Shown here piece after piece: positions 1 through 64,000 of a stretch of DNA of 64,000 bases. Source of the stretch: Bordetella pertussis 18323 (lineage in GTDB: Bacteria > Pseudomonadota > Gammaproteobacteria > Burkholderiales > Burkholderiaceae_B). The DNA lies in NCBI RefSeq assembly GCF_000306945.1, contig NC_018518.1:558001-622000 (forward strand). Direction: 5' to 3'. The notes below the pieces were generated by a model. That model did not search any database, had not been told where the DNA came from, and saw only the letters and a list, made by a program, of their open reading frames with translations. The translations under genes were made by a program, and so were the position numbers. How positions within the stretch are numbered: the stretch's first letter is position 1; each line of letters starts with the position of its first letter.

Positions 1-278
1 GGCGGCGCGGCGCCGACGGCGAGGCGCTCTACAGCGTGCAGGACACCGGCATCGGCATTCCGGCGCGCCACCTGCCGCGCCTGACCGAGCGCTTCTACCG
101 GGTCGACCGGGGCCGCTCGCGCGCGGCCGGCGGCACCGGCCTGGGCCTGGCCATCACCAAGCACATCGCCATGCGCCACGACGCCGACCTGCTGATCGAC
201 AGCGAGCTCGGCAAGGGCAGCACCTTCACGCTGCGCTTTCCCGCCGAGCGCGTGACCGGCGAAGATCCGGACCGCTGA
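1..278 (+). CDS. phoR: Phosphate-regulon sensor kinase PhoR, C-terminal end (partial)
   Basis: Only the last 90 or so residues are in the window; the reading frame is open from base 3. They form the end of a histidine-kinase ATPase domain: a DTGIGIP G1 box, then the [15 protein letters not shown]-box region, then the [13 protein letters not shown]2 box, ending in a [11 protein letters not shown] strand. The [18 protein letters not shown] ending is typical of PhoR, the membrane kinase that phosphorylates PhoB when phosphate is scarce. The name rests on this C-terminal similarity alone; another sensor kinase is possible. The gene stops 55 bases before an unrelated response regulator. Confidence 0.7.
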
Positions 279-301
279 GGCGGCGGGCGATCCAGCGCAT
301 A

Positions 302-325
302 ATGCAGGATCTCGACATTCTGCAT
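302..325. promoter_or_regulatory. Inverted repeat before the response regulator
   Basis: ATGCAG and CTGCAT are separated by 12 bases, eight bases before the response-regulator start codon. It may be an operator for the two-component operon or a weak terminator hairpin for phoR. There is no T-run after it. Confidence 0.3.
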
Positions 326-333
326 CCGCCCCC

Positions 334-1011
334 ATGTGCATCCTCGTTATCGAAGACGAGCCCAAGCTGGCCGACTATCTGCACAAGGGCCTGTCCGAGC
401 AAAGCCATATCGTCGACGTCGCGCGCGACGGCGTCAACGGCCGCCACCTGGCGCTCGAGGGCGACTACGAACTGGTCATCCTCGACGTGATGCTGCCCGA
501 CATCGACGGCTTCGCCGTCCTGGCGGCGCTGCGCGCGGCCGCGCGCAACACGCCGGTGCTGATGCTGACGGCGCGCGACCGGGTCGAGGACCGCGTGCGC
601 GGGCTGGAAGGCGGCGCCGACGACTACCTGGTCAAGCCGTTCGCGTTCTCCGAGCTCCTGGCGCGCGTGCATGCGCTGCAGCGGCGCGGGCGCAGCCAGG
701 AATCCACCCTGCTGCGCCTGGCCGACCTCGAGCTGGACCTGGCCAGCCGCAAGGCGCAGCGCGGCGGACGCCGCCTGGACCTGACGGCCAAGGAGTTTTC
801 GCTGCTGGCGCTGCTGCTGCGCCGCCAGGGCCAGATCCTGTCGCGCACCACGCTGGCCGAGCAGGTCTGGGACATGAACTTCGACAGCGACACCAACGTC
901 ATCGACGTCGCCATCCGCCGGCTGCGCGGCAAGCTGGACGACCCCTACGACGCCAAGCTGCTGCATACCGTGCGCGGCATGGGCTACGTGCTGGAATCGC
1001 GCCCGTCATGA
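334..1011 (+). CDS. OmpR-family response regulator, heavy-metal (CusR/IrlR) type
   Basis: This 225-residue protein has an N-terminal receiver domain with acidic pocket EDE (residues 7-9), phospho-acceptor Asp51 in [11 protein letters not shown] and the conserved Lys in the LVKPF stretch near residue 101. A winged-helix DNA-binding domain follows, with the [11 protein letters not shown] recognition region and the C-terminal VRGMGYVLE hairpin typical of OmpR/PhoB regulators. Its stop overlaps the kinase start (ATGA), so the two are translationally coupled. The pair resembles CusRS/IrlRS metal sensors, and a DUF411 metal-binding protein lies downstream, which supports a copper or other metal stimulus by inference. 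No strong ribosome-binding site is visible before the ATG. Confidence 0.85.
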
Positions 1012-2405
1012 GGCTGCGCACGCCGTCGATGCAACGGCGGCTGACGCTGTGGCTGGGCGTCATCGCCCTGCTGGCGTCCAGCCTGGCCGGAGCGCTGCTG
1101 TTCTGGACGCTGAAACAGGAAGTGCAGCGCCAGGAAATCACCGAGGCGCGCGGCAAGGCCGAACTCATCGAGCACCTGGTGGGCATGCAGTCCCATACGT
1201 CGCGGGCGCTCAGCGACATGCTCGACGGCATCCAGGCCGGCCATGGCCACCTGGGCATCTGGATCACCAGCCCGGACGGCACGCTGCGCTATGGCAACGC
1301 CACGCCCGAGGTGCTGAGCGTCACGGACGACGACGAAGTGCTGCTGCGCAACGCAGATGACACCCGCATGCGCGGCGTGCGGCTGACCCTGCCGGGCCCG
1401 CCCGAGGCCGGCGCCACGCTGACCGTGGCGGTCAATACGCTGGCCAACGCGCGCTTTCTCTATGCCTATGGCACCGCGTTGCTGCTGATCTGCGCGCTGT
1501 GGATCGGCGCCACCGTGGTGCTGGCGGCCTGGGCCGTGCGCCGCACGCTGGCGCCGGTGCGGCGGCTCTCCGGCCAGGCGGCCAGCATCCAGCCCGAGCA
1601 CCTGGACGTGCGCCTGCCGGTGGTGGGCATCGACCGGGAATTGAGCGACCTGGTGGCCTCGTTCAACCGCACCCTGGACCGCCTGCAGGAGGCGTACCAG
1701 CAGATGGAGGGCTTCAACGCCGACGTCGCGCACGAGCTGCGCACGCCCCTGGCCACCCTGATCAACGGCGCCCAGGTCACGCTGTCGTCGCCCCGCTCGG
1801 CCGAAGAGCTGCGCGAAGCGCTGACCTCCAACCTCGAGGAGCTCGAAGACCTCAAGACGCTGGTCAACGACATGCTGTTCCTGGCACGCGCCGACCGCGG
1901 CGAGCAGGCCGCCGACCTGGCGCCCGCACGGCTCGAACAGGAAGCCCTGCGCGTGGCGGAGTATTTCGAAGCCACGCTGGAGGCGCAGGCGCTGCACGTG
2001 GCGGTGCAAGGCAGCGCCACGTGCGCCGCCAACCCTGGGCTGGTGCGCCGCGCCCTGGCCAACCTGCTGGCCAACGCGATACGCGCCACGCCGCGCGGCG
2101 CCACCATCACCGTGCGCTGCGCCGCCCTGCCCGACGGCGCGGCGCGCCTGACGGTGCACAACCCGGGCCCGCCCATCCCGGCCGCGGACCTGCCGCGCAT
2201 CTTCGATCGCTTCTTCCGCAGCGGCGGCGCCCGGCCGCCGCGCGGCGAAGGCCACGGCCTGGGCCTGGCCATCGTGCGCGCCATCGCGCGCATGCACAAC
2301 GGCGGCGTGACGGCGGCCAGCGGCCCGGCAGGTACCGAGATCGGCTTTTCCCTCGGGGCGAGGCCCGCGCAAGATGACAAACGCGTAATCCGGGCGACAG
2401 ACTGA
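1008..2405 (+). CDS. Sensor histidine kinase, heavy-metal sensor (CusS) type
   Basis: The 465-residue inner-membrane kinase starts at the ATG overlapping the regulator's TGA. It has a first membrane helix (about residues 12-32), a periplasmic sensor domain of about 115 residues, a second helix (about 151-175), a HAMP linker and the H-box [11 protein letters not shown] with His242. An N-box ([13 protein letters not shown]), the HNPGPPIP variant G1 box, the [11 protein letters not shown]-box and the [14 protein letters not shown]2 box follow. The NPG variant of G1 is usual in CusS-like kinases and does not by itself mean loss of function. It should phosphorylate the regulator encoded just upstream. 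The ligand cannot be read from the sequence. Confidence 0.85.
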
Positions 2406-2510
2406 GGTCAGTCCCGCCCTGCTATCGTCGGCCGTACTTTCGCGCCCCCGCACGCATGCTACGCTTGGCCGGCGCGCTGCCCCCCTTGAACCTCCGCTAT
2501 ACAGGCTTTC

Positions 2511-2972
2511 ATGTCGCACGTATCCACGCTTCGCCGCGCCCTGCTGGGGGCCTTGCTCCTGGCGCCGGCCGCGGCCCTGGCCAACACACCGATCCCCATC
2601 GACGTCTGGCGCACGCCCACCTGCGGCTGCTGCGAAGACTGGCTGCAGCACCTGCGCAGCAACGGCTTCGAAGTCCGCGCCCACATGGTCGAGGACACCG
2701 CGCCGGTGCGCAGCCAGGCCGGCATGCCGGCCCGGTACGGCTCGTGCCACACCGCGCGCGTGCAGGGCTATACCGTCGAAGGCCATGTGCCGGCGGCCGA
2801 CATCCGTCGCCTGCTGCGCGACAAGCCGCGCGCCGTGGGACTGACCGCGCCCGGCATGCCCATCGGCTCGCCCGGCATGGACGGCCCGGCCTACGGCGGG
2901 CGGCGCGACGCCTACGATGTGCTGCTGGTGCAGCCCGACGGCTCGGTCCGGGTGTTCCAGGCGTACCGCTGA
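2511..2972 (+). CDS. DUF411 family periplasmic metal-binding protein
   Basis: The 153-residue protein has a signal peptide (MSHVSTLRRALLGALLL, cleavage near Ala-Leu-Ala at residue 24) followed by the DUF411 core. The motif TPTCGCCEDW (Cys38, Cys40, Cys41), a further Cys in YGSCHTARV and the EGHVPAADIRRLL segment are the family hallmarks. DUF411 proteins are small periplasmic proteins often coded beside copper or silver resistance genes; a metal-chaperone role is likely but not proven. It lies 105 bases after the metal-type sensor kinase on the same strand and may be a target of that system. Confidence 0.75.
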   Translation: MSHVSTLRRALLGALLLAPAAALANTPIPIDVWRTPTCGCCEDWLQHLRSNGFEVRAHMVEDTAPVRSQAGMPARYGSCHTARVQGYTVEGHVPAADIRRLLRDKPRAVGLTAPGMPIGSPGMDGPAYGGRRDAYDVLLVQPDGSVRVFQAYR

Positions 2973-3035
2973 CGCGCATTTCGCCACACCGGCGCTATGG
3001 GCACTGCCCGGGCGCCGCCCGATCTGGTCCACAAT

Positions 3036-3047
3036 GGGGGGGGGGGG
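3036..3047 (+). repeat. G12 homopolymer tract in the serA leader
   Basis: Twelve consecutive G residues lie 31 bases before the serA ATG. Tracts of this length slip during replication. In Bordetella a poly-C tract in fimbrial promoters is known to cause phase variation; whether this one affects serA is unknown. Confidence 0.8.
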
Positions 3048-3078
3048 TTTTCAACCCTTGTTGTACAGGCAACCCAAC

Positions 3079-4278
3079 ATGGCCCAGATTGTTCTGTTCG
3101 AGAATATCCACCCCAGCGCCCGCGCCGTCTTCAGCGCGGCCGGCTATACCGACATCGTCGCCCACGCGGCGGCGCTGCCTTCGGGCGAGCTGCGCGAGGC
3201 CCTGCGCGGCGCCGAGGTGGTGGGTATCCGCTCGCGGACCCATCTGGACGCCGACCTGCTGGCGGCCAACCCCGACCTGCGCGTGGTGGGGTGCTTTTGC
3301 ATCGGCACCAACCAGGTCGACCTGGACGCCGCCATGATGCGCGGGGTGCCGGTCTTCAACGCGCCGTTCTCCAACACCCGCTCGGTGGCCGAGCTGGTGC
3401 TGGGCGAAGCCATCCTGCTGCTGCGCCGGATCCCCGAGAAGAACGCCCGCGTCCACCTGGGGCATTGGGACAAGAGCGCCGCCGGCGCCTACGAGGCCCG
3501 CGGCAAGACGCTGGGGATCGTCGGCTACGGCAACATCGGTTCGCAGATCAGCACCCTGGCCGAGGCCATCGGCATGCGCGTGGTGTTCTTCGACGTCGAG
3601 GCCAAGCTGCCGCTGGGCAACGCGCGCGCCGCCGGCTCGCTGGCCGAGCTGCTGGAGCAGGCCGATGTCGTCACCTTGCACGTGCCCGGCGGCAAGTCCA
3701 CCCAGAACATCGTCAACGCCGACACCCTGGCGCGCATGAAGCGCGGCGCGATTCTCATCAACGCCTCGCGCGGCACGGTGGTGGACATCCAGGCGCTGCA
3801 CGACGCCCTGGCCAGCGGCCACCTGGCCGGCGCGGCGCTGGACGTGTTTCCGACCGAGCCCAAGAGCGCCGACGAACCGCTGGCCAGCCCGCTGATCGGC
3901 ATGCCCAACGTCGTGCTCACGCCGCACATCGGCGGCAGCACCCAGGAATCCCAGGAAAACATCGGCCGCGAAGTGGCCGAGAAACTGGTGCGCTTCCTGC
4001 AAGCAGGCACCACCAAGAGCGCCGTCAATTTCCCCGAGCTGTCGTACCAGGCGCCCGTGGGCGGCTCGCGCATCATCCACGTGCACCGCAACGCCCCCGG
4101 CGCGCTGGGCGCGCTGGACAACCTGATGGCCCAGCATGGCCTGAACATCGTCAGCCAGAGCCTGCAGACCAAGGGCCAGATCGGCTACGCCGTCACCGAC
4201 GTCGACGGCGAAGTCAGCGACACCGTCCTGGCCGACCTGCGCAGCCACCCGGTCACCGTGAGGTGCGAAAAGCTGTAA
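3079..4278 (+). CDS. serA: D-3-phosphoglycerate dehydrogenase
   Basis: SerA oxidises 3-phosphoglycerate with NAD+ in the first step of serine synthesis. The 399-residue protein has the two-domain D-2-hydroxyacid dehydrogenase fold. A GYGNIG nucleotide-binding motif lies at about 149-154, catalytic Arg231 in NASRGT, Glu260 in FPTEP and His283 in TPHIGGST. A C-terminal ACT domain (HVHRNAPGALGALDNLM onward) is the site where serine inhibits the enzyme in E. coli-type SerA. The ATG at 3079 gives the family-standard N terminus; the longer open frame upstream passes through the G12 tract and is not used. A palindrome follows the stop. Confidence 0.93.
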   Translation: MAQIVLFENIHPSARAVFSAAGYTDIVAHAAALPSGELREALRGAEVVGIRSRTHLDADLLAANPDLRVVGCFCIGTNQVDLDAAMMRGVPVFNAPFSNTRSVAELVLGEAILLLRRIPEKNARVHLGHWDKSAAGAYEARGKTLGIVGYGNIGSQISTLAEAIGMRVVFFDVEAKLPLGNARAAGSLAELLEQADVVTLHVPGGKSTQNIVNADTLARMKRGAILINASRGTVVDIQALHDALASGHLAGAALDVFPTEPKSADEPLASPLIGMPNVVLTPHIGGSTQESQENIGREVAEKLVRFLQAGTTKSAVNFPELSYQAPVGGSRIIHVHRNAPGALGALDNLMAQHGLNIVSQSLQTKGQIGYAVTDVDGEVSDTVLADLRSHPVTVRCEKL

Positions 4279-4284
4279 CCCCTG

Positions 4285-4314
4285 GGTGCCTGTCCCCGAA
4301 CGGGGACTGGCACC
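4285..4314. repeat. Intergenic palindrome, diverged copy (serA / LysR junction)
   Basis: GGTGCCTGTCCCCG is followed by an imperfect reverse complement (CGGGGACTGGCACC). It has the same core as the perfect 28-bp palindromes at 21574 and 58497. It lies 6 bases after serA and 14 bases from the end of the convergent LysR gene, so it can fold in both transcripts. Confidence 0.8.
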
Positions 4315-4317
4315 AAT

Positions 4318-4328
4318 CCCCCCCCCCC
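4318..4328. repeat. C11 homopolymer abutting the LysR stop codon
   Basis: Eleven consecutive C residues end exactly where the stop codon of the minus-strand LysR gene begins. Length changes here would not alter that protein. Confidence 0.8.
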
Positions 4329-5204
4329 TCACGCTTCCCCGAAACTCACCGCCGCCCGCAGGCATTGCGCCAGCCGTTGCGCCAGCGGCGACTGCCCCAG
4401 CGGCTGGCGCACGATGAGGCCGATCTCACGGGCGAAGCGGACCTGGTCGTCCAATTCGAGCAGGCGCAGGCCGCGCGCATCCAGGTGCCGCGTATGCGGC
4501 AGCAGGGCCACGCCCAGGCCGTGGCGCACCAGGTTGGCGATGGCGTCGATTTCGTCGAGCTCGATGGCTTCGCGCACATCCAGCCGATGCCGCTTCAGGA
4601 ACATGTCCACCAGCCGGCCGCCGAACGAGGCGCGGTCGTAGCGGATGAAGGGCTGGCCGGCCAACAGCTCGCGCCAGGGCCCCTCCGGCGCCGCCTCGGG
4701 CACGGCCAGCACCATGGGCTCGTGCAGCAGGGGCTGCCATTCCAGCTCCGGCGGCAGCGCGAACGGCGGGCGGATCAGCACCGCCAGGTCGACTTCGCCG
4801 GCATCGACATGGCCCAGCAGCGTGAGCGACACGCCCGGCACGATGCGCACGCGCACATCCGGGTGCTCGGCGCGCAGGGCCGCCAGGGCCCGCACCAGCA
4901 GATCCTGCTGCACCGACGCAATCGCGCCCACGCGCAACAGGCCGCTGATCCGGCCGGCGCCGGCCATGCCCACCACGCGGTCGGCCATGGCGACCAGCAC
5001 CTCGGCCTGCGGCAGCAGGCTACGGCCATGGTGGTTCAAGGCGGCCGACTTGCCGGTCCGTTCGAACAGCGCCACGCCCAGGTGTTCTTCCAGGCGCTTG
5101 ATCTGTGCGCTGACGGCCGACTGCGTCAGGCCGAGCCGGCGCCCGGCTCCCGTGAAGGTGCCGCCGCGCGCCACGGCGATGAAGGTTTTGAATTCCCGGA
5201 TCAC
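4329..5204 (-). CDS. LysR-family transcriptional regulator
   Basis: The 291-residue protein starts at GTG. An N-terminal winged helix-turn-helix ([17 protein letters not shown], then [18 protein letters not shown]) is followed by the LysR effector-binding fold from about residue 90. It diverges from the VOC-fold gene at 5306 across an AT-rich 101-bp gap, the usual arrangement of a LysR protein and its target. The VOC gene and perhaps the pxp genes after it are therefore the likely targets, by inference. The effector is unknown. Confidence 0.85.
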
Positions 5205-5305
5205 AATCGATTTTATTGATGCTCAGCCCGAATATTTATCGTTTTTCTATCACAAAAACAACTAATACACTATGCCCTGAATCTTCAATGCCGTCAGGAG
5301 CTCGC
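5205..5305. promoter_or_regulatory. Divergent promoter region, LysR gene / VOC gene
   Basis: This 101-bp gap is far richer in A and T than its surroundings. It contains TAATACACTATG-type promoter sequence reading plus and an AGGAG ribosome-binding site at 5296-5300, six bases before the ATG at 5306. A LysR operator is expected here, but I cannot place its boundaries. Confidence 0.5.
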
Positions 5306-5737
5306 ATGTCCACCCCGTCTCCCATTCCTCCGTTCCACCTGGCCTTCCCGGTCCGCGACCTGGCCGAAGCCCGTGATTTCTACGGCGCCTTGCTGGGCTG
5401 TCCGGAAGGGCGCAGCTCGCCCGAGTGGATCGACTTCAATTTCTATGGCCACCAGATCGTGGCCCACCTGGCGCCCCAGGCATGCGGCTCGGCCGCCACC
5501 AACGCGGTCGACGCGCACAACGTGCCGGTGCGCCATTTCGGCGCGGTGCTGTCCATGGACCAGTGGGAAGCCCTGGCCGGCAAGCTGACCGACGCCGGCA
5601 CCGAGTTCGTGATCGAACCCTATATCCGCTTCAAGGGCGAGGTGGGCGAGCAGGCCACCATGTTCTTCCTCGATCCGTCGGGCAACGCACTGGAGTTCAA
5701 GGCCTTCAAGAACATAGAATCCCTGTTTGCCAAGTAA
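5306..5737 (+). CDS. VOC-superfamily (glyoxalase/dioxygenase fold) protein
   Basis: The 143-residue protein has the vicinal-oxygen-chelate fold in one chain. An N-terminal [25 protein letters not shown] strand-helix unit (metal ligand His) leads into a central YGHQIVAHL strand with a second His. The C-terminal [17 protein letters not shown] carries the Glu ligand. VOC enzymes include glyoxalase I, extradiol dioxygenases and thiol transferases; which one this is cannot be told. The ATG at 5306 is preferred over an upstream start because AGGAG sits six bases before it. It is followed 24 bases later by pxpB. Confidence 0.75.
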
Positions 5738-5761
5738 CTTTCTTCGCAGCAGGTATCGCCG

Positions 5762-6490
5762 TTGACCGCATCGCCCTCGCCTCCTTCTTCGGCGCCCGCC
5801 GGCTGGCGCATCCTGCCGCAGGGCGACCGCTGCCTGATCGTGTGGTTCGGCGCGCAGATCGACGCCGGCGTCGGCCGCGCCTGCCTGGCGGCGGCCGGCC
5901 TGCTGCGCGCCGCCGGCCTGGCGGGCGTGACCGACGTGGTGCCCTCGTTCGCGGCGGTGGCGGTGCACTATCGCCCCGGCCCGGACGGCGCGCCCGACTA
6001 CGCCACGCTGGCGGCGCAAGTCGAACGCCTGCTGGCCGGCGGCATCCCGGTCGACGACAGCGCCGGGCGGGAAATGGAAATCCCCGTGTGCTACGGCGGC
6101 GAGCATGGCCCCGACCTCGAAGAAGCCGCGCGCGCCGCGGGCCTGACGCCCGAGGCGCTGGTCGCGCTGCATGGCGCGCCCGGCAGCATGGTCTACATGC
6201 TGGGCTTCGCGCCGGGCCATTCCTATATCGGCGTGCACGACGCGCGCCTGGACCTGCCGCGCCGCGCCACGCCGCGCACGGCGGTGCCGGCCGGCTCGGT
6301 CGCCATCGCCAACCGGCAGACCGTCATCTATCCCGCGCGCCTGCCCGGCGGCTGGAACATCATCGGCGCCACGCCGCTGAACCTGTTCGACCCGGGCCGC
6401 GAACCCGCCGCGCTGCTGCAACCCGGCGACCGCATCCGCTTCGTGCCGATCGACGCCGCCGAGTTCGATCGCCTGCGGGAGGCGCAATGA
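5762..6490 (+). CDS. pxpB: 5-oxoprolinase subunit PxpB (KipI-like)
   Basis: PxpB, PxpC and PxpA together split 5-oxoproline to glutamate using ATP. The 242-residue protein shows the KipI/allophanate-hydrolase subunit 1 family pattern: RILPQGDRCLIVWFG near the N terminus, a central YMLGFAPGHSYIG loop and IANRQTVIYPARLPGGWNIIG toward the end. The frame starts at TTG with a modest CAGCAGG upstream; no ATG fits. Its stop overlaps the pxpC start, so the subunits are probably made together. B-C-A is a common order for the complex. Confidence 0.85.
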   Translation: MTASPSPPSSAPAGWRILPQGDRCLIVWFGAQIDAGVGRACLAAAGLLRAAGLAGVTDVVPSFAAVAVHYRPGPDGAPDYATLAAQVERLLAGGIPVDDSAGREMEIPVCYGGEHGPDLEEAARAAGLTPEALVALHGAPGSMVYMLGFAPGHSYIGVHDARLDLPRRATPRTAVPAGSVAIANRQTVIYPARLPGGWNIIGATPLNLFDPGREPAALLQPGDRIRFVPIDAAEFDRLREAQ

Positions 6491-7467
6491 GCCTGGCCGT
6501 CATCAAGCCCGGCATGCTGTCCACCTTCCAGGACGGCGGCCGCCACGGCTACCAGCACCAGGGCATTCCGGTGGCCGGCGCCATGGACCCCCGCGCGCAC
6601 CGGCTGGCCAACCTGCTGGCCGGCAACGCCGCCGACACCGCCACGCTGGAGATCACCGTGGCCGGTCCCACGCTGCGCTTCGAGGCGCCGGCCTGCGTGG
6701 CGCTGGGCGGCGCCGACCTGGGCGCCACGCTCGGCGGCCTGCCCGCGCCCGTGCTGCGCCCGCTGGTGGCGCGCGCCGGCGACGTGCTGTCCTTCGCCCG
6801 GCCCGGCCAGGGCGCGCGCGCCTATCTGGCGGTGCACGGCGGCTACGACCTGCCCATGGTCATGGGCAACCAGAGCACCTACCTGCGTAGCGCCTTCGGC
6901 GGCTACCACGGACGCGCCCTGGCCAAGGGCGACCAGGTCGGCCTGCGCCGGCCCCTGGCCGACGACGCGGCGCGCCTGGACGCGCTGGCGCAGCAGCTGT
7001 GGCAACTGCGCTTCTATCTTGCCGCCACCCTGAGCAGCCCGCCGCGCGACGTGCTGCGCATACTGCCCGGGCCCCACTGGGCGGCTTTCGACGCCGCCTC
7101 GCGCCAGGCCTTGCTGGACCAGGCCTTCCGTATCGGTGCGCAATCCGACCGCATGGGCTATCGTCTGGAAGGGCCGCGGCTGCGGCTGTCCGAGCCGCGC
7201 GAGATGCTGTCGGAGGCCACCTGCTTCGGCACGGTGCAGGTGCCGGCCGACGGCGCGCCCATCGTGCTGATGGCCGACCGCCAGACCACCGGCGGCTATC
7301 CCAAGCTGGCGCAAGCCATGCCGGGGCAGGCGCTGCGCTTTGCCCTCATCGAGCTTGCGCAGGCGCAACGGCTGGACGCGGCCCGCGAAGCCGCCTTCGC
7401 CCAATTGACCGGCCAGCTCGACGCCTTGCGCGGCCTGCTGCGCGACTTCCAGGAGCCCACGCCATGA
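6487..7467 (+). CDS. pxpC: 5-oxoprolinase subunit PxpC (biotin-dependent carboxyltransferase family, KipA-like)
   Basis: The 326-residue protein begins at the ATG overlapping the pxpB stop by four bases. It matches the KipA/allophanate-hydrolase subunit 2 family: VIKPGMLSTFQDGGRHGYQ at the N terminus, GAMDPRAHRLANLL, and the late YRLEGPRL and TTGGYPKLAQ motifs. It is the partner of PxpB in the ATP-dependent ring-opening of 5-oxoproline. Although the family is called carboxyltransferase, this complex does not use biotin as far as is known. Confidence 0.87.
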   Translation: MSLAVIKPGMLSTFQDGGRHGYQHQGIPVAGAMDPRAHRLANLLAGNAADTATLEITVAGPTLRFEAPACVALGGADLGATLGGLPAPVLRPLVARAGDVLSFARPGQGARAYLAVHGGYDLPMVMGNQSTYLRSAFGGYHGRALAKGDQVGLRRPLADDAARLDALAQQLWQLRFYLAATLSSPPRDVLRILPGPHWAAFDAASRQALLDQAFRIGAQSDRMGYRLEGPRLRLSEPREMLSEATCFGTVQVPADGAPIVLMADRQTTGGYPKLAQAMPGQALRFALIELAQAQRLDAAREAAFAQLTGQLDALRGLLRDFQEPTP

Positions 7468-8222
7468 ATCCCGCCATCGACCTGAATTGCGACATGGGCG
7501 AAAGCTACGGCGCCTGGCGCATGGGCAACGACGAAGCCGTGCTGCAGTTCGTCACGTCGGCCAATATCGCCTGTGGCTTTCACGGCGGCGACCCATCCAC
7601 CATGCGCCAGACCGTCGCCGCGGCGCTGGCCCATGGGGTGGCGCTGGGCGCTCACCCCAGCCTGCCGGACCTGGCCGGCTTCGGGCGCCGCGCCATGCAG
7701 ATCACCCCGCAGGAAGCCTACGACCTGGTGGTCTACCAGGTCGGCGCGCTGGCCGGCGTGGCCGCCTCGCAAGGCGCGCGCCTGCATCACGTCAAGGCGC
7801 ACGGCGCGCTCTACAACATGGCGGCCAAGGATGCGGCGCTGGCGCGCGCGATCTGCCAGGCGGTGCGCGATGTCGACAGCGACCTGGTGCTGTACGGGCT
7901 GGCCGGCAGCGCCTTGATCGACGCTGCCCGCGCCATCGGCCTGCGCGCGGCGCAGGAAGTCTTCGCCGACCGGACCTACCAGGCCGACGGCCAATTGACG
8001 CCGCGCAGCCAGCCCGACGCCATGATCACCGACCTGGACCAGGCCATCGCCCAGGTGCTGGGCATGGTGCGCGACGGCAGCGTGCGCACGCCCGACGGAC
8101 AGACCGTGGCCTTGCAGGCCGATACGCTGTGCATCCACGGCGACCAGCCCGATGCGCTGGTATTCGCCCGCGGCATCCGCCTGGCGCTCGAACGCGACGG
8201 CATCGCCATCCAGGCGGCGTAG
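7464..8222 (+). CDS. pxpA: 5-oxoprolinase subunit PxpA (LamB/YcsF family)
   Basis: The 252-residue protein has the unmistakable LamB/YcsF start IDLNCDMGESYGAWRMGND, followed by SANIACGFHGGDP, GAHPSLPDLAGFGRR, VKAHGALYN and CIHGDQPDA. These supply the Asp and His residues of this TIM-barrel-like family. It starts at an ATG overlapping the pxpC stop (ATGA) and completes the 5-oxoprolinase unit. It ends 10 bases from the convergent IclR pseudogene, with no terminator visible between them. Confidence 0.92.
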   Translation: MNPAIDLNCDMGESYGAWRMGNDEAVLQFVTSANIACGFHGGDPSTMRQTVAAALAHGVALGAHPSLPDLAGFGRRAMQITPQEAYDLVVYQVGALAGVAASQGARLHHVKAHGALYNMAAKDAALARAICQAVRDVDSDLVLYGLAGSALIDAARAIGLRAAQEVFADRTYQADGQLTPRSQPDAMITDLDQAIAQVLGMVRDGSVRTPDGQTVALQADTLCIHGDQPDALVFARGIRLALERDGIAIQAA

Positions 8223-8232
8223 GGCCGCGCCG

Positions 8233-9071
8233 TCACGCGTACGGCAGGACCGAGGTCATCTCCAGCAGGGCGGGTCCGACCTCGTTTTCCAATTGGCCGG
8301 GCTTGACGAACTGCGAGCCGAGCACGCAGTTGAATACATAGAGCTCGCCGCCGGACGACGGCCGGTACGGCACGCCGACCGTCGCGACGTCCGGCCGGTA
8401 TTCGCCATGCGAATAGCAGAACCCGTGCCGCCCCCAGAACTGGATCATGTCCAGCGCCGATTCGCCCCAGCGCTCCCAGTGCTCGGGCGTCTTCACACGG
8501 ATCTGGTTGAACAGCGTATTGCGCTCGTCCGCGCTGCACGCGGCGAGATAGGCGCGGCCATTGGACGTGGCGATGATGGGGTGCGACATGCCGATGTCGG
8601 AGGATAGGCGCGGCCATTGGACGTGGCGATGATGGGGTGCGACATGCCGATGTCGGAGTAGCGCTGCGCGCGCAGCGAGCGCGACCGGCTGGTCTCCACA
8701 TACACCATGCTCAGGCGTTCCCGCATGCACAGCGACACCGAGCAGCCCAGCCGTTCGGCCAGTTCGCGCATCGGCGAGCGCACGACCTGCCGCAGCGCGA
8801 TGTTGGCCAGCAGCGGATAGGACAGCGTGAGCACGGCATTGCCCAGCTGGAACTTGCCGGAAACCGGGTCGACCTTGAGATAGCCCAGTTCGATCAGCGT
8901 GTAGGTGTAGCGCGACACCGTCGGCTTGGACAGCCCCGACAGCTCGGACAACTGGCGGTTGCTCAGGACCGCCGCCTCCGGCGTGAAGCATCTGAGCAAC
9001 TGCAGGCCATGGGCCAGCGTGCTGGCGAACTGCCTGTCCCGCGCTGGGCGACTTGCTTTCGGCGCGCTCAT
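8233..9071 (-). pseudogene. IclR-family regulator disrupted by a 56-bp tandem duplication
   Basis: The frame from the ATG at 9071 encodes an IclR-type winged helix (LLRCFTPEAAVLSNRQLSEL, then GLSKPTVSRYTYTL) and effector domain up to SDIGMSHPIIATSNGRAY. An exact 56-bp duplication (8547-8602 repeated at 8603-8658) then repeats that segment and shifts the frame. The genuine C terminus (LAACSADERNTLFNQI to LLEMTSVLPYA) continues in another frame. Removing one repeat restores a 783-base gene for 260 residues, the usual IclR length. It diverges from the Bug gene at 9190 and presumably once controlled this catabolic island. Confidence 0.88.
8547..8658. repeat. Exact 56-bp tandem duplication
   Basis: Bases 8547-8602 and 8603-8658 are identical, and the flanking bases differ, so the unit is exactly 56 bp. 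Because 56 is not a multiple of three, the extra copy breaks the IclR frame; loss of one copy would repair it. Confidence 0.95.
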
Positions 9072-9189
9072 TCTTGTCTCCTGTGCCGCCCTGGGTGTTT
9101 TGCATGTCAAAACAGTGTGCAGCATAGCAAGGTTTGTCTCCCATTCTAAACAGGCCGGATTAGCATTCGGGCCTTCGAGGAGACAAACC

Positions 9190-10161
9190 ATGAAACCATT
9201 CAGCTTGCTGCGCCGTATCGCCACGATTGCACTGCTCATGGCGGCCTCGTCGGCGCACGCCGATACCTTCCCCAGCCGGCCGATCCGGCTGATCGTGCCA
9301 TTCGGCCCGGGCGGCATCACGGACCTCATCGCGCGCCAGGCCGCGCTGGGCATGGCGGAGAAACTGGGGCAGCCGGTCATCATCGAGAACAAGCCCAGCG
9401 CCGGCCACATCGTGGCCATGCAGACAGTGGCCCAGGCCACGCCCGACGGCTACACGATCCTGCTGGGTTCGAACACCGGTTTTACGGTCGCCCCGCACAT
9501 GTACAAGAACCTGCCCTTCCGGATCGACACACTGCAGCCGATCGCGCCGATCAACACGGCGCCCACGGTGCTGCTGGCCAGGCCCGACTTCCCCGCCAAC
9601 AACCTGACCGAACTGATCCAGTACATCAAGGACAACCCCGGCAAGCTGAACTATGGCTCGTTCGGCATCGGCACCAGCGCGCATCTGGGCATGGAGATCA
9701 TGAAGAGCGATCTGGGCCTGAACATCATGCATATCCCCTACCGCGGCGATGCGCAGGGCCTGCTGGCCCTGAAGGCCAAGGAAGTGGACATCGCCTATAT
9801 CACGCTGTTCTCGGCCCAGGCGCGCATCCGGGCCGGAGAATTCAAGGCGCTGGGGGTGCTGCAGAACGACCGCCTCACGGCCTTTCCCGACATCCAGACC
9901 ACCGTCGAAGTCGGCTCGAAGAACTCGGGCATGCCGGTCTGGATCGCCTTCTTCGCCCCGCCCGGCACGCCTGACGCCGTCATGCGCAAACTGGAAAGCG
10001 CCACGCGCTCGGCCAGCACCGCGCCCGCGTTCGTGGAATTCCTGCACAACAACGGCGTGGAGCCCTGGAATCCGTCGAACCAGGACCTGATGCGCTTCAT
10101 CCAGGATCAGCTGAACCGCTCCGGGCCCATCATCCAGGAAATCGGCCTGCAGCCCCAATAG
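9190..10161 (+). CDS. Bug-family (TctC) periplasmic solute-binding protein
   Basis: The 323-residue protein starts at an ATG preceded by GGAGACAAACC. It has a signal peptide ending in SSAHA near residue 24, then the Bug signature FPSRPIRLIVPFGPGGITDLIAR, VIIENKPSAGH, ATPDGYTILLGSNT and a PYRGDAQGLLALKAKEVDI ligand-pocket segment. Bug proteins are greatly expanded in Bordetella and bind small carboxylates or similar solutes in the periplasm. No membrane partner is coded nearby, as is usual for orphan Bug proteins. Next to an enoyl-CoA hydratase and a CoA-transferase, an aromatic or aliphatic acid ligand is plausible but not shown. Confidence 0.88.
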   Translation: MKPFSLLRRIATIALLMAASSAHADTFPSRPIRLIVPFGPGGITDLIARQAALGMAEKLGQPVIIENKPSAGHIVAMQTVAQATPDGYTILLGSNTGFTVAPHMYKNLPFRIDTLQPIAPINTAPTVLLARPDFPANNLTELIQYIKDNPGKLNYGSFGIGTSAHLGMEIMKSDLGLNIMHIPYRGDAQGLLALKAKEVDIAYITLFSAQARIRAGEFKALGVLQNDRLTAFPDIQTTVEVGSKNSGMPVWIAFFAPPGTPDAVMRKLESATRSASTAPAFVEFLHNNGVEPWNPSNQDLMRFIQDQLNRSGPIIQEIGLQPQ

Positions 10162-10197
10162 GGCGACTGCGCCCGCGCGGCGGCCCGGCCGGGCCGT

Positions 10198-10211
10198 CCC
10201 CCCCCCCCCCC
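10198..10211. repeat. C14 homopolymer tract before the FAD monooxygenase
   Basis: Fourteen consecutive C residues end 18 bases before the monooxygenase ATG. The tract lies in the leader between the Bug stop and the ribosome-binding site (CAGGACAAG) and is likely to vary in length. Confidence 0.85.
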
Positions 10212-10229
10212 ACACAACAGGACAAGACT

Positions 10230-11450
10230 ATGCGAGTCATCATCGCAGGATGCGGTATTGGCGGCGCCGCGCTGGCCGTCGCCCTGGAAAAATTCAAGAT
10301 CGATCACGTCGTGCTGGAACAGGCCCCCCGCCTCGAAGAGGTCGGCGCTGGCGTACAGCTCAGCCCCAACGGCGTGGCCGTGCTGCAGCACCTGGGCGTG
10401 CACGAGGCCTTGAGCAAGGTCGCCTTCGAGCCCCGGGAGCTGCTCTACCGCGACTGGCAGTCGGGCCAGGTGCTGATGCGCAACCCGTTGATGCCGACGA
10501 TCAAGGAACACTTCGGCGCGCCCTATTACCACGCGCACCGGGCCGACCTGCTGGGCGTGCTGACCGAGCGCCTGGACCCGGCCAAGCTGCGGCTGGGCAG
10601 CCGGATCGTCGACATCGACCAGGACGCGCGACAGGTCACGGCCACGCTCGCCGACGGCACCCGGGTACAGGGCGACATCCTGGTCGGCGCCGACGGCATC
10701 CACTCCCTGGTGCGCGGCCGCTTTTTCCAGGCCGACCAGCCCCAGGCCTCCGGCTGCATCGCCTGGCGGGGCATCGTCGACGCGGACGCCGCCCGGCACC
10801 TGGACATCTCGCCCAGCGCCCATCTCTGGCTCGGGCCCGAGCGCAGCGCCGTCATCTACTACGTCTCGGGCGGCCGGAAGATCAACTGGATCTGCATCGG
10901 CAGCCGTCCGGGCGACCGCAAGGAATCGTGGTCGGCGACCACCACCGTGGACGAGGTGCTGCGCGAGTATGCCGGCTGGAACGAGTAGGTCACCGGGCTC
11001 ATCCGGTTGACCGACAAGCCCTTCGTCACCGCGCTGTACGACCGCGCGCCGCTGGACTCCTGGATCAACGGCCGCATCGCGCTGCTGGGCGACTCCGCCC
11101 ACGCCATGCTGCCGTATCACGCCCAAGGGGCGGTGCAGAGCATGGAGGACGCCTGGGTGCTGGCCCGCACGCTGCAGCAGTCCGGCGGCGACATCCCGCC
11201 CGCGCTCGAGCGCTACCAGTCCCTGCGCAAGGACCGCACCGCCCGCGTGCAGGCCCAATCGCAGCTGGCGGAAAAACGCTTTCACATGAGCGATCCCGAA
11301 CAGGTCGCGCGGCGCAACCAGAAGTTCCTCCACTACGACGCCCAGTATCAGGGCACCTTCCTGCCGCAGCAGGAATGGCTGTTCGGATACGACGCCGACA
11401 AGGCGGCCCTGGGCACCGACGACGCCTGGCGCGCCCTGCGCGCCTGGTAA
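10230..11450 (+). pseudogene. FAD-dependent aromatic-ring monooxygenase with internal stop codon
   Basis: Read through one stop, the frame encodes 406 residues of a group A flavin monooxygenase like salicylate or 6-hydroxynicotinate hydroxylase. It has the GxGxxG start IIAGCGIGGAALAVAL, the DG motif DILVGADGIHSLVR and, after the stop, the GD motif ALLGDSAHAMLPYHAQGA. A TAG at 10986-10988 follows AGWNE, and the same frame continues with VTGLIRLTDKPF. The truncated 252-residue product would lack the second FAD-binding motif and should be inactive. Both halves keep a conserved coding pattern, so the nonsense change is probably recent. It sits between a Bug protein and an enoyl-CoA hydratase. Confidence 0.9.
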
Positions 11451-11470
11451 CCCGACACACGAGAGCAACC

Positions 11471-12283
11471 ATGAACAAATCCGACTCTTTCGAACTCATC
11501 GAGTACCAGGCGGCCGACGGCATCGCGCGCATCGCCCACAACCGCCCGCAGGCGCGCAACGCGGAAAGCCAGGGGCTGCTCGAGGAACTGGACCAGGCGC
11601 TCGGCCTGGCCGTGCGCGACGCCTCGGTCAAGGCCATCGTGATCTCCGGCAAGGGCGACCACTTCTCGGCGGGCCACGACCTCAAGGAGGCCGCGGCCAA
11701 GCGCAGCAATTTCACGGTGGAACAGCGCTGGGAGTTCGAGCAACGCTACTACCTCGGCTACGCGATGCACATCTACGACTGCCCCAAGCCGACGATCGCG
11801 CAGGTAAGCGGAGCGTGCATCGCGGGCGGATTCATGGTGGCCAACATGTGCGACCTCATCGTCGCCTCCGACGACGCGTTCTTCTCCGACCCGGTCTGCC
11901 AGACGCTCGCCACCGCGGCGGTCGAGGTCATGATCCACCCCTGGGTCATGGGAGCCCGCAAGGCCAAGGAATTCCTGTTCCTGGGCGAACGCATGAGCGC
12001 CCGGGAAGCGCTGGCCATCGGCATGGTGAACAAGGTCGTCGCGCGCGCCGAGCTGCAGGCCGAGACCGAGCGCATGGCGCAACGCATCGCCGCGTGCGAC
12101 CCGTTCGCGCTGCGCCTGGTCAAGCGCTCGATCAACCGCGGCCTGGAAATGCAGGGCTTGCGCAGCGCGATCGACGCGCACTTCGACACGCACCAGCTCA
12201 GCCATCTGTCGGAAGGCTTCAACCGCGCGCGCGCCCAGGGCCTGGGCAATGCCATCCAGGCGGCCGCCGCCGGCAGCCGCTGA
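11471..12283 (+). CDS. Enoyl-CoA hydratase/isomerase family protein
   Basis: The 270-residue crotonase-fold protein has the CoA/oxyanion segment ISGKGDHFSAGHDLKEAA and a second oxyanion segment, VSGACIAGGFMVANMCDLIVA. AKEFLFLGERMSAREALAIGMVNKVV follows, as in the family. It likely hydrates or isomerises an unsaturated acyl-CoA in the pathway of this island. The exact substrate is not evident. The region that carries catalytic Glu in true hydratases reads SDPVCQTLATAAVE, so the chemistry may differ. The gene starts 20 bases after the monooxygenase frame ends and looks intact. Confidence 0.85.
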   Translation: MNKSDSFELIEYQAADGIARIAHNRPQARNAESQGLLEELDQALGLAVRDASVKAIVISGKGDHFSAGHDLKEAAAKRSNFTVEQRWEFEQRYYLGYAMHIYDCPKPTIAQVSGACIAGGFMVANMCDLIVASDDAFFSDPVCQTLATAAVEVMIHPWVMGARKAKEFLFLGERMSAREALAIGMVNKVVARAELQAETERMAQRIAACDPFALRLVKRSINRGLEMQGLRSAIDAHFDTHQLSHLSEGFNRARAQGLGNAIQAAAAGSR

Positions 12284-12288
12284 CGGCC

Positions 12289-13221
12289 ATAGCATCGGCA
12301 CAGCTGGCGACGCTCTCGGCCCAGGTCCGGCAACTGTACGCCGGCTGGGACCCGAACACGGACATCGCGCGGATACGGCGCGACTGGGACGCTTTCTTTG
12401 GCGCCGTGCGCCTGCCCGCGCGCGTCACGCCGGTCGATGCCGGCGGCGTCCCGTGCCATTGGATCGAAGCCCCGGCATCGACCCGCGATCGCGTGGTCGT
12501 CTTCATCCATGGCGGGGGCTACCAGATCGGCTCGCATCGCTCGCACCACAACCTGATGGCGCGGCTGTCCGCCTGGTCCGGCCGGGCGGTGCTGAGCATC
12601 GGATACCGCCTGGCGCCGCAGGCGCGCTGTCCGGCCGCGCTCGAGGACGTCGACGCGGCCCATGCCTGGCTGGCCGGCCAGGGCTGGTCTGCGCGGCAGA
12701 CCGCCTTGTGCGGCGACTCCGCCGGCGGCGCGCTGGCCGTGCTGCTGCTTGCGCGGCTGCGCGCGCGCGGCGCCGCATTGCCCGCCGCATGCGCCGTGAT
12801 GTCGCCCTGGATCGACCTGCAGGCCCGGGGCGAGAGCTACACCGCCAATGCCGCGTCCGACCCCATCGCCAACCGCGCCACCGTGCTGCGCATGGCGCGC
12901 GCCTACCTCGGCCGCGACGGCGACCCCGAAGCGCCCGCCGTCTCGGCGCAGCACGCCGATCTGCGCGGGTTGCCGCCGCTGCTCGTGCAGGCCGGCTCGG
13001 CCGAGGCGCTGCTCGACGACGCGCGGGCGCTGGCCGCGCGCGCCGCAGCAAGCGGCGTCGCGGTGCGCCTGAGCGTGTGGCAGGACATGCCGCATGTATT
13101 CCAGCTTTTCGCCGCACGGCTGGATGCCGCCGATGCCGCCATCGCGGAACTCGCGGATTTCATCAATCACCCATTGCGCGCCCCCACCGGCGCCGAGCCC
13201 CGTCATGAAACAAGCACTTGA
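12289..13221 (+). CDS. Alpha/beta hydrolase (hormone-sensitive lipase/esterase type), start codon in doubt
   Basis: The frame encodes about 310 residues with the HGGGYQIGS oxyanion motif, a GDSAGGALA nucleophile elbow (catalytic Ser) and a late DMPHVFQLF segment bearing the catalytic His. This is the HSL-type carboxylesterase pattern. No ATG, GTG or TTG stands where the N terminus should begin. At 12289 the codon is ATA followed by a plausible start of protein (ASAQLATLSAQVRQLY), as if ATG had mutated. A CTG overlapping the preceding stop (12280) and a GTG near 12406 are alternatives. It overlaps the CoA-transferase by 17 bases. The domain is intact; whether it is translated is uncertain. Confidence 0.6.
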   Translation: MASAQLATLSAQVRQLYAGWDPNTDIARIRRDWDAFFGAVRLPARVTPVDAGGVPCHWIEAPASTRDRVVVFIHGGGYQIGSHRSHHNLMARLSAWSGRAVLSIGYRLAPQARCPAALEDVDAAHAWLAGQGWSARQTALCGDSAGGALAVLLLARLRARGAALPAACAVMSPWIDLQARGESYTANAASDPIANRATVLRMARAYLGRDGDPEAPAVSAQHADLRGLPPLLVQAGSAEALLDDARALAARAAASGVAVRLSVWQDMPHVFQLFAARLDAADAAIAELADFINHPLRAPTGAEPRHETST

Positions 13222-14428
13222 GCACATCAAGGTCGTGGACCTCACCCGCGTCCTGGCCGGCCCCTGGGCCACGCAGATCCTGGCCGACATGGGCGCCCGG
13301 GTCATCAAGATCGAGCGCCCCGGCGCGGGCGACGACCTGCGCGGCTGGGGGCCGCCGTTCCTGAAGAACGCGCACGGCGAGGAAACCACCGATGCCGCCT
13401 ACTTCCTCAGCACCAACCGGGGCAAGGAGTCGGTGACGCTGGACATCTCCAGCGCCGAAGGCCAGGAGATCGTCCGCCAGCTCGCCAAGGACGCGGACGT
13501 GCTGGTCGAGAACTACAAGGTCGGCACGCTGGCGCGCTTCGGCCTGGACTATGAGTCGCTGCGCAAGATCAATCCGCGGCTCGTGTATTGCTCGGTGACC
13601 GGGTTCGGCCAGACCGGCCCGCACGCCCACCTGCCCGGCTACGACTACATATTCCAGGGCATGGGCGGACTGATGAGCATCACCGGCCTGCCGGACGCCG
13701 AGCCCGGCGGCGGTCCGCTCAAGACCGGCATCCCGATCACCGATGTGGTCACGGGCATCTACGCCTCGACGGCGATCCTGGGCGCGCTGGAGCACCGCAA
13801 CCTCAGCGGCGAAGGACAGGCCATCGACATCTCGCTGCTCGATTGCCTGGTCAACGTCACCGGCTGCGCCGTCATGAACTACTTCCTGTCGGGCAGGATT
13901 CCGCAGCGGCTGGGCAACACGCACTCCAACATGGTTCCGTACCAGGTGTTCCGTTGCAAGGAAGGCGACGTGATCGTGGCGGTCGGCAACGACACCCAGT
14001 TCGTGACGTTCGCCGGATTGATCGGCATGCCGCAGCTGGCCACCGACAGCCGCTTCTCGACCATGGCGCAACGCAGCCGCAACCGCGAAACGCTGATTCC
14101 CATCATCGCCCAGGCCATGCAGGCGCGCACCATGCAGGAATGGGTGTCCCTGCTCGAGGCCGCCAACGTGCCGTGCGGGCCCATCAACAATCTGCAGCAG
14201 GTGTTCGAGGACCCGCAGGTGCAGCATCGCGGACTCAAGCTGTCGCTGCCGCATGGCTCGGGCGTGGACGCGCCGGGCGTCGCCAGCCCGATCCGCTACT
14301 CGGCCACGCCCATCGCCTATGGCAGGGCCGCGCCCTGCCTGGGAGAGCATACGGACGACGTACTGCAATCGGAGCTCGGCATGGCGCCGGCGGCGATCGG
14401 CGCGCTGCGCGCGCGCGGCATCGTCTGA
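13205..14428 (+). CDS. CaiB/BaiF (family III) acyl-CoA transferase
   Basis: The 407-residue protein opens with LEHIKVVDLTRVLAGPWATQ, then ADMGARVIKIERPGAGDD and TNRGKESVTLD, the standard family III CoA-transferase N terminus. GIPITDVVTG carries the Asp that forms the acyl-anhydride intermediate. Such enzymes move CoA between carboxylic acids and would activate or hand on the island's substrate. The start ATG lies inside the 3' end of the hydrolase gene, so the two are coupled. The gene appears intact. Substrates cannot be assigned. Confidence 0.88.
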   Translation: MKQALEHIKVVDLTRVLAGPWATQILADMGARVIKIERPGAGDDLRGWGPPFLKNAHGEETTDAAYFLSTNRGKESVTLDISSAEGQEIVRQLAKDADVLVENYKVGTLARFGLDYESLRKINPRLVYCSVTGFGQTGPHAHLPGYDYIFQGMGGLMSITGLPDAEPGGGPLKTGIPITDVVTGIYASTAILGALEHRNLSGEGQAIDISLLDCLVNVTGCAVMNYFLSGRIPQRLGNTHSNMVPYQVFRCKEGDVIVAVGNDTQFVTFAGLIGMPQLATDSRFSTMAQRSRNRETLIPIIAQAMQARTMQEWVSLLEAANVPCGPINNLQQVFEDPQVQHRGLKLSLPHGSGVDAPGVASPIRYSATPIAYGRAAPCLGEHTDDVLQSELGMAPAAIGALRARGIV

Positions 14429-14515
14429 GGCCCAGGCTGGCCGTCGCGTGCGCTCCCTCGCGCCGGCAGGGTGCGCAGGTCCCGGGCGGTCCGGGGATGT
14501 CGTGAGGAGAAAGGC

Positions 14516-15217
14516 CTACGCGACGCGCAGGCGGTCGTCGCCCGGCTCGTCGCCGGCGTCGCCCGCCCATTGTTCGTAGGCGCTGAGGATGCGCGGCAGC
14601 ATTTCGCGCACCAGGACGTGCGCCTGGCGCGCCGCGCCGGCCAGATCGCGCTGCGCCAGCGCCGGGACGATGCCGCGGTGGTACTGGTCGGCGGGCGTGG
14701 CCGCCAGCGTGCGCCGCACCAGGTTGTAGCGCAGCGGCTCGACCTGCTCGTACAGGCGGCTCAAGGTGTCGGCAAGCGGAACGTTGCCGGTAAAGCGCGC
14801 GCTGGCCAGGTAGAAGTCGCGCAGCGCGCCGATATAGCCGCGCACGTCGGCATCGGCCTGCGCCTGCGCGATGCGCGCCTCGTGCCGGCGCAGGTCATCG
14901 AGCAGGGGCGAGTCGGCGGCCTCCGACAATTGCATGATGCTGTAGGCCTCCAGTTCGGCGTACAGCATGTAGACCTGCCGGATTTCAGTCTGGCTGTAGC
15001 GGCGGATGCGGAAACCCTTGCGCTGCAGGTGCACCACCAGCCCGCCCCGCTCGAGCAGGCGCAAGGCCTCGCGAATCGGGCTGCGGCTGGTGCCGAAGCG
15101 CTGTTCGAGGTCCTGTTCACGTAGGGGCTGCCCCGGCCTGAAGGTGCCGTCGACGATGAGTTCCCGTATCTGCTCTTTCAGGAAGTACGGGATCGTGGCG
15201 GGCGCTTTGACGTCCAA
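14516..15217 (-). CDS. GntR-family (FCD domain) transcriptional regulator
   Basis: The 233-residue regulator has a GntR winged helix (IRELIVDGTFRPGQPLREQDL, FGTSRSPIREALRLLERGGLV) and an all-helical FCD effector domain. The start is probably TTG at 15217, which has AAGGAA upstream; no ATG fits the family N terminus. FCD regulators bind metal and small carboxylates. It is convergent with the CoA-transferase and downstream of the large FAD oxidoreductase on the same strand, so it could regulate either group. The 87 bases up to the CoA-transferase hold nothing recognisable. Confidence 0.82.
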   Translation of the reverse strand: MDVKAPATIPYFLKEQIRELIVDGTFRPGQPLREQDLEQRFGTSRSPIREALRLLERGGLVVHLQRKGFRIRRYSQTEIRQVYMLYAELEAYSIMQLSEAADSPLLDDLRRHEARIAQAQADADVRGYIGALRDFYLASARFTGNVPLADTLSRLYEQVEPLRYNLVRRTLAATPADQYHRGIVPALAQRDLAGAARQAHVLVREMLPRILSAYEQWAGDAGDEPGDDRLRVA

Positions 15218-15350
15218 TATGAATTCCTTGGCCGCAGGGCGCCGGAGTTTGCAAATATAAGATAATACTAGATAAACATTGAAACATAAATAGCGCAATG
15301 CGGCGCCCTGGATCCGTCCCGCGGGGCCGCGGCCCCGCGGGATCGCGGCC

Positions 15351-18300
15351 TCAGACCAGCACGTGCTCGATACCGCCCGTGTTGGCGCGGCGCACGTAAT
15401 CCTCCATCCAGGTTTCACCCAGGATGTGGCGCGCCATCTCGACCACGATGTAGTCGGCGTCCATGCCGGTCTCGCCTTCATAGCGCGACAGGCCTTGCAG
15501 GCACGACGGGCACGAAGTCAGGACCTTGACGTCGCCGCTGAAGCCGTCGGCGCGCATCGCGGCCTGGCCTTGGTCCAGTTCTTCCTGCTTGCGGAAACGC
15601 ACCTGGGTCGACACGTCGGGACGGCTCACCGCCAGGGTGCCCGACTCGCCGCAGCAGCGGTCGCTCTTCTGGGCGCCCTCGCCCACCAGCGAACGGACGG
15701 TCTTCATCGGATCCTGCAGCTTCATGGGGGTGTGGCAGGGGTCGTGATACATGTAGCGCACGCCCTGCACGCCGTCCAGCTTGATGCCCTTCTCCAGCAG
15801 ATACTCGTGGATGTCGATCAGGCGGCAGCCGGGGAATATCTTCTCGAATTCATAGCCGGCCAATTGGTCGTAACAGGTGCCGCAGCTGACCACCACCGTC
15901 TTGATATCCAGGTAGTTCAGCGTATTGGAGACCCGGTGGAACAGCACCCGGTTGTCGGTGATGATCTGCTCGGCCTTGTCCGTCATGCCGTTGCCGCGCT
16001 GCGGATAGCCGCAGCACAGGTAGCCCGGCGGCAGCACGGTCTGCACGCCGGCATGCCACAGCATGGCCTGGGTGGCCAGGCCCACCTGCGAGAACAGCCG
16101 TTCCGAGCCGCAGCCCGGGAAGTAGAACACCGCCTCGGTATCGGCCGTGGTCGTCTTGGGGTCGCGGATGATCGGGACGTAGTTGGCGTCCTCGATGTCC
16201 AGCAGCTTGCGCGCGGTCTGCTTGGGCAGTCCGCCCGGCATCTTGCGGTTGACGAAATGCACCACCTGTTCGCGCAGCGGCGCGCGCCCGACCGTGGCCG
16301 GCGGATGCGCGGCCTGCTTGCGCGAGACGCTGGCCAGCAGGTCGTGCGCGGCGCGCTGCACCTTGTAGCCCACGCCCACCATGGCCTTGCGCGTCGCATT
16401 GATCGCGGCCGGATCCTTGGCGTTCAGGAAGAACATGGCCGCGGCCGTGCCCGGATTGAACGATTTGCGGCCCATGCGGCGCAAAAGCGCGCGCATGTTC
16501 ATCGACACGTCGCCGAAATCGATGTCCACCGGACAGGGCGTATAGCACTTGTGGCACACCGTGCAGTGGTCCGCCACGTCCTCGAACTCTTCCCAATGCT
16601 TCAGGCTGATGCCGCGGCGGGTCTGCTCTTCGTACAGGAAGGCTTCGACCAGCAGCGAGGTGGCGAGGATCTTGTTGCGCGGCGAATACAGCAGGTTGGC
16701 GCGCGGCACGTGGGTCGAGCACACCGGCTTGCACTTGCCGCAGCGCAGGCAGTCCTTGACCGAATCGGCGATCGCGCCGATGTCGCTTTGCTGCATGATC
16801 AGCGACTCGTGCCCCATCAGGTTGAAGCTGGGCGTCCAGGCATGGCGCAGGTCGGCGCCCGGCATCAGCTTGCCGGCGTTGAAGTGGCCGTTGGGGTCGA
16901 CGCGCCGCTTGTATTCCTGGAACGGCGCCAGCTCGGCCTCGGTCAGGAACTCGTACTTGGTCAGGCCGATGCCGTGCTCGCCGGAGATCACCCCGTCTAG
17001 GTCGCGGGCGATCTGCATGATGCGCTCGACCGCCTGGTTGGCTTCGCGCAGCATGCCGTAGTCGTCCGAGTTGACCGGAATGTTGGTGTGCACGTTGCCA
17101 TCGCCGGCGTGCATGTGCAGCGCCACGAACACGCGGCTCTTGAGCACGCGGGCGTGGACGGCGACCAGCCCCTCGAGGATCAGCTTGCCGGCGTTGCCCG
17201 AGAACACCCCCTGCAGCGCCGGCAGCACTTCGGTCTTCCACGAAATGCGTACCGTGTGGTCCTGCACCACGTCGAAGACGCGGGCCTGCGGCTGTGCCTG
17301 CACGCGCCCGGCCAGCGCCTCGCGCTGGGCGGCCATGTCCAGGCCGTCGAGCTCGGGCAGCGCCTGGGCCAGCGGCAGGTCCAGGTTGTCCAGCAGCCAC
17401 TGCCAGCGCCGGCGCGTGCGCGCCAGGTGTTCGATGGCCTGGCGCGTGCGCTCGGCCAGCACCTCGGCGCGCGTCAGCGCGACATCCTCGGCGTCCTCCA
17501 CCTTGCCCATGGGCAGCGGCTCGGCCAGATAGACATCCAGCTCGTCGAGCAGGCGCAGCTTGTTGCGCGTGGACAGCTCGATGTTGATGCGTTCGATGTG
17601 ATCGGTGTACTCGCCCATCCGATCCAGCGGAATCACCACGTCCTCGTTGATTTTGAAGGCGTTGGTGTGGCGGGCGATGGCGGCCGTGCGCGAACGGTCC
17701 AGCCAGAATTTCTTGCGCGCCTCGGCGCTGACCGCCACGAAGCCCTCGCCGTGGCGCGTATTGGCCAGGCGCACCACTTCGCTGGCGGCGGTGGCCACGG
17801 CATCCTCGTCGTCGCCGACGATGTCGCCGATCAGCACCATCTTGGGCAGCATGCCACGCTTGCTCTTGGTGGCATAGCCCACCGCGCGCAGGTAGCGCTC
17901 GTCCAGGTGCTCCAGGCCGGCCAGGATGGCGCCGCGCGCCTTGCCCTCGCCGTCCAGGTAGCCCTTGACCTCGACGATGGACGGGATGGCGTCGCGCGCC
18001 TGCCCGAAGAATTCCATGCAGACCGTGCGGGTGTGGCGCGGCATGCGGTGCAGCACCCAGCGCGCCGACGTGATCAGGCCGTCACAGCCTTCCTTCTGCA
18101 CGCCCGGCAGGCCGGCCAGGAATTTGTCGGTCACGTCCTTGCCCAGGCCGGCCTTGCGGAACTTGCGCCCCTCGATATCCAGGCGCTCGGTGCGCAGCAG
18201 CTTCTCGCCGGGCTTGCCGGCGCCGTCGAACCATTTCAGTTCGAAGCTGGCCACGTCGACGTCGTGGATCTTGCCCAGGTTGTGCGCCAGCCGGGTCACT

Positions 18301-19313
18301 TCCAGCCAGTTGCCGTCCGGATCCACCATGCGCCACCAGGCCAGGTTGTCCAGCGCGGTGCCCCACAGCACGGCCTTCTTGCCGCCTGCGTTCATGGCGA
18401 TGTTGCCGCCCACGCAGGATGCCTCGGCCGAAGTCGGATCGACAGCGAACACGAAGCCGGCGCGCTCGGCGGCCTCGGCCACCCGCTTGGTGACCACGCC
18501 GGCGCCGGCGCGGATCACGGCGGCCGGCTCGGTCATGCCCGGCAGCACACAGGACTCGACCTCGCCCAGGGCCTCGAATTTCTCGGTATTGATGACGGCC
18601 GACTTCCAGGTCAGCGGAATCGCGCCGCCCGTGTAGCCCGTACCGCCGCCGCGCGGCACAATGGTCAGGCCCAGCTCGATACAGGCGCGCACCAGCGCGG
18701 CGATCTCGTCCTCGGCGTCGGGCGTGAGCACCACGAACGGGTATTCGACCCGCCAGTCGGTGGCGTCGGTAACGTGCGATACGCGCGACAGGCCGTCGAA
18801 CTTGATGTTGTCGCGCGCGGTGATGCGACCCAGCACCCGCTGCGCCTGCCGGCGCAACTGCGCGGTCTGGTCGAACTGGCCCTCGAACGCGGCCACCGCC
18901 GAGCGGGCGCGCGCCAGCAGCTCGACCACCTTGGCGTCGCGGCGCGGATCATGGCCGGCCTCGGTCACGGCGGCCGGCTCGCGGCGCTTGTCGATCTCGC
19001 CCAGGCGGTGGTGCAGCGCCTCGATCAGCAGCTTGCGGCGCTTGGGGTTGTCGAGCAGGTCGTCCTGCAGGTAGGGATTGCGCCGTACCACCCAGATATC
19101 GCCCAGCACCTCGTACAGCATGCGCGCCGAACGGCCGGTGCGGCGCTCGCCGCGCAGGTCGCTGACCAGCTGCCAGGCGTCTTCGCCCAACAGGCGGCTG
19201 ACGATCTCACGGTCGGAGAACGACGTGTAGTTGTACGGGATTTCGCGCAAACGCGCGCCGGGTGCGGGCGGTATCGCCGCGGTCAGGATTTGGCTGGCGA
19301 GGGGGGCGTTCAT
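15351..19313 (-). CDS. Large FAD/Fe-S oxidoreductase (fused D-lactate dehydrogenase-type, DUF3683)
   Basis: The 1320-residue protein fuses three modules. An N-terminal region of about 180 residues (DUF3683 type) is followed by a PCMH FAD-binding domain ([20 protein letters not shown], with [10 protein letters not shown] near 219-228) and an FAD-oxidase C-terminal domain ending [13 protein letters not shown]. The last part is a GlpC/LutA-like ferredoxin unit with two 4Fe-4S motifs, [11 protein letters not shown] (near 854) and [12 protein letters not shown] (near 915). Two cysteine-rich CCG boxes (CCGYPQRG near 1098, CCGESGT near 1218) follow. This resembles a membrane-associated 2-hydroxyacid (D-lactate or glycolate) dehydrogenase passing electrons to quinone. 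The substrate is inferred from family only. It stands alone apart from the GntR gene downstream. Confidence 0.85.
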
Positions 19314-19436
19314 GGAAGCAACAAGAGGGGCCCTTAAAGAGCCATTTTAAGACATTGGCAACCCAATCTCCCGAATACCCCCACATCCGCGCGCAAAACC
19401 GCGCCAGATATGGGTCGGAAGGCAGACGGCGCATTG

Positions 19437-19964
19437 TTACATATGGAGCTCCGGCAGCGCCCATAGCAGGGCGCCGGTCAGCAGCGCGTAGCGCAGAAAC
19501 TTGCCGATGGCCATGTAGGCCACGCAAGGCCAGAAGCTGAGCCGCAGCCAGCCGGCCACCGCGCACAGCGGGTCGCCCACCGCCGGCAGCCAGGACAGCA
19601 GCAGCGCCGGCGGCCCCATCCGGTGCAGCTAGATCCGCGCGCGCGCGTTCCAGCGCCCGCCCAGGCGCGACTGGAAGCCGTCCTACCGCTCGTGGGGGTG
19701 GCGGGCGCGCCAGCGCTCGACGGCGCGGTGCGCCCACAGCCCCATGTAGTAGCTGATGGCCCCGCCGGCCGTATTGCCGACGGTCGCCACCAGCACGGTG
19801 GGCCAGAACATATCGGGCGCCAGCTTGACGAATCCGTACACCGCCGCCTCGGACCCCAGCGGCAACGACAGCAGGCTGACGAGGAAAACCGCGCTCAGGC
19901 CCACCTTGGGCAGGGCCAGGAGAGCGAGCAGCCAATGAACGGCATCGAGCAGGCTTTGTTCCAT
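19437..19964 (-). pseudogene. YqaA/SNARE-associated (VTT domain) membrane protein with two nonsense codons
   Basis: One continuous frame of about 175 codons runs from MEQSLLDAVHWLLALLALPK to LPELHM. It reads as a small polytopic inner-membrane protein of the YqaA branch of the DedA/VTT family (AAVYGFVKLAPDMFWPTVLV, then PPALLLSWLPAVGDPLCAVA). Two in-frame TAG codons interrupt it, one after RHPHER and one before LHRMGPPALL, about 22 codons apart. Single-base changes from Gln or Trp codons would explain them. Neither fragment is likely to be functional. It diverges from ilvA across 86 bases. Confidence 0.85.
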
Positions 19965-20050
19965 GATGGCCGGTAGTGTAGGGCCAGTCGCCCCGGATGT
20001 CCCTGTGGTAATCTGCCCGACGCCTTTTTTTCCCGCGCCGCCGTCCCGCC

Positions 20051-21559
20051 ATGTCCACCGACTACCTCAAACGCATCCTGACCTCCAAGGTCTACGACGT
20101 CGCCGTCGAATCGCCGCTGGAGCGCGCGCCCCTGCTGTCGCAGCGCATCGCGAACAACGTGCTGCTCAAGCGCGAGGACACCCAGGCGGTATTCAGCTTC
20201 AAGCTGCGCGGCGCCTACAACAAGATGGCCAACCTGACGCCGGCGGCGCGCAGCCGCGGCGTGATCGCCGCCTCGGCGGGCAACCATGCCCAGGGCGTGG
20301 CCCTGGCGGCCACCAGGCTGGGCTGCCGCGCGGTCATCGTCATGCCCACCACCAGCCCGCAGGTCAAGGTCGACGCCGTGCGCCGGCTCGGCGGCGAGGT
20401 CGTGCTGGCCGGCGACAGCTTCACCGACGCCTACGAACACGCGCAGCAACTGGAAAAGCGCGAAAAGCTGACCTTCGTGCATCCCTTCGACGATCCCGAC
20501 GTGATCGCCGGCCAGGGCACCATCGGCATGGAAATCCTGCGCCAGCATCCGGGCGAGATCGAGGCGATCTTCGTGGCCATCGGCGGCGGCGGCCTGATCG
20601 CCGGCGTGGCCGCCTACATCAAGCAGTTGCGGCCGGAAATCAAGATCATCGGCGTGCAGACCGAAGACTCCGACGCAATGGTCCGCAGCGTACGCGCCGG
20701 CCGGCGCGTGCAGCTCAGCGATGTCGGCCTGTTCTCGGACGGCACGGCCGTCAAGCTGGTGGGCGCCGAAACGTTCCGGCTGGCGCGCCAGTACGTGGAC
20801 GACTTCGTGGTGGTCAATACCGACGCGATCTGCGCGGCCATCAAGGACGTGTTCCAGGACACCCGCAGCGTGCTGGAGCCCGCCGGCGCCATGGCGGTGG
20901 CCGGCGCCAAGCAGTACGCGGCCGAGCACAAGCTCAAGGGCAAGACCCTGGTCGCGGTGGCATGCGGCGCCAACATGAATTTCGACCGGCTGCGCTTCGT
21001 GGCCGAGCGCGCCGAAGTGGGCGAAATGCGCGAGGCGGTGTTCGCCGTCACCATGCCCGAGCAGCGCGGCAGCTTCCGCCGCTTCTGCGAGCTGGTCGGC
21101 AACCGCAGCGTCACCGAGTTCAACTACCGCATCTCCGATGCCGAGCGTGCGCACGTCTTCGTGGGCGTGCAGGTCTCCACGCCAGCCGAGCCGGAAAAGA
21201 TCGCCGCCAACTTCCGCCGGCACGGCTTCGACACCCTGGACCTGACGCACGACGAACTGGCCAAGACGCACCTGCGCCACATGGTCGGCGGCCATTCGGC
21301 GCTGGCGCGCAACGAACTGCTCTACCGCTTCGAATTCCCCGAGCGCCCGGGCGCGTTGATGCGCTTTCTCAACGCCATGAACCCCGACTGGAACATCAGC
21401 CTGTTCCACTACCGTAACCAGGGCGCCGACTACGGCAACATCCTGATCGGCATCCAGGTTCCGCCCACCGACAAGAAACTGTTCAAGACCTTCGTCGCCG
21501 AACTGGGCTACCCGCACTGGAACGAAACGGACAACCCGGCGTACAGGCTGTTCCTGTAG
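20051..21559 (+). CDS. ilvA: Threonine ammonia-lyase (threonine deaminase), biosynthetic
   Basis: The enzyme converts threonine to 2-oxobutanoate, the first step of isoleucine synthesis. The 502-residue chain has the PLP-binding motif FSFKLRGAYNKM with Lys51, the ASAGNHAQGVA substrate loop and the GGGGLIAGVA phosphate-binding loop. Two ACT-like regulatory repeats follow from about residue 330 (AVFAVTMPEQRGSFRRF, then RFEFPERPGALMRFLN). The length and double ACT tail are those of the biosynthetic, isoleucine-inhibited form rather than the short catabolic TdcB. It ends 14 bases before a perfect palindrome. Confidence 0.95.
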   Translation: MSTDYLKRILTSKVYDVAVESPLERAPLLSQRIANNVLLKREDTQAVFSFKLRGAYNKMANLTPAARSRGVIAASAGNHAQGVALAATRLGCRAVIVMPTTSPQVKVDAVRRLGGEVVLAGDSFTDAYEHAQQLEKREKLTFVHPFDDPDVIAGQGTIGMEILRQHPGEIEAIFVAIGGGGLIAGVAAYIKQLRPEIKIIGVQTEDSDAMVRSVRAGRRVQLSDVGLFSDGTAVKLVGAETFRLARQYVDDFVVVNTDAICAAIKDVFQDTRSVLEPAGAMAVAGAKQYAAEHKLKGKTLVAVACGANMNFDRLRFVAERAEVGEMREAVFAVTMPEQRGSFRRFCELVGNRSVTEFNYRISDAERAHVFVGVQVSTPAEPEKIAANFRRHGFDTLDLTHDELAKTHLRHMVGGHSALARNELLYRFEFPERPGALMRFLNAMNPDWNISLFHYRNQGADYGNILIGIQVPPTDKKLFKTFVAELGYPHWNETDNPAYRLFL

Positions 21560-21573
21560 GCCGGGGGGGAGGA

Positions 21574-21601
21574 GGTGCCTGTCCCCGCGGGGACAGGCAC
21601 C
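21574..21601. repeat. Perfect 28-bp palindrome (ilvA / porin junction)
   Basis: GGTGCCTGTCCCCG is followed directly by its reverse complement. It sits between the convergent ends of ilvA and the porin gene and is identical to the element at 58497. It may act as a two-way terminator stem or be a dispersed intergenic repeat; there is no T-run. Confidence 0.92.
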
Positions 21602-21881
21602 CGAGTATCAGAATCTGTGTCTGATCCCCATCGCCACGGCCGTGTCCTTGGCGTCGCGCTGGAATGCATAGTTCTTGCCGTACGAGGCGTAGGCGTACAG
21701 GTTGGTGCGCTTGGTGAAGTCGTACGTGTAGCCCAGGCTGTAGACGTTGAACGTGGCGTCGTCGCCGGTCAGCTTGTCGTTGCTGGGCGTGGCGCGTTGC
21801 CATGAGCCGAACACCGACGAGCGGCCCAGCGGAACGGTGGCGCCGATCATGTACGAATTGGCGCGAAAACCGTCGGCTACC

Positions 21882-22924
21882 TGTGAAGATTCAATAGGTT
21901 GTATGCATGGTTCATCCGAACCGGATTTGAGAAACTGGAAATCGCCACCCCCCCAGTTCACTCAAGGAGCCCGGCCGGATGAACACCCATAAGCATGCCC
22001 GATTGACCTTCCTACGTCGACTCGAAATGGTCCAGCAATTGATCGCCCATCAAGTTTGTGTGCCTGAAGCGGCCCGCGCCTATGGGGTCACCGCGCCGAC
22101 TGTGCGCAAATGGCTGGGCCGCTTCCTGGCTCAGGGCCAGGCGGGCTTGGCCGATGCGTCCTCGCGCCCGACGGTCTCGCCCCGAGCGATTGCGCCGGCC
22201 AAGGCGCTGGCTATCGTGGAGCTGCGCCGCAAGCGGCTGACCCAAGCGCGCATCGCCCAGGCGCTGGGCGTGTCAGCCAGCACCGTCAGCCGCGTCCTGG
22301 CCCGCGCCGGTCTGTCGCACCTGGCCGACCTGGAGCCGGCCGAGCCGGTGGTGCGCTACGAGCATCAGGCCCCCGGCGATCTGCTGCACATCGACATCAA
22401 GAAGCTGGGACGTATCCAGCGCCCTGGCCACCGGGTCACGGGCAACCGACGCGATACCGTTGAGGGGGCCGGCTGGGACTTCGTCTTCGTGGCCATCGAT
22501 GACCACGCCCGCGTGGCCTTCACCGACATCCACCCCGACGAGCGCTTCCCCAGCGCCGTCCAGTTCCTCAAGGACGCAGTGGCCTACTACCAGCGCCTGG
22601 GCGTGACCATCCAGCGCTTGCTCACCGACAATGGCTCGGCCTTTCGCAGCCGCGCCTTCGCCGCGCTGTGCCATGAGCTGGGCATCAAGCACCGCTTTAC
22701 CCGACCTTACCGCCCACAGACCAATGGCAAGGCCGAACGCTTCATCCAGTCGGCCTTGCGTGAGTGGGCTTACGCTCACACCTACCAGAACTCCCAACAC
22801 CGAGCCGATGCCATGAAATCCTGGCTACACCACTACAACTGGCATCGACCCCACCAAGGCATCGGGCGCGCTGTACCCATCTCCAGACTCAACCTGGACG
22901 AATACAACCTATTGACAGTTCACA
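21882..22924 (+). mobile_element. IS481, copy 1 (inside the porin gene)
   Basis: The 1043-bp element has ends TGTGAAGATTCAATAGGTTG and CAACCTATTGACAGTTCACA (imperfect inverted repeats). Flanks are GCTACC on the left and GCTAGC on the right, so a NCTAGN target duplication with one substituted base. Both flanks belong to the same porin gene, so this copy is a simple insertion. Compared with copy 2 it has one C-for-A change in the leader before the transposase. Confidence 0.95.
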
Positions 22925-22929
22925 GCTAG
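21979..22929 (+). CDS. IS481 transposase (copy 1)
   Basis: This 316-residue DDE transposase has two N-terminal helix-turn-helix units (ARAYGVTAPTVRKWLGRF, then AQALGVSASTVSRVLARAG). The RNase-H-like core carries Asp139 in LLHIDIKKLG, Asp217 in LLTDNGSAF and Glu253 in NGKAERFIQS. Its stop codon TAG lies outside the element, in the CTAG of the target duplication. The frame is intact, so this copy may be active. Confidence 0.95.
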   Translation: MNTHKHARLTFLRRLEMVQQLIAHQVCVPEAARAYGVTAPTVRKWLGRFLAQGQAGLADASSRPTVSPRAIAPAKALAIVELRRKRLTQARIAQALGVSASTVSRVLARAGLSHLADLEPAEPVVRYEHQAPGDLLHIDIKKLGRIQRPGHRVTGNRRDTVEGAGWDFVFVAIDDHARVAFTDIHPDERFPSAVQFLKDAVAYYQRLGVTIQRLLTDNGSAFRSRAFAALCHELGIKHRFTRPYRPQTNGKAERFIQSALREWAYAHTYQNSQHRADAMKSWLHHYNWHRPHQGIGRAVPISRLNLDEYNLLTVHS

Positions 22930-23860
22930 CATGAACGAACTCAGCTTGTTGAAGCCATCGGGCGTAGTGCCCATGTTCTGACCCACGAACCAGCCATCGC
23001 GCGTCTGGCCGAAAGCCGCGGCCAGCTTGACCACCTCGAAATCGTAAGCGCCGCCGATGGCGTACTGCTGCACCCGCGCATCGGATTTGCCGCCGGCCCG
23101 ATCGTCGTTGGGGTTGAAGCGATCGTACGTCAGGGCCAGGTTGACCGGTCCGTTCAGGTACTGCAGGCCGGTGGTCAGCACGCGGTTGTTCCCGGCGGTG
23201 GCGAAGTTGCTGTCGTCGTCCAGCGTGTCGTCCGCGCTGAACGAATAACCGACGCCGAACTTGAAACCATCCAGGCTGGGCGTCTGGTACAGCACCATGT
23301 TGTCCAGGCGCATGGTGTTGGCGGCGCTGAATGTCGTGCCCATGTTCGCCGAGTTGTAGCTCACCGAGAACGGATCGATCGAGCCGAAGAACTTCGACGC
23401 CAGATTGGTCTGGCGGCCGAATTCCAGGCGGCCCCACGCATCGCTGTCCAGGCCCACCGTGGCCTGGCGGCCGAACAGGCGGCCGCTTTGCAGCGAGTTG
23501 CCGTTGAGCGGGCCGAAGCCGGCCTCCAGGTTGAACACGGCGCGCAGGCCGTCGCCCAGGTCTTCGCTGCCGCGCAGCCCGAAGCGCGAGCCGCTGCTGA
23601 CGCCTTGCACTGCGCCGATGCGGCTTTGCGACTGGCCCTTGAACTTGACCTGTTCATAACCGAGGCCGGCATCGATGAGGCCATACAGCGTCACCGAGTC
23701 GGCAGCCTGCGCGGCACCGGCGAAACCCGTCGCCAGCGCCACGGCCAGTAGTGTTTTTTTCATAGCAGTTCCCTACGGATGGCAAGAAAGACATGCGCCT
23801 GGCGCAGCCATGCTGCGCGCGAAGCACTGCCCACAGTGTCCGGCCGGCACCCGCGCGGAG

Positions 23861-23880
23861 AAACCCCTATTTCGGGGAAC
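23861..23880. promoter_or_regulatory. Motif A upstream of the porin gene
   Basis: The 20-base sequence AAACCCCTATTTCGGGGAAC matches 17 of 20 bases of the sequence at 24348-24367. Both lie just ahead of gene starts in this cluster (porin, and DUF4148/LysR). A shared operator is a reasonable inference. Apart from it, the 209-bp gap 23764-23972 holds nothing I can name. Confidence 0.45.
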
Positions 23881-23972
23881 ACTTTCCCATCAATGGAAGA
23901 ATGGACGGGCACGGCGGCTGCGGCCGCCCGGTCCGGCGCCCTGCCCGCGCGGGCTGGGCGGGACGGCGCGCC

Positions 23973-24251
23973 TTACTTGGCGGGCGGGTAGTCCAGTTCG
24001 CCGAAGGTGACTTCGCCGGCGGCCTTGGCGGCAGCCAGTTCGGCGCGCACCTGCTCGCGCGTCTTGCCGGCGGCGGGCGCAGCGGCGGGAGCGGGATAGT
24101 CCAGCTCGCCGAACGTGACCTGCCCGGCGGCCTTGGCGGCGGCCAGTTCGGCGCGAACCTGTTCGCGGGTCTTGCCATCGGCGTGGGCGGCGGACATGCC
24201 CGCCAGCGTAACGGAAACCATGAGTGCAGTGGCCAGGGCGTGGCGTTTCAT
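23973..24251 (-). CDS. DUF4148 small secreted protein with a duplicated motif
   Basis: The 92-residue protein starts at ATG 24251, which has GGAGAAG six bases upstream; a longer TTG start is less likely. A signal peptide (ALATALMVSVTLAGMSAAHA) precedes two near-identical 26-residue repeats, each opening GKTREQVRAELAAAKAAG and closing VTFGELDYP. DUF4148 proteins are common in Burkholderiales as small periplasmic or secreted proteins of unknown function. It lies between a porin pseudogene and a LysR pseudogene. Confidence 0.8.
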   Translation of the reverse strand: MKRHALATALMVSVTLAGMSAAHADGKTREQVRAELAAAKAAGQVTFGELDYPAPAAAPAAGKTREQVRAELAAAKAAGEVTFGELDYPPAK

Positions 24252-24347
24252 CGACTTCTCCAATCTTAAATGTTGTTCAGTGCCGTGTGGGGCAATGTGT
24301 CAACGCAATGACGACCGGAGAAGTATCAGCGCTTCGAACCTAAGTAA

Positions 24348-24367
24348 AAACCCTTATTTTGGCGAAC
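24348..24367. promoter_or_regulatory. Motif A, second copy, upstream of DUF4148 and LysR genes
   Basis: AAACCCTTATTTTGGCGAAC differs at three positions from the porin-promoter copy at 23861. It lies in the 243-bp gap between the divergent DUF4148 and LysR genes, where a LysR operator would be expected. Confidence 0.45.
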
Positions 24368-24409
24368 TTCATTCCATGAGCGGGATAATGATTAAGCAAG
24401 ATGTATGTT

Positions 24410-24430
24410 CCCGCCATTTATTATGGCGGG
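24410..24430. promoter_or_regulatory. Perfect hairpin in the LysR leader
   Basis: CCCGCCAT and ATGGCGGG flank a five-base TTATT loop, 65 bases before the LysR start codon. It may be an operator or an RNA hairpin in the leader. It is not followed by a T-run. Confidence 0.4.
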
Positions 24431-24494
24431 ACTCGCACCGCGCGCATGCGGTGGGCGCGCCCACCCGCCGGCGGCATAAGAACAGAGGTCCAAG

Positions 24495-25381
24495 ATGGAT
24501 ATCCAGCTCAACGACATCGCGCTCTTCGTTGAAGTGGCCAAGCGCAAGAATTTCAGCCACGCGGCCGAAGCCCTCAACATCCCCACCTCCACGCTGTCGC
24601 GCCGTGTCAGCGAGCTGGAGCGCGGCCTGGGCATGCGCCTGCTCAACCGCAGCACCCGCCGCATCGACCTGACCGAAGCGGGCGCCCTGTATTTCGAGCG
24701 CTGCCGCCATATCGTCGAGGAAGCGCGCGTGGCGCACGAGCAATTGCAGGACATGGCCGCCCAGCCCAAGGGGCGGCTGCGCATTTCGCTGCCCACCAGC
24801 CTGGCGCAGCTGTTCCTGACCGACGTGATACCGGAGTTCCGCGGCCTGTATCCCGATATCGAATGCGACTTCGACCTCAGCATGCGCCCGGTCGATCCCA
24901 TCAGCAATCCGTTCGACCTGGTGCTGCGCTTCGGGCAGCAGCCCGACTCCAGCCTGGTCGCGCGCCAGATCGTGCTGATGACCCAGCACCTGTACGCCGC
25001 CCCGCAATACCTGGCCCTGCACGGCGAACCGCGCGTGCCGGCGGACCTGGGGCATCACGAATGCCTGCGCCCCTCCATGAGCGACGCGTTCTCGTACTGG
25101 GTACTGCAATCGGGCGACAAGGTCGAGCGGGTCCAGGTGTCGGGCCGGCTGGCGGCCAACAACATCGGCATGCTGGGCCGGCTGGCCAGCCAGGGCCTGG
25201 GCATCACGCCGCTGGTCATGAGCGACAGCATGACACGCGCCATCAGGCAGGCCTGGTGCGCGTGCTGCCCGATTGGGCGCTGACGCCGATCCCGTTGTTC
25301 GCGCTGATGCCCTCGCGCATGGTGCCCGCCAAGACGCGGGCCTTCCTCGATTTCATCCAGCCGCGCCTGAACGCGGGCTGA
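24495..25381 (+). pseudogene. LysR-family regulator with a 1-base frameshift near its C terminus
   Basis: The first 250 or so residues form a normal LysR protein: helix-turn-helix IALFVEVAKRKNFSHAAEAL with IPTSTLSRRVSELERGLG, then an effector domain. Near 25247 one base is missing after ATCAGG. The frame runs into CACCPIGR and a stop at 25283. The true ending (GLVRVLPDWALTPIPLFALM to FLDFIQPRLNAG) continues in the next frame to 25381. With the base restored the gene would code for 295 residues. Loss of the last 40 residues probably impairs effector-domain folding, though some residual DNA binding is possible. Confidence 0.85.
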
Positions 25382-25393
25382 GGCGGCGCGCGC

Positions 25394-25942
25394 TCAGTCG
25401 CCTTCCTGGTACTGGCACACGGTGTACAGCGGCGTGCCCGTGGCCGTGATCTGGGCCGAGCCGCCCAGGTAGGGCAGGTCGATGATGGCCGCGGCCTCGA
25501 CCACGTTGGCGCCCAGCCGCTGCAGCAGCTTGATGGCCGCCAGCATGGTGCCGCCGGTGTCGATCAGGTCGTCGACCAGCAACACGCGCTGGCCGGTGCG
25601 CACCGAATCGGTATGCATCTCGACCGCGGCATTGCCATATTCCAGCGAATATTCCTCGGCCACGGTACGGTACGGCAGCTTGCTCTTCTTGCGCACCGGC
25701 ACGAAGCCGAGGTTCAGTTCGTGCGCCAGCACCGCGCCCACGATGAAGCCGCGCGCATCGACGCCGGCCACCAGGTCGAGGCGCTGGCGCATATAGCGAT
25801 AGACGAACAGGTCGATCAGGACGCGGAACGTGCGCGGGTCCTGCAGCACGGGCGTGATGTCGCGAAACGTCACGCCGGGCGTGGGCCAATCGGGGACGCT
25901 GCGGATGGTGCGCCGGACCAGTTCGGCGTAATCGGTCTGCAT
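25394..25942 (-). CDS. apt: Adenine phosphoribosyltransferase
   Basis: The 182-residue purine-salvage enzyme makes AMP from adenine and PRPP. It has [16 protein letters not shown] and [17 protein letters not shown] near the N terminus. The PRPP-binding motif [17 protein letters not shown] and [19 protein letters not shown] follow, as in other Apt proteins. The ATG at 25942 gives the standard N terminus [13 protein letters not shown]; a longer start at 25969 is unlikely. It lies 62 bases downstream of cydC on the same strand. Confidence 0.93.
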
Positions 25943-26004
25943 GGTGAACGTCCCTGGAAACAAAAGCAAGGCGAACTATAACCGCGCGCCGATGCTTAGG
26001 CCAG

Positions 26005-27684
26005 TCACATGGGCGCGGCGCGGTGCAGCCGGCCTGCTTGCAGCGTGTACACCGTATCGACCGTACCCGGCGGCAGGCGGGCATGCGTGGCGAGCACCAC
26101 GGTGCGCCCCTGCGTGGCGCGCGCCAGATCCGCCAGCAGCTCGGCCTCGGTGGCCGCGTCCAGGCCCGCGGTGGGCTCGTCGAGCAGGATGGCCGATGCG
26201 CCGGTCAGCAACGCGCGCGCCAGGCAAAGGCGGCGCGCCTGGCCGGCCGACAGTCCCGCACCGGTCTCGCCTATCCACGTATCGAGGCCGTGCGGCAGGC
26301 CACGCACCACCTCGCCCAGGCGCGCCGCGTCCAGCGCGCGCCACAGCGCCGCGTCGTCGGCCTGCGCGTCGCCGATCAGCAGATTGGTGCGCACGGTGCC
26401 GAGAAGCAATGGCGCATCCTGCGACAGCAAGGCCACGCGGCGATGCAGCTCGGCCTGCGCGCACTCGCGCACATCGCAGCCGGCGTAGCGCACCGCGCCG
26501 CGCTGCGGGTCCTCCAGGCGCAGCAGCAGCTGCAGCACGGTCGACTTGCCGGCGCCGCTGGCGCCGACGATGGCCACGCGCTGCCCGGGCGCGACGCGCA
26601 GGCTGGCGCCGTCGAGCACCGGATGCGGCGCGGCGTCGGGCACGGGATAGGCGAACGTCACGTCCTCCAGCGCCAGTTCGCCCGCCGGCGGCAAGGCGCG
26701 CGGCGCGGCCGGATCGCGCAGGTCGGGTTCGCGCGCGGCGATCTCGCCGATGCGCGCGGCGGCGGCGACCGCAGCGCCCAGGCGCGAAACGCCGCGCATG
26801 ACCGGGCCGGCCACTTCGAAGATGCCGATCGTCGCCAGCAACAAGCCCGCCAGCAAGGGGCCGCCCAGCTCGCCCGCCGCCAGTCCGTCCAGCCCGAACC
26901 ACAGCACGGCCAGCACCGCCGCGCCGGCGGCCAACTGCGCCAGCCACTGGCCGCGCGCGGCGATGCGCACCTGCGCCGCGCGCGCGCGGGCCGACTGCTC
27001 GCACGCGTCGGCGAACTGCGCGCGCGCCTGGGCGCCGGCATGCAGGGCCGCGATGTCGGCATGGCCTTCGACCGCATCCAGCGTCGCCGCGCGCAGGGCC
27101 GCCGCGCTTTCCTGCACCGCCGCGCCGGGCCGGCGGCCGGCGCGCGCCAGCCACCAGGGCGCCACGGCACAGCACAGCAGCAAGGCCGCGGCCACCACCA
27201 GCGCGGCGGCCGGAATCCAGGCCCCCATGACCGCGGTCAGGATGGCGCCGCCCACCAGCGCCACCGCAACCGGCGCCAGCACGAACAGGAACACCGTATC
27301 CAGCGCGTCGACGTCGCTGGTCAGCCGCGCCACCAAGTCGCCGCCGCGGTAGCGCGCCAGTTGGCGCGGCGTCAGGCGCACCAGCGAGCGGAATACCGAG
27401 GCCCGCAGATCGGCCAGCAGGCGCAGCGTGGCGGCGTGGCCGGCCAGCCGTTCACCGTAGCGCGAGGCGATGCGGATGAACGACAGGCCGCGCACCAGCG
27501 ACGACGGCACGAACAGATTGAACACCGCGCCCGCGCCGGCCAGCGCCGCCCCGGTCAGGAACCAGCCCGACACCCCGAGCAGGCCCACGCCCGCCGCCAC
27601 GGTCAGCAGCGACAGCGCCAGGGCCAGCGCCAGCGCGCCTTTGCGGCGCGCGTACAAGCGGAACAGTAAGCGCCACAGGCTCAT
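26005..27684 (-). CDS. cydC: Thiol reductant ABC exporter subunit CydC
   Basis: CydDC is a heterodimeric ABC transporter of the inner membrane, needed to assemble cytochrome bd; it moves thiols and/or haem. The 559-residue protein has six membrane helices (ALALALALSLLTVAAGVGLL onward). The ATPase domain has Walker A GASGAGKST, the LSAGQARRL signature and Walker B AILLDEPTAGLD. The ATG at 27684 overlaps the cydD stop (ATGA). An upstream ATG (27726) would extend it by 14 residues into cydD and is less likely. It is the last gene of the cyd operon. Confidence 0.92.
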   Translation of the reverse strand: MSLWRLLFRLYARRKGALALALALSLLTVAAGVGLLGVSGWFLTGAALAGAGAVFNLFVPSSLVRGLSFIRIASRYGERLAGHAATLRLLADLRASVFRSLVRLTPRQLARYRGGDLVARLTSDVDALDTVFLFVLAPVAVALVGGAILTAVMGAWIPAAALVVAAALLLCCAVAPWWLARAGRRPGAAVQESAAALRAATLDAVEGHADIAALHAGAQARAQFADACEQSARARAAQVRIAARGQWLAQLAAGAAVLAVLWFGLDGLAAGELGGPLLAGLLLATIGIFEVAGPVMRGVSRLGAAVAAAARIGEIAAREPDLRDPAAPRALPPAGELALEDVTFAYPVPDAAPHPVLDGASLRVAPGQRVAIVGASGAGKSTVLQLLLRLEDPQRGAVRYAGCDVRECAQAELHRRVALLSQDAPLLLGTVRTNLLIGDAQADDAALWRALDAARLGEVVRGLPHGLDTWIGETGAGLSAGQARRLCLARALLTGASAILLDEPTAGLDAATEAELLADLARATQGRTVVLATHARLPPGTVDTVYTLQAGRLHRAAPM

Positions 27685-29432
27685 GCCGGCTGCAACTCCC
27701 GCAGGCGGCCCTGCTCCAGCATCCATTGCCGCGGCAGGCGCCGCGCCACCGCGTCGGCATGCGTGGCCAGCAGCAAGGTGCGTCCCTGCGCGAAAGCCAG
27801 GACCTCGTCGAGCACGCGCGCCTGCGTCGCCGCATCCAGGTGGGCGGCAGGCTCGTCCAGCAGGATCAGCCCGGGGTCGCGCAGGAACAGGCGCGCCAGC
27901 GCCACACGCTGCGCCTGCCCTCCCGACAGGCCATGGCCGCGGCTGCCCAGCGGCGTGTCCAGGCCGCGCGGCAAAGCCTGCGCGAACTCCATGACGCAGG
28001 CGCGGCGCGCCGCCTCCTCGACCAGCGCGGCACTGGCGCCAGGCCGCGCCAGGCGGATGTTGTCGGCGATCGAACCGGCGTACAGATAAGGCCGTTGACC
28101 GATCAGCACCACGCGTTCGCGCAGCGCGGCTTCGTCCCAGTCGGCCAACGGCACGCCGTCCAGCGCGATGGCGCCGGCGCCGTCGCGCAAGCGCGCCAGC
28201 AACTCCAGCAAGGTCGTCTTGCCGGCGCCGCTGGCGCCGCGCAATGCGACGTGCGCGCCGGCGTCCAGCTGCAGGGCGGCTTCGCGCAGCACCGGCGCGG
28301 GGCGGCCCGGCTGCGTCACGGTCAGGCCGCTCGCGGCCAGGCGCGCCGCGCCGCGCGCCAAGGCCGGCGCCTGGGCCGGCGGTGCGGGCTCAACCCCGGG
28401 CGAGGGCAGGCCGTCGAAGGTGCGCGCGATCTGCGCCACCGCGGCGCGCGCGGCCGCCCGGTCGTGGTAATGAGCGGCGAACTGGCGCAACGGCCCGTAT
28501 ACCTCGGGAGCCAGCAACAGGCAGAAGAACCCGCCCTGCAAGGTCAGCACCGATGCCCGCACATCGAGAAAGCCCAGGTAGGTCAGGCCGATATAGACCG
28601 CCACGCCGGCCACGCCCTGCGCCGCGAAGAACTCCAGCACGGCCGAGGACAGGAAAGCGATGCGCAGCACCGCCATCGTGCGCTGGCGCAAGGCGTCGCT
28701 GGCCGCCACGACCGACTGCTCCTCGGCCTCGGCGCGGCCATACAGCTTCAGCGTGGCCAGGCCGCGCAAGCGGTCGGCGAAGAACCCCGACAGCCGCGCA
28801 AACGCCTGCAGGTGACGGCGGCTGGCCGCCTCCGCCCCCCACCCCACCAGCGCCATGAACAGGGGGATCAGCGGCGCGCTCACCAGCAGCAGCAGGCCGG
28901 TGATCACATCGACCGGCAGCACCACGACCGCGAAGGCGACCGGCAGCACCGCCGCCGCGCCCATGGCGGGCAGGTACTTGGCGAAGAAGGCGTCCAGCGC
29001 CTCGACCTGCTCGACCATGGCGCTGGCCAGTTCGCCCGAGGCGCGCTGGCGCGACCATTGAGGGCCCAGGGCCAGCAAGCGCGCGAACAGCGCCTCGCGC
29101 ACCTGGCGCTTGATGCGCTCGGCCGCCGCGGCGCCGGCGCGCTCGCCCAGCCAGGCCAGCGCGGCGCGCGCCAGCATGAGGGCCGAGATCGCGACAATGG
29201 AGGTGGCCAGCTCGGCGCGTGCCGCGCCCTGCACGATGGCCTGGTCCAGCACGCGGGCCAGCAGCCAGGCCTGGATGACCAACAGCACGCCGCCGATCAG
29301 CGGCGCGGCGCCGGCAACCGTCAGCGGCACGCGCGCCGCGCGCGCCCGCATCGCCAGCCAGCGCGAATGCTCGCGGGGCGGTTTGTTCAGCGCGGCGGCG
29401 GGATCATGCTCGATACCGGAAGCGCCGCTCAC
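27681..29432 (-). CDS. cydD: Thiol reductant ABC exporter subunit CydD
   Basis: The 583-residue partner of CydC has the same layout: a membrane domain, then an ATPase domain. The latter has Walker A GASGAGKTT, the signature HGLSGGQAQRVALAR and Walker B LILLDEPAAHLD. The start is GTG at 29432, overlapping the cydX TGA (GTGA); no better start fits. The transporter is required for cytochrome bd maturation in other proteobacteria. Tight coupling cydX-cydD-cydC suggests one transcript with cydAB. Confidence 0.92.
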   Translation of the reverse strand: MSGASGIEHDPAAALNKPPREHSRWLAMRARAARVPLTVAGAAPLIGGVLLVIQAWLLARVLDQAIVQGAARAELATSIVAISALMLARAALAWLGERAGAAAAERIKRQVREALFARLLALGPQWSRQRASGELASAMVEQVEALDAFFAKYLPAMGAAAVLPVAFAVVVLPVDVITGLLLLVSAPLIPLFMALVGWGAEAASRRHLQAFARLSGFFADRLRGLATLKLYGRAEAEEQSVVAASDALRQRTMAVLRIAFLSSAVLEFFAAQGVAGVAVYIGLTYLGFLDVRASVLTLQGGFFCLLLAPEVYGPLRQFAAHYHDRAAARAAVAQIARTFDGLPSPGVEPAPPAQAPALARGAARLAASGLTVTQPGRPAPVLREAALQLDAGAHVALRGASGAGKTTLLELLARLRDGAGAIALDGVPLADWDEAALRERVVLIGQRPYLYAGSIADNIRLARPGASAALVEEAARRACVMEFAQALPRGLDTPLGSRGHGLSGGQAQRVALARLFLRDPGLILLDEPAAHLDAATQARVLDEVLAFAQGRTLLLATHADAVARRLPRQWMLEQGRLRELQPA

Positions 29433-29554
29433 TCGTCAGCCGGCTTCTTGTAGGGATCGTGCGCATGGCCTTCGCGCAACTCGAACCACATCGCATTCAG
29501 GATGCCGAACGCACACGCCAGGCTCAGGCCAAGAATCCAAGAGAAATACCACAT
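29429..29554 (-). CDS. cydX: Cytochrome bd oxidase small subunit CydX
   Basis: This 41-residue single-pass membrane protein starts MWYFSWILGLSLACAFGILN and continues AMWFELREGH, matching the CydX/YbgT family, including the conserved N-terminal MWYF and Trp in the AMW motif. CydX stabilises the haem site of cytochrome bd. It sits 13 bases after cydB and overlaps the cydD start by four bases. Its small size makes it easy to miss. Confidence 0.93.
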   Translation of the reverse strand: MWYFSWILGLSLACAFGILNAMWFELREGHAHDPYKKPADE

Positions 29555-29567
29555 GACTGGCTCCTGA

Positions 29568-30722
29568 TCAGTACGAGTTGGGCGTGCCGTCCACCGAGTC
29601 TTCGGTGACCTTGCCGCGCATGACGCGATATACCCAGGCCGTGTAGACCGTGATGATCGGCAGGAAGAACGCCACCGCCAGCAGCATGATCCACAACGTC
29701 AGCAGGCTGGACGACCCGTCCCAGACCGTCAGCCCGGCGCCGGGCCGGCTCGACGACGGCATGATGAACGGAAACAGCGCGAAGCCGACCGTGAGGATGA
29801 TGCCAGCGATCGACACCGACGAAGCGAGAAAGGCGAGTACGTTGGCGCGCGCGCTGAGCAGCACGAAGGCAAGCAGCGCGCCGCCCACGCCCAGCGCCGG
29901 GGCGATCCAGGTCAGCGGCCATTTCTCGTAGTTGGCCATCCAGCCGCCGGCCTGCAGCTCCACGGTCTTGAGCATGGGGTTGGACGGCGCATGCATGTCC
30001 ACCGCGCTGGTGATCACGTGCCCGTCCAGGCCATAGGCCACCCAGAAGCCGCCCGCCACGAACAGCGCGGCCGTGGCCAGCGCCGCCAGGCGGCCCCAGT
30101 TGCGCGCCCGCGAGGACACCGGGTCATGCGTGCGCCAGGCCAGCAGCACGCCGCCATGCATCACCATCATCGCCACGCTGACCAGGCCGGCCAGCAGCGC
30201 GAAAGGCTTGAAGAGCTGGTAGAAGTGGCCTTCGTATTCGGGCCGCAGCGTCGCCGCGTCGAAGCCGAACGGCACGCCGAGGATGATATTGCCCATCGCC
30301 ACGCCGAACACCAGCGCGGCCACCACGCCGCAGAAGCACAGCACCGCGTCCCAGCGGCTGCGCCAGCGCGTGCCCTCCATCTTGCTGCGGTACTTGAAAC
30401 CCACCGGCCGCAGGATCAGGGCGATGAGGACCAGCATCATGGCCAGGTAAAAGCCCGAGAACGAGGCCGCATACAGCAGCGGCCAGGCCGCGAAGATCGC
30501 CCCGCCGGCGGTGATCAGCCAGACCTGGTTGCCTTCCCATACCGGGCCGACCACGTTGAGCACCACGCGCCGCTCGACATCGGTCTTGGCGACCAGCGGC
30601 AGAAGCGCCGCCACGCCCAGATCGAAACCGTCCATCACGGCGAAGCCGATCAGCAGCGCGCCCAGCAGCAGCCACCAGAGCACGCGCAGGGTGGCGTAGT
30701 CGAAAGGAATCAAGCTATCCAT
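29568..30722 (-). CDS. cydB: Cytochrome bd ubiquinol oxidase subunit II
   Basis: The 384-residue integral membrane protein opens with MDSLIPFDYATLRVLWWLLL and GFAVMDGFDLGVAALLP, the family hallmark. GPVWEGNQVWLITAGGAIFA and eight or nine membrane helices follow. It pairs with CydA to form the high-affinity quinol oxidase used at low oxygen. It starts 15 bases after cydA and is followed by cydX. Confidence 0.95.
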   Translation of the reverse strand: MDSLIPFDYATLRVLWWLLLGALLIGFAVMDGFDLGVAALLPLVAKTDVERRVVLNVVGPVWEGNQVWLITAGGAIFAAWPLLYAASFSGFYLAMMLVLIALILRPVGFKYRSKMEGTRWRSRWDAVLCFCGVVAALVFGVAMGNIILGVPFGFDAATLRPEYEGHFYQLFKPFALLAGLVSVAMMVMHGGVLLAWRTHDPVSSRARNWGRLAALATAALFVAGGFWVAYGLDGHVITSAVDMHAPSNPMLKTVELQAGGWMANYEKWPLTWIAPALGVGGALLAFVLLSARANVLAFLASSVSIAGIILTVGFALFPFIMPSSSRPGAGLTVWDGSSSLLTLWIMLLAVAFFLPIITVYTAWVYRVMRGKVTEDSVDGTPNSY

Positions 30723-30737
30723 GTGCGTTCTCCCCCA

Positions 30738-32315
30738 TCAATACGCATCGACGGCCGCCTGGACCGGATCGGCGCGCCGGCCGGCCGGCTCGCTCGCCTC
30801 GCCTTTCGGCCCGGCCTTGACGGCATGCAGCATCACCTTGACGCCTATCACCAGCAGCACCGTATAGAGCACCAGGAAAATGGCCAGGCTGATCGCCAGG
30901 TCGGTGATGGTCAGGCCGGATGCCGCATAGTAGGTCGGCAGCACGCCCTCGATCACCCAGGGCTGGCGGCCGTACTCGGCCACGAACCAGCCACTCTCGA
31001 TCGCCACCCATGGCAGCGGCAGGCTCCACAACGCCACCTTGAGCAGGCCGGGCCGGCTGTCCAGGCGCCCGCGCGAAGCCAGCCAGAACGCCACGCCGAA
31101 GAACAGGATCAGGTAGAAGCCCACCGCCACCATGACGCGGAACGCCCAGAACAGCGGCGCCACGTTCGGCACCGTGTCGAGCGCCGCCTGCGCGATCTGT
31201 TCGTCGGTGGCCTTGGACAGGTCGGGCTGGTAGCGCTTGACCAGCAGGGCGTAGCCCAGATCCGGCCAGGTGCGCTCGAACAGCATGCGCGCGTCGACGT
31301 CCTTGGGATTGGCGCGAACGCGCTGCAGCGCCTCGTAGGCGGTAATGCCCTCGCGGATGCGCACCTCCGCGCGCCGCACCAGGTCGTCGATGCCCAGCAG
31401 CGGCGTGGTCAGCGAACGCGTACCGATCAGCCCCATGACGTACGGAATGGAAATCGCGAACTCGTTCCTGCGCTCTTCCTGGTTGGGAATGGCGATCAGG
31501 TTGAACGAGGCCGGCGCCGGCTCGGTATGCCACATGGCCTCGATGGCCGCGATCTTCATTTTCTGGTGTTCGGTGGTGAGATAACCGCTTTCGTCGCCCA
31601 GCACCACCACAGACAGCGCCGAAGCCAGGCCGAAGCTGGCCGCCACCGCCATCGAACGCTTGGCCAGGTCGATGTGGCGGCCCTTGAGCAGGTACCAGGC
31701 GCTGATCGACATCACGAACATCGCGCCCGCCACGTAGCCGGCGCTGACCGTATGCACGAACTTGGCCTGCGCCACCGGGTTGAGCAGCACGGCGGCGAAG
31801 TCGGTCATTTCCATGCGCATGGTGTCCGGATTGAACATCGCGCCCACCGGGTTCTGCATCCAGCCGTTGGCGATCAGGATCCAGAGCGCCGAGAAGTTGG
31901 TGCCGAACGCCACCAGCCAGGTCACCACCAGGTGGCCGACCTTGGACAGGCGGTTCCAGCCGAAGAAGAACAGGCCGACGAAGGTGGCCTCGAGGAAGAA
32001 CGCCATCAGGCCCTCGAGCGCCAGCGGCGCGCCGAAGATATCGCCGACGTAGTGGCTGTAGTAGGACCAGTTCATGCCGAACTGGAATTCCATGGCCACG
32101 CCGGTGGCCACGCCCAGGGCGAAGTTGATGCCGAACAGCGTGCCCCAGAACATCGTCATTCGCTTCCAGATCTGGCGGCCGGTCATGACGTACACGCTTT
32201 CCATGATGGCCAGGATGAACGACAGGCCGAGCGTGAGGGGAACGAACAGGAAGTGGTATAGCGCGGTCGCGGCAAACTGGAATCGCGACAGGTTGACGAC
32301 ATCGAGGTCAATCAT
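30738..32315 (-). CDS. cydA: Cytochrome bd ubiquinol oxidase subunit I
   Basis: The 525-residue subunit carries haems b558, b595 and d. The start ATG at 32315 gives MIDLDVVNLSRFQFAATALYHFLFVP, with an axial-ligand His21. A quinol-binding Q-loop follows after about residue 250 and includes the PYVMGLIGTRS stretch. An ATG 14 residues upstream is less likely. CydA reduces oxygen to water while oxidising ubiquinol, without pumping protons. It heads the cydA-cydB-cydX-cydD-cydC operon, 125 bases downstream of a GbsR-type regulator on the same strand. Confidence 0.95.
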   Translation of the reverse strand: MIDLDVVNLSRFQFAATALYHFLFVPLTLGLSFILAIMESVYVMTGRQIWKRMTMFWGTLFGINFALGVATGVAMEFQFGMNWSYYSHYVGDIFGAPLALEGLMAFFLEATFVGLFFFGWNRLSKVGHLVVTWLVAFGTNFSALWILIANGWMQNPVGAMFNPDTMRMEMTDFAAVLLNPVAQAKFVHTVSAGYVAGAMFVMSISAWYLLKGRHIDLAKRSMAVAASFGLASALSVVVLGDESGYLTTEHQKMKIAAIEAMWHTEPAPASFNLIAIPNQEERRNEFAISIPYVMGLIGTRSLTTPLLGIDDLVRRAEVRIREGITAYEALQRVRANPKDVDARMLFERTWPDLGYALLVKRYQPDLSKATDEQIAQAALDTVPNVAPLFWAFRVMVAVGFYLILFFGVAFWLASRGRLDSRPGLLKVALWSLPLPWVAIESGWFVAEYGRQPWVIEGVLPTYYAASGLTITDLAISLAIFLVLYTVLLVIGVKVMLHAVKAGPKGEASEPAGRRADPVQAAVDAY

Positions 32316-32440
32316 GGAGACGCTCCCAGACGGTAGGCCGGCCCGGACAGCCGACATGGCCTCCCGGCTCGCTCGCAGGCCATGATAAGGGCGTTACGTA
32401 CAACTTCATAGGGATGATCCTCAACAAACAACAGCCAGAT

Positions 32441-32986
32441 TCAATCCTTGCCGCGCAGCTTGCCGGCAAAACCCAGCACTTTCTGCACTTTTGAACCCAG
32501 TTTCATGAGATTTTGCAGCGTTTCTGGCGGCAGGCGCTGCACCTCGTCGAACCATCCCGTGGACAGCTCGATCAGCTCCAGCATCTCGTGCATGCGCTGC
32601 TGGGCATAGACTTGCGCCTCGTCGGCCGGCCGCTCCAGCAAGGTGTCGCGCAACAGCGTAAGGGTGGGATCGATTTCGCGCTTGCGCTTCTCTTCCATCA
32701 GGATGCGGAAAATTTCCCAAACATCCTTGGGCGTCTCGAAGTAATCGCGCCGGTCGCCGACCTGGTGCATCAGCTTGACCAGCCGCCACGACTGCAGCTC
32801 CTTCAGGCCCATGCTGACGTTGGAACGCGAAAAGCCCAGCGCCTCGGCGATGTCGTCGGCGTGCAGGGCCTTGGGCGACAGGAACAGCAGGGCATAGATC
32901 TGCCCCACGGTGCGGTTCACGCCCCAGCGGCTACCCATTTCGCCAAAATGCAGCACGAACCGTTCGGTTTGGGGAGAAAGCGCCAC
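32441..32986 (-). CDS. GbsR/MarR-type transcriptional regulator upstream of cyd
   Basis: The protein has a winged-helix DNA-binding region typical of the GbsR branch of MarR: MGSRWGVNRTVGQIYALLFL, DDIAEALGFSRSNVSMGLKELQ, then VGDRRDYFETPKDVWEIFR. A C-terminal helical segment follows. I chose GTG at 32986 (181 residues). The frame stays open to an ATG at 33070, but that extension would contain the inverted repeat at 33007, which looks regulatory. Its position suggests that it controls cydABX-DC and itself. The signal is unknown. Confidence 0.75.
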   Translation of the reverse strand: MALSPQTERFVLHFGEMGSRWGVNRTVGQIYALLFLSPKALHADDIAEALGFSRSNVSMGLKELQSWRLVKLMHQVGDRRDYFETPKDVWEIFRILMEEKRKREIDPTLTLLRDTLLERPADEAQVYAQQRMHEMLELIELSTGWFDEVQRLPPETLQNLMKLGSKVQKVLGFAGKLRGKD

Positions 32987-33006
32987 GACAATATTTGTTA
33001 CGTTGA

Positions 33007-33041
33007 TTTCAGAAATTCCTGAAATTATCGAACTTCCTGAA
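33007..33041. promoter_or_regulatory. Candidate operator of the GbsR-type regulator
   Basis: TTTCAG and CTGAAA flank six bases at 33007-33024. The octamer TTCCTGAA occurs at 33016-33023 and again at 33034-33041. The spacing, 18 bases between the octamers, puts them on nearly the same face of the helix. This suits autoregulation of the gene starting at 32986. Confidence 0.45.
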
Positions 33042-33110
33042 TGGAAAGGCAAGGCCACGGCCGCGGCCATCTTGGCAGACCCTAGCCTTGCGGGCGCTTG
33101 CGCAAACGCA

Positions 33111-33132
33111 AACGCCGCCTGACGGCGGCGTT
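33111..33132. terminator. Intrinsic terminator-like hairpin
   Basis: AACGCCGCC and GGCGGCGTT flank a four-base loop, with T-rich sequence on both sides. It lies 28 bases past the end of the TonB-receptor remnant (minus strand) and most likely terminated that gene. Confidence 0.7.
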
Positions 33133-33159
33133 TTCCTGGTTCGACTTGGGCTTGCGCCG

Positions 33160-33550
33160 TCAGAAAACGTACTGCAGCGTGGCAAGCGCGACGCGCGGCT
33201 CGCCGTAGCGGATCTGGCCGGCGCTGGTGGCCGAGGCGAAGTAAGTCTTGTCGGCCAGGTTGCGCACCGCCAGCCGCCAGTCCCAGGCTCCGGTGCGGTA
33301 GCCGAGCATGGCGTCCAGGCGCCCATAGTCGGGCAAGCGGACCGCGTTGGCATTGTCGGCGTAGCGCGCACCCACGAAGGTCACCCCGGTTTCACCGTAC
33401 CAGCCCTGTGGCGGCCGGTAGGACAGAAACAGGCTGCCGTTGAGGCGCGCCACGTTGCGCACGCGCTTGCCGGCCTGCCCATTGTTGTCGCGGACGATGG
33501 AGGCGCTCTGCACGCCCAGGCCGCCGCGCACGCGCCAGTGCCCGGCTAGC
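33160..33550 (-). pseudogene. TonB-dependent outer-membrane receptor, C-terminal stump
   Basis: About 130 codons remain, reading from the IS481 edge as AGHWRVRGGLGVQSASIVRD to ALATLQYVF. VARLNGSLFLSYRPPQGWYG and RLDAMLGYRTGAWDWRLAVRNLADKTYF are late barrel strands typical of siderophore receptors, and the final Phe is the outer-membrane sorting signal. No upstream receptor sequence exists on the other side of IS481, where a promoter and GntR gene follow. The 5' end was therefore deleted or moved. No protein is expected. Confidence 0.85.
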
Positions 33551-34496
33551 TGTGAACTGTCAATAGGTTGTATTCGTCCAGGTTGAGTCTGGAGATGGGT
33601 ACAGCGCGCCCGATGCCTTGGTGGGGTCGATGCCAGTTGTAGTGGTGTAGCCAGGATTTCATGGCATCGGCTCGGTGTTGGGAGTTCTGGTAGGTGTGAG
33701 CGTAAGCCCACTCACGCAAGGCCGACTGGATGAAGCGTTCGGCCTTGCCATTGGTCTGTGGGCGGTAAGGTCGGGTAAAGCGGTGCTTGATGCCCAGCTC
33801 ATGGCACAGCGCGGCGAAGGCGCGGCTGCGAAAGGCCGAGCCATTGTCGGTGAGCAAGCGCTGGATGGTCACGCCCAGGCGCTGGTAGTAGGCCACTGCG
33901 TCCTTGAGGAACTGGACGGCGCTGGGGAAGCGCTCGTCGGGGTGGATGTCGGTGAAGGCCACGCGGGCGTGGTCATCGATGGCCACGAAGACGAAGTCCC
34001 AGCCGGCCCCCTCAACGGTATCGCGTCGGTTGCCCGTGACCCGGTGGCCAGGGCGCTGGATACGTCCCAGCTTCTTGATGTCGATGTGCAGCAGATCGCC
34101 GGGGGCCTGATGCTCGTAGCGCACCACCGGCTCGGCCGGCTCCAGGTCGGCCAGGTGCGACAGACCGGCGCGGGCCAGGACGCGGCTGACGGTGCTGGCT
34201 GACACGCCCAGCGCCTGGGCGATGCGCGCTTGGGTCAGCCGCTTGCGGCGCAGCTCCACGATAGCCAGCGCCTTGGCCGGCGCAATCGCTCGGGGCGAGA
34301 CCGTCGGGCGCGAGGACGCATCGGCCAAGCCCGCCTGGCCCTGAGCCAGGAAGCGGCCCAGCCATTTGCGCACAGTCGGCGCGGTGACCCCATAGGCGCG
34401 GGCCGCTTCAGGCACACAAACTTGATGGGCGATCAATTGCTGGACCATTTCGAGTCGACGTAGGAAGGTCAATCGGGCATGCTTATGGGTGTTCAT
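33546..34496 (-). CDS. IS481 transposase (copy 2)
   Basis: The predicted 316-residue protein is identical to that of copy 1, with catalytic Asp139, Asp217 and Glu253. As in copy 1, the TAG stop lies in the flanking CTAG and not in the element. The frame is intact. Confidence 0.95.
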   Translation of the reverse strand: MNTHKHARLTFLRRLEMVQQLIAHQVCVPEAARAYGVTAPTVRKWLGRFLAQGQAGLADASSRPTVSPRAIAPAKALAIVELRRKRLTQARIAQALGVSASTVSRVLARAGLSHLADLEPAEPVVRYEHQAPGDLLHIDIKKLGRIQRPGHRVTGNRRDTVEGAGWDFVFVAIDDHARVAFTDIHPDERFPSAVQFLKDAVAYYQRLGVTIQRLLTDNGSAFRSRAFAALCHELGIKHRFTRPYRPQTNGKAERFIQSALREWAYAHTYQNSQHRADAMKSWLHHYNWHRPHQGIGRAVPISRLNLDEYNLLTVHS

Positions 34497-34593
34497 CCGG
34501 CCGGGCTCCTTGAGTGAACTGGGGGGTTGGCGATTTCCAGTTTCTCAAATCCGGTTCGGATGAACCATGCATACAACCTATTGAATCTTCACA
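33551..34593 (-). mobile_element. IS481, copy 2 (at a rearrangement joint)
   Basis: The 1043-bp element lies in reverse orientation, with the same terminal repeats as copy 1. Flanking hexamers are GCTAGC (33545-33550) and CCTAGC (34594-34599). The outer base differs and the two sides are unrelated in content: a receptor stump versus a regulator promoter. This points to recombination between IS481 copies rather than a clean insertion. Confidence 0.95.
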
Positions 34594-34698
34594 CCTAGCC
34601 CGCCACTTCCTGATTCAATGGCAGGCATACCGGCGCGGCGGCGCGCCGATCCGCGCATACTGGCCGAAAAAGTTTTCATATAACCTGAGAAATCGGCC

Positions 34699-34704
34699 TA
34701 TAAT
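34699..34704 (+). promoter_or_regulatory. Consensus -10 box directly before the GntR start codon
   Basis: TATAAT ends six bases before the ATG at 34711. Transcription would begin at or next to the A of the start codon, implying a leaderless or nearly leaderless mRNA. A clear -35 box is not evident (TTTTCA at 34673 is a weak candidate). Confidence 0.5.
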
Positions 34705-34710
34705 CCCCGC

Positions 34711-35406
34711 ATGCTCCAGCCCACCCCCACGCTTACCGACCAGGTCGCCGGACAACTGGCCCGCGCCATCGCCGATGGCGCCTACGCCGTGGGCGCCAAG
34801 CTGCCGACCGGCCGTGCGCTGGCGCAGCAGTACGGCGTGAGCGCCGCGGTCATCCGCGAGGCGACCGAGCGCCTGCGCGCCCAGGGCCTGGTGCAAAGCC
34901 GGCAGGGCTCGGGCTGTACCGTGGTGGCCCGCACGCCGGCCGGCGGCTTTCAGGTGCCCGCGGGCGGCCTGGACCGCGCGCATCTGGCGCGGGTGTACGA
35001 GCTGCGCATGGAGCTCGAAGGCGGGGCTGCCGCACTGGCGGCGCGCCGTCGCGGCGCCGCCGACCTCGACCGCATGCGGCAGGCCTTGCAGGCGCTGCAG
35101 CGCGAGCCCATCGAACCCGAGCAGGGCGTGGTCCACGACGTGGGTTTCCACGTGGCCATCGCCACGGCGACCGCCAATCCCTATTACCTGCAGTTGCTGC
35201 AATACCTCAACCTGCAATTGCGCCAGGCGGTGGAGACCGCGCGCGCCAATACGCGGCGCCAGGGCGACCCTGTGCACGCGGTGCACGAAGAACACCTGGC
35301 GATCTACCGCGCCATCGAACGCGGCGAGCCCGAGGCGGCGCGCGCGGCGGCGCAACACCATCTGCTGGGCGCGGCGGCGCGCCTGCAGCTCGACATGAAC
35401 CTTTGA
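34711..35406 (+). CDS. GntR/FadR-family (FCD) regulator
   Basis: The 231-residue regulator has a GntR winged helix (DQVAGQLARAIADGAYAVGA, YGVSAAVIREATERLRAQGL) and an FCD domain. The FCD metal-binding His and Asp residues lie in HDVGFHVAIATATANPYY and VHEEHLAIYRAIERGE. It resembles LldR/GlcC-type regulators of 2-hydroxyacid use. It is followed 16 bases later by an FAD-linked 2-hydroxyacid dehydrogenase, which is its likely target. Confidence 0.85.
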   Translation: MLQPTPTLTDQVAGQLARAIADGAYAVGAKLPTGRALAQQYGVSAAVIREATERLRAQGLVQSRQGSGCTVVARTPAGGFQVPAGGLDRAHLARVYELRMELEGGAAALAARRRGAADLDRMRQALQALQREPIEPEQGVVHDVGFHVAIATATANPYYLQLLQYLNLQLRQAVETARANTRRQGDPVHAVHEEHLAIYRAIERGEPEAARAAAQHHLLGAAARLQLDMNL

Positions 35407-35422
35407 CCGTGCGGCCCCGACC

Positions 35423-36835
35423 ATGAGTGCATCCGAATTTCCGCAACGATTGACGCAGGCGCTGGGCGCCGATGTGGTGGCGACCAGCCCGGCCGATATC
35501 GAACCCTGGCTGAGCGACTGGCGCGGCATCTACCGAGGCCAGGCCCAGGCGGTGGTGCGGCCGCGCACGACCGACGAAGTGGCGCGCTGCCTGGCGCTGT
35601 GCCAGCAGGCGGGCGTGCCGGTGGTGCCGCACGGCGGCAATACCGGCCTGTGCGGCGGCGCCACGCCGGACGCCGCGCAGGCCAACGTGGTGCTCAGCCT
35701 GGAGCGCATGAACGCGATCCGCGCGCTGGATACCGTGGCCAACACCATGGTGGCCGAGGCCGGCTGCATTCTGGGCAACCTGCGCCGCGCCGCCCAGGAC
35801 GCCAACCGCCTGCTGCCGTTGTCGCTGGCGGCCGAGGATTCTAGCCAGATCGGCGGCAACGTCGCCACCAACGCCGGCGGCGTCAACGTGGTGCGCTACG
35901 GGATGGCGCGCGAACTGGTGCTGGGCCTGGAGGCGGTGCTGCCCAACGGCGAAGTCCTGCACGGCCTGCGCACGCTGCGCAAGGACAACACCGGCTACGA
36001 CCTCAAGCAGCTGCTGATCGGCTCCGAAGGCACGCTGGGCGTGATCACCGCAGTGGCGCTGCGGCTGTTTCCGCGCGCCGACACGCGCACGGTGGTGCTG
36101 GCGGCGGTCGAGTCGCCGCGCCAGGCGCTGCAGCTGTACGAGCTGCTGTTCGAGCAATGCGGCGCGCGCCTGCAGGCCTTCGAGTACTTCAGCGGCGATT
36201 GCCTGGACCTGGTGCTCACGCATGTCGACGGCTTGCACGAGCCGTTCGCGCAGCGCTATCCCGCCTACGTGCTGGTCGAGCTGGCCGACACGATCGACGA
36301 GGCCGCGCTCAACGCCCTGGTCGAGGAGGTGATCGGTGCGGCGCTGGAGCGCGAGTTGTGCCTGGATGCGGCCGTGTCGGCTTCGCTGGCGCAATTGCAG
36401 ACGCTGTGGCGCCTGCGCGAGGAAATCTCGGAGGCGCAGCGCGCCGACGGGCCGCACCTCAAGCACGACGTGTCGCTGCCGATCGAGCGCATTCCCGAAT
36501 TCATGGAAACGGCCGAGGCGCGCGTGCGCGAACGCTATCCCGATATTCGGCCGTTCATCTTCGGCCATTTCGGCGACGGCAATCTCCACTACAACCTGTC
36601 GCGTCCGGCGGGCGCGCCGCGCGAGTGGGCGGCCGAGCAGGGCGATGCCGTGACCGACCTGGTGCTCGACGAGGTGCTGCGCTATGGCGGCAGCATCAGC
36701 GCCGAGCATGGCATCGGCCAGCTCAAGCGCGACCACTTCCTGCACAGCAAGGATCCGCTCGAACTGCGGCTGATGCGCGAGATCAAGCGGGTGCTGGATC
36801 CGGCCGGCATCATGAATCCGGGCAAGCTGCTGTAG
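35423..36835 (+). CDS. FAD-binding oxidoreductase (GlcD / D-2-hydroxyglutarate dehydrogenase type)
   Basis: The 470-residue flavoprotein has a PCMH FAD-binding domain: AVVRPRTTDEVARCLALCQ, VPHGGNTGLCGGATPD, SSQIGGNVATNAGGVNVVRYG. The C-terminal domain contains PFIFGHFGDGNLHYNLS and GSISAEHGIGQLKRD, the His-rich active site of D-2-hydroxyacid dehydrogenases. It probably oxidises a D-2-hydroxyacid such as D-2-hydroxyglutarate, D-lactate or glycolate. There is no Fe-S module, unlike the 1320-residue protein at 15351. It appears to form an operon with the GntR gene before it. Confidence 0.87.
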   Translation: MSASEFPQRLTQALGADVVATSPADIEPWLSDWRGIYRGQAQAVVRPRTTDEVARCLALCQQAGVPVVPHGGNTGLCGGATPDAAQANVVLSLERMNAIRALDTVANTMVAEAGCILGNLRRAAQDANRLLPLSLAAEDSSQIGGNVATNAGGVNVVRYGMARELVLGLEAVLPNGEVLHGLRTLRKDNTGYDLKQLLIGSEGTLGVITAVALRLFPRADTRTVVLAAVESPRQALQLYELLFEQCGARLQAFEYFSGDCLDLVLTHVDGLHEPFAQRYPAYVLVELADTIDEAALNALVEEVIGAALERELCLDAAVSASLAQLQTLWRLREEISEAQRADGPHLKHDVSLPIERIPEFMETAEARVRERYPDIRPFIFGHFGDGNLHYNLSRPAGAPREWAAEQGDAVTDLVLDEVLRYGGSISAEHGIGQLKRDHFLHSKDPLELRLMREIKRVLDPAGIMNPGKLL

Positions 36836-36845
36836 CCCCGCGCGA

Positions 36846-36910
36846 GCCGCCCGCATGCGGGCGGCGGCCGTCGTACGACTTTGCTGTGCCGGGCGCCCCT
36901 TGGGGCGCCC
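36846..36910. terminator. Two GC-rich hairpins after the FAD oxidoreductase
   Basis: A perfect 20-bp palindrome (GCCGCCCGCA plus its complement, 36846-36865) is followed by a second stem-loop (GGGCGCCCC / GGGGCGCCC, 36891-36910). The trailing sequence GTTGTCC has few T residues, so termination efficiency is uncertain. They separate the oxidoreductase from the aldehyde dehydrogenase. Confidence 0.55.
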
Positions 36911-36947
36911 GTTGTCCTACCCGTAGCCCTTACCTTGGAAGAGATCC

Positions 36948-38378
36948 ATGCACGCGAACTTCATTGACGGCGCCTGGCTGGACGGCGTCGACGCTCGGCC
37001 CAATATCAACCCCTCCAATCTGGCCGACGTGGTCGGCGACTACGCCCAGGCCGACGCCGCCCAGGCCGGCATGGCGATCGCGGCCGCCAGCGCGGCGGCC
37101 CATGCATGGGCCCGCAGCACCGGGCAGCGCCGCGCCGACGTGCTGGATGCCGTGGGCACCGAGTTGCTGGCGCGCAAGGAAGAGCTGGGGCGGCTGCTGT
37201 CGCGCGAAGAAGGCAAGACCCTGCCCGAAGGCGTAAGCGAGGTCACCCGCGCGGGCCACATCTTCAAATTCTTCGCCGGCGAGGCCTTGCGCATCCAGGG
37301 CGAGAAGCTGCCCATGACGCGCCCCGGCATCGAGGTCGACGTCACGCGCGAGCCGGTGGGCGTGGTGGGCATCATCGCGCCCTGGAATTTCCCGATCGCC
37401 ATCCCGGCCTGGAAGATCGCGCCCGCGCTGGCCTACGGCAACACCGTGGTGTTCAAGCCGGCCGACCTGGTGCCGGGCAGCGCCTGGGCGCTGGCCGAGA
37501 TCCTCAGCCGCGCCGGCCTGCCCGCCGGCGTGTTCAACCTGGTGATGGGGCGCGGCAGCGTGGTGGGCCAGGCGATCCTGGACGACCGGCGCGTCAATGC
37601 CATCAGCTTCACCGGCTCGGTGGCGACCGGCCGCCGCGTGGCCGAGGCCGCCATCGGCCGCATGGCCAAGGTGCAGCTGGAGATGGGCGGCAAGAACCCG
37701 CTGGTGGTGCTGAACGACGCCGACCTGAAGGTGGCCGTCGACTGCGCGGTCAACGGCGCGTTCTTTTCCACCGGCCAGCGCTGTACCGCGTCGAGCCGGC
37801 TCATCGTGCAGAAAGGCATCTACCCGCGTTTCGTCGAGGCGGTGCGGGAGCGCCTGCAGGGCCTGAAGGTCGACGATGCGCTGGCGCCGGGCACCGACAT
37901 CGGGCCGGTGGTCGACCGCAGCCAGTTCGACCAGAACCTGGCCTACATCGCCATCGGACGAGAAGAGGGGGCGCAGCTGGCCTGGGGAGGCGAGCCGCTC
38001 AAGCGCGCCAATGAGGGGTATTACCTGGCTCCGGCCTTGTTCGTCGATTGCGACAACAGCCTGCGCATCGCGCGCGAGGAGATCTTCGGCCCGGTCGCGG
38101 CGGTGATTCCGGTCGACAGCTACGAGCAGGCGCTGGAAGTGGCCAACGATACGGAGTTCGGGTTGTCGTCGGGCATCGTCACCACCTCGCTGCGGCACGC
38201 CACGCATTTCAAGCGCGAATCGCAGGCCGGCATGGTCATGGTCAACTGCCCCACCGCGGGGGTGGACTATCACGTGCCGTTCGGCGGCCGCAAGGGGTCC
38301 AGCTACGGGCCGCGCGAACAGGGCCGCCATGCGGCCGAGTTCTACACCTCGGTCAAGACCGCCTACACGGCGGCCTGA
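36948..38378 (+). CDS. NAD(P)-dependent aldehyde dehydrogenase (2-oxoglutarate semialdehyde dehydrogenase-like)
   Basis: The 476-residue ALDH-superfamily enzyme has IIAPWNFPIAIPAWKIAPAL, the cofactor motif SFTGSVATGRRVAEAA, catalytic Glu in QLEMGGKNPLVVL and catalytic Cys in FFSTGQRCTASSRLI. The N-terminal FIDGAWLDGVDARPNINPSN and the CTASSR context resemble enzymes oxidising 2-oxoglutarate semialdehyde (sugar-acid and hydroxyproline routes), but succinate-semialdehyde-type activity cannot be excluded. It follows a 2-hydroxyacid dehydrogenase and is convergent with thiC. Confidence 0.85.
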   Translation: MHANFIDGAWLDGVDARPNINPSNLADVVGDYAQADAAQAGMAIAAASAAAHAWARSTGQRRADVLDAVGTELLARKEELGRLLSREEGKTLPEGVSEVTRAGHIFKFFAGEALRIQGEKLPMTRPGIEVDVTREPVGVVGIIAPWNFPIAIPAWKIAPALAYGNTVVFKPADLVPGSAWALAEILSRAGLPAGVFNLVMGRGSVVGQAILDDRRVNAISFTGSVATGRRVAEAAIGRMAKVQLEMGGKNPLVVLNDADLKVAVDCAVNGAFFSTGQRCTASSRLIVQKGIYPRFVEAVRERLQGLKVDDALAPGTDIGPVVDRSQFDQNLAYIAIGREEGAQLAWGGEPLKRANEGYYLAPALFVDCDNSLRIAREEIFGPVAAVIPVDSYEQALEVANDTEFGLSSGIVTTSLRHATHFKRESQAGMVMVNCPTAGVDYHVPFGGRKGSSYGPREQGRHAAEFYTSVKTAYTAA

Positions 38379-38383
38379 CCCGC

Positions 38384-38412
38384 ATGGCCCGGCTCGGCGA
38401 GCCGGGCCATGC
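38384..38412. terminator. Hairpin between the convergent aldehyde dehydrogenase and thiC genes
   Basis: CATGGCCCGGCT and AGCCGGGCCATG form a 12-bp perfect stem around a five-base loop, placed 5 bases after the dehydrogenase stop and 7 bases after the thiC end. It probably serves both genes. Its sequence is unrelated to the 28-bp palindrome family. Confidence 0.7.
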
Positions 38413-38419
38413 CCGGCGC

Positions 38420-40345
<1,926 letters not shown>

Positions 40346-40412
40346 TCAAGAAGGTTTGGAGCCGAATCGGGATGGATTCCGCGCTGGCGCAAGGGCCGGC
40401 AACTGGAATACG

Positions 40413-40501
40413 CTCCCAGCATCGGCATTATCCGTACTGGTACGAAGGGACTCTCTCAACACGCTGCCGGCCTTGAAGGCGGGACAGCGAGTACCCCTGC
40501 G
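40413..40501 (-). promoter_or_regulatory. TPP riboswitch (THI element) of thiC
   Basis: Read on the minus strand, the leader has the 5' element AGGGGTACT, a TTGAGAGAGTCCCTT segment carrying the TGAGA core, and then GGATAATGCCGATGCTGGGA. These match the THI-box aptamer that binds thiamine pyrophosphate. It ends about 80 bases before the thiC start codon. Ligand binding would lower thiC expression. A TATACT -10 candidate lies just upstream at 40511-40516 (minus strand). Confidence 0.88.
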
Positions 40502-40651
40502 TGATCCTGGAGTATAGGCCGTATTGCGTCTTTACATCTGGAAGCAGTCTCGACTATCGGCCTTGCGTGGGGACCTGTACACTTTTTTGTAACGCCGTGG
40601 CCAGCGCGTCCGGCGCGTCAGCCTCTCTGCAAACTGAAGAAGGAAACCATC

Positions 40652-41218
40652 ATGCAACTGACCATTCGCAAACTGGCTTACACGCTGGCTTTTTCCACGC
40701 TGGTGCTGGCCGGATGCACCACCGCGTCCAAGAAGACCGACGGCCAGGCGGCCACGCCGGCGGACCAGGCTTCCTCGCAGCAGGCGAGCGCGGCGTCGGT
40801 CGAGTTCTACGTGGCTCAGGCCAAGGCCGGCGACGGCCTGATGGAAGTCAAGGTGCCGGATGGTTCGCTCTACATGCAACGGCAGCCGGTCCTGACTCGC
40901 GCCGATCTCACCGAGGCGGCCGCGCTGGTCGACCGCCAGGGCCAGAACTTCGTGGGCCTGCGTTTCACCGAGGCGGGCGCCCGCAAGCTGAATGACATCA
41001 GCAGCAAGAATATCGGCAATATGCTGGCATTGGTGATCGATCGCGAACTGGTCGCCGCCCCGCGCATCGCCGAGCCCCTGAACCGCGGCGTGCTGGCCTT
41101 CGGCGTGCCGTCGGCCAAGGCGGCCTCGGAAATCGCCGCCAAGATCCGTGGCGACGCCGGCGCGCCCGCGGCCGGCGTGCCGGCCGCGCCGGCCCCCAAG
41201 CCGGCTCCCAAGCCTTGA
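40652..41218 (+). CDS. Lipoprotein with a SecD-like domain
   Basis: The 188-residue protein has a lipoprotein signal (KLAYTLAFSTLVLAGC, lipobox LAGC) and a low-complexity linker. A domain resembling the SecDF periplasmic P1 head region follows: LTRADLTEAAALVDRQGQN, FVGLRFTEAGARKLNDIS, MLALVIDRELVAAPRIAEPL. It ends in a Pro/Ala/Lys tail (APAPKPAPKP). True SecD has membrane helices, absent here. An envelope role, perhaps linked to protein translocation, is only an inference. It is transcribed away from thiC. Confidence 0.7.
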   Translation: MQLTIRKLAYTLAFSTLVLAGCTTASKKTDGQAATPADQASSQQASAASVEFYVAQAKAGDGLMEVKVPDGSLYMQRQPVLTRADLTEAAALVDRQGQNFVGLRFTEAGARKLNDISSKNIGNMLALVIDRELVAAPRIAEPLNRGVLAFGVPSAKAASEIAAKIRGDAGAPAAGVPAAPAPKPAPKP

Positions 41219-41259
41219 GCCCGGGCCGGCCGTTCGCGGCCGGCCGGCGCAAACCGGGA

Positions 41260-41282
41260 CAGCCTTGCGGGGCTGCCTTTTT
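41260..41282 (+). terminator. Intrinsic terminator of the lipoprotein gene
   Basis: CAGCC and GGCTG flank a six-base loop, followed by CCTTTTT. It stands 42 bases after the stop and 79 bases before the restriction endonuclease start. Confidence 0.65.
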
Positions 41283-41360
41283 CATGGATGGGCAAGCCGT
41301 GGGGCGGCCGTGCCCGTCGCCCGCCATGGCGTCGGCGAGCGTGTTGTACAGTGCCCCCCT

Positions 41361-42311
41361 ATGCTTACCACCTCTGATCCCTTGCCCCATCCCTTGCCCC
41401 ATCCCTTGCTGCACGATGGCGTCGTGGCGGCCGTGGTGCGGCTGTGCGCCGACGCCACCCTCGACTTTCCCGCGCGTTGCGCCCGCCTGGAAGCGGCCAT
41501 CCGCGCCTGCACGCGCGACCAGATCATCGAGCACCTGCAGCACGGCGGCGTGATTTCCGAATGCATCGGCCACGATTCGTCGGAAGAGAAACTGCTGGCC
41601 AAGTACAGCGATGTGCTGCTGGCGTGCGCGCTGGGCGAGCTCGGTTTCCAGGCCCGGGTGCTGGCCGAGCGCAGCGATGCCGCGGACGTCTATGCGGAAT
41701 GCGGCGACCAGCGCATCGTGGGCGATGGCAAGATCTTCCGCCTGAGCCGCACGGCCCTCAATCCCAAGGACTACAAGGTGCCGTCGCTGAAGAAGTGGCG
41801 CCAGGGTGTCGGCTACAGCGCCGATTATTCGGTGCTGCTGGCGCCGTCGTTCCAGTATCCGTTGAGCCGCAGCCAGCTGTACGCGCAGGCGATTGACAAC
41901 AATGTGCTGCTGCTGTCGTTCGAGCAACTGGCATTCCTGGTGCGGCACCACCAGCCCGGCCGCGATTATCGTCCGCTGTGGGAGTACGCAGGCACGCGCG
42001 CAGGCCAGGATACGGCGGCCTGGAAAGAGGCGCGTCAGTACTGGCATGGGCTGAACCAGCTGGTGGCCCGCCTGGCGGGCCAGACCGAGCAGGCGCTGCG
42101 CGACAGCTATGCCGCGCGGCGCCAGCTGCTGCAGCGCCAGTTCGACGACGAGATCGCCCACTGGGACGCCGAGGCGCAGCGCATACGCGGTCTCAGCCGC
42201 GAGCAGGCCATTGCGGAACTGCTGGTCAGCAAGAAGATCCAGGCCCGCGTGGACCTGATGCGCGGGGCGCAGCGCCAGCTGACCCTGCAACTGGACGATG
42301 CGCGCGCCTAG
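41361..42311 (+). CDS. HindIII-family type II restriction endonuclease
   Basis: The 316-residue protein aligns, from memory, over most of its length with HindIII (300 residues, cuts AAGCTT). Matching stretches are DSSEEKLLAKYSDVLLACAL, RSDAADVYAECGDQRIVGDG, KIFRLSRTALNPKDYKV, APSFQYPLSRSQLYAQAI and NVLLLSFEQLAFL. The active-site pair Asp122/Lys124 (VGDGKIF) corresponds to the D-A-K of HindIII. HindIII isoschizomers named BpeI and BbrI have, as I recall, been described from Bordetella. The N terminus has a 12-base tandem repeat coding for PLPH. No methyltransferase is adjacent: a truncated IS1002 begins 17 bases downstream. Confidence 0.87.
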   Translation: MLTTSDPLPHPLPHPLLHDGVVAAVVRLCADATLDFPARCARLEAAIRACTRDQIIEHLQHGGVISECIGHDSSEEKLLAKYSDVLLACALGELGFQARVLAERSDAADVYAECGDQRIVGDGKIFRLSRTALNPKDYKVPSLKKWRQGVGYSADYSVLLAPSFQYPLSRSQLYAQAIDNNVLLLSFEQLAFLVRHHQPGRDYRPLWEYAGTRAGQDTAAWKEARQYWHGLNQLVARLAGQTEQALRDSYAARRQLLQRQFDDEIAHWDAEAQRIRGLSREQAIAELLVSKKIQARVDLMRGAQRQLTLQLDDARA

Positions 42312-42323
42312 GCGCGCCTGGCG

Positions 42324-43242
42324 CTAGTTGTCGATTCTCAATAGGTTATTCACATCTGGGATACGCGTGATGGGTGGCTGATGTCCGAGAGCGGAGTGTG
42401 GCCGATACCAGTTGTAGCGGTCAATGAAGGGCTGCAAGGCAGCCTGTCGTTCGGCTGAGCTCGTGTAGGGCCTGGCGTATGCCCACTCCCGTAAGCAGGT
42501 CTGCACGAGGCGCTCGGCCTTGCCGTTGGTCTTGGGGGTGTAGGGGCGGGTGCGGATGTGACGGATTCCCAGCTCCACGCACACCGCCCGAAAGGTCCTG
42601 GAGACGTAGCCGCTGCCGTTGTCGGTCATCACGCGGTCGATGCGCACGCCCAGACTGGCGTAGTAGGCGGTGGCTTGGCGCAGGAACTCAGCGCACTGAT
42701 CGCCGCCTTCATCGTCGAGGATGCGAGCAAAGGACACGCGCGAGAAGTCATCGATGGCCAGGTGCACAGCGTCCCAGCCAATGCCGCGGTTGCGGTTCTG
42801 GGCCCGATCGCCGGTGATGCGATGGCCCACGCCCCGGATGCGGCCCAGCCGCTTGGTGTCGATGTGCAGCAGCTCGCCTGGGCTGGCGCGTTCATAGCGG
42901 CGCACCGGCGCCGGCGGCTCCAACGAGGCGAGTCGACTCAGGCCGATGCGTTCCATATACCGCGCCACGGTGGCCAGGCTGCGGCCGGCTTCACGCGCGA
43001 TGCGCCACAGCGGCAGACGCTGGCGGCGCTGCTGGGCGAAGTGCTCAACCTGCTCGGGCGCACAGGCCTTCGGGCTGCGGTGCGGGCGAGAACTGCGGTC
43101 AAGCAGGCCGTCCAGACCTTCGCTTCGGAAGCGGGCAAGCCACTTGTAACCGGTGCGCAGGCTCACCCCTGCCGCCTGGCTGGCCTGCCTCATCGTCCAG
43201 TTCTGTTGCATCACCCTGTTAACAAGAAGGGCTCGACCTAGT
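42324..43242 (-). pseudogene. IS1002 transposase, N-terminally truncated
   Basis: The remaining frame begins LGRALLVNRVMQQNWTMRQA, runs through the helix-turn-helix ASQAAGVSLRTGYKWLARF and the DDE core (Asp in LLHIDTKRLG, Asp in VMTDNGSGY, Glu in NGKAERLVQ), and ends LLRIDN. The stop TAG is in the flanking CTAG. The first residues and the IS1002 start codon are lost; the frame is open into the IS481 end, so a fusion product is possible but probably inactive for IS1002. Confidence 0.85.
42329..43242 (-). mobile_element. IS1002, truncated at its 5' end by IS481
   Basis: One terminal repeat is present (TGTCGATTCTCAATAGGTTA at 42329), flanked by GCTAGT. The element runs about 914 bp and then stops at IS481 copy 3. 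Complete IS1002 is about 1040 bp as I recall, so roughly 125 bp, including the other terminal repeat and the transposase start, are missing. They do not reappear beyond IS481. Confidence 0.88.
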
Positions 43243-44188
43243 TGTGAACTGTCAATAGGTTGTATTCGTCCAGGTTGAGTCTGGAGATGGGTACAGCGCG
43301 CCCGATGCCTTGGTGGGGTCGATGCCAGTTGTAGTGGTGTAGCCAGGATTTCATGGCATCGGCTCGGTGTTGGGAGTTCTGGTAGGTGTGAGCGTAAGCC
43401 CACTCACGCAAGGCCGACTGGATGAAGCGTTCGGCCTTGCCATTGGTCTGTGGGCGGTAAGGTCGGGTAAAGCGGTGCTTGATGCCCAGCTCATGGCACA
43501 GCGCGGCGAAGGCGCGGCTGCGAAAGGCCGAGCCATTGTCGGTGAGCAAGCGCTGGATGGTCACGCCCAGGCGCTGGTAGTAGGCCACTGCGTCCTTGAG
43601 GAACTGGACGGCGCTGGGGAAGCGCTCGTCGGGGTGGATGTCGGTGAAGGCCACGCGGGCGTGGTCATCGATGGCCACGAAGACGAAGTCCCAGCCGGCC
43701 CCCTCAACGGTATCGCGTCGGTTGCCCGTGACCCGGTGGCCAGGGCGCTGGATACGTCCCAGCTTCTTGATGTCGATGTGCAGCAGATCGCCGGGGGCCT
43801 GATGCTCGTAGCGCACCACCGGCTCGGCCGGCTCCAGGTCGGCCAGGTGCGACAGACCGGCGCGGGCCAGGACGCGGCTGACGGTGCTGGCTGACACGCC
43901 CAGCGCCTGGGCGATGCGCGCTTGGGTCAGCCGCTTGCGGCGCAGCTCCACGATAGCCAGCGCCTTGGCCGGCGCAATCGCTCGGGGCGAGACCGTCGGG
44001 CGCGAGGACGCATCGGCCAAGCCCGCCTGGCCCTGAGCCAGGAAGCGGCCCAGCCATTTGCGCACAGTCGGCGCGGTGACCCCATAGGCGCGGGCCGCTT
44101 CAGACACACAAACTTGATGGGCGATCAATTGCTGGACCATTTCGAGTCGACGTAGGAAGGTCAATCGGGCATGCTTATGGGTGTTCAT
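43238..44188 (-). CDS. IS481 transposase (copy 3)
   Basis: The 316-residue protein matches copies 1 and 2 except Ser for Pro at residue 29 (VCVSEAARA) and a C-terminal Asn instead of Ser. The last residue is set by the junction because the stop codon lies in the flanking CTAG. All three catalytic acids are present. Confidence 0.95.
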   Translation of the reverse strand: MNTHKHARLTFLRRLEMVQQLIAHQVCVSEAARAYGVTAPTVRKWLGRFLAQGQAGLADASSRPTVSPRAIAPAKALAIVELRRKRLTQARIAQALGVSASTVSRVLARAGLSHLADLEPAEPVVRYEHQAPGDLLHIDIKKLGRIQRPGHRVTGNRRDTVEGAGWDFVFVAIDDHARVAFTDIHPDERFPSAVQFLKDAVAYYQRLGVTIQRLLTDNGSAFRSRAFAALCHELGIKHRFTRPYRPQTNGKAERFIQSALREWAYAHTYQNSQHRADAMKSWLHHYNWHRPHQGIGRAVPISRLNLDEYNLLTVHN

Positions 44189-44285
44189 CCGGCCGAGCTC
44201 CTTGAGTGAACTGGGGGGTTGGCGATTTCCAGTTTCTCAAATCCGGTTCGGATGAACCATGCATACAACCTATTGAATCTTCACA
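43243..44285 (-). mobile_element. IS481, copy 3 (inserted in IS1002)
   Basis: The 1043-bp element lies in reverse orientation. The left flank CCTAGT (43237-43242) is native IS1002 sequence, the right flank CCTAGG (44286-44291) is the end of the SDR gene. The hexamers differ and no IS1002 sequence exists on the right. This copy is therefore a recombination joint. It has small differences from copies 1 and 2, including one in the leader (CCGAGC for CCGGGC, plus strand 44190-44195). Confidence 0.95.
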
Positions 44286-44286
44286 C

Positions 44287-45084
44287 CTAGGCCGCGGTCC
44301 AGCCGCCGTCGATGGGCAGGGTGGCGCCCGTGATGTCGCGTCCGGCATCGCTGCACAGGAAGGCGACCAGGGCCGCCACGTTTTCCATGGCGACGAAGCG
44401 GCCGGTGGGTTGGCGCGCGGCCAGGTATTCGCGTTCGGCCTGTTCCTGCGCGACGCCGTCGCGCCGCGCGATCTCGGTGATGCGGCCGACGATGGCCGGC
44501 GTGGGCGCGGTTCCCGGCGCGACGGCGTTGCTGGTGATGCCGCTGGCGGCGGTTTCCACGGCCAGCGCGCGGGTCAGTCCCAGCAGGGCGGTCTTGGTGG
44601 TGACGTAGCCGACCCGGTTGGCCGCGGCTCCCGCGCCATAGACCGACGACAGATTGATGATGCGGCCCCAGCCCTGCGCCAGCATGCCCGGCAGCGCCAG
44701 GCGGGCGAGGTGGAACGCCGCCGACAGGTTGACGGCCAGCGACTCGTCCCAGTGGGCGCGCGGCAGTTCATGGGCCGGCTCGAAATGGCGCACCACGGCG
44801 TTGTTGACCAGGATGTCCAGGCGCGGCAGCTCGGCCAGCGCCTGGGCCGCCATGGCCTCGATCTGGTCCACGTCCCGCAGGTCGGCCTGCAGCAGCAGCA
44901 CCCGCACGCCGTGCTCGCGCGCCAGGGCGGCTTGCGCCTGGCGGGCGCTTTCGTTGGCCTGCAGGCAGTGCATCACGATGTCGGCGCCGGAACGGGCCAG
45001 CGTATCGGCGATGGCCAGCCCCAGTCCGGCCTCGGCGCCGGTGATCAGGGCGCAGCGCCCGTGTAGCGGGCGGGCCGGGTTCAT
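44287..45084 (-). CDS. Short-chain dehydrogenase/reductase (3-hydroxybutyrate dehydrogenase-like)
   Basis: The 265-residue SDR has the cofactor motif ITGAEAGLGLAIA, the ILVNNAVV strand, active-site Ser in IINLSSVYG and the YxxxK pair in GYVTTKTALLGLTRAL. The C-terminal GATLPIDGGWTAA is standard. It probably oxidises or reduces a 3-hydroxyacid or similar alcohol; the substrate is not determined. Its stop codon TAG is part of the CTAG that flanks IS481, so the natural end may have been preserved by chance or created by the junction. The start overlaps the lactonase-like gene (ATGA). Confidence 0.85.
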   Translation of the reverse strand: MNPARPLHGRCALITGAEAGLGLAIADTLARSGADIVMHCLQANESARQAQAALAREHGVRVLLLQADLRDVDQIEAMAAQALAELPRLDILVNNAVVRHFEPAHELPRAHWDESLAVNLSAAFHLARLALPGMLAQGWGRIINLSSVYGAGAAANRVGYVTTKTALLGLTRALAVETAASGITSNAVAPGTAPTPAIVGRITEIARRDGVAQEQAEREYLAARQPTGRFVAMENVAALVAFLCSDAGRDITGATLPIDGGWTAA

Positions 45085-45906
45085 GCCGCCTCCGGCACGA
45101 GCCCGTCGGGCGTGGGAGCGACGTCCAGCCGCACCACCTTGCCATGCAGCTCGGGCGAAGGCGCGGGGTAGCGCTGCATCACCTGTGGATCATGGCCCGG
45201 CACGATATGCGCCTCGGAGTCCGCCAGCCGCCGGACGGTGTGGTAGCCCTCCAGCATGTCGCCCACGTGGTAGACCGCCGGGAAGGGCGCGTCGTGGCCG
45301 ATATTGCCGTAGAGATGGCTGGCATCGGAAGCCAGCACGCCAGCCGCGCTGCGTCCAGACGCGCACGATCTGCAGGCCGCCGGTGTGGCCGCCGACCAGG
45401 TGCAGCGACAGCCCGGGCGCCAGTTCGGTCTGGCCGTTGTGAAAGCTGACCCGGCCGGCATAGACCTTGCGCACGAACCCGACCACGTCCTCGACGTCGT
45501 AGGGGTGGCGCAACGGCCCATGGCACATGCAGCGCCCGGTGGCGTAGGCCGGCTCGGCGTCCTGCACATGGAAGGTGGCGGCGGGGAAGTCGCCCAGCGT
45601 GCCCGCGTGGTCGTAGTGCAGGTGGGTGAGGATCACGTCGCGCACCTGTGTCGCGTCGATGCCGATGAGGGCCAGGCCCTGCGCCGGGCGCATCAGCAGC
45701 TCGCGGCCGCGCTGGCGCGCCGCGTCTTCGGCGAAGCCGGTGTCCACCACATAGACCTCGTCGCCGCGGCGCAGCGCCCACACGTAGTAATCGAGATCGG
45801 ATTCGGCATCGTGGAAATCCACCTTGCCCAGATAGTTGTCGGCCGCGATCCGGCCGCTATGGCGCGCGTAGCGGATGGCGTACACGTCAAAAGGCGCACA
45901 GTTCAA
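45081..45906 (-). pseudogene. Metallo-beta-lactamase-fold hydrolase (lactonase-like) with a frameshift
   Basis: The gene starts at TTG 45906 behind GGAGGAGAC. The first two-thirds encode a metallo-beta-lactamase fold like N-acyl-homoserine lactonases: VVDTGFAEDAARQRG, the zinc motif ILTHLHYDHAGTLGDF and LVGGHTGGLQIV. An extra G near 45345 shifts the frame. The correct ending, AGVLASDASHLYGNIG with VPGHDPQVMQRYPAP carrying the last metal ligands, continues in another frame to 45081. Without the extra base the protein would be 274 residues. It belongs to the island that includes a carboxymuconolactone decarboxylase-like gene. Confidence 0.87.
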
Positions 45907-45947
45907 GGTGTCTCCTCCAGGCTGGATGACGTTTGGGATCTTATAAA

Positions 45948-45967
45948 TATAATAGGATTGTATTATA
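45948..45967. promoter_or_regulatory. AT-rich inverted repeat in a divergent promoter
   Basis: TATAATA and TATTATA flank six bases between the lactonase-like gene and the decarboxylase-like gene, 41 bases from one start and 66 from the other. The nonamer CTATAATAC (45960-45968, minus strand) recurs at 49367-49375 in the TRAP promoter region. A GntR operator is possible. Confidence 0.4.
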
Positions 45968-46033
45968 GTAGTACGAAGTGCGGTAGCAAGTGGATGTTCC
46001 AACGCGCCGCTTTTCACTCAATGGAGACACACC

Positions 46034-46444
46034 ATGGCATTACGGCCTGAGTTTCAAACCGAGCAGTTCCAAAAAGGCCTGGCAGTTCGCCGCGCGGTGG
46101 TCGGCGACGCGTATGTGGATAAATCGCTCAATAGCGCCGATGACCTCACGGCTTCCCTGCAGAAGCTGGTCACCGAATATTGCTGGGGCGAAGTCTGGAC
46201 GCGTCCCGGCCTGGAGCGCAAGACCCGCAGCTTCCTGAACCTGGCCATGCTGATCGCTTTGAACCGGCCCAACGAGCTGCGCCTGCACCTGCGCGGCGCG
46301 ATCAACAATGGGGTGACCAAGGACGAAATCGTCGAGGTCGTGCTGCAGGCGGCGATCTACTGTGGCGTACCCGCCGCGCTGGACGCCATGAAGGCGGTGC
46401 GCGAAGTGGTGGAGACGATGGAGAAAGAAGGGGCCTTCGCCTGA
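46034..46444 (+). CDS. Carboxymuconolactone decarboxylase family protein
   Basis: The 136-residue protein matches 4-carboxymuconolactone decarboxylase (PcaC-like): a leading GLAVRRAVVGDAYVDKSL, then EYCWGEVWTRPGLERKTRSF, LRLHLRGAINNGVTKDEI and IYCGVPAALDAMKAV. PcaC acts in protocatechuate catabolism, but no other pca genes are near and related decarboxylases act on other lactones. GGAGACACACC precedes the ATG. It diverges from the lactonase-like gene, fitting a shared lactone-processing route. Confidence 0.85.
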   Translation: MALRPEFQTEQFQKGLAVRRAVVGDAYVDKSLNSADDLTASLQKLVTEYCWGEVWTRPGLERKTRSFLNLAMLIALNRPNELRLHLRGAINNGVTKDEIVEVVLQAAIYCGVPAALDAMKAVREVVETMEKEGAFA

Positions 46445-46498
46445 CGCGTTGGCGAGGACAGGCCAGTGCCTGGACGCGCTGGCCGACAAGGAGACATC

Positions 46499-47447
46499 AT
46501 GCAGAAACACAAGATCGCATTTCTCGGCCTGGGCGCGATGGGCCTGCCCATGGCCTGCAACCTGGTCAAGGGCGGCCATGCCGTCACCGGCTACGACCTG
46601 AATCCGTAAGCGCTGGACGCCCTGGCGCAGGCCGGCGGCCAGCGCGCCGCCAGCGCGCGCGAGGCGGCGGCCGGGGCCGCCCTGGTCATCGCCATGCTGC
46701 CAACCGCGACGCATATCCAGGCGGCGCTCGAAGGCGCCGACGGCGCCCTGCAGGGCATGGGCCCGGGCGCGCTGTTCATCAACATGTCCACCATCCTGCC
46801 CCAGGAAACCGACCTGATCGCGCAGCGCCTGGCCGAGCGCGGCATGCGCATGCTGGATTCGCCGGTCGGCCGCTCCGCCATGGAGGCGCAGCGCGGCACG
46901 CTGCTGATCCTCGCCAGCGGCAGCGCGCAGGACAAGGCGCGCGCCCGCGATGCGCTGCTGTGCATGGGCAACCAGGTCATCGATTGCGGCGAAGTGGGCG
47001 GCGGTTCGCGCGTGAAGGTGGTCAACAACTATGGGTATTTCGCTCAATGCCCTGACGGCCGAGGCCCTGACCCTGGCCGAGGCCAGCGGCCTGAGCGTCG
47101 AGCTGGCCCTGGAGGTCATGCGCGGGACCATCGCCGGCCTGGGGCATATGAACATCACCTATCCGAACAAGGTGCTGCGCGGCGACCTGTCGGCGGGTTT
47201 CCAGGTCGACCTGGCGCACAAGGACCTGGGCCTGGCGCTCGAACTGGCGGCGCGCAGCCGAGCCTGCGTACCGATGGGCAGCGCGGCATTCCAGTCCTAT
47301 ACGGCGGCGCGCGCGCAGGGCCGTGGCGGACAGGATTACAGCGCGATCTACCCGGTCATGCGCAGCCTGTCGGGATTGCCCGAGGCGTTGCCTTACCAGG
47401 TGGATACGCCGGTCGAGGCCGATCCGTTCGGGGCGGCGGCACGCTGA
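46499..47447 (+). pseudogene. 3-Hydroxyisobutyrate dehydrogenase-family enzyme with nonsense codon and 2-bp deletion
   Basis: The frame begins KIAFLGLGAMGLPMACNLV, the NAD-binding start of the family, and reads TGYDLNP before a TAA at 46607-46609. It continues in frame through MLPTATHIQAALEGADGAL and MRMLDSPVGRSAMEAQRGT. Near 47033 a two-base loss (NNY, then MGISLNALTAEALTLAE in another frame) shifts it again. With both repaired it would code for about 316 residues. It also keeps the late KDLGLALELAARSRACVPMG segment. Two independent lesions make function very unlikely. Confidence 0.88.
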
Positions 47448-47463
47448 GCGCGCCGCGCGGGGC

Positions 47464-48177
47464 TTACTCGGCCGTCGCGGCAGCGTCGGCCAGCGAGTCC
47501 TGCAGGATGGCGATGGCCACGCTGGCGGCATTGCGCACGTGCAGGCTGCCCGCCTTGCGGGCAGCCTTGCCGTCGCGCGCCACCAGGGCCTGCAGCAGGT
47601 TCGACAGCTCGGCCACGCTGTGCTTGGCGCGGCCCGGCGCCTGCATGGACGTCGAGCGCAGCAGCATGACGCGCGAGTTGAGCAGACGCAGGGTGGTGGT
47701 CAGCGCCTCGTTGCCGGCCCCGTCGAGCAGCTGCTGGTAGAACGCGTTCTTGGCGGCGATCTGCTCCAGCGGCGTGCCGCGCGTGAGGGCGCGCTTGAGC
47801 GCCTGGAAGGCCTCCTGCAGGGCGGCGAGCTGGGGTTCGGTGGCGTGTTCGGCGAACAGCTGGCAGGCCAGGCCTTCCAGTTCCTCGCGCACCTGGTAGA
47901 TGCCGCGCGCCTGTTCGGGCGACAGCCGCTCGACCACCGGGCCGCGGTGCGGAATGACGACGATCAGGCCTTCGGATTCGAGCTGGCGCAGCGCTTCGCG
48001 CACCAGGGTGCGGCTGACGCCGGTCATTTCGCAGAGTTCGCGTTCGGGCAGGCGTTCGCCCGGGCGGAACCGGCCAACCAGGATGGCGTTGCGGATGCTC
48101 TCGGTCACGCTATGGCGCAGTACGGAAGCGACACGCTGGACCTTGAATTCACCTTCTGGCGCTGCGGGAGATGTCAT
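47464..48177 (-). CDS. GntR-family (FCD) regulator of the catabolic island
   Basis: The 237-residue regulator starts at ATG 48177 (MTSPAAPEGEFKVQRVASVL). The longer open frame upstream lacks family-like sequence. It has the GntR winged helix (SIRNAILVGRFRPGERLPER, MTGVSRTLVREALRQLESEG) and an FCD domain. It lies between the dehydrogenase pseudogene and the TRAP binding protein, on the binding protein's strand and 73 bases beyond it. It is the natural candidate to control the island, including the divergent promoters at 45948 and 49295. Confidence 0.85.
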   Translation of the reverse strand: MTSPAAPEGEFKVQRVASVLRHSVTESIRNAILVGRFRPGERLPERELCEMTGVSRTLVREALRQLESEGLIVVIPHRGPVVERLSPEQARGIYQVREELEGLACQLFAEHATEPQLAALQEAFQALKRALTRGTPLEQIAAKNAFYQQLLDGAGNEALTTTLRLLNSRVMLLRSTSMQAPGRAKHSVAELSNLLQALVARDGKAARKAGSLHVRNAASVAIAILQDSLADAAATAE

Positions 48178-48250
48178 GCGGTTCGTATTGCAAAATGGGA
48201 AAGGCATCCGGTGCGTGCGAGCGCACCGGACACCATTGGACGGCCTGCGA

Positions 48251-49294
48251 TCAGTTCGAGGCGCTCTTGCCGAGCGTCGTGCGCACGCGATCGAGATAGG
48301 CCGGGCCATCGAACCCGACCTGCTTGGCGCGCTTGTTCCACGCCTCGTAGGAAGGACCGATATATTGCTGCTGCATTAGTTTAGCCCGTTCCTCCTCGGG
48401 GGCTACCCAGAAGGTCACGCCCTTCTTCATCATCTCCTGCTGGGCGTTGCTGACGAAGGTGTCGTAATTGCCGAAGGCCTCCTGCTGCAGGGCATCCATC
48501 GCGCCCTGGACCTGCTTCTGCACGTCGGCCGGCAGCTTCTGCCAGCTGTCGGGGTTGGCCAGGATGGCCCAGCCGTTGATCGGGCCGAGGCTCCAGTTCT
48601 GCACGTTCTTGGCGATGCGCCAGAATTCCAGCGAGCCGCCCACGCAGGTCGAGATGAACAGGCCGTCGATCACGCCACGCTCGAGCGCGGGGAAGATCTC
48701 CGTGGTGGGCATTGCGACCGGCTTGCCGCCCAGCGCGTTGACGACTTCGGCGGTCTGCGGATTGTGCACGCGCAGCCGCTTGCCCTTGAAATCCTCGACC
48801 TTGTGGATCGGATCCTTGGAGAAGAGCTGCTGGGTGCACCACGCGCCTTCGGCCAGGACGATGGCGTTCCACTTGTCCTTCCAGATCTTGCGGGTGTCCT
48901 CGCACCAGAAGGCGTCGCACACCTGCTTGTATTCCTGGATGTTGTTGATCAGGCCGGGCAGGTTGAAGATGCCCATGCGCGGCTCGTCGGCCGCCAGGTA
49001 GGTGTGCAGGGCGGCGCTCATGTCCACGCGGCCTTCGCGCACGGCGGTGGCGATTTGCGCCGGCGGCACGAGTGAATCGCTGACCGTGACCTTGACCTTG
49101 CCGTCCGTGGCCTTGGCCACCCGTTCGGGCACCGAGGCCGTGAGGATGGAATAGCCGTCGCCGGGCGAAGTGATGACGGCCATGGTCAGGTCATAGGTCT
49201 GGGCGGCGGCGCCGCCGCTCCAGCTGGCCGTGCATAGGGCGGCCGCTGCCAGGGCGGCCTGGAATCCGCGTGGTAGCGGGAAACGTTGGGACAT
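48251..49294 (-). CDS. TRAP transporter solute-binding protein (DctP family)
   Basis: The 347-residue periplasmic protein has a signal peptide (GFQAALAAAALCTASW, cleavage near GGAAA at residue 31). The DctP fold shows VKVTVSDSLVPPAQIATAVREGRVDM, EDFKGKRLRVHNPQTAEVVN with the Arg that usually grips the ligand carboxylate, and TTEIFPALERGVIDGLF. It should capture a carboxylate and deliver it to the fused membrane protein coded divergently at 49465. Intact, unlike several neighbouring enzymes. Confidence 0.9.
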   Translation of the reverse strand: MSQRFPLPRGFQAALAAAALCTASWSGGAAAQTYDLTMAVITSPGDGYSILTASVPERVAKATDGKVKVTVSDSLVPPAQIATAVREGRVDMSAALHTYLAADEPRMGIFNLPGLINNIQEYKQVCDAFWCEDTRKIWKDKWNAIVLAEGAWCTQQLFSKDPIHKVEDFKGKRLRVHNPQTAEVVNALGGKPVAMPTTEIFPALERGVIDGLFISTCVGGSLEFWRIAKNVQNWSLGPINGWAILANPDSWQKLPADVQKQVQGAMDALQQEAFGNYDTFVSNAQQEMMKKGVTFWVAPEEERAKLMQQQYIGPSYEAWNKRAKQVGFDGPAYLDRVRTTLGKSASN

Positions 49295-49464
49295 GTTGCT
49301 CCTCCTAGGTTGGTGTTGCGGCGCGGTGCGCTGTTAAAATTCCAAGCATTCAATCATACAATATGCCTATAATACCGTCATAACATCATTCTGGGAGGAG
49401 CTTGCCGGCTCTCTCAGGGAAAACACCATCGCGCGGCCGCGCCGCGTGTGTCGAGGAGACAGCT
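49295..49464. promoter_or_regulatory. Divergent promoter region, TRAP binding protein / TRAP membrane protein
   Basis: The 170-bp gap has an AT-rich core (49335-49395) in otherwise GC-rich DNA. CTATAATAC at 49367-49375 also occurs in the divergent promoter at 45960. The region must drive both halves of the transporter, and a GntR site is likely. GAGGAGA precedes the start at 49465. Confidence 0.45.
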
Positions 49465-51567
49465 ATGAGCAGTATCGAGATGCCGGCACCTGTCATGCCG
49501 ATCGAGCCGGCGGAGCTTGCGGGCGCTTCCCCCTACCCCCTGGCGATCGATCAGGACTTCTGCCTGATCCGCTGGATGGCGGCGATCTCGCGCGCCTGCG
49601 GCGCGCTGGCGACGGTGGCGCTGCTGCTTATGGCCTTGTCGATGTGCTATGAGATCTTCTCGCGCTACCTCTTCAACGCGCCCACGGCATGGGCGACCGA
49701 GATCTCCGGCTACCTGCTCGTGGCCACCGTGTTCTTCGGCCTGGCCGCGGCGCAGGCCTCCAACTCGCATGTCCAGGTCGAACTCTGGATCGACCGCCTG
49801 TCCGCGCCCGTGCGCCTGCGGGTGGAATTGCTGTGCCAGTGGCTGGCGTTGCTGTTCTGCGTGGTGCTGGGCTGGCAGATGGCCAGTTTCAACGTGCGCG
49901 AGTACCTCAACGACACGCGCGACTGGGGCTTGCTTTCCACGCCGCAGTGGATGCCCGAGCTGGCGGTGTCGGTGGGAATGGTGGTTTTCTGCATGTCCAT
50001 CCTGGTGGACATCTATCGCCTGAGCCCGCCTGCCCAGGCCTGGCGGCGCTGGCTGACGCCGGCGCTGCTGGCCTTGCTGGCGGCCGCGCTGGTGGCCCTG
50101 GGCGCCAATGCGGTGCCGATGGCGGCCGGCGGCCGCTTCGACTGGGGCATGGCCCTCATCGTCGCGGCCCTGCTGGCCTGCGCATGGGCGTGGAGCGGCG
50201 TGCGCACCCTGGCGCACGTCGTGCTGGTCGTCGGCGGCTGCGCCGTCCTGTATGGCCTGGCGCGCGGACAGTCGCTGGGCTGGGTCGCCTTCCTGCTGGT
50301 AGCCAGCATGATGCTGCTGCTGTTTCTCGGCGTGCGCATCGGGGTCGCGTTGGGCCTGGTGGGCCTGTTCGGCGTGTATTTCCTGCTGTCGCGTCCGCAA
50401 CTGTCGCTGCTGGCCGAGCGCGCCTGGAGCAGCACCAATACCTTCACGCTGACGGCCGTGCCCATGTTCATCTTCATGGGCGGACTGTTGCTGCGCAGCG
50501 GCATTACCGCGGGCATGTTCGACGCGCTGGTGCGCTGGTTCGGCCGCGCGCCCGGCGGCCTGGCGCACGCGTCGGCGGGCGCCTCGGCCGTGTTCGCGGC
50601 GGTGTCGGGCTCGAGCCTGGCCACGGCCGCCACGCTGGGCAAGGTGGCCTGCCCGGACATGATCGAACGCGGCTACAGTCCGCGCCTGACCTACGGGGTA
50701 GCGGCGGCCGGCGCGACGCTCGGCATTCTCATCCCGCCCAGCATCCCGATGATCATCTATGGCACGACCGTGGGCGCGTCGGTCACCCATCTCTTTCTGG
50801 CCGGCATGTTGCCGGGCCTGCTGCTGATGGCCTGCTTCATGCTGGGCGCGCTGGTCTGGGCGCTGGCGGTGCCGGGCTCGGCGCCGGTGGCGCGCGCCTA
50901 CACGCTGCGCGAGAAGCTGAGCGCGTCGCGCGGCATGGTGCCTTTCGTGGCGATCATCGGCGCGGTGCTCGGTTCGATGTACACGGGCGTGGCCACGCCG
51001 ACCGAGGCCGCCGCCATCGGCGCCGTCAGCGCCTTCGTGCTGTGCCTGGTGCGTCGCCAGTTGAGCTGGCGGGCGTTGTTCGAGATCGCGCACGACTCCG
51101 CCAAGGTGACGGCGCTGTTGCTGCTGATCGTCGTGGGCGCGGGCATCTTCAGCTGGGTGTTCGATTATCTGCGGCTGCCGCGCGAGGTGGTCAACCTGAT
51201 CCAGGGCGCGGATCTGTCGCCGGCGCTGATCGTCGCCGCCATGGTGCTGGCCTATCTGGTGCTGGGCATGTTCGTCGAGTCCATCGCGATGATGCTGATG
51301 ACCCTGCCGGTGACATACCCCATCGCCATGTCGCTGGGCCTGGACCCCATCTGGTTCGGCGTCTTCCTGGTGCTGATGATCGAGCTCGGGCTGATCACGC
51401 CGCCCGTGGGCATGGTTCTGTTCGTGTTGCGCAGCATGAACGAGAAGGCGCGTTTCACGGATATCATCCGCGGCGCCTTGCCCTTCGTGCTGATCATCCT
51501 GCTCTTCCTGTGCCTGATCTACATTTATCCGCAGATCGTGATGTGGCTTCCCCAACAAGTGAAATGA
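49465..51567 (+). CDS. TRAP transporter fused membrane subunits (DctQ-DctM)
   Basis: The 700-residue protein joins the small and large TRAP membrane subunits. Residues about 30-180 form the DctQ unit with four helices (ALSMCYEIFSRYLFNAPTAW, GYLLVATVFFGLAAAQ). Three or so linking helices follow. The DctM unit comes from about residue 290, with FIFMGGLLLRSGITAGMFDAL, GSSLATAATLGKVACPDMIERG and LGILIPPSIPMIIYGTTVGA. It is a sodium-driven importer for the solute bound by the DctP protein coded divergently. The ATG is preceded by GAGGAGA. The stop overlaps the MmgE/PrpD start (ATGA). Confidence 0.92.
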   Translation: MSSIEMPAPVMPIEPAELAGASPYPLAIDQDFCLIRWMAAISRACGALATVALLLMALSMCYEIFSRYLFNAPTAWATEISGYLLVATVFFGLAAAQASNSHVQVELWIDRLSAPVRLRVELLCQWLALLFCVVLGWQMASFNVREYLNDTRDWGLLSTPQWMPELAVSVGMVVFCMSILVDIYRLSPPAQAWRRWLTPALLALLAAALVALGANAVPMAAGGRFDWGMALIVAALLACAWAWSGVRTLAHVVLVVGGCAVLYGLARGQSLGWVAFLLVASMMLLLFLGVRIGVALGLVGLFGVYFLLSRPQLSLLAERAWSSTNTFTLTAVPMFIFMGGLLLRSGITAGMFDALVRWFGRAPGGLAHASAGASAVFAAVSGSSLATAATLGKVACPDMIERGYSPRLTYGVAAAGATLGILIPPSIPMIIYGTTVGASVTHLFLAGMLPGLLLMACFMLGALVWALAVPGSAPVARAYTLREKLSASRGMVPFVAIIGAVLGSMYTGVATPTEAAAIGAVSAFVLCLVRRQLSWRALFEIAHDSAKVTALLLLIVVGAGIFSWVFDYLRLPREVVNLIQGADLSPALIVAAMVLAYLVLGMFVESIAMMLMTLPVTYPIAMSLGLDPIWFGVFLVLMIELGLITPPVGMVLFVLRSMNEKARFTDIIRGALPFVLIILLFLCLIYIYPQIVMWLPQQVK

Positions 51568-52942
51568 CCATGAATCAAGCTGTCTCGCCGCTCGCCGGCA
51601 CGCCCGCGGTCAGCGCGGAACTGGCGCGCTTCGCGGCCACCAGCCGCTGGGAGGATGTGCCGCAGGCGGTGCGCCACGAAGGCCGGCGCAGCCTGTTGAA
51701 TTACTTCGCCGTGGCGCTGGCGGCCGCGCGCGATCCCGTCCTGGATACCGCCACGCGCACCTATGCCCGGTTCGCCTCGGACGCGCGGGCGTCGCTGGTG
51801 GGCCGCGCGCGGCGCCTGGACATGCTCAACGCGGCCGCGCTCAATGCCATGGCGGCCAATGTCTACGATTTCGACGACACGCATCACCCCACCATCATCC
51901 ATCCCACGGCGCCGGCCCTGTTCGCGCTGGCCGAAACCCGGCCGCTGAGCGGCGCGCAGCTGCTGCATGCGTTCGTGCTCGGCGTCGAGGCGACCTGCCG
52001 CATCGGCAACGCCATGTCGCCGGGGCACTATGCGCGCGGCTGGCATATCACGTCGACCTGCGGCGTATTCGGCGCCGCGCCGCGCGCTGCCTGGGACTGC
52101 CGGGCGACGCCATGGTGGCGGCACTGGGTTGCGCGGCGGTGCAGGCAGGCGGGCAGGTGGAAACGCTGGGCACCGCGGCCAAGAGCATCAGCGTGGGCAA
52201 TGCGGCGCGCAACGGGCTGCTGTCGGCCCTGCTGGCGGCGGAGGGTTTCGACGGACCGCCGCAACCGCTGGAGGGCGTGCGCGGCTATCTGCGCGTGGCC
52301 GCCGACGCGCCCGATATCGCTGCGGTCAGCGCCGGCCTGGGCGAACGCTGGGAGGTGCTGAACAACACGTACAAGCCGTATCCCTGCGGCGTGGTGCTCA
52401 ATCCGGTGATCGACGCCTGCCTGGCGCTGGCGGCCGATCCCCGCATCGCCGGCGGCGGCTGGGCCGCCATCGAGCGCATCGAACTGACCGGGCATCCGCT
52501 GTTGAAACAGCGCACCGACCGGCCGGGCGTCGCCACCGGCCGGCAGTCGCAAGTCAGTGCCCAGCATGCCGTGGCCGTGGCGCTGGTGCGCGGCCGCGCC
52601 GGGCTGCCCGAGTTTTCGGACGAGGCGGTCGCCGACGCCGGGCTGCGGGCATTGGGCCTGCGGCTGGGCTTTCGCGACGATGCCAGCATGTCGGTCGACG
52701 CCGTGAAGGTGCGCATCGCGTTCCAGGACGGCACGCTGCTCGAGCGCGAGGTGCAGGCCGCGCGCGGGTCGCGGGAGCGGCCGCTGCAAGACGACGAGAT
52801 CGAGGAAAAACTGCGCGAACTGTGCCGCCATGGCGGCGCGCGCGTGGATGCGGACCGGCTGATCGAGGCGGTCTGGACATTGGATGAGGCGGGCGATGCC
52901 GCCGCCGTCATGCGACTGGCGGCGGAACAGCCGGCCGCCTGA
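51564..52942 (+). pseudogene. MmgE/PrpD-family protein with a 1-base frameshift
   Basis: The frame starts at ATG 51564 overlapping the TRAP stop (a second ATG lies at 51570). It encodes the MmgE/PrpD N-terminal domain: LARFAATSRWEDVPQAVRHE, VYDFDDTHHPTIIHPTAPAL, GVEATCRIGNAMSPGHYARG. In the GC-rich stretch near 52078-52084 one base is missing. The proper sequence (RCLGLPGDAMVAALG, SISVGNAARNGLLSALLAAE, NTYKPYPCGVVLNP) continues in another frame to 52942. Repaired, it would be 459 residues, the family norm. These enzymes act as 2-methylcitrate dehydratase-like or aconitate-isomerising proteins. Confidence 0.87.
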
Positions 52943-52968
52943 ATGCACGTGCAACATAGGAGACATAC

Positions 52969-53925
52969 GTGAAGAAGAGAATCTGGGGAACGCTGCTGGC
53001 CGCGGCGATGACGGTGGGAAGCGGCGCGGCGCATGCCGGCTACCCCGACAAGGCGGTGCGCATCGTGGTGCCGTTTGCCGCGGGCGGCGGCGTCGATGCG
53101 CTGGCGCGTCCCTTCGCCAAGGAGCTTGGAGATATCCTGGGTCAGAGCATCGTGGTCGAGAACAAGCCCAGCAACACCGGGCAGATCGGCGCCACCGACG
53201 TCGCGCGGGCCGCGGCCGACGGCTACACGCTGCTGCTGAGTTCGGCCGCCTTCGCCACGACGCCGGCGTTCTATCCGCAGGTGCCGTACGACCCGGTCAA
53301 GGATTTCTCTCCGGTCATGATCATGGCGGCGGCGCCCCAGGTGCTGGTGGCCAGCAACAGGTTCAAGGCGGCGTCGCTGCCGGACGTGCTGGCGCAGGCC
53401 AGGCAGTCGGACCGCATCAATTTCGCCCTGAGCGCCAGCACCGGCATCCAGGCGCTGGCCACCGCCATGCTCGCCGGGCAGGGCGGGGTGACGTTCATGA
53501 CGATTCCCTACAAGGGGGCGGGCGCGGCGTTCATGGACCTGATCAGCGGTGAAGTGGACCTGATGATCGACAACCCGGCTTCGTCCCTGGTCCACGTGCG
53601 CGCGGGCAAGCTGCGCGTGCTGGCGACCACGGGGTCCAAGCGCATGGCCATCCTGCCCGACGTGCCGACCGTGGCCGAGACCCTGCCGGGCTTCGAGGCC
53701 CGCAACTGGTTCGTGCTGGCCGCGCCGCAGGGCACGCCGCCGGCGGTGATCCAGAAGCTGAACGAAGCGTCGGCGCGCGCGCTGAACACGCCGGCCATGC
53801 GCCAGATGCTCGAGCGCGACGGTATCGATCTGGTGGCGGACAGCCCGGCGCACGCGGCGGCCTTCCTGCAGGACGAGATCGCCAAGTGGGGCAAGGTGGT
53901 CAAGGAAGGCAATCTGCAGCCCTGA
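52969..53925 (+). CDS. Bug-family (TctC) periplasmic solute-binding protein
   Basis: The 318-residue protein starts at GTG with AGGAGACATAC upstream. A signal peptide (KKRIWGTLLAAAMTVGSGAAHA) is followed by the Bug hallmarks YPDKAVRIVVPFAAGGGVDAL, IVVENKPSNTGQIGATDVAR, TIPYKGAGAAFMDLISGEVD and RLVVLATT-like RVLATTGSKR. It is 26 bases after the MmgE/PrpD pseudogene and probably part of the same operon. It would bind a solute for this island. Its membrane partner is not in the window. Confidence 0.88.
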   Translation: MKKRIWGTLLAAAMTVGSGAAHAGYPDKAVRIVVPFAAGGGVDALARPFAKELGDILGQSIVVENKPSNTGQIGATDVARAAADGYTLLLSSAAFATTPAFYPQVPYDPVKDFSPVMIMAAAPQVLVASNRFKAASLPDVLAQARQSDRINFALSASTGIQALATAMLAGQGGVTFMTIPYKGAGAAFMDLISGEVDLMIDNPASSLVHVRAGKLRVLATTGSKRMAILPDVPTVAETLPGFEARNWFVLAAPQGTPPAVIQKLNEASARALNTPAMRQMLERDGIDLVADSPAHAAAFLQDEIAKWGKVVKEGNLQP

Positions 53926-53943
53926 CCAGGGGAGCCGCTGCCC

Positions 53944-54435
53944 TCAGCGCAGCGGCTCGATGGCCTGGTCTTCCAGCGCGGCCAGCAGCGCCGCGCAGTC
54001 GCCTTGCGCCAGGCGCAGGGCGGGGACCAGTTCGCACAGCGGCGCCAGCACGAAGGCGCGTTCATGCATGCGCGGATGCGGCACGCTCAGGCGGGGATGG
54101 TCGATGGCCTGTTCGCCATACAGCAGCAGGTCCAGGTCCAGGGTGCGCGGCGCATTGCGGTAGGGCCGCTCGCGGCCATGGCGCTGTTCCAGCGCCTGCA
54201 ACAGGTCCAGCAGGTCCAGCGGCGCCAGCGTGGTGTCGAGCGCGGCGACCGCGTTGACGAAGTCGGGACCCTGGGCCTCGACGGGCGCCGTCCGGTACAG
54301 GCGCGAAGCCTTGCAGGCGAGGATGCCTGGCGCGGCGGCCAGTTCGGCAAGCACGCTGCGCAGCGTGGCGGCCGCGTCGCCCAGGCTGGCTCCCAGGCCG
54401 ACGTATGCCAGGGTGGAAGCCGGGCTGCCGTTCAT
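53944..54435 (-). CDS. folK: 2-Amino-4-hydroxy-6-hydroxymethyldihydropteridine pyrophosphokinase
   Basis: FolK transfers pyrophosphate from ATP to the pterin in folate synthesis. The 163-residue protein has AYVGLGASLGDAAATLR at the start and VEAQGPDFVNAVAALDT. The HPPK signature follows: RYRNAPRTLDLDLLLYG here reads PYRNAPRTLDLDLLLYGEQ, with LSVPHPRMHERAFVLAPL after it. The start ATG overlaps the pcnB stop (ATGA). It is the last gene of the pcnB group. Confidence 0.93.
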   Translation of the reverse strand: MNGSPASTLAYVGLGASLGDAAATLRSVLAELAAAPGILACKASRLYRTAPVEAQGPDFVNAVAALDTTLAPLDLLDLLQALEQRHGRERPYRNAPRTLDLDLLLYGEQAIDHPRLSVPHPRMHERAFVLAPLCELVPALRLAQGDCAALLAALEDQAIEPLR

Positions 54436-55787
54436 TGCGGTTCGCGCGGGCGGTTGGACGGGCGGCGGCGCGGACGGCGGCGCTTTTGCGCCGGCGCGTC
54501 GCCCGTTTCGCGCGGCAGGTGGGCGGTTTCCTCGATCATTTCGGCGCGCGTGGCATCGTCGCCATTGGCCAGGTCCATCCACCACTGGGCCAGCACGCTG
54601 TCGAACTCGCCGGCGGCGGCGCGCAGCTGCAGGAAGTCGCAGGCGGCGCGAAAGCGCGGCTGCTCCAGCATGCGGTAGATGGTCTTGCCGGCGCGGCGCT
54701 CGAAGCGCGGCTGCATGAACCAGATCTCGCGCATATCGGACGAGAAGCGGCGCTGGATGGCCAGTTTCTCGGTCTGTTCGTCCAGCACCGAGTCGGCGGC
54801 CTGCACCAGCGCGGGGATGTTGTGCTCGCCCTGGGCCCGCAGCTGTTTCCAGCGCACGTCGACCAGTTGCCACAGCAGCGCCGCGAACAGGAAGCTGGGG
54901 CTGATGGTCTTGCCGGCGCGCACGCGCGCATCGGTGCGCTCCAGCGCCAGTTCGACGAAATTCTCGCCGCCGGGCTGCTCGAGCACGACGTCGAGCAAGG
55001 GCAGCAGGCCGTGGTGCAGGCCGTCGTTGCGCAACTGCCGCAGGCAGTCCATGGCGTGGCCGCAGGTCAGCAGCTTGAGCATTTCGTCGAACAGGCGCGA
55101 GGCCGGCACGTTCTCGATCAGGCTGGCCATGGTGCGGATCGGCTGCCGCGTGGCGGTATCGATGCTGCCGTTCAGCTTGGCGGCGAAGCGCACCGCCCGC
55201 AGCATGCGCACGGGGTCTTCGCGATAGCGCTTGACCGGATCGCCGATGATGCGCACCTGGCGCTTTTTCAGGTCCTGCACGCCCTGGTGGTAGTCGATGA
55301 CTTCCTCGGTGTGCGGGTCGTAGTACAGCGCGTTCATGGTGAAGTCGCGGCGCGCCGCGTCTTCTTCCTGGCTGCCGAATACGTTGTCGCGCAGGATGCG
55401 GCCGTGCTCGTCGGTTTCCTGGTCGTCCGAGGCCGGCGCGCGGAAGGTCGAGGTTTCGATGATTTCCTGGCCGAACACCACGTGCACCAGCTGGAAGCGC
55501 CGGCCGATGATGCGGGCGCGGCGAAACAGCGGCCGGATCTGCTCGGGCGTGGCATTGGTGGCCACGTCGAAATCCTTGGGCTCCAGGCCCACGATCAGGT
55601 CGCGCACCGCGCCGCCGACGATATAGGCTTCGTAGCCATGCTGGCGCAGGACGTCGCAGACTTTGATGGCGTGGCGCGAGACATTGCGGCGATCGATGCC
55701 ATGGCGTTCCGCGCCGATGCGCTGTGGGCCGCGCAGGGCCGGCGCGAACAGCCGGCCGACAAATTTTCTTATGGTTTCGGTAATCAT
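54432..55787 (-). CDS. pcnB: Poly(A) polymerase I
   Basis: PcnB adds short A tails to RNA 3' ends, marking them for decay. The 451-residue protein has a nucleotidyltransferase head (YIVGGAVRDLIVGLEPKDFDV, RRARIIGRRFQLVHVVFG, EDAARRDFTMNALYYD). RREDPVR-type YREDPVRMLRAVRFAAKL follows, and a basic C-terminal tail (KRRRPRRRPSNRPREP) that suits RNA binding. CCA-adding enzymes share the head, but the length and tail favour PcnB. It overlaps folK and starts right at the end of the HAD phosphatase gene. Confidence 0.92.
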   Translation of the reverse strand: MITETIRKFVGRLFAPALRGPQRIGAERHGIDRRNVSRHAIKVCDVLRQHGYEAYIVGGAVRDLIVGLEPKDFDVATNATPEQIRPLFRRARIIGRRFQLVHVVFGQEIIETSTFRAPASDDQETDEHGRILRDNVFGSQEEDAARRDFTMNALYYDPHTEEVIDYHQGVQDLKKRQVRIIGDPVKRYREDPVRMLRAVRFAAKLNGSIDTATRQPIRTMASLIENVPASRLFDEMLKLLTCGHAMDCLRQLRNDGLHHGLLPLLDVVLEQPGGENFVELALERTDARVRAGKTISPSFLFAALLWQLVDVRWKQLRAQGEHNIPALVQAADSVLDEQTEKLAIQRRFSSDMREIWFMQPRFERRAGKTIYRMLEQPRFRAACDFLQLRAAAGEFDSVLAQWWMDLANGDDATRAEMIEETAHLPRETGDAPAQKRRRPRRRPSNRPREPQ

Positions 55788-56486
55788 TTAGGACTTCGCA
55801 TCTTCGAGGTGGTCGAACAGGTCGATCACCTGCCATCCGCGCGCCTGGGCGATTTCGCGCAGGCCCGGGCTGGGATTGGCGGCGATAGGCCGTGTTACCG
55901 CTTCCAGCAAGGGAACATCGTTGACCGAATCGCTGTAGAAGTACGACTCGGCGAAATCGCCCAGCGCCAGGCCCATGCCGGCCAGCCACTGGTTGACCCG
56001 CACCACCTTGCCTTCGCGGAAGCTGGGCGTGCCTTCGATGCGACCAGTGTACCGGCCGTCGCGGTATTCCGGGTCGGTGGCGATCAGGTGCTGCACGCCG
56101 AAGGCGCGCGCGATCGGGGCGGTGACAAAACTGTTGGTGGCGGTCACCAGCGCGCACAGGTCGCCGGCCGCCAGGTGTCCGCGCACCACGTCCACCGCCT
56201 GGACCGTGAGGCTGGGGCGGATCACATCGCGCATGAATTCCTCGTGCCAGGCGGCCAGCTCCACCGGCGAGTGCGCCGCCAGCAGGCCCAGCATGAACTC
56301 GGCGGCCTGCTCGGCGGTCAGTTCGCCGCGGTTGTAGCGCTCCATCAGGTCGTCGTTGCGCCGGCGCGCCTCGGCGGGATCGCCGGCGCGGCCGGTGCGG
56401 GCCAGGAAGTCGGCCCATTGGTAGTCGCTGTCCAACGGCAACAGGGTGTGGTCGAGGTCGAACAGGGCTAGGCGTCGGGTCGTCAT
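55788..56486 (-). CDS. HAD-superfamily IB phosphatase
   Basis: The 232-residue protein has the HAD nucleophile motif LALFDLDHTLLPLDSD, motif II in CALVTATNSFVTAPIA, and motifs III/IV in GKVVRVNQWL and YFYSDSVNDVPLLEAV. The IB subfamily includes phosphoserine phosphatase and CicA-like membrane-linked phosphatases; the substrate here is unknown. Its start overlaps the hda stop by four bases (ATGA) and it stops one base before the pcnB start codon, so hda-HAD-pcnB-folK look like one transcript. Confidence 0.87.
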   Translation of the reverse strand: MTTRRLALFDLDHTLLPLDSDYQWADFLARTGRAGDPAEARRRNDDLMERYNRGELTAEQAAEFMLGLLAAHSPVELAAWHEEFMRDVIRPSLTVQAVDVVRGHLAAGDLCALVTATNSFVTAPIARAFGVQHLIATDPEYRDGRYTGRIEGTPSFREGKVVRVNQWLAGMGLALGDFAESYFYSDSVNDVPLLEAVTRPIAANPSPGLREIAQARGWQVIDLFDHLEDAKS

Positions 56487-57184
56487 GTCGCTTGCGAGTG
56501 AGGGTCTGCCAGCATGGCGCGAAGCAGGGGAATGGTAATGGGCCGGCCGGTGGCCAGCGAATAGCGGTCCAGCGCGTCCAGCAAGGCGGCCAGCTTCCGG
56601 ATGTCGCGTTCGTGGTGGGTGAGCATCCAGTTGATGACCTCGGGCGCCAGCTGCAGGCCGCGCTCGGCGGCCTGGGCGGTCAGCGCGGCCAGTTTGTCCG
56701 CGTCGGACAGGGGGTCGAGCCGGAAGACCAGGTCCCAGCCCAGCCGGGTGCGCAGGTCTTCGCGCAGCGGCAGCGACATCGGGGCGCGGTCGCCGGAGAC
56801 GGCCAGCGCGAAGGCCCGGCCGGTGGCGGCCGATTCGCGCCAGCGATTGTACAGGGCGAACAGGCCGGCCTGCCGCGCGTCGTCCATGCGGTGCACGTCG
56901 TCGACGGCCACCAGCCGCGGCATGGGCGCGGTGGAGTCGGCCTCGGCCAGCTCGCGCAGCGACTGCGCCGCGCGCGCGGCGTCGATGTAGATGGCCTCGG
57001 GCCGGGCGCTCAGGCCGCGCAGCAGGTGCGTACGGCCGCAGCCGGCCGGCCCCCACAGGTAGATGGCCCGCCCGGCCGTCAGGGCGTGCGCGGCCGCCAG
57101 CGCCTGGCCGTTGGGACCGGCAATGTAGTTGTTCAGCGCAGGCGCAGGCGCAGGAAGAACGTCAAGCAGCAGCTGGCGGTTCAT
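56483..57184 (-). CDS. hda: DnaA regulatory inactivator Hda
   Basis: Hda, with the sliding clamp, makes DnaA hydrolyse ATP after initiation. The 233-residue protein starts MNRQLLLDVLPAPAPALNNY, with the clamp-binding QLLLDV motif. A DnaA-like AAA+ domain follows: IYLWGPAGCGRTHLLRGLSA as Walker A, LVAVDDVHRMDD as Walker B, and LREDLRTRLGWDLVFRLDPL with sensor/box VII. It lacks DnaA's C-terminal DNA-binding domain, which distinguishes it. It diverges from purM across 252 bases. Confidence 0.9.
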   Translation of the reverse strand: MNRQLLLDVLPAPAPALNNYIAGPNGQALAAAHALTAGRAIYLWGPAGCGRTHLLRGLSARPEAIYIDAARAAQSLRELAEADSTAPMPRLVAVDDVHRMDDARQAGLFALYNRWRESAATGRAFALAVSGDRAPMSLPLREDLRTRLGWDLVFRLDPLSDADKLAALTAQAAERGLQLAPEVINWMLTHHERDIRKLAALLDALDRYSLATGRPITIPLLRAMLADPHSQAT

Positions 57185-57436
57185 GTATGGCGATAAAACA
57201 GGCTTTCCGGATCGCGGCGCGCGGCGCATGGCATGCCCCGGCGCGGCCAACCCTGCATTAAACCACTGCGGGCCGGGCAGTGTCGCGCAATGGCGAACGC
57301 GCAGGGGCGAAACCCGGCGGGCGGAGCATTTCGGAGCATTTCCAGGGGTTTGCGGCCAGGATCGCGCCCGGCGTCGTAAAATCCCGGACGTACCACCCAA
57401 AATCCCGCAATTGTTACATACCCCACGGTTTTTCAC
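57185..57436. promoter_or_regulatory. Divergent intergenic region, hda / purM
   Basis: The 252-bp gap has no supported gene. It must contain the promoters of both the hda group and purM; the purM side ends with TTGTTACATACCCCACGG. I see no clear operator. A PurR-like site would be a reasonable expectation but is not evident. Confidence 0.4.
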
Positions 57437-58486
57437 ATGACTAATCAACATTCCGCTCCCTTGACCTATCGCGATGCCGGGGTCGACATCGATGCAGGCG
57501 ACGCGCTGGTCGACCGCATCAAACCCCTGGCCGCGCGCACCATGCGTCCCGGAGTGTTGGCAGGCATCGGCGGCTTCGGCGCCCTGTTCGAGGTGCCGAA
57601 GAAATTCCGCGAGCCCGTGCTGGTGTCCGGCACCGACGGCGTGGGCACCAAGCTGCGCCTGGCGTTCGACTGGAACCGCCATGACACCGTGGGCATCGAC
57701 CTGGTCGCCATGAGCGTCAACGACATCCTGGTGCAGGGCGCCGAGCCGCTGTACTTCCTCGACTACTTCGCCTGCGGCAAGCTGTCGGTGGACACGGCGG
57801 CCGCGGTGGTGGGCGGTATCGCGCGCGGCTGCGAACTGGCCGGCTGCGCGCTGATCGGCGGCGAAACCGCCGAGATGCCGGGAATGTATCCCGACGGCGA
57901 ATACGATCTGGCGGGCTTCGCGGTGGGCGCGGTCGACAAGTCGGCCATCATCGACGGCAAGTCGATCCAGCCGGGCGACGTGGTGCTGGGCCTGGCTTCC
58001 AGCGGCGCGCACTCGAACGGCTATTCGCTGGTGCGCAAGATCCTCGAGCGCGCCGGCGCGCGCCCCGACCAGGACTTCCACGGCCAGCCGCTGGTCGACG
58101 TGGTCATGGCGCCGACCCGCATCTACGTCAAGCAGGTGCTGGCGGCCCTGGATCGCCACGGCCCGGCCATCAAGGGCCTGGCGCATATCACCGGCGGCGG
58201 CCTGCTCGACAACGTGCCGCGCATCCTGCAACCCGGCATGGCCGCGCAATTGCAGCGCGACGGCTGGGAAATGCCCAAGCTGTTCCAGTGGCTGCAGCAG
58301 CAGGGCAGCGTGGCCGATGCCGAGATGCACCGCGTGTTCAACTGCGGCATCGGCATGGTGCTGGTGGTCGCGGCGGACCAGGCCGACGCCGTCGCCGCCA
58401 CGCTGCGCGAGCAGGGCGAGATCGTCAACCAGATCGGCGAAATCGTGCCGCAGCAGGACGGCATGGCCCAGACCGTCGTGGTCTGA
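57437..58486 (+). CDS. purM: Phosphoribosylformylglycinamidine cyclo-ligase
   Basis: PurM closes the imidazole ring in purine synthesis (AIR synthetase). The 349-residue protein has [79 protein letters not shown] and [19 protein letters not shown], all family hallmarks in order. Length is normal. A perfect palindrome lies 10 bases past its stop, before the convergent miaA. Confidence 0.96.
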
Positions 58487-58496
58487 GGCAGGGTTC

Positions 58497-58524
58497 GGTG
58501 CCTGTCCCCGCGGGGACAGGCACC
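58497..58524. repeat. Perfect 28-bp palindrome (purM / miaA junction)
   Basis: It is identical over all 28 bases to the element at 21574: GGTGCCTGTCCCCG plus its reverse complement. It sits between convergent genes, five bases from the miaA stop codon. Confidence 0.93.
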
Positions 58525-58529
58525 CTTGC

Positions 58530-59471
58530 TCAGTCGGGCAGCGCCCGCGCCATCGCGTCGACGGTGCGCGCCACGGCGTCGCCGGCCAGGCAATCGATGA
58601 TCACGCGCTCCGGCTGCGCGCGCAGCCAGGTAAGCTGGCGCTTGGCCAGCTGGCGCGTGGCCGCCACGCCTTGTTCGCGCGCGGTATCCAGGTCGATATC
58701 GCCATCCAGGTACGACCACATCTGCCGGTAACCGACGCAGCGCACCGACGGCAGCCCCGGGTGCAGGTCCGGTCGCGCGTGCAGGCCGCGTACTTCCTCG
58801 ACCAGCCCGGCCGCCAGCATGGCGTCGAAACGCTGCGCGATGCGCGCGTGCAGCGCCGCGCGCTCGGAGGGCTCCAGGCTGAGCGTGACGTAGCGGTAGG
58901 GCGATGGCGCGTCGCCGCGCCGTTCGCCTTGCAGCAGGGCCGACATAGGTTGGCCGGCCAGGCGGCAGATTTCCAGCGCGCGCTGGATGCGCTGGCTGTC
59001 GTTGGGCGACAGGCGCGCCGCGGTGGCGGGGTCCAGCAACGCCAGCTCGGCATGCAGCGCAGGCCAGCCCAGCCGCGCGGCGCGCGCCTCGAGTTCGGCG
59101 CGCAGCGCCGGATCGGCCTGCGGCAAATCGTCCAGCCCTTCGCGCAGCGCCTTGTAGTACAGCATGGTGCCGCCGGCCAGCAGCGGAATGCGGCCGCGCG
59201 CGTGGATCTCTGCGATCAGCCGCAGCGCGTCGGCGCGAAATTCGGCGGCCGAATACGATTGCGCCGGATCGCGGATATCCAGCAGGTGCTGGGGAACCTG
59301 GGCGCGCTCGGCCGCCGACGGCTTGGCGGTGCCGATGTCCATGCCGCGGTAGATGGTGGCCGAATCGACGTTGATGATTTCGAGCGGCCAGCGCTGCGCC
59401 AGCGCGAGGGTCGAAGCGCTCTTGCCGGCCGCCGTGGGGCCGGCCAGGCAGATGATGGCGCGCGGGGTCAT
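58530..59471 (-). CDS. miaA: tRNA dimethylallyltransferase
   Basis: MiaA prenylates A37 of tRNAs that read codons starting with U. The 313-residue enzyme has the P-loop [20 protein letters not shown], then [55 protein letters not shown] and [15 protein letters not shown], as in E. coli MiaA. Its start overlaps the mutL stop (ATGA), and mutL-miaA is a common gene pair. Confidence 0.95.
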
Positions 59472-61357
59472 TGGCCGCGCAGGAACAGTTTGTCGAGGTC
59501 GTTGACCGACCATTGCACCCAGGTGGGGCGGCCGTGGTTGCACTGGTCGGCGCGCTCGGTGATTTCCATCTGGCGCAGCAGCGCGTTCATTTCCTCCAGC
59601 GTCAGGCGCCGGTTGGCGCGCACCGAGCCATGGCAGGCCATGGTGCTCAGCAGCTCGTTGCGCTGCTCGGTCAGCAGGCGCGACACGCCCACCGCGCCCA
59701 GGTCGCGCAGCACGGCGCGCGCCAGGCTTTCGATGTCGCCGCGCGCCAGCAGGGCCGGCACGCTGCGCACCGCGATGGAGGCGGGGCCGGACGGGCGCAT
59801 CTCGAAACCCAGCTCGTTCAGCTGGGTCTCGTGCTCTTCGACCAGCGCCACGTCCTTCTCGGCGGCGTGGAACACGACCGGCACCAGCAAGTCCTGGCGC
59901 GGCAGCGCCCGGTCGTCCAGGGCGCGCTTGAGCTGTTCGTAGACCACCCGCTCGTGCGCGGCGTGCATGTCGACCAGCACCAGCCCGCGCGAGTTCTGCG
60001 CCAGGATGTAGATGCCGTGCAGCTGCGCCAGGGCCTGCCCCAGCGGATGCTCGTCGGCCGTCGGCAGCGGCGTGGCGGGGGCGGCGCGCAGTGCCGTGGC
60101 GGCCGGCGCCGCATCTCCGGGCAGGGGGCGGTACAGGCTTTGCCAGTCGGTCGCGGGTATGCCGGCGGGTTCGCCGTGCAGGCGGAACGGCACCTGCGTG
60201 TGCGGCCGTGCCGGCGACCCTTGATAGGGCGACTGGCCCGGCGACGGATACGCAGCGGGATAGGGCGCGCGCGGCTCGGCCAGGCCGGGCGCGGCGGCGG
60301 CCGGCTCGCCGGCGTAGGCCGCGTCGGGGGCGGCGCCGTCCGGGACGCCGGCCGGCACCGCTTCGGCCCCGCCGGTCTGCGCCAGCGTCTGGCCCACCAC
60401 CTGCGAAACGAACCGGTGCACCGCGCCGCTGTCGCGAAAGCGCACTTCGTGCTTGGCCGGGTGCACGTTGACGTCGACCGCGCCCGGGTCGATGTCCAGA
60501 TACAGCACATAGGCGGGTTGCCGGTCGCCGTGCAGCACGTCGGCATAGGCGCTGCGCAAGGCATGGCTGACGGTGCGGTCGCGCACGAAGCGGCCATTGA
60601 CGTACAGGTACTGGCGGTCGGCGCGCGCCCGCGCGGCGGTGGGCCGCGTCACCATGCCCATCAGGGCGATGGCGCCGGCGGCCGCCAGCACCGGCAGCAC
60701 ATGGCCGACGAATTCGGCGCCCAGCACGTCGCGGATGCGCTGTCCATGGTCGGCCGGCAGCCATTGGCGCTGCGCGCGGTCGTGGTGGAACAGGCGGAAA
60801 GCGACTTCGGGATGGGCCAGCGCGATGCGTTCCATGGCGTCGACGCAATGGCCGAATTCGGTGGCTTCCGAGCGCAGGAACTTGCGCCGCGCCGGAACGC
60901 GGTCGAACAGCTGGCGTACGTCTATCGTCGTGCCTGGCGGCCCCGAGGCCGGGCTGACCTGCAGGCTGCCGCCGTCGATCTGCCAGGCGTGCTCGGCGCC
61001 GCGCGTGCGCGAGATGATGGTGAGGTCGGCCACCGAGGCGATCGACGCCAGGGCCTCGCCGCGAAACCCCATCGAGGCCACCGACTCCAGTTCGTCGAGC
61101 GAGCGGATCTTGCTGGTGGCATGGCGCGTGAGCGCCAGCGGCAGTTCCTCGGGCGGGATGCCGCTGCCGTCGTCGGTGACGGCGATGCGGCGGATGCCGC
61201 CGCCTTCCAGGCGCACCTCGATGGCGCGCGCGCCGGCGTCGATGGCGTTTTCAAGGATTTCCTTGAGCACCGACGCCGGCCGTTCGATCACCTCGCCGGC
61301 GGCGATCTGGCTGATCAACAGGTCGGGCAGGGTAGCAATCGGGCGGCGATCGGACAT
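59468..61357 (-). CDS. mutL: DNA mismatch repair protein MutL
   Basis: The 629-residue protein has the GHKL ATPase domain: [56 protein letters not shown] and [17 protein letters not shown] Pro-rich linker follows (about residues 340-420). The C-terminal domain carries [19 protein letters not shown], which fits the DxHA(x)2E(x)4E metal motif of MutL endonucleases. E. coli MutL lacks that nuclease, whereas MutL of Neisseria has it, as I recall. It heads the mutL-miaA unit. Confidence 0.95.
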
Positions 61358-61443
61358 GGAGGGGCGGCAAACGGAATAGGCAATAATGGCGATTTTAGCC
61401 CTACGCTACCGCCCGGCGGCCGGCCTCGTATCCACGGACCCTC

Positions 61444-62082
61444 ATGCTCGACTTCTTCAATATGGTGCTCCACATCGACCAGACCCTAGGCATCTGGGTC
61501 GAACAGTATGGCGTGTGGGTGTACCTGGTGCTGTTTCTCATCGTGTTTGCCGAGACCGGGCTGGTGGTGCTGCCGTTCCTGCCCGGCGACTCGCTGCTGT
61601 TCATCGCCGGCGCGTTCGGCGCCACCGGCCACATGGACCCGGTGCTGACGGCAGCGCTGCTGATCGTGGCGGCCATCAGCGGCAATACGGTCAACTACAC
61701 GATAGGGCGCTACATCGGGCCGCGCGTGTTCTCGATGAACCTGCGCTTCCTGGACCGCAATGCGCTGATGCGCACGCATGCGTTCTACGAGAAGCACGGC
61801 GGCAAGACCATCGTCATGTCGCGCTTCATTCCCGTGATCCGCACCTTCGCGCCGTTCGTGGCCGGCGTGGCGGACATGCGCCTGGCGCGCTTCCAGCTGT
61901 TCAACATCGGCGGCGCGCTGCTGTGGGTGATCAGCCTGGTGGCCGCGGGCTATTTCTTCGGCAACATTCCGCTGGTGCGCGAACACCTGAACACCATCGT
62001 GCTGATCGGATTGGGCGCGGCCATCGTGCCCGTGGTGATCGGCGCGCTGGTGCGCCTGCTGCAGGTACGGCGCGGGCAGTGA
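61444..62082 (+). CDS. DedA-family membrane protein
   Basis: The 212-residue inner-membrane protein has the DedA/VTT pattern: YLVLFLIVFAETGLVVLPFL, LPGDSLLFIAGAFGA, GNTVNYTIGRYIGPRVF, YEKHGGKTIVMSRFIPVIRT (the R-F-x-P-x-x-R core) and FAPFVAGVADMRLARFQLFN. DedA proteins flip lipids such as undecaprenyl phosphate or phosphatidylethanolamine and support membrane potential. It is intact, unlike the VTT relative at 19437. It diverges from mutL. Confidence 0.9.
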   Translation: MLDFFNMVLHIDQTLGIWVEQYGVWVYLVLFLIVFAETGLVVLPFLPGDSLLFIAGAFGATGHMDPVLTAALLIVAAISGNTVNYTIGRYIGPRVFSMNLRFLDRNALMRTHAFYEKHGGKTIVMSRFIPVIRTFAPFVAGVADMRLARFQLFNIGGALLWVISLVAAGYFFGNIPLVREHLNTIVLIGLGAAIVPVVIGALVRLLQVRRGQ

Positions 62083-62087
62083 GAAGC

Positions 62088-62219
62088 GGGCGCCCGTCCC
62101 CGTTGGGGAGGAGCGACACCCGCGGCAAGGGTGCCTGTCCCAGCCGGGACAGGCACCCTGCTGTACGCCATCGACGCTTGACGGCCAAGGCGGTATCTGT
62201 CTCTGCCGGGGCAGGCGCC
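62088..62219. repeat. Cluster of three palindromic repeats (DedA / amiC junction)
   Basis: One good copy (62130-62157, GGTGCCTGTCCC with CC-GGGACAGGCACC) is flanked by two degraded relatives, at about 62088-62120 (GGCGCCCGTCCCCGTTGGGG) and 62192-62219 (GGTATCTGTCTCTGCCGGGG). They fill the gap between the convergent DedA and amiC genes and suggest repeated duplication of the element. Confidence 0.75.
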
Positions 62220-62224
62220 CTGGC

Positions 62225-63610
62225 TCAGCTCACGTCGCCTACGCGCGCCAGCGGCGGGTTGGCGGTGAAGTAGCGGTCGATGCCGGTCATCATGGCCTGC
62301 GCCAGCTTTTCCTGGTGCGCCGCGCTGCGCAGCAGGGCTTCTTCCTTCGGATTGCTGATGAAGGCCGTCTCGACCAGGATGGACGGGATATCGGGCGCCT
62401 TCAGTACCGCGAAGCCCGCCTGCTCGACCCGGTTCTTGTGCAGCCGGTTGATCTTCTTGATCTCGTCCAGGAAGGCGCTGCCGACCTTGAGCGAATCGTT
62501 GATCTGCGCCGTGGTGGACAGGTCCAGCAGCACCTTGGCCACCTGGCGGTCGTGGCTGCCGAGGTTGACGCCGCCGATCAGGTCGGCCGCGTTCTCCTTG
62601 TCGGCCAGCCAGCGCGCCTGCGTGCTGGATGCGCCGCGTTCGGACAGCGCGAACACCGACGAGCCGTTGGCCGTGGGCTTGATGAAGGCGTCGGCGTGGA
62701 TGGACACGAACAGGTCGGCGCGCACGCGCCGCGCCTTCTGCACGCGCACGTGCAGCGGCACGAAGTAATCGTCGTCGCGCGTCAGATAGGCGCGCATGTA
62801 CGGCTGGGCGTCGATCAGGGTCTTCAGCCGCCGCGCGATGCGCAGCACCACGTCCTTCTCGCGCAGGCCCGAGCGGCCGATGGCGCCGGGGTCCTCGCCG
62901 CCATGTCCGGGATCGAGCGCGATGGTCAGCATGCGCTTGCGGCTGGCCGAGCGGCCGGGCGCGGGAAGCGGCTTGATGGGCGGGGCGGGCAGCGCGGGCG
63001 CCGGCTCCTGGCCGCGGGCCAGCGGCGCGGCCGGCTGGTCGGGCGCGGGCTGGTTGCGCGCGATCTCGTCGAGCACGCGCGCCAGCGGGTCGTCGACATC
63101 GGGCCCGGACTGCTTGTTCAGGATCGCCATCAGCGGGTCCTGCGCCACCTTCGGGTACAGGTCCAGCACCAGGCGGTACTGGTAGTCGGCCACCGGCTTG
63201 AGGGTGAACACCTGGGGCGCCACCGACTGCTTGAGGTCGAATACCAGGCGCACCACGTTGGGCCGGTTCTGCGCCACGCGCAGGCCCTGGATGTACGGGT
63301 CGTCGTGCCGCACCTTGGACACGAGGTCGTTGAGGGCGGCATTGACCGACAGGCCTTCGATGTCGACCACCAGGCGGTGGGGGTTCTCCAGCGTGAAGTG
63401 TTCCGCCTTGAGCTCGCTGTCGAGCTCGAGCGTGACGCGCGTGTACTCATCGGCCGGCCAGGTGCGCACGGCCAGGATGGTGGCCGCATGCGCCAGGCGG
63501 GGAACGACAGGGAGGACGAGCAGGGTCGCGGCGACGCTGATCAGGCGTCGGCGGGCGGCGGCGCGGGGAGAGAGCGCGCCGTGGGCGGGGGGACAATCGC
63601 GTTCAACCAT
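62225..63610 (-). CDS. amiC: N-acetylmuramoyl-L-alanine amidase (AmiC-like)
   Basis: This periplasmic amidase cuts septal peptidoglycan at cell division. The 461-residue protein starts at ATG 63610 with a twin-arginine-like signal (AAARRRLISVAATLLVLP, cleavage near AHA). An AMIN domain (about residues 38-135, VRTWPADEYTRVTLELDS) is followed by a Pro-rich linker. The Amidase_3 domain has zinc ligands in LTIALDPGHGGEDPG, EKDVVLRIA and FVSIHADAF, and catalytic Glu in ILVETAFISN. The start lies inside tsaE, a 70-base overlap, and a promoter candidate lies within tsaE. Confidence 0.92.
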   Translation of the reverse strand: MVERDCPPAHGALSPRAAARRRLISVAATLLVLPVVPRLAHAATILAVRTWPADEYTRVTLELDSELKAEHFTLENPHRLVVDIEGLSVNAALNDLVSKVRHDDPYIQGLRVAQNRPNVVRLVFDLKQSVAPQVFTLKPVADYQYRLVLDLYPKVAQDPLMAILNKQSGPDVDDPLARVLDEIARNQPAPDQPAAPLARGQEPAPALPAPPIKPLPAPGRSASRKRMLTIALDPGHGGEDPGAIGRSGLREKDVVLRIARRLKTLIDAQPYMRAYLTRDDDYFVPLHVRVQKARRVRADLFVSIHADAFIKPTANGSSVFALSERGASSTQARWLADKENAADLIGGVNLGSHDRQVAKVLLDLSTTAQINDSLKVGSAFLDEIKKINRLHKNRVEQAGFAVLKAPDIPSILVETAFISNPKEEALLRSAAHQEKLAQAMMTGIDRYFTANPPLARVGDVS

Positions 63611-64000
63611 GTTTGTCCTCGGGCGGTATGGGCGGTCAGGCTGGCGTCCCGTCCCTGGTCCGCGTAAGCCAGGGAGATCAGCAGGTCCGGAGGGGGCAGC
63701 AAGCCTGCCGCGCGCTCCGGCCATTCGATCAAAACTACCGCGTCGTCACGCAGTAAATCTCGGAAACCGGCGTCCAGCCATTCGCGCGAATCGCTAAACC
63801 TATAAAAATCAAGGTGATAGAAGTATAAGTTAGAAACTTTATAGGATTCAAGCAGCGCGTAGCTGGGACTCTTGATCCGGCCCTGGATGCCGCATTCACG
63901 CAACAGTGCGCGCGTGAAGGCCGTCTTGCCGGCGCCCAGGTCGCCTTGCAGGTGGATCTGTCCCCCCGGCTGGCCGCCGCGCCGCCCGTCGACCAGCGGC
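63541..64000 (-). CDS. tsaE: tRNA threonylcarbamoyladenosine biosynthesis protein TsaE (partial)
   Basis: The N terminus is beyond the window edge. About 153 residues are visible. The Walker A motif GDLGAGKTAFTRALL is followed by IKSPSYALLESYKV, YHLDFYRFSDSREWLDAGF and VLIEWPERAAGLLPPPDL, with the switch and W-P-E motifs of TsaE. TsaE is the ATPase that drives the TsaBDE complex making t6A37 in tRNA. The 3' end overlaps amiC. An AT-rich patch (63785-63855) stands out from the rest of the gene. Confidence 0.92.
   Translation of the reverse strand, partial: PLVDGRRGGQPGGQIHLQGDLGAGKTAFTRALLRECGIQGRIKSPSYALLESYKVSNLYFYHLDFYRFSDSREWLDAGFRDLLRDDAVVLIEWPERAAGLLPPPDLLISLAYADQGRDASLTAHTARGQTWLNAIVPPPTARSLPAPPPADA
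63822..63851 (-). promoter_or_regulatory. Candidate sigma-70 promoter inside tsaE for amiC
   Basis: On the minus strand TTGAAT (63851-63846) and TATACT (63827-63822) are 18 bases apart, in the only clearly AT-rich stretch of tsaE. Transcription would start about 205 bases before the amiC ATG. This is inferred from sequence only. Confidence 0.4.

What the first reader, a model, noticed from the sequence alone, without database searches (positions are those of the whole stretch)
41361..43242. HindIII-family restriction endonuclease gene with no methyltransferase beside it, cut off by IS elements
The protein keeps the HindIII blocks, including the Asp-x-Lys active-site pair, and appears full length (316 versus 300 residues). 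A type II endonuclease normally has its methyltransferase alongside. Here a lipoprotein gene lies upstream and a truncated IS1002 starts 17 bases downstream, followed by IS481 at a recombination joint. The cognate methyltransferase may have been moved or lost with the DNA beyond the joint. If it was lost, the endonuclease should be inactive, or the cell must protect AAGCTT in another way.
Basis: partly seen in the sequence, partly recalled or inferred. Interest (0 to 1): 0.72.

Follow-up and report, generated by a model that had tools for sequence, protein, structure and literature searches.

The report
HindIII-like enzyme with relocated methyltransferase partner
A DNA-cutting enzyme gene that looked as if it had lost its protective partner very probably still has one: insertion elements split the pair and left the partner about 400 kb away, and the genome has almost no copies of the sequence such enzymes cut.

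Summary
Window 41361-42311 (+) is an intact HindIII-family endonuclease (RE_HindIII, 433 bits), followed by a cut IS1002 and an IS481. 'No methyltransferase beside it' holds; 'orphan' very probably does not. An intact 731-aa DUF1156-type methyltransferase lies about 403 kb away (C1:194722-196917). Behind its stop codon is the only unpaired IS1002 5' piece found (searches scored 40 of 406 and 40 of 470 candidates). It fits the window's 3' piece, IS481 polarity included. So the genes were convergent neighbours, stop codons 12 bp apart, until IS1002 and IS481 insertion and IS481 recombination parted them. Two related IMG/VR contigs carry distant homologues in the same convergent order. AAGCTT occurs 20 times in 4.04 Mb, against 173-430 in 14 congeneric genomes lacking the endonuclease. 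In a 400-kb sample it is the most depleted of 3,595 hexamers (1 seen, 38.9 expected), as expected after long exposure to an active AAGCTT endonuclease. The split is in print as a prediction of unclear function (Ershova 2012, B. pertussis). The IS1002 join and AAGCTT depletion were not found in the searches run. Cleavage and methylation of AAGCTT remain inferred.

The parts
41361..42311 (+). HindIII-family type II restriction endonuclease gene, 316 aa (R)
   Evidence: Pfam PF09518 433.2 bits; PDB HindIII E 2.5e-33; 702 proteins at E<=1e-3 among the 7995 candidates scored
42312..42323 (.). 12 bp between the R stop codon and the place where the methyltransferase stop codon (read as CTA) lay before IS1002 inserted (inference)
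   Evidence: window end of R compared with the MTase flank
42323..42328 (.). IS1002 target GCTAGT; the MTase-side flank of the matching half reads GCTAGA (5 of 6 bases equal)
42329..43241 (-). 3' part of IS1002 (transposase on - strand), cut at CCTAG by IS481
   Evidence: 908 bp identical to five intact 1031-bp IS1002 copies of this genome
43243..44285 (-). IS481, recombination joint; its 3' (transposase C-terminal) end faces the IS1002 piece
   Evidence: Pfam IS481 family; flanks CCTAGT / CCTAGG, and the other half of IS1002 is not on its far side

Best explanation
The gene is the endonuclease half of one chromosomal type II restriction-modification system, expected to cut unmethylated AAGCTT. 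Its methyltransferase is the 731-aa DUF1156-type (DPPY, N6-adenine type) protein at C1:194722-196917. Ancestrally the genes were convergent, stop codons 12 bp apart. IS1002 inserted between them, IS481 inserted into that IS1002, and recombination between IS481 copies (simplest: one inversion of about 403 kb) moved the methyltransferase away. Both enzymes act in trans, so the split pair can still work. Shown: endonuclease family, both genes open, matching IS1002 halves, AAGCTT depletion, a convergent homologous pair in two related contigs. Inferred: cleavage of AAGCTT, methylation of AAGCTT, the inversion, present-day activity.
For: (1) Found in the genome: five intact IS1002 copies, one unpaired 5' piece (C1:196919-197038, right behind the MTase stop) and two 3' pieces without a partner, the window's and a chimeric one at C1:3643424-3644264 (40 of 406 and 40 of 470 candidates scored). 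Only the window's piece faces the 3' end of an IS481, as the 5' piece (facing an IS481 5' end) requires; the chimeric piece faces the 5' end. (2) The MTase matches PADLOC type II methyltransferase model PDLC03233 over 1-731 of 731, 1727.6 bits. (3) The two closest of 25 IMG/VR homologues of that MTase (45-46% identity, nearly full length) each have a RE_HindIII gene (131.1 and 129.0 bits) convergent within 50 bp. (4) AAGCTT: 20 in 4.04 Mb, against 173-430 in 14 congeners without a PF09518 match; in a 400-kb sample 1 seen, 38.9 expected, lowest of 3,595 hexamers. (5) Ershova 2012 (PMC3488263, section 17 read): RE and MTase not separated in B. bronchiseptica and B. parapertussis, about 160 kb apart in B. 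pertussis, IS481 near both.
Against: No methylation or cleavage was measured. The MTase is not of the M.HindIII type seen beside 11 of 13 other RE_HindIII genes scanned, so its AAGCTT specificity rests on pairing alone. The two IMG/VR contigs are related to each other (MTases 76%, endonucleases 70% identical), so they count as one lineage; their endonuclease is distant from the window's (24% over 186 residues) and may have another target; the contigs themselves hold 10 and 3 AAGCTT in 40 and 24 kb. The IS481 target copies differ by one base (CCTAGT and CCTAGG), as do the IS1002 target copies. Two congeners also have somewhat few AAGCTT (13 of 35.0 and 13 of 24.1 expected). RE_HindIII does not guarantee depletion: of five other genomes with a match counted, one is as depleted. 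Not all IS1002-like candidates were scored.
Confidence: 0.9

Rival explanations
1. A true orphan: the cognate methyltransferase was lost, and the endonuclease is inactive or not made.
For: No methyltransferase beside it; no PF02086 or PF00145 match in the genome.
Against: Open reading frame with 98% identity to the cluster representative; intact MTase carrying the matching IS1002 half; published adjacency in sister species.
Confidence: 0.04
2. The pair is split but dead: both genes remain readable while restriction activity or expression was lost after the split, and the AAGCTT depletion is a relic of the older, linked system.
For: No expression or activity data here; site scarcity has been seen without the corresponding system (Rusinov 2015, PMC4687349, passages only).
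Against: Both reading frames are open; the MTase cluster representative is 100% identical with 156 member sequences, the endonuclease's 98% with 61.
Confidence: 0.25
3. AAGCTT is scarce for compositional or codon-usage reasons and has nothing to do with the enzyme.
For: High GC (0.678 in the sample); two congeners show mild scarcity (ratios 0.37 and 0.54); AAGCTC/GAGCTT is the next lowest hexamer in the genome (0.26); G043 has only 36 AAGCTT without the gene, but its control pattern is also low (81).
Against: A maximal-order Markov expectation corrects for the inner words and still gives 0.026; the 14 congeners have about 9 to 22 times more sites, two of them at 73% and 77% completeness.
Confidence: 0.05

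Closest known systems
Separated R-M system BpeTORF204P / M.BpeTORF740P of B. pertussis (Ershova 2012, PMC3488263)
   Same: Type II pair in B. pertussis, genes far apart, IS481 near both, not separated in B. bronchiseptica and B. parapertussis (section 17 read). Very probably the same genes; sequences were not compared.
   Different: About 160 kb apart there, about 403 kb here. The words IS1002, AAGCTT, HindIII and DUF1156 are absent from its main text, and it calls the function unclear; its supplements were not read.
HindIII R-M system (PF09518 endonuclease with a PF01555 methyltransferase in tandem, as in L005)
   Same: Endonuclease family, D-x-K active site, blocks conserved along the length.
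   Different: Partner methyltransferase is DUF1156-type, and its inferred arrangement is convergent instead of tandem.
BpeI and BbrI, HindIII isoschizomers from Bordetella (recalled from REBASE)
   Same: Would be the same activity, AAGCTT, in the same genus.
   Different: The link between those activities and this gene is recalled and untested; one search asked for three of five terms together and found no paper.

Membership tests
HindIII-family restriction endonuclease (PF09518) | Match to the family profile over its length | tested here: met
   433.2 bits against cut-off 25.3, profile 2-284 of 285
HindIII-family restriction endonuclease (PF09518) | Catalytic Asp-x-Lys pair | tested here: met
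   D122/K124 align with D109/K111 of chain 2e52 as numbered by phmmer; both invariant in 18 aligned sequences, the window's and 17 chosen homologues. That this pair is catalytic is recalled.
HindIII-family restriction endonuclease (PF09518) | Cuts AAGCTT | not testable with these tools
   Only indirect: AAGCTT 20 times in 4.04 Mb
Type II R-M system | Cognate methyltransferase encoded in the same genome | tested here: inconclusive
   A type II-like 731-aa methyltransferase is present, PDLC03233 1727.6 bits, with the matching IS1002 half; that it is cognate (AAGCTT) is inferred
Type II R-M system | R and M genes linked (usual, not obligatory) | tested here: not met
   about 403 kb apart; linked before IS insertion by inference
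M.HindIII-type system (PF01555 methyltransferase in tandem with R) | PF01555-type methyltransferase beside the endonuclease | tested here: not met
   The 2 PF01555 matches in the genome are a type III Mod and the DUF1156-type protein, neither beside R
Separated R-M system (Ershova 2012) | R and M more than 4 kb apart, with orthologous R-M systems in other genomes | tested here: inconclusive
   Distance tested here and met; orthologous linked Bordetella systems only from the paper; distant homologous pair linked in L118 and L119

The most novel reading that the evidence does not exclude
Near-removal of its own target site from the chromosome is what made this system tolerant of being split: with about 20 AAGCTT sites, several of them in 23S rRNA, tRNA, rpoB and rpsK, a temporary imbalance between unlinked R and M genes is survivable. 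The pair then persists as a functional, unlinked type II R-M system whose gene order is reshuffled between strains by IS481.
Probability: 0.3. Interest if true: 0.55.

Novelty: already known. Interest (0 to 1): 0.42.

Why it matters
It turns an apparent orphan toxic enzyme into a traced, step-by-step split of a restriction-modification system. It offers a natural test of whether type II systems need linked genes, and of how self-site depletion changes that need. It warns that looking only for an 'M.HindIII-like' neighbour misses the partner, because HindIII-type endonucleases occur with at least two types of methyltransferase. If the system is active, it predicts that foreign DNA bearing AAGCTT is restricted in this organism.

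Tried and rejected
Type III Mod/Res as the partner: rejected, the 997-aa Mod has its own neighbour with a ResIII domain. PF02086 and PF00145 methyltransferases: none in the genome. PF02384 and PF07669 were not searched in the genome. The chimeric IS1002 piece at C1:3643424-3644264 as owner of the MTase-side half: rejected on IS481 polarity. Contig lengths shared between the two protein hit lists (5106 and 4253 bp) hinted at linked genes in metagenomes; a few chance equalities are to be expected and the contigs could not be fetched, so this is not used. MTase homologues in plasmids and phages: 183 plasmid records, each under 60% identity, and 4 phage records; their neighbours were not examined. 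A phylum search with the MTase profile gave 5 of 398 genomes at E<=1e-40; the four besides the window's own hold longer, more distant proteins, open frames 903-1226 aa. First viral scans with single proteins found no relative. No solved structure matches the MTase. Papers: searches listed no title on AAGCTT scarcity or HindIII-type restriction in Bordetella; the one hit (PMC5426589, passages) has AAGCTT only in cloning primers. PMC6211672 (passages) shows 623 of 630 AAGCTT methylated (m6A) in Haemophilus parasuis with a hindIIIM gene.

Full report
What is there. The window lies in a 4,043,846-base single-contig genome (C1:558001-622000). From its size and IS elements I take it to be a Bordetella pertussis strain; this is recalled and no call names it. 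Window 41361-42311 (+) encodes 316 aa with one Pfam family, RE_HindIII, at 433.2 bits, and matches solved HindIII at E 2.5e-33. In an alignment of 18 sequences (the window's and 17 chosen from the 120 listed) the invariant positions include D122 and K124, the Asp-x-Lys pair, in the block D-x-K-x-FRLSRT.

Where the methyltransferase is. Three methyltransferase families were searched in the whole genome. PF02086 and PF00145 gave nothing. PF01555 gave two places: a 997-aa type III modification protein, whose neighbour has a ResIII domain, and a match below the cut-off inside a 731-aa ORF at C1:194722-196917. That ORF has DUF1156 (31.9 bits, cut-off 24) and the motifs DMFGGGGT and DPPYYDN; the Asp-Pro-Pro-Tyr residues and two Cys pairs are invariant in an alignment of 20 sequences, its own and 19 chosen relatives. 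It matches PADLOC type II methyltransferase model PDLC03233 end to end at 1727.6 bits. Of 150 related genomes, 14 match it at all, its own included; the best-scoring other hit is 28% identical over residues 107-705.

How they were joined. Directly after the methyltransferase stop codon comes a piece of about 120 bp, the 5' end of IS1002, ending in CCTAGG against an IS481. The window has the 3' part of an IS1002 right behind the endonuclease, ending in CCTAG against an IS481. Copies found: five intact IS1002 of 1031 bp, one lone 5' piece (the methyltransferase's), the window's 3' piece, and one chimeric 3' piece at C1:3643424-3644264. The searches scored 40 of 406 and 40 of 470 first-look candidates, so a further fragment is not strictly excluded; the weakest rows listed are the related but different IS481. 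An IS481 that cuts an IS1002 must face one half with its 5' end and the other with its 3' end. The methyltransferase's half faces an IS481 5' end and the window's half faces a 3' end, so they fit; the chimeric piece faces a 5' end and does not. The IS1002 target flanks read GCTAGT and GCTAGA, 5 of 6 equal; in the five intact copies the two flanks agree in 6, 5, 6, 4 and 5 of 6 bases (my reading). Without the insertions the genes are convergent with 12 bp between stop codons (positions counted). The IS481 on the far side of the methyltransferase has matching GCTAGT flanks, so that side is a plain insertion. The simplest path from the joined to the present state is one inversion of about 403 kb between oppositely oriented IS481 copies. 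This is inference; no unrearranged genome could be fetched here.

Support from other loci. Of 25 IMG/VR loci found with the methyltransferase profile, the two closest (L118 and L119, 46% and 45% identity, nearly full length) both have a convergent gene within 50 bp that is RE_HindIII (131.1 and 129.0 bits). The two contigs resemble each other (methyltransferases 76%, endonucleases 70% identical), so they are one lineage, and their endonuclease is only 24% identical to the window's over 186 residues. They support the pairing and the arrangement, not the target sequence. Of the 13 other RE_HindIII loci scanned (L004, L005, L115-L117, L143-L150), 11 have a methyltransferase similar to that of L005 in tandem by coordinates (strong in 5, 36-60 bits in 6, three of which look nearly identical), L117 has none in 14 kb, and L149 is ambiguous. 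So HindIII-type endonucleases come with at least two kinds of partner, and the Bordetella gene goes with the one that was rarer in this sample.

Site depletion. AAGCTT occurs 20 times in the genome, none of them in the window; the reversed control pattern occurs 726 times. Fourteen congeneric genomes of 3.0-6.2 Mb (two of them 73% and 77% complete) have 173-430 and no RE_HindIII match; of 150 relatives only the window's own genome has one. In 400 kb of evenly spaced sample (20 stretches), AAGCTT is seen once where a maximal-order Markov model expects 38.9, the lowest ratio of 3,595 hexamers with expectation of 10 or more; Poisson P is about 5e-16. Two congeners sampled at 200 kb each give 13 of 35.0 and 13 of 24.1. 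The 20 surviving sites include three in 23S rRNA genes and one in a tRNA, one each inside rpoB and rpsK and one 28 bp before tuf (gene names recalled from the protein starts), and one in the type III Res ORF. Against a simple rule: in a class-wide search 4 of 369 genomes had RE_HindIII over the cut-off, the own genome included. Of five other genomes with a match whose AAGCTT were counted, G885 is as depleted (29, control 1189), while G884 (475, control 235), G372 (650, 461), G331 (157, 209) and G191 (186, 200) are not clearly so. G372's match is short and G191's is in two pieces. G043 has only 36 AAGCTT without the gene, but its control is also low, 81.

What is known. Ershova et al. 2012 (PMC3488263; abstract, passages and section 17 read; supplements not read) list a separated type II system in B. 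pertussis, BpeTORF204P and M.BpeTORF740P, about 160 kb apart. The genes are not separated in B. bronchiseptica and B. parapertussis; IS481 is blamed and function is called unclear. This is very probably the same pair, though the sequences were not compared. The distance here, about 403 kb, differs, as expected if IS481 recombination keeps moving it. The words IS1002, AAGCTT, HindIII and DUF1156 are absent from its main text. Rusinov et al. 2015 (PMC4687349, passages only) report that site avoidance marks long-lived orthodox type II systems and also occurs without the corresponding system; Bordetella, AAGCTT and HindIII are absent from its main text. That BpeI and BbrI are HindIII isoschizomers is recalled only.

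Verdict. The endonuclease is real, and the orphan reading is contradicted by the gene content and the IS1002 halves. The system is a split type II R-M system, already predicted in print. The evidence added here, the matching IS1002 halves, the convergent homologous pair and the near-absence of AAGCTT, makes a functional history very likely and present function likely but unproven.

Noticed in passing
G000:C1:4034694-4034811 (L053:4694-4811): Three of the 20 AAGCTT sites lie within 118 bp, close to a DnaA-box-like TTATCCACA at 4034854; coarse GC skew is compatible with an origin near the contig ends. Possibly oriC.
   Followed up: partly
L062:4211-10291 (G000:C1:3030211-3036291): Type III R-M locus: 997-aa Mod and a 964-aa protein with a ResIII domain; one of the 20 AAGCTT sites (3034851) lies in the latter.
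   Followed up: partly
L006:8221-8649 (G000:C1:194221-194649): 142-aa helix-turn-helix ORF between an IS481 and the methyltransferase, same strand; weak match to R-M control proteins (PDLC03664, 34 bits) among other regulators. Could be a controller gene or an unrelated regulator.
   Followed up: partly
window 41379-41402: Two in-frame 12-bp repeats (PLPH) near the start of the endonuclease; the 329-aa database representative P0001 lacks one of the 4-residue units.
   Followed up: partly
G000:C1:3643424-3644264 (L015): Chimeric element: IS481 end fused to an IS1002 body that is broken by IS481 at the same CCTAGG, in the other orientation.
   Followed up: partly
L005 genome (G885): A MAG titled Defluviitaleaceae with a tandem HindIII-type R-M locus is also almost free of AAGCTT: 29 in 3.1 Mb, control 1189.
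   Followed up: no
L118:9546-11443 and L119:4609-6491: Both convergent R-M pairs in IMG/VR contigs are followed by the same two genes; labels (radical-SAM-like and three-Cys-motif partner) are recalled, not tested.
   Followed up: no
whole genome sample (L033-L052): AAGCTC/GAGCTT is the next most depleted hexamer (14.5 of 54.9 expected), which might hint at relaxed specificity or be codon usage.
   Followed up: no
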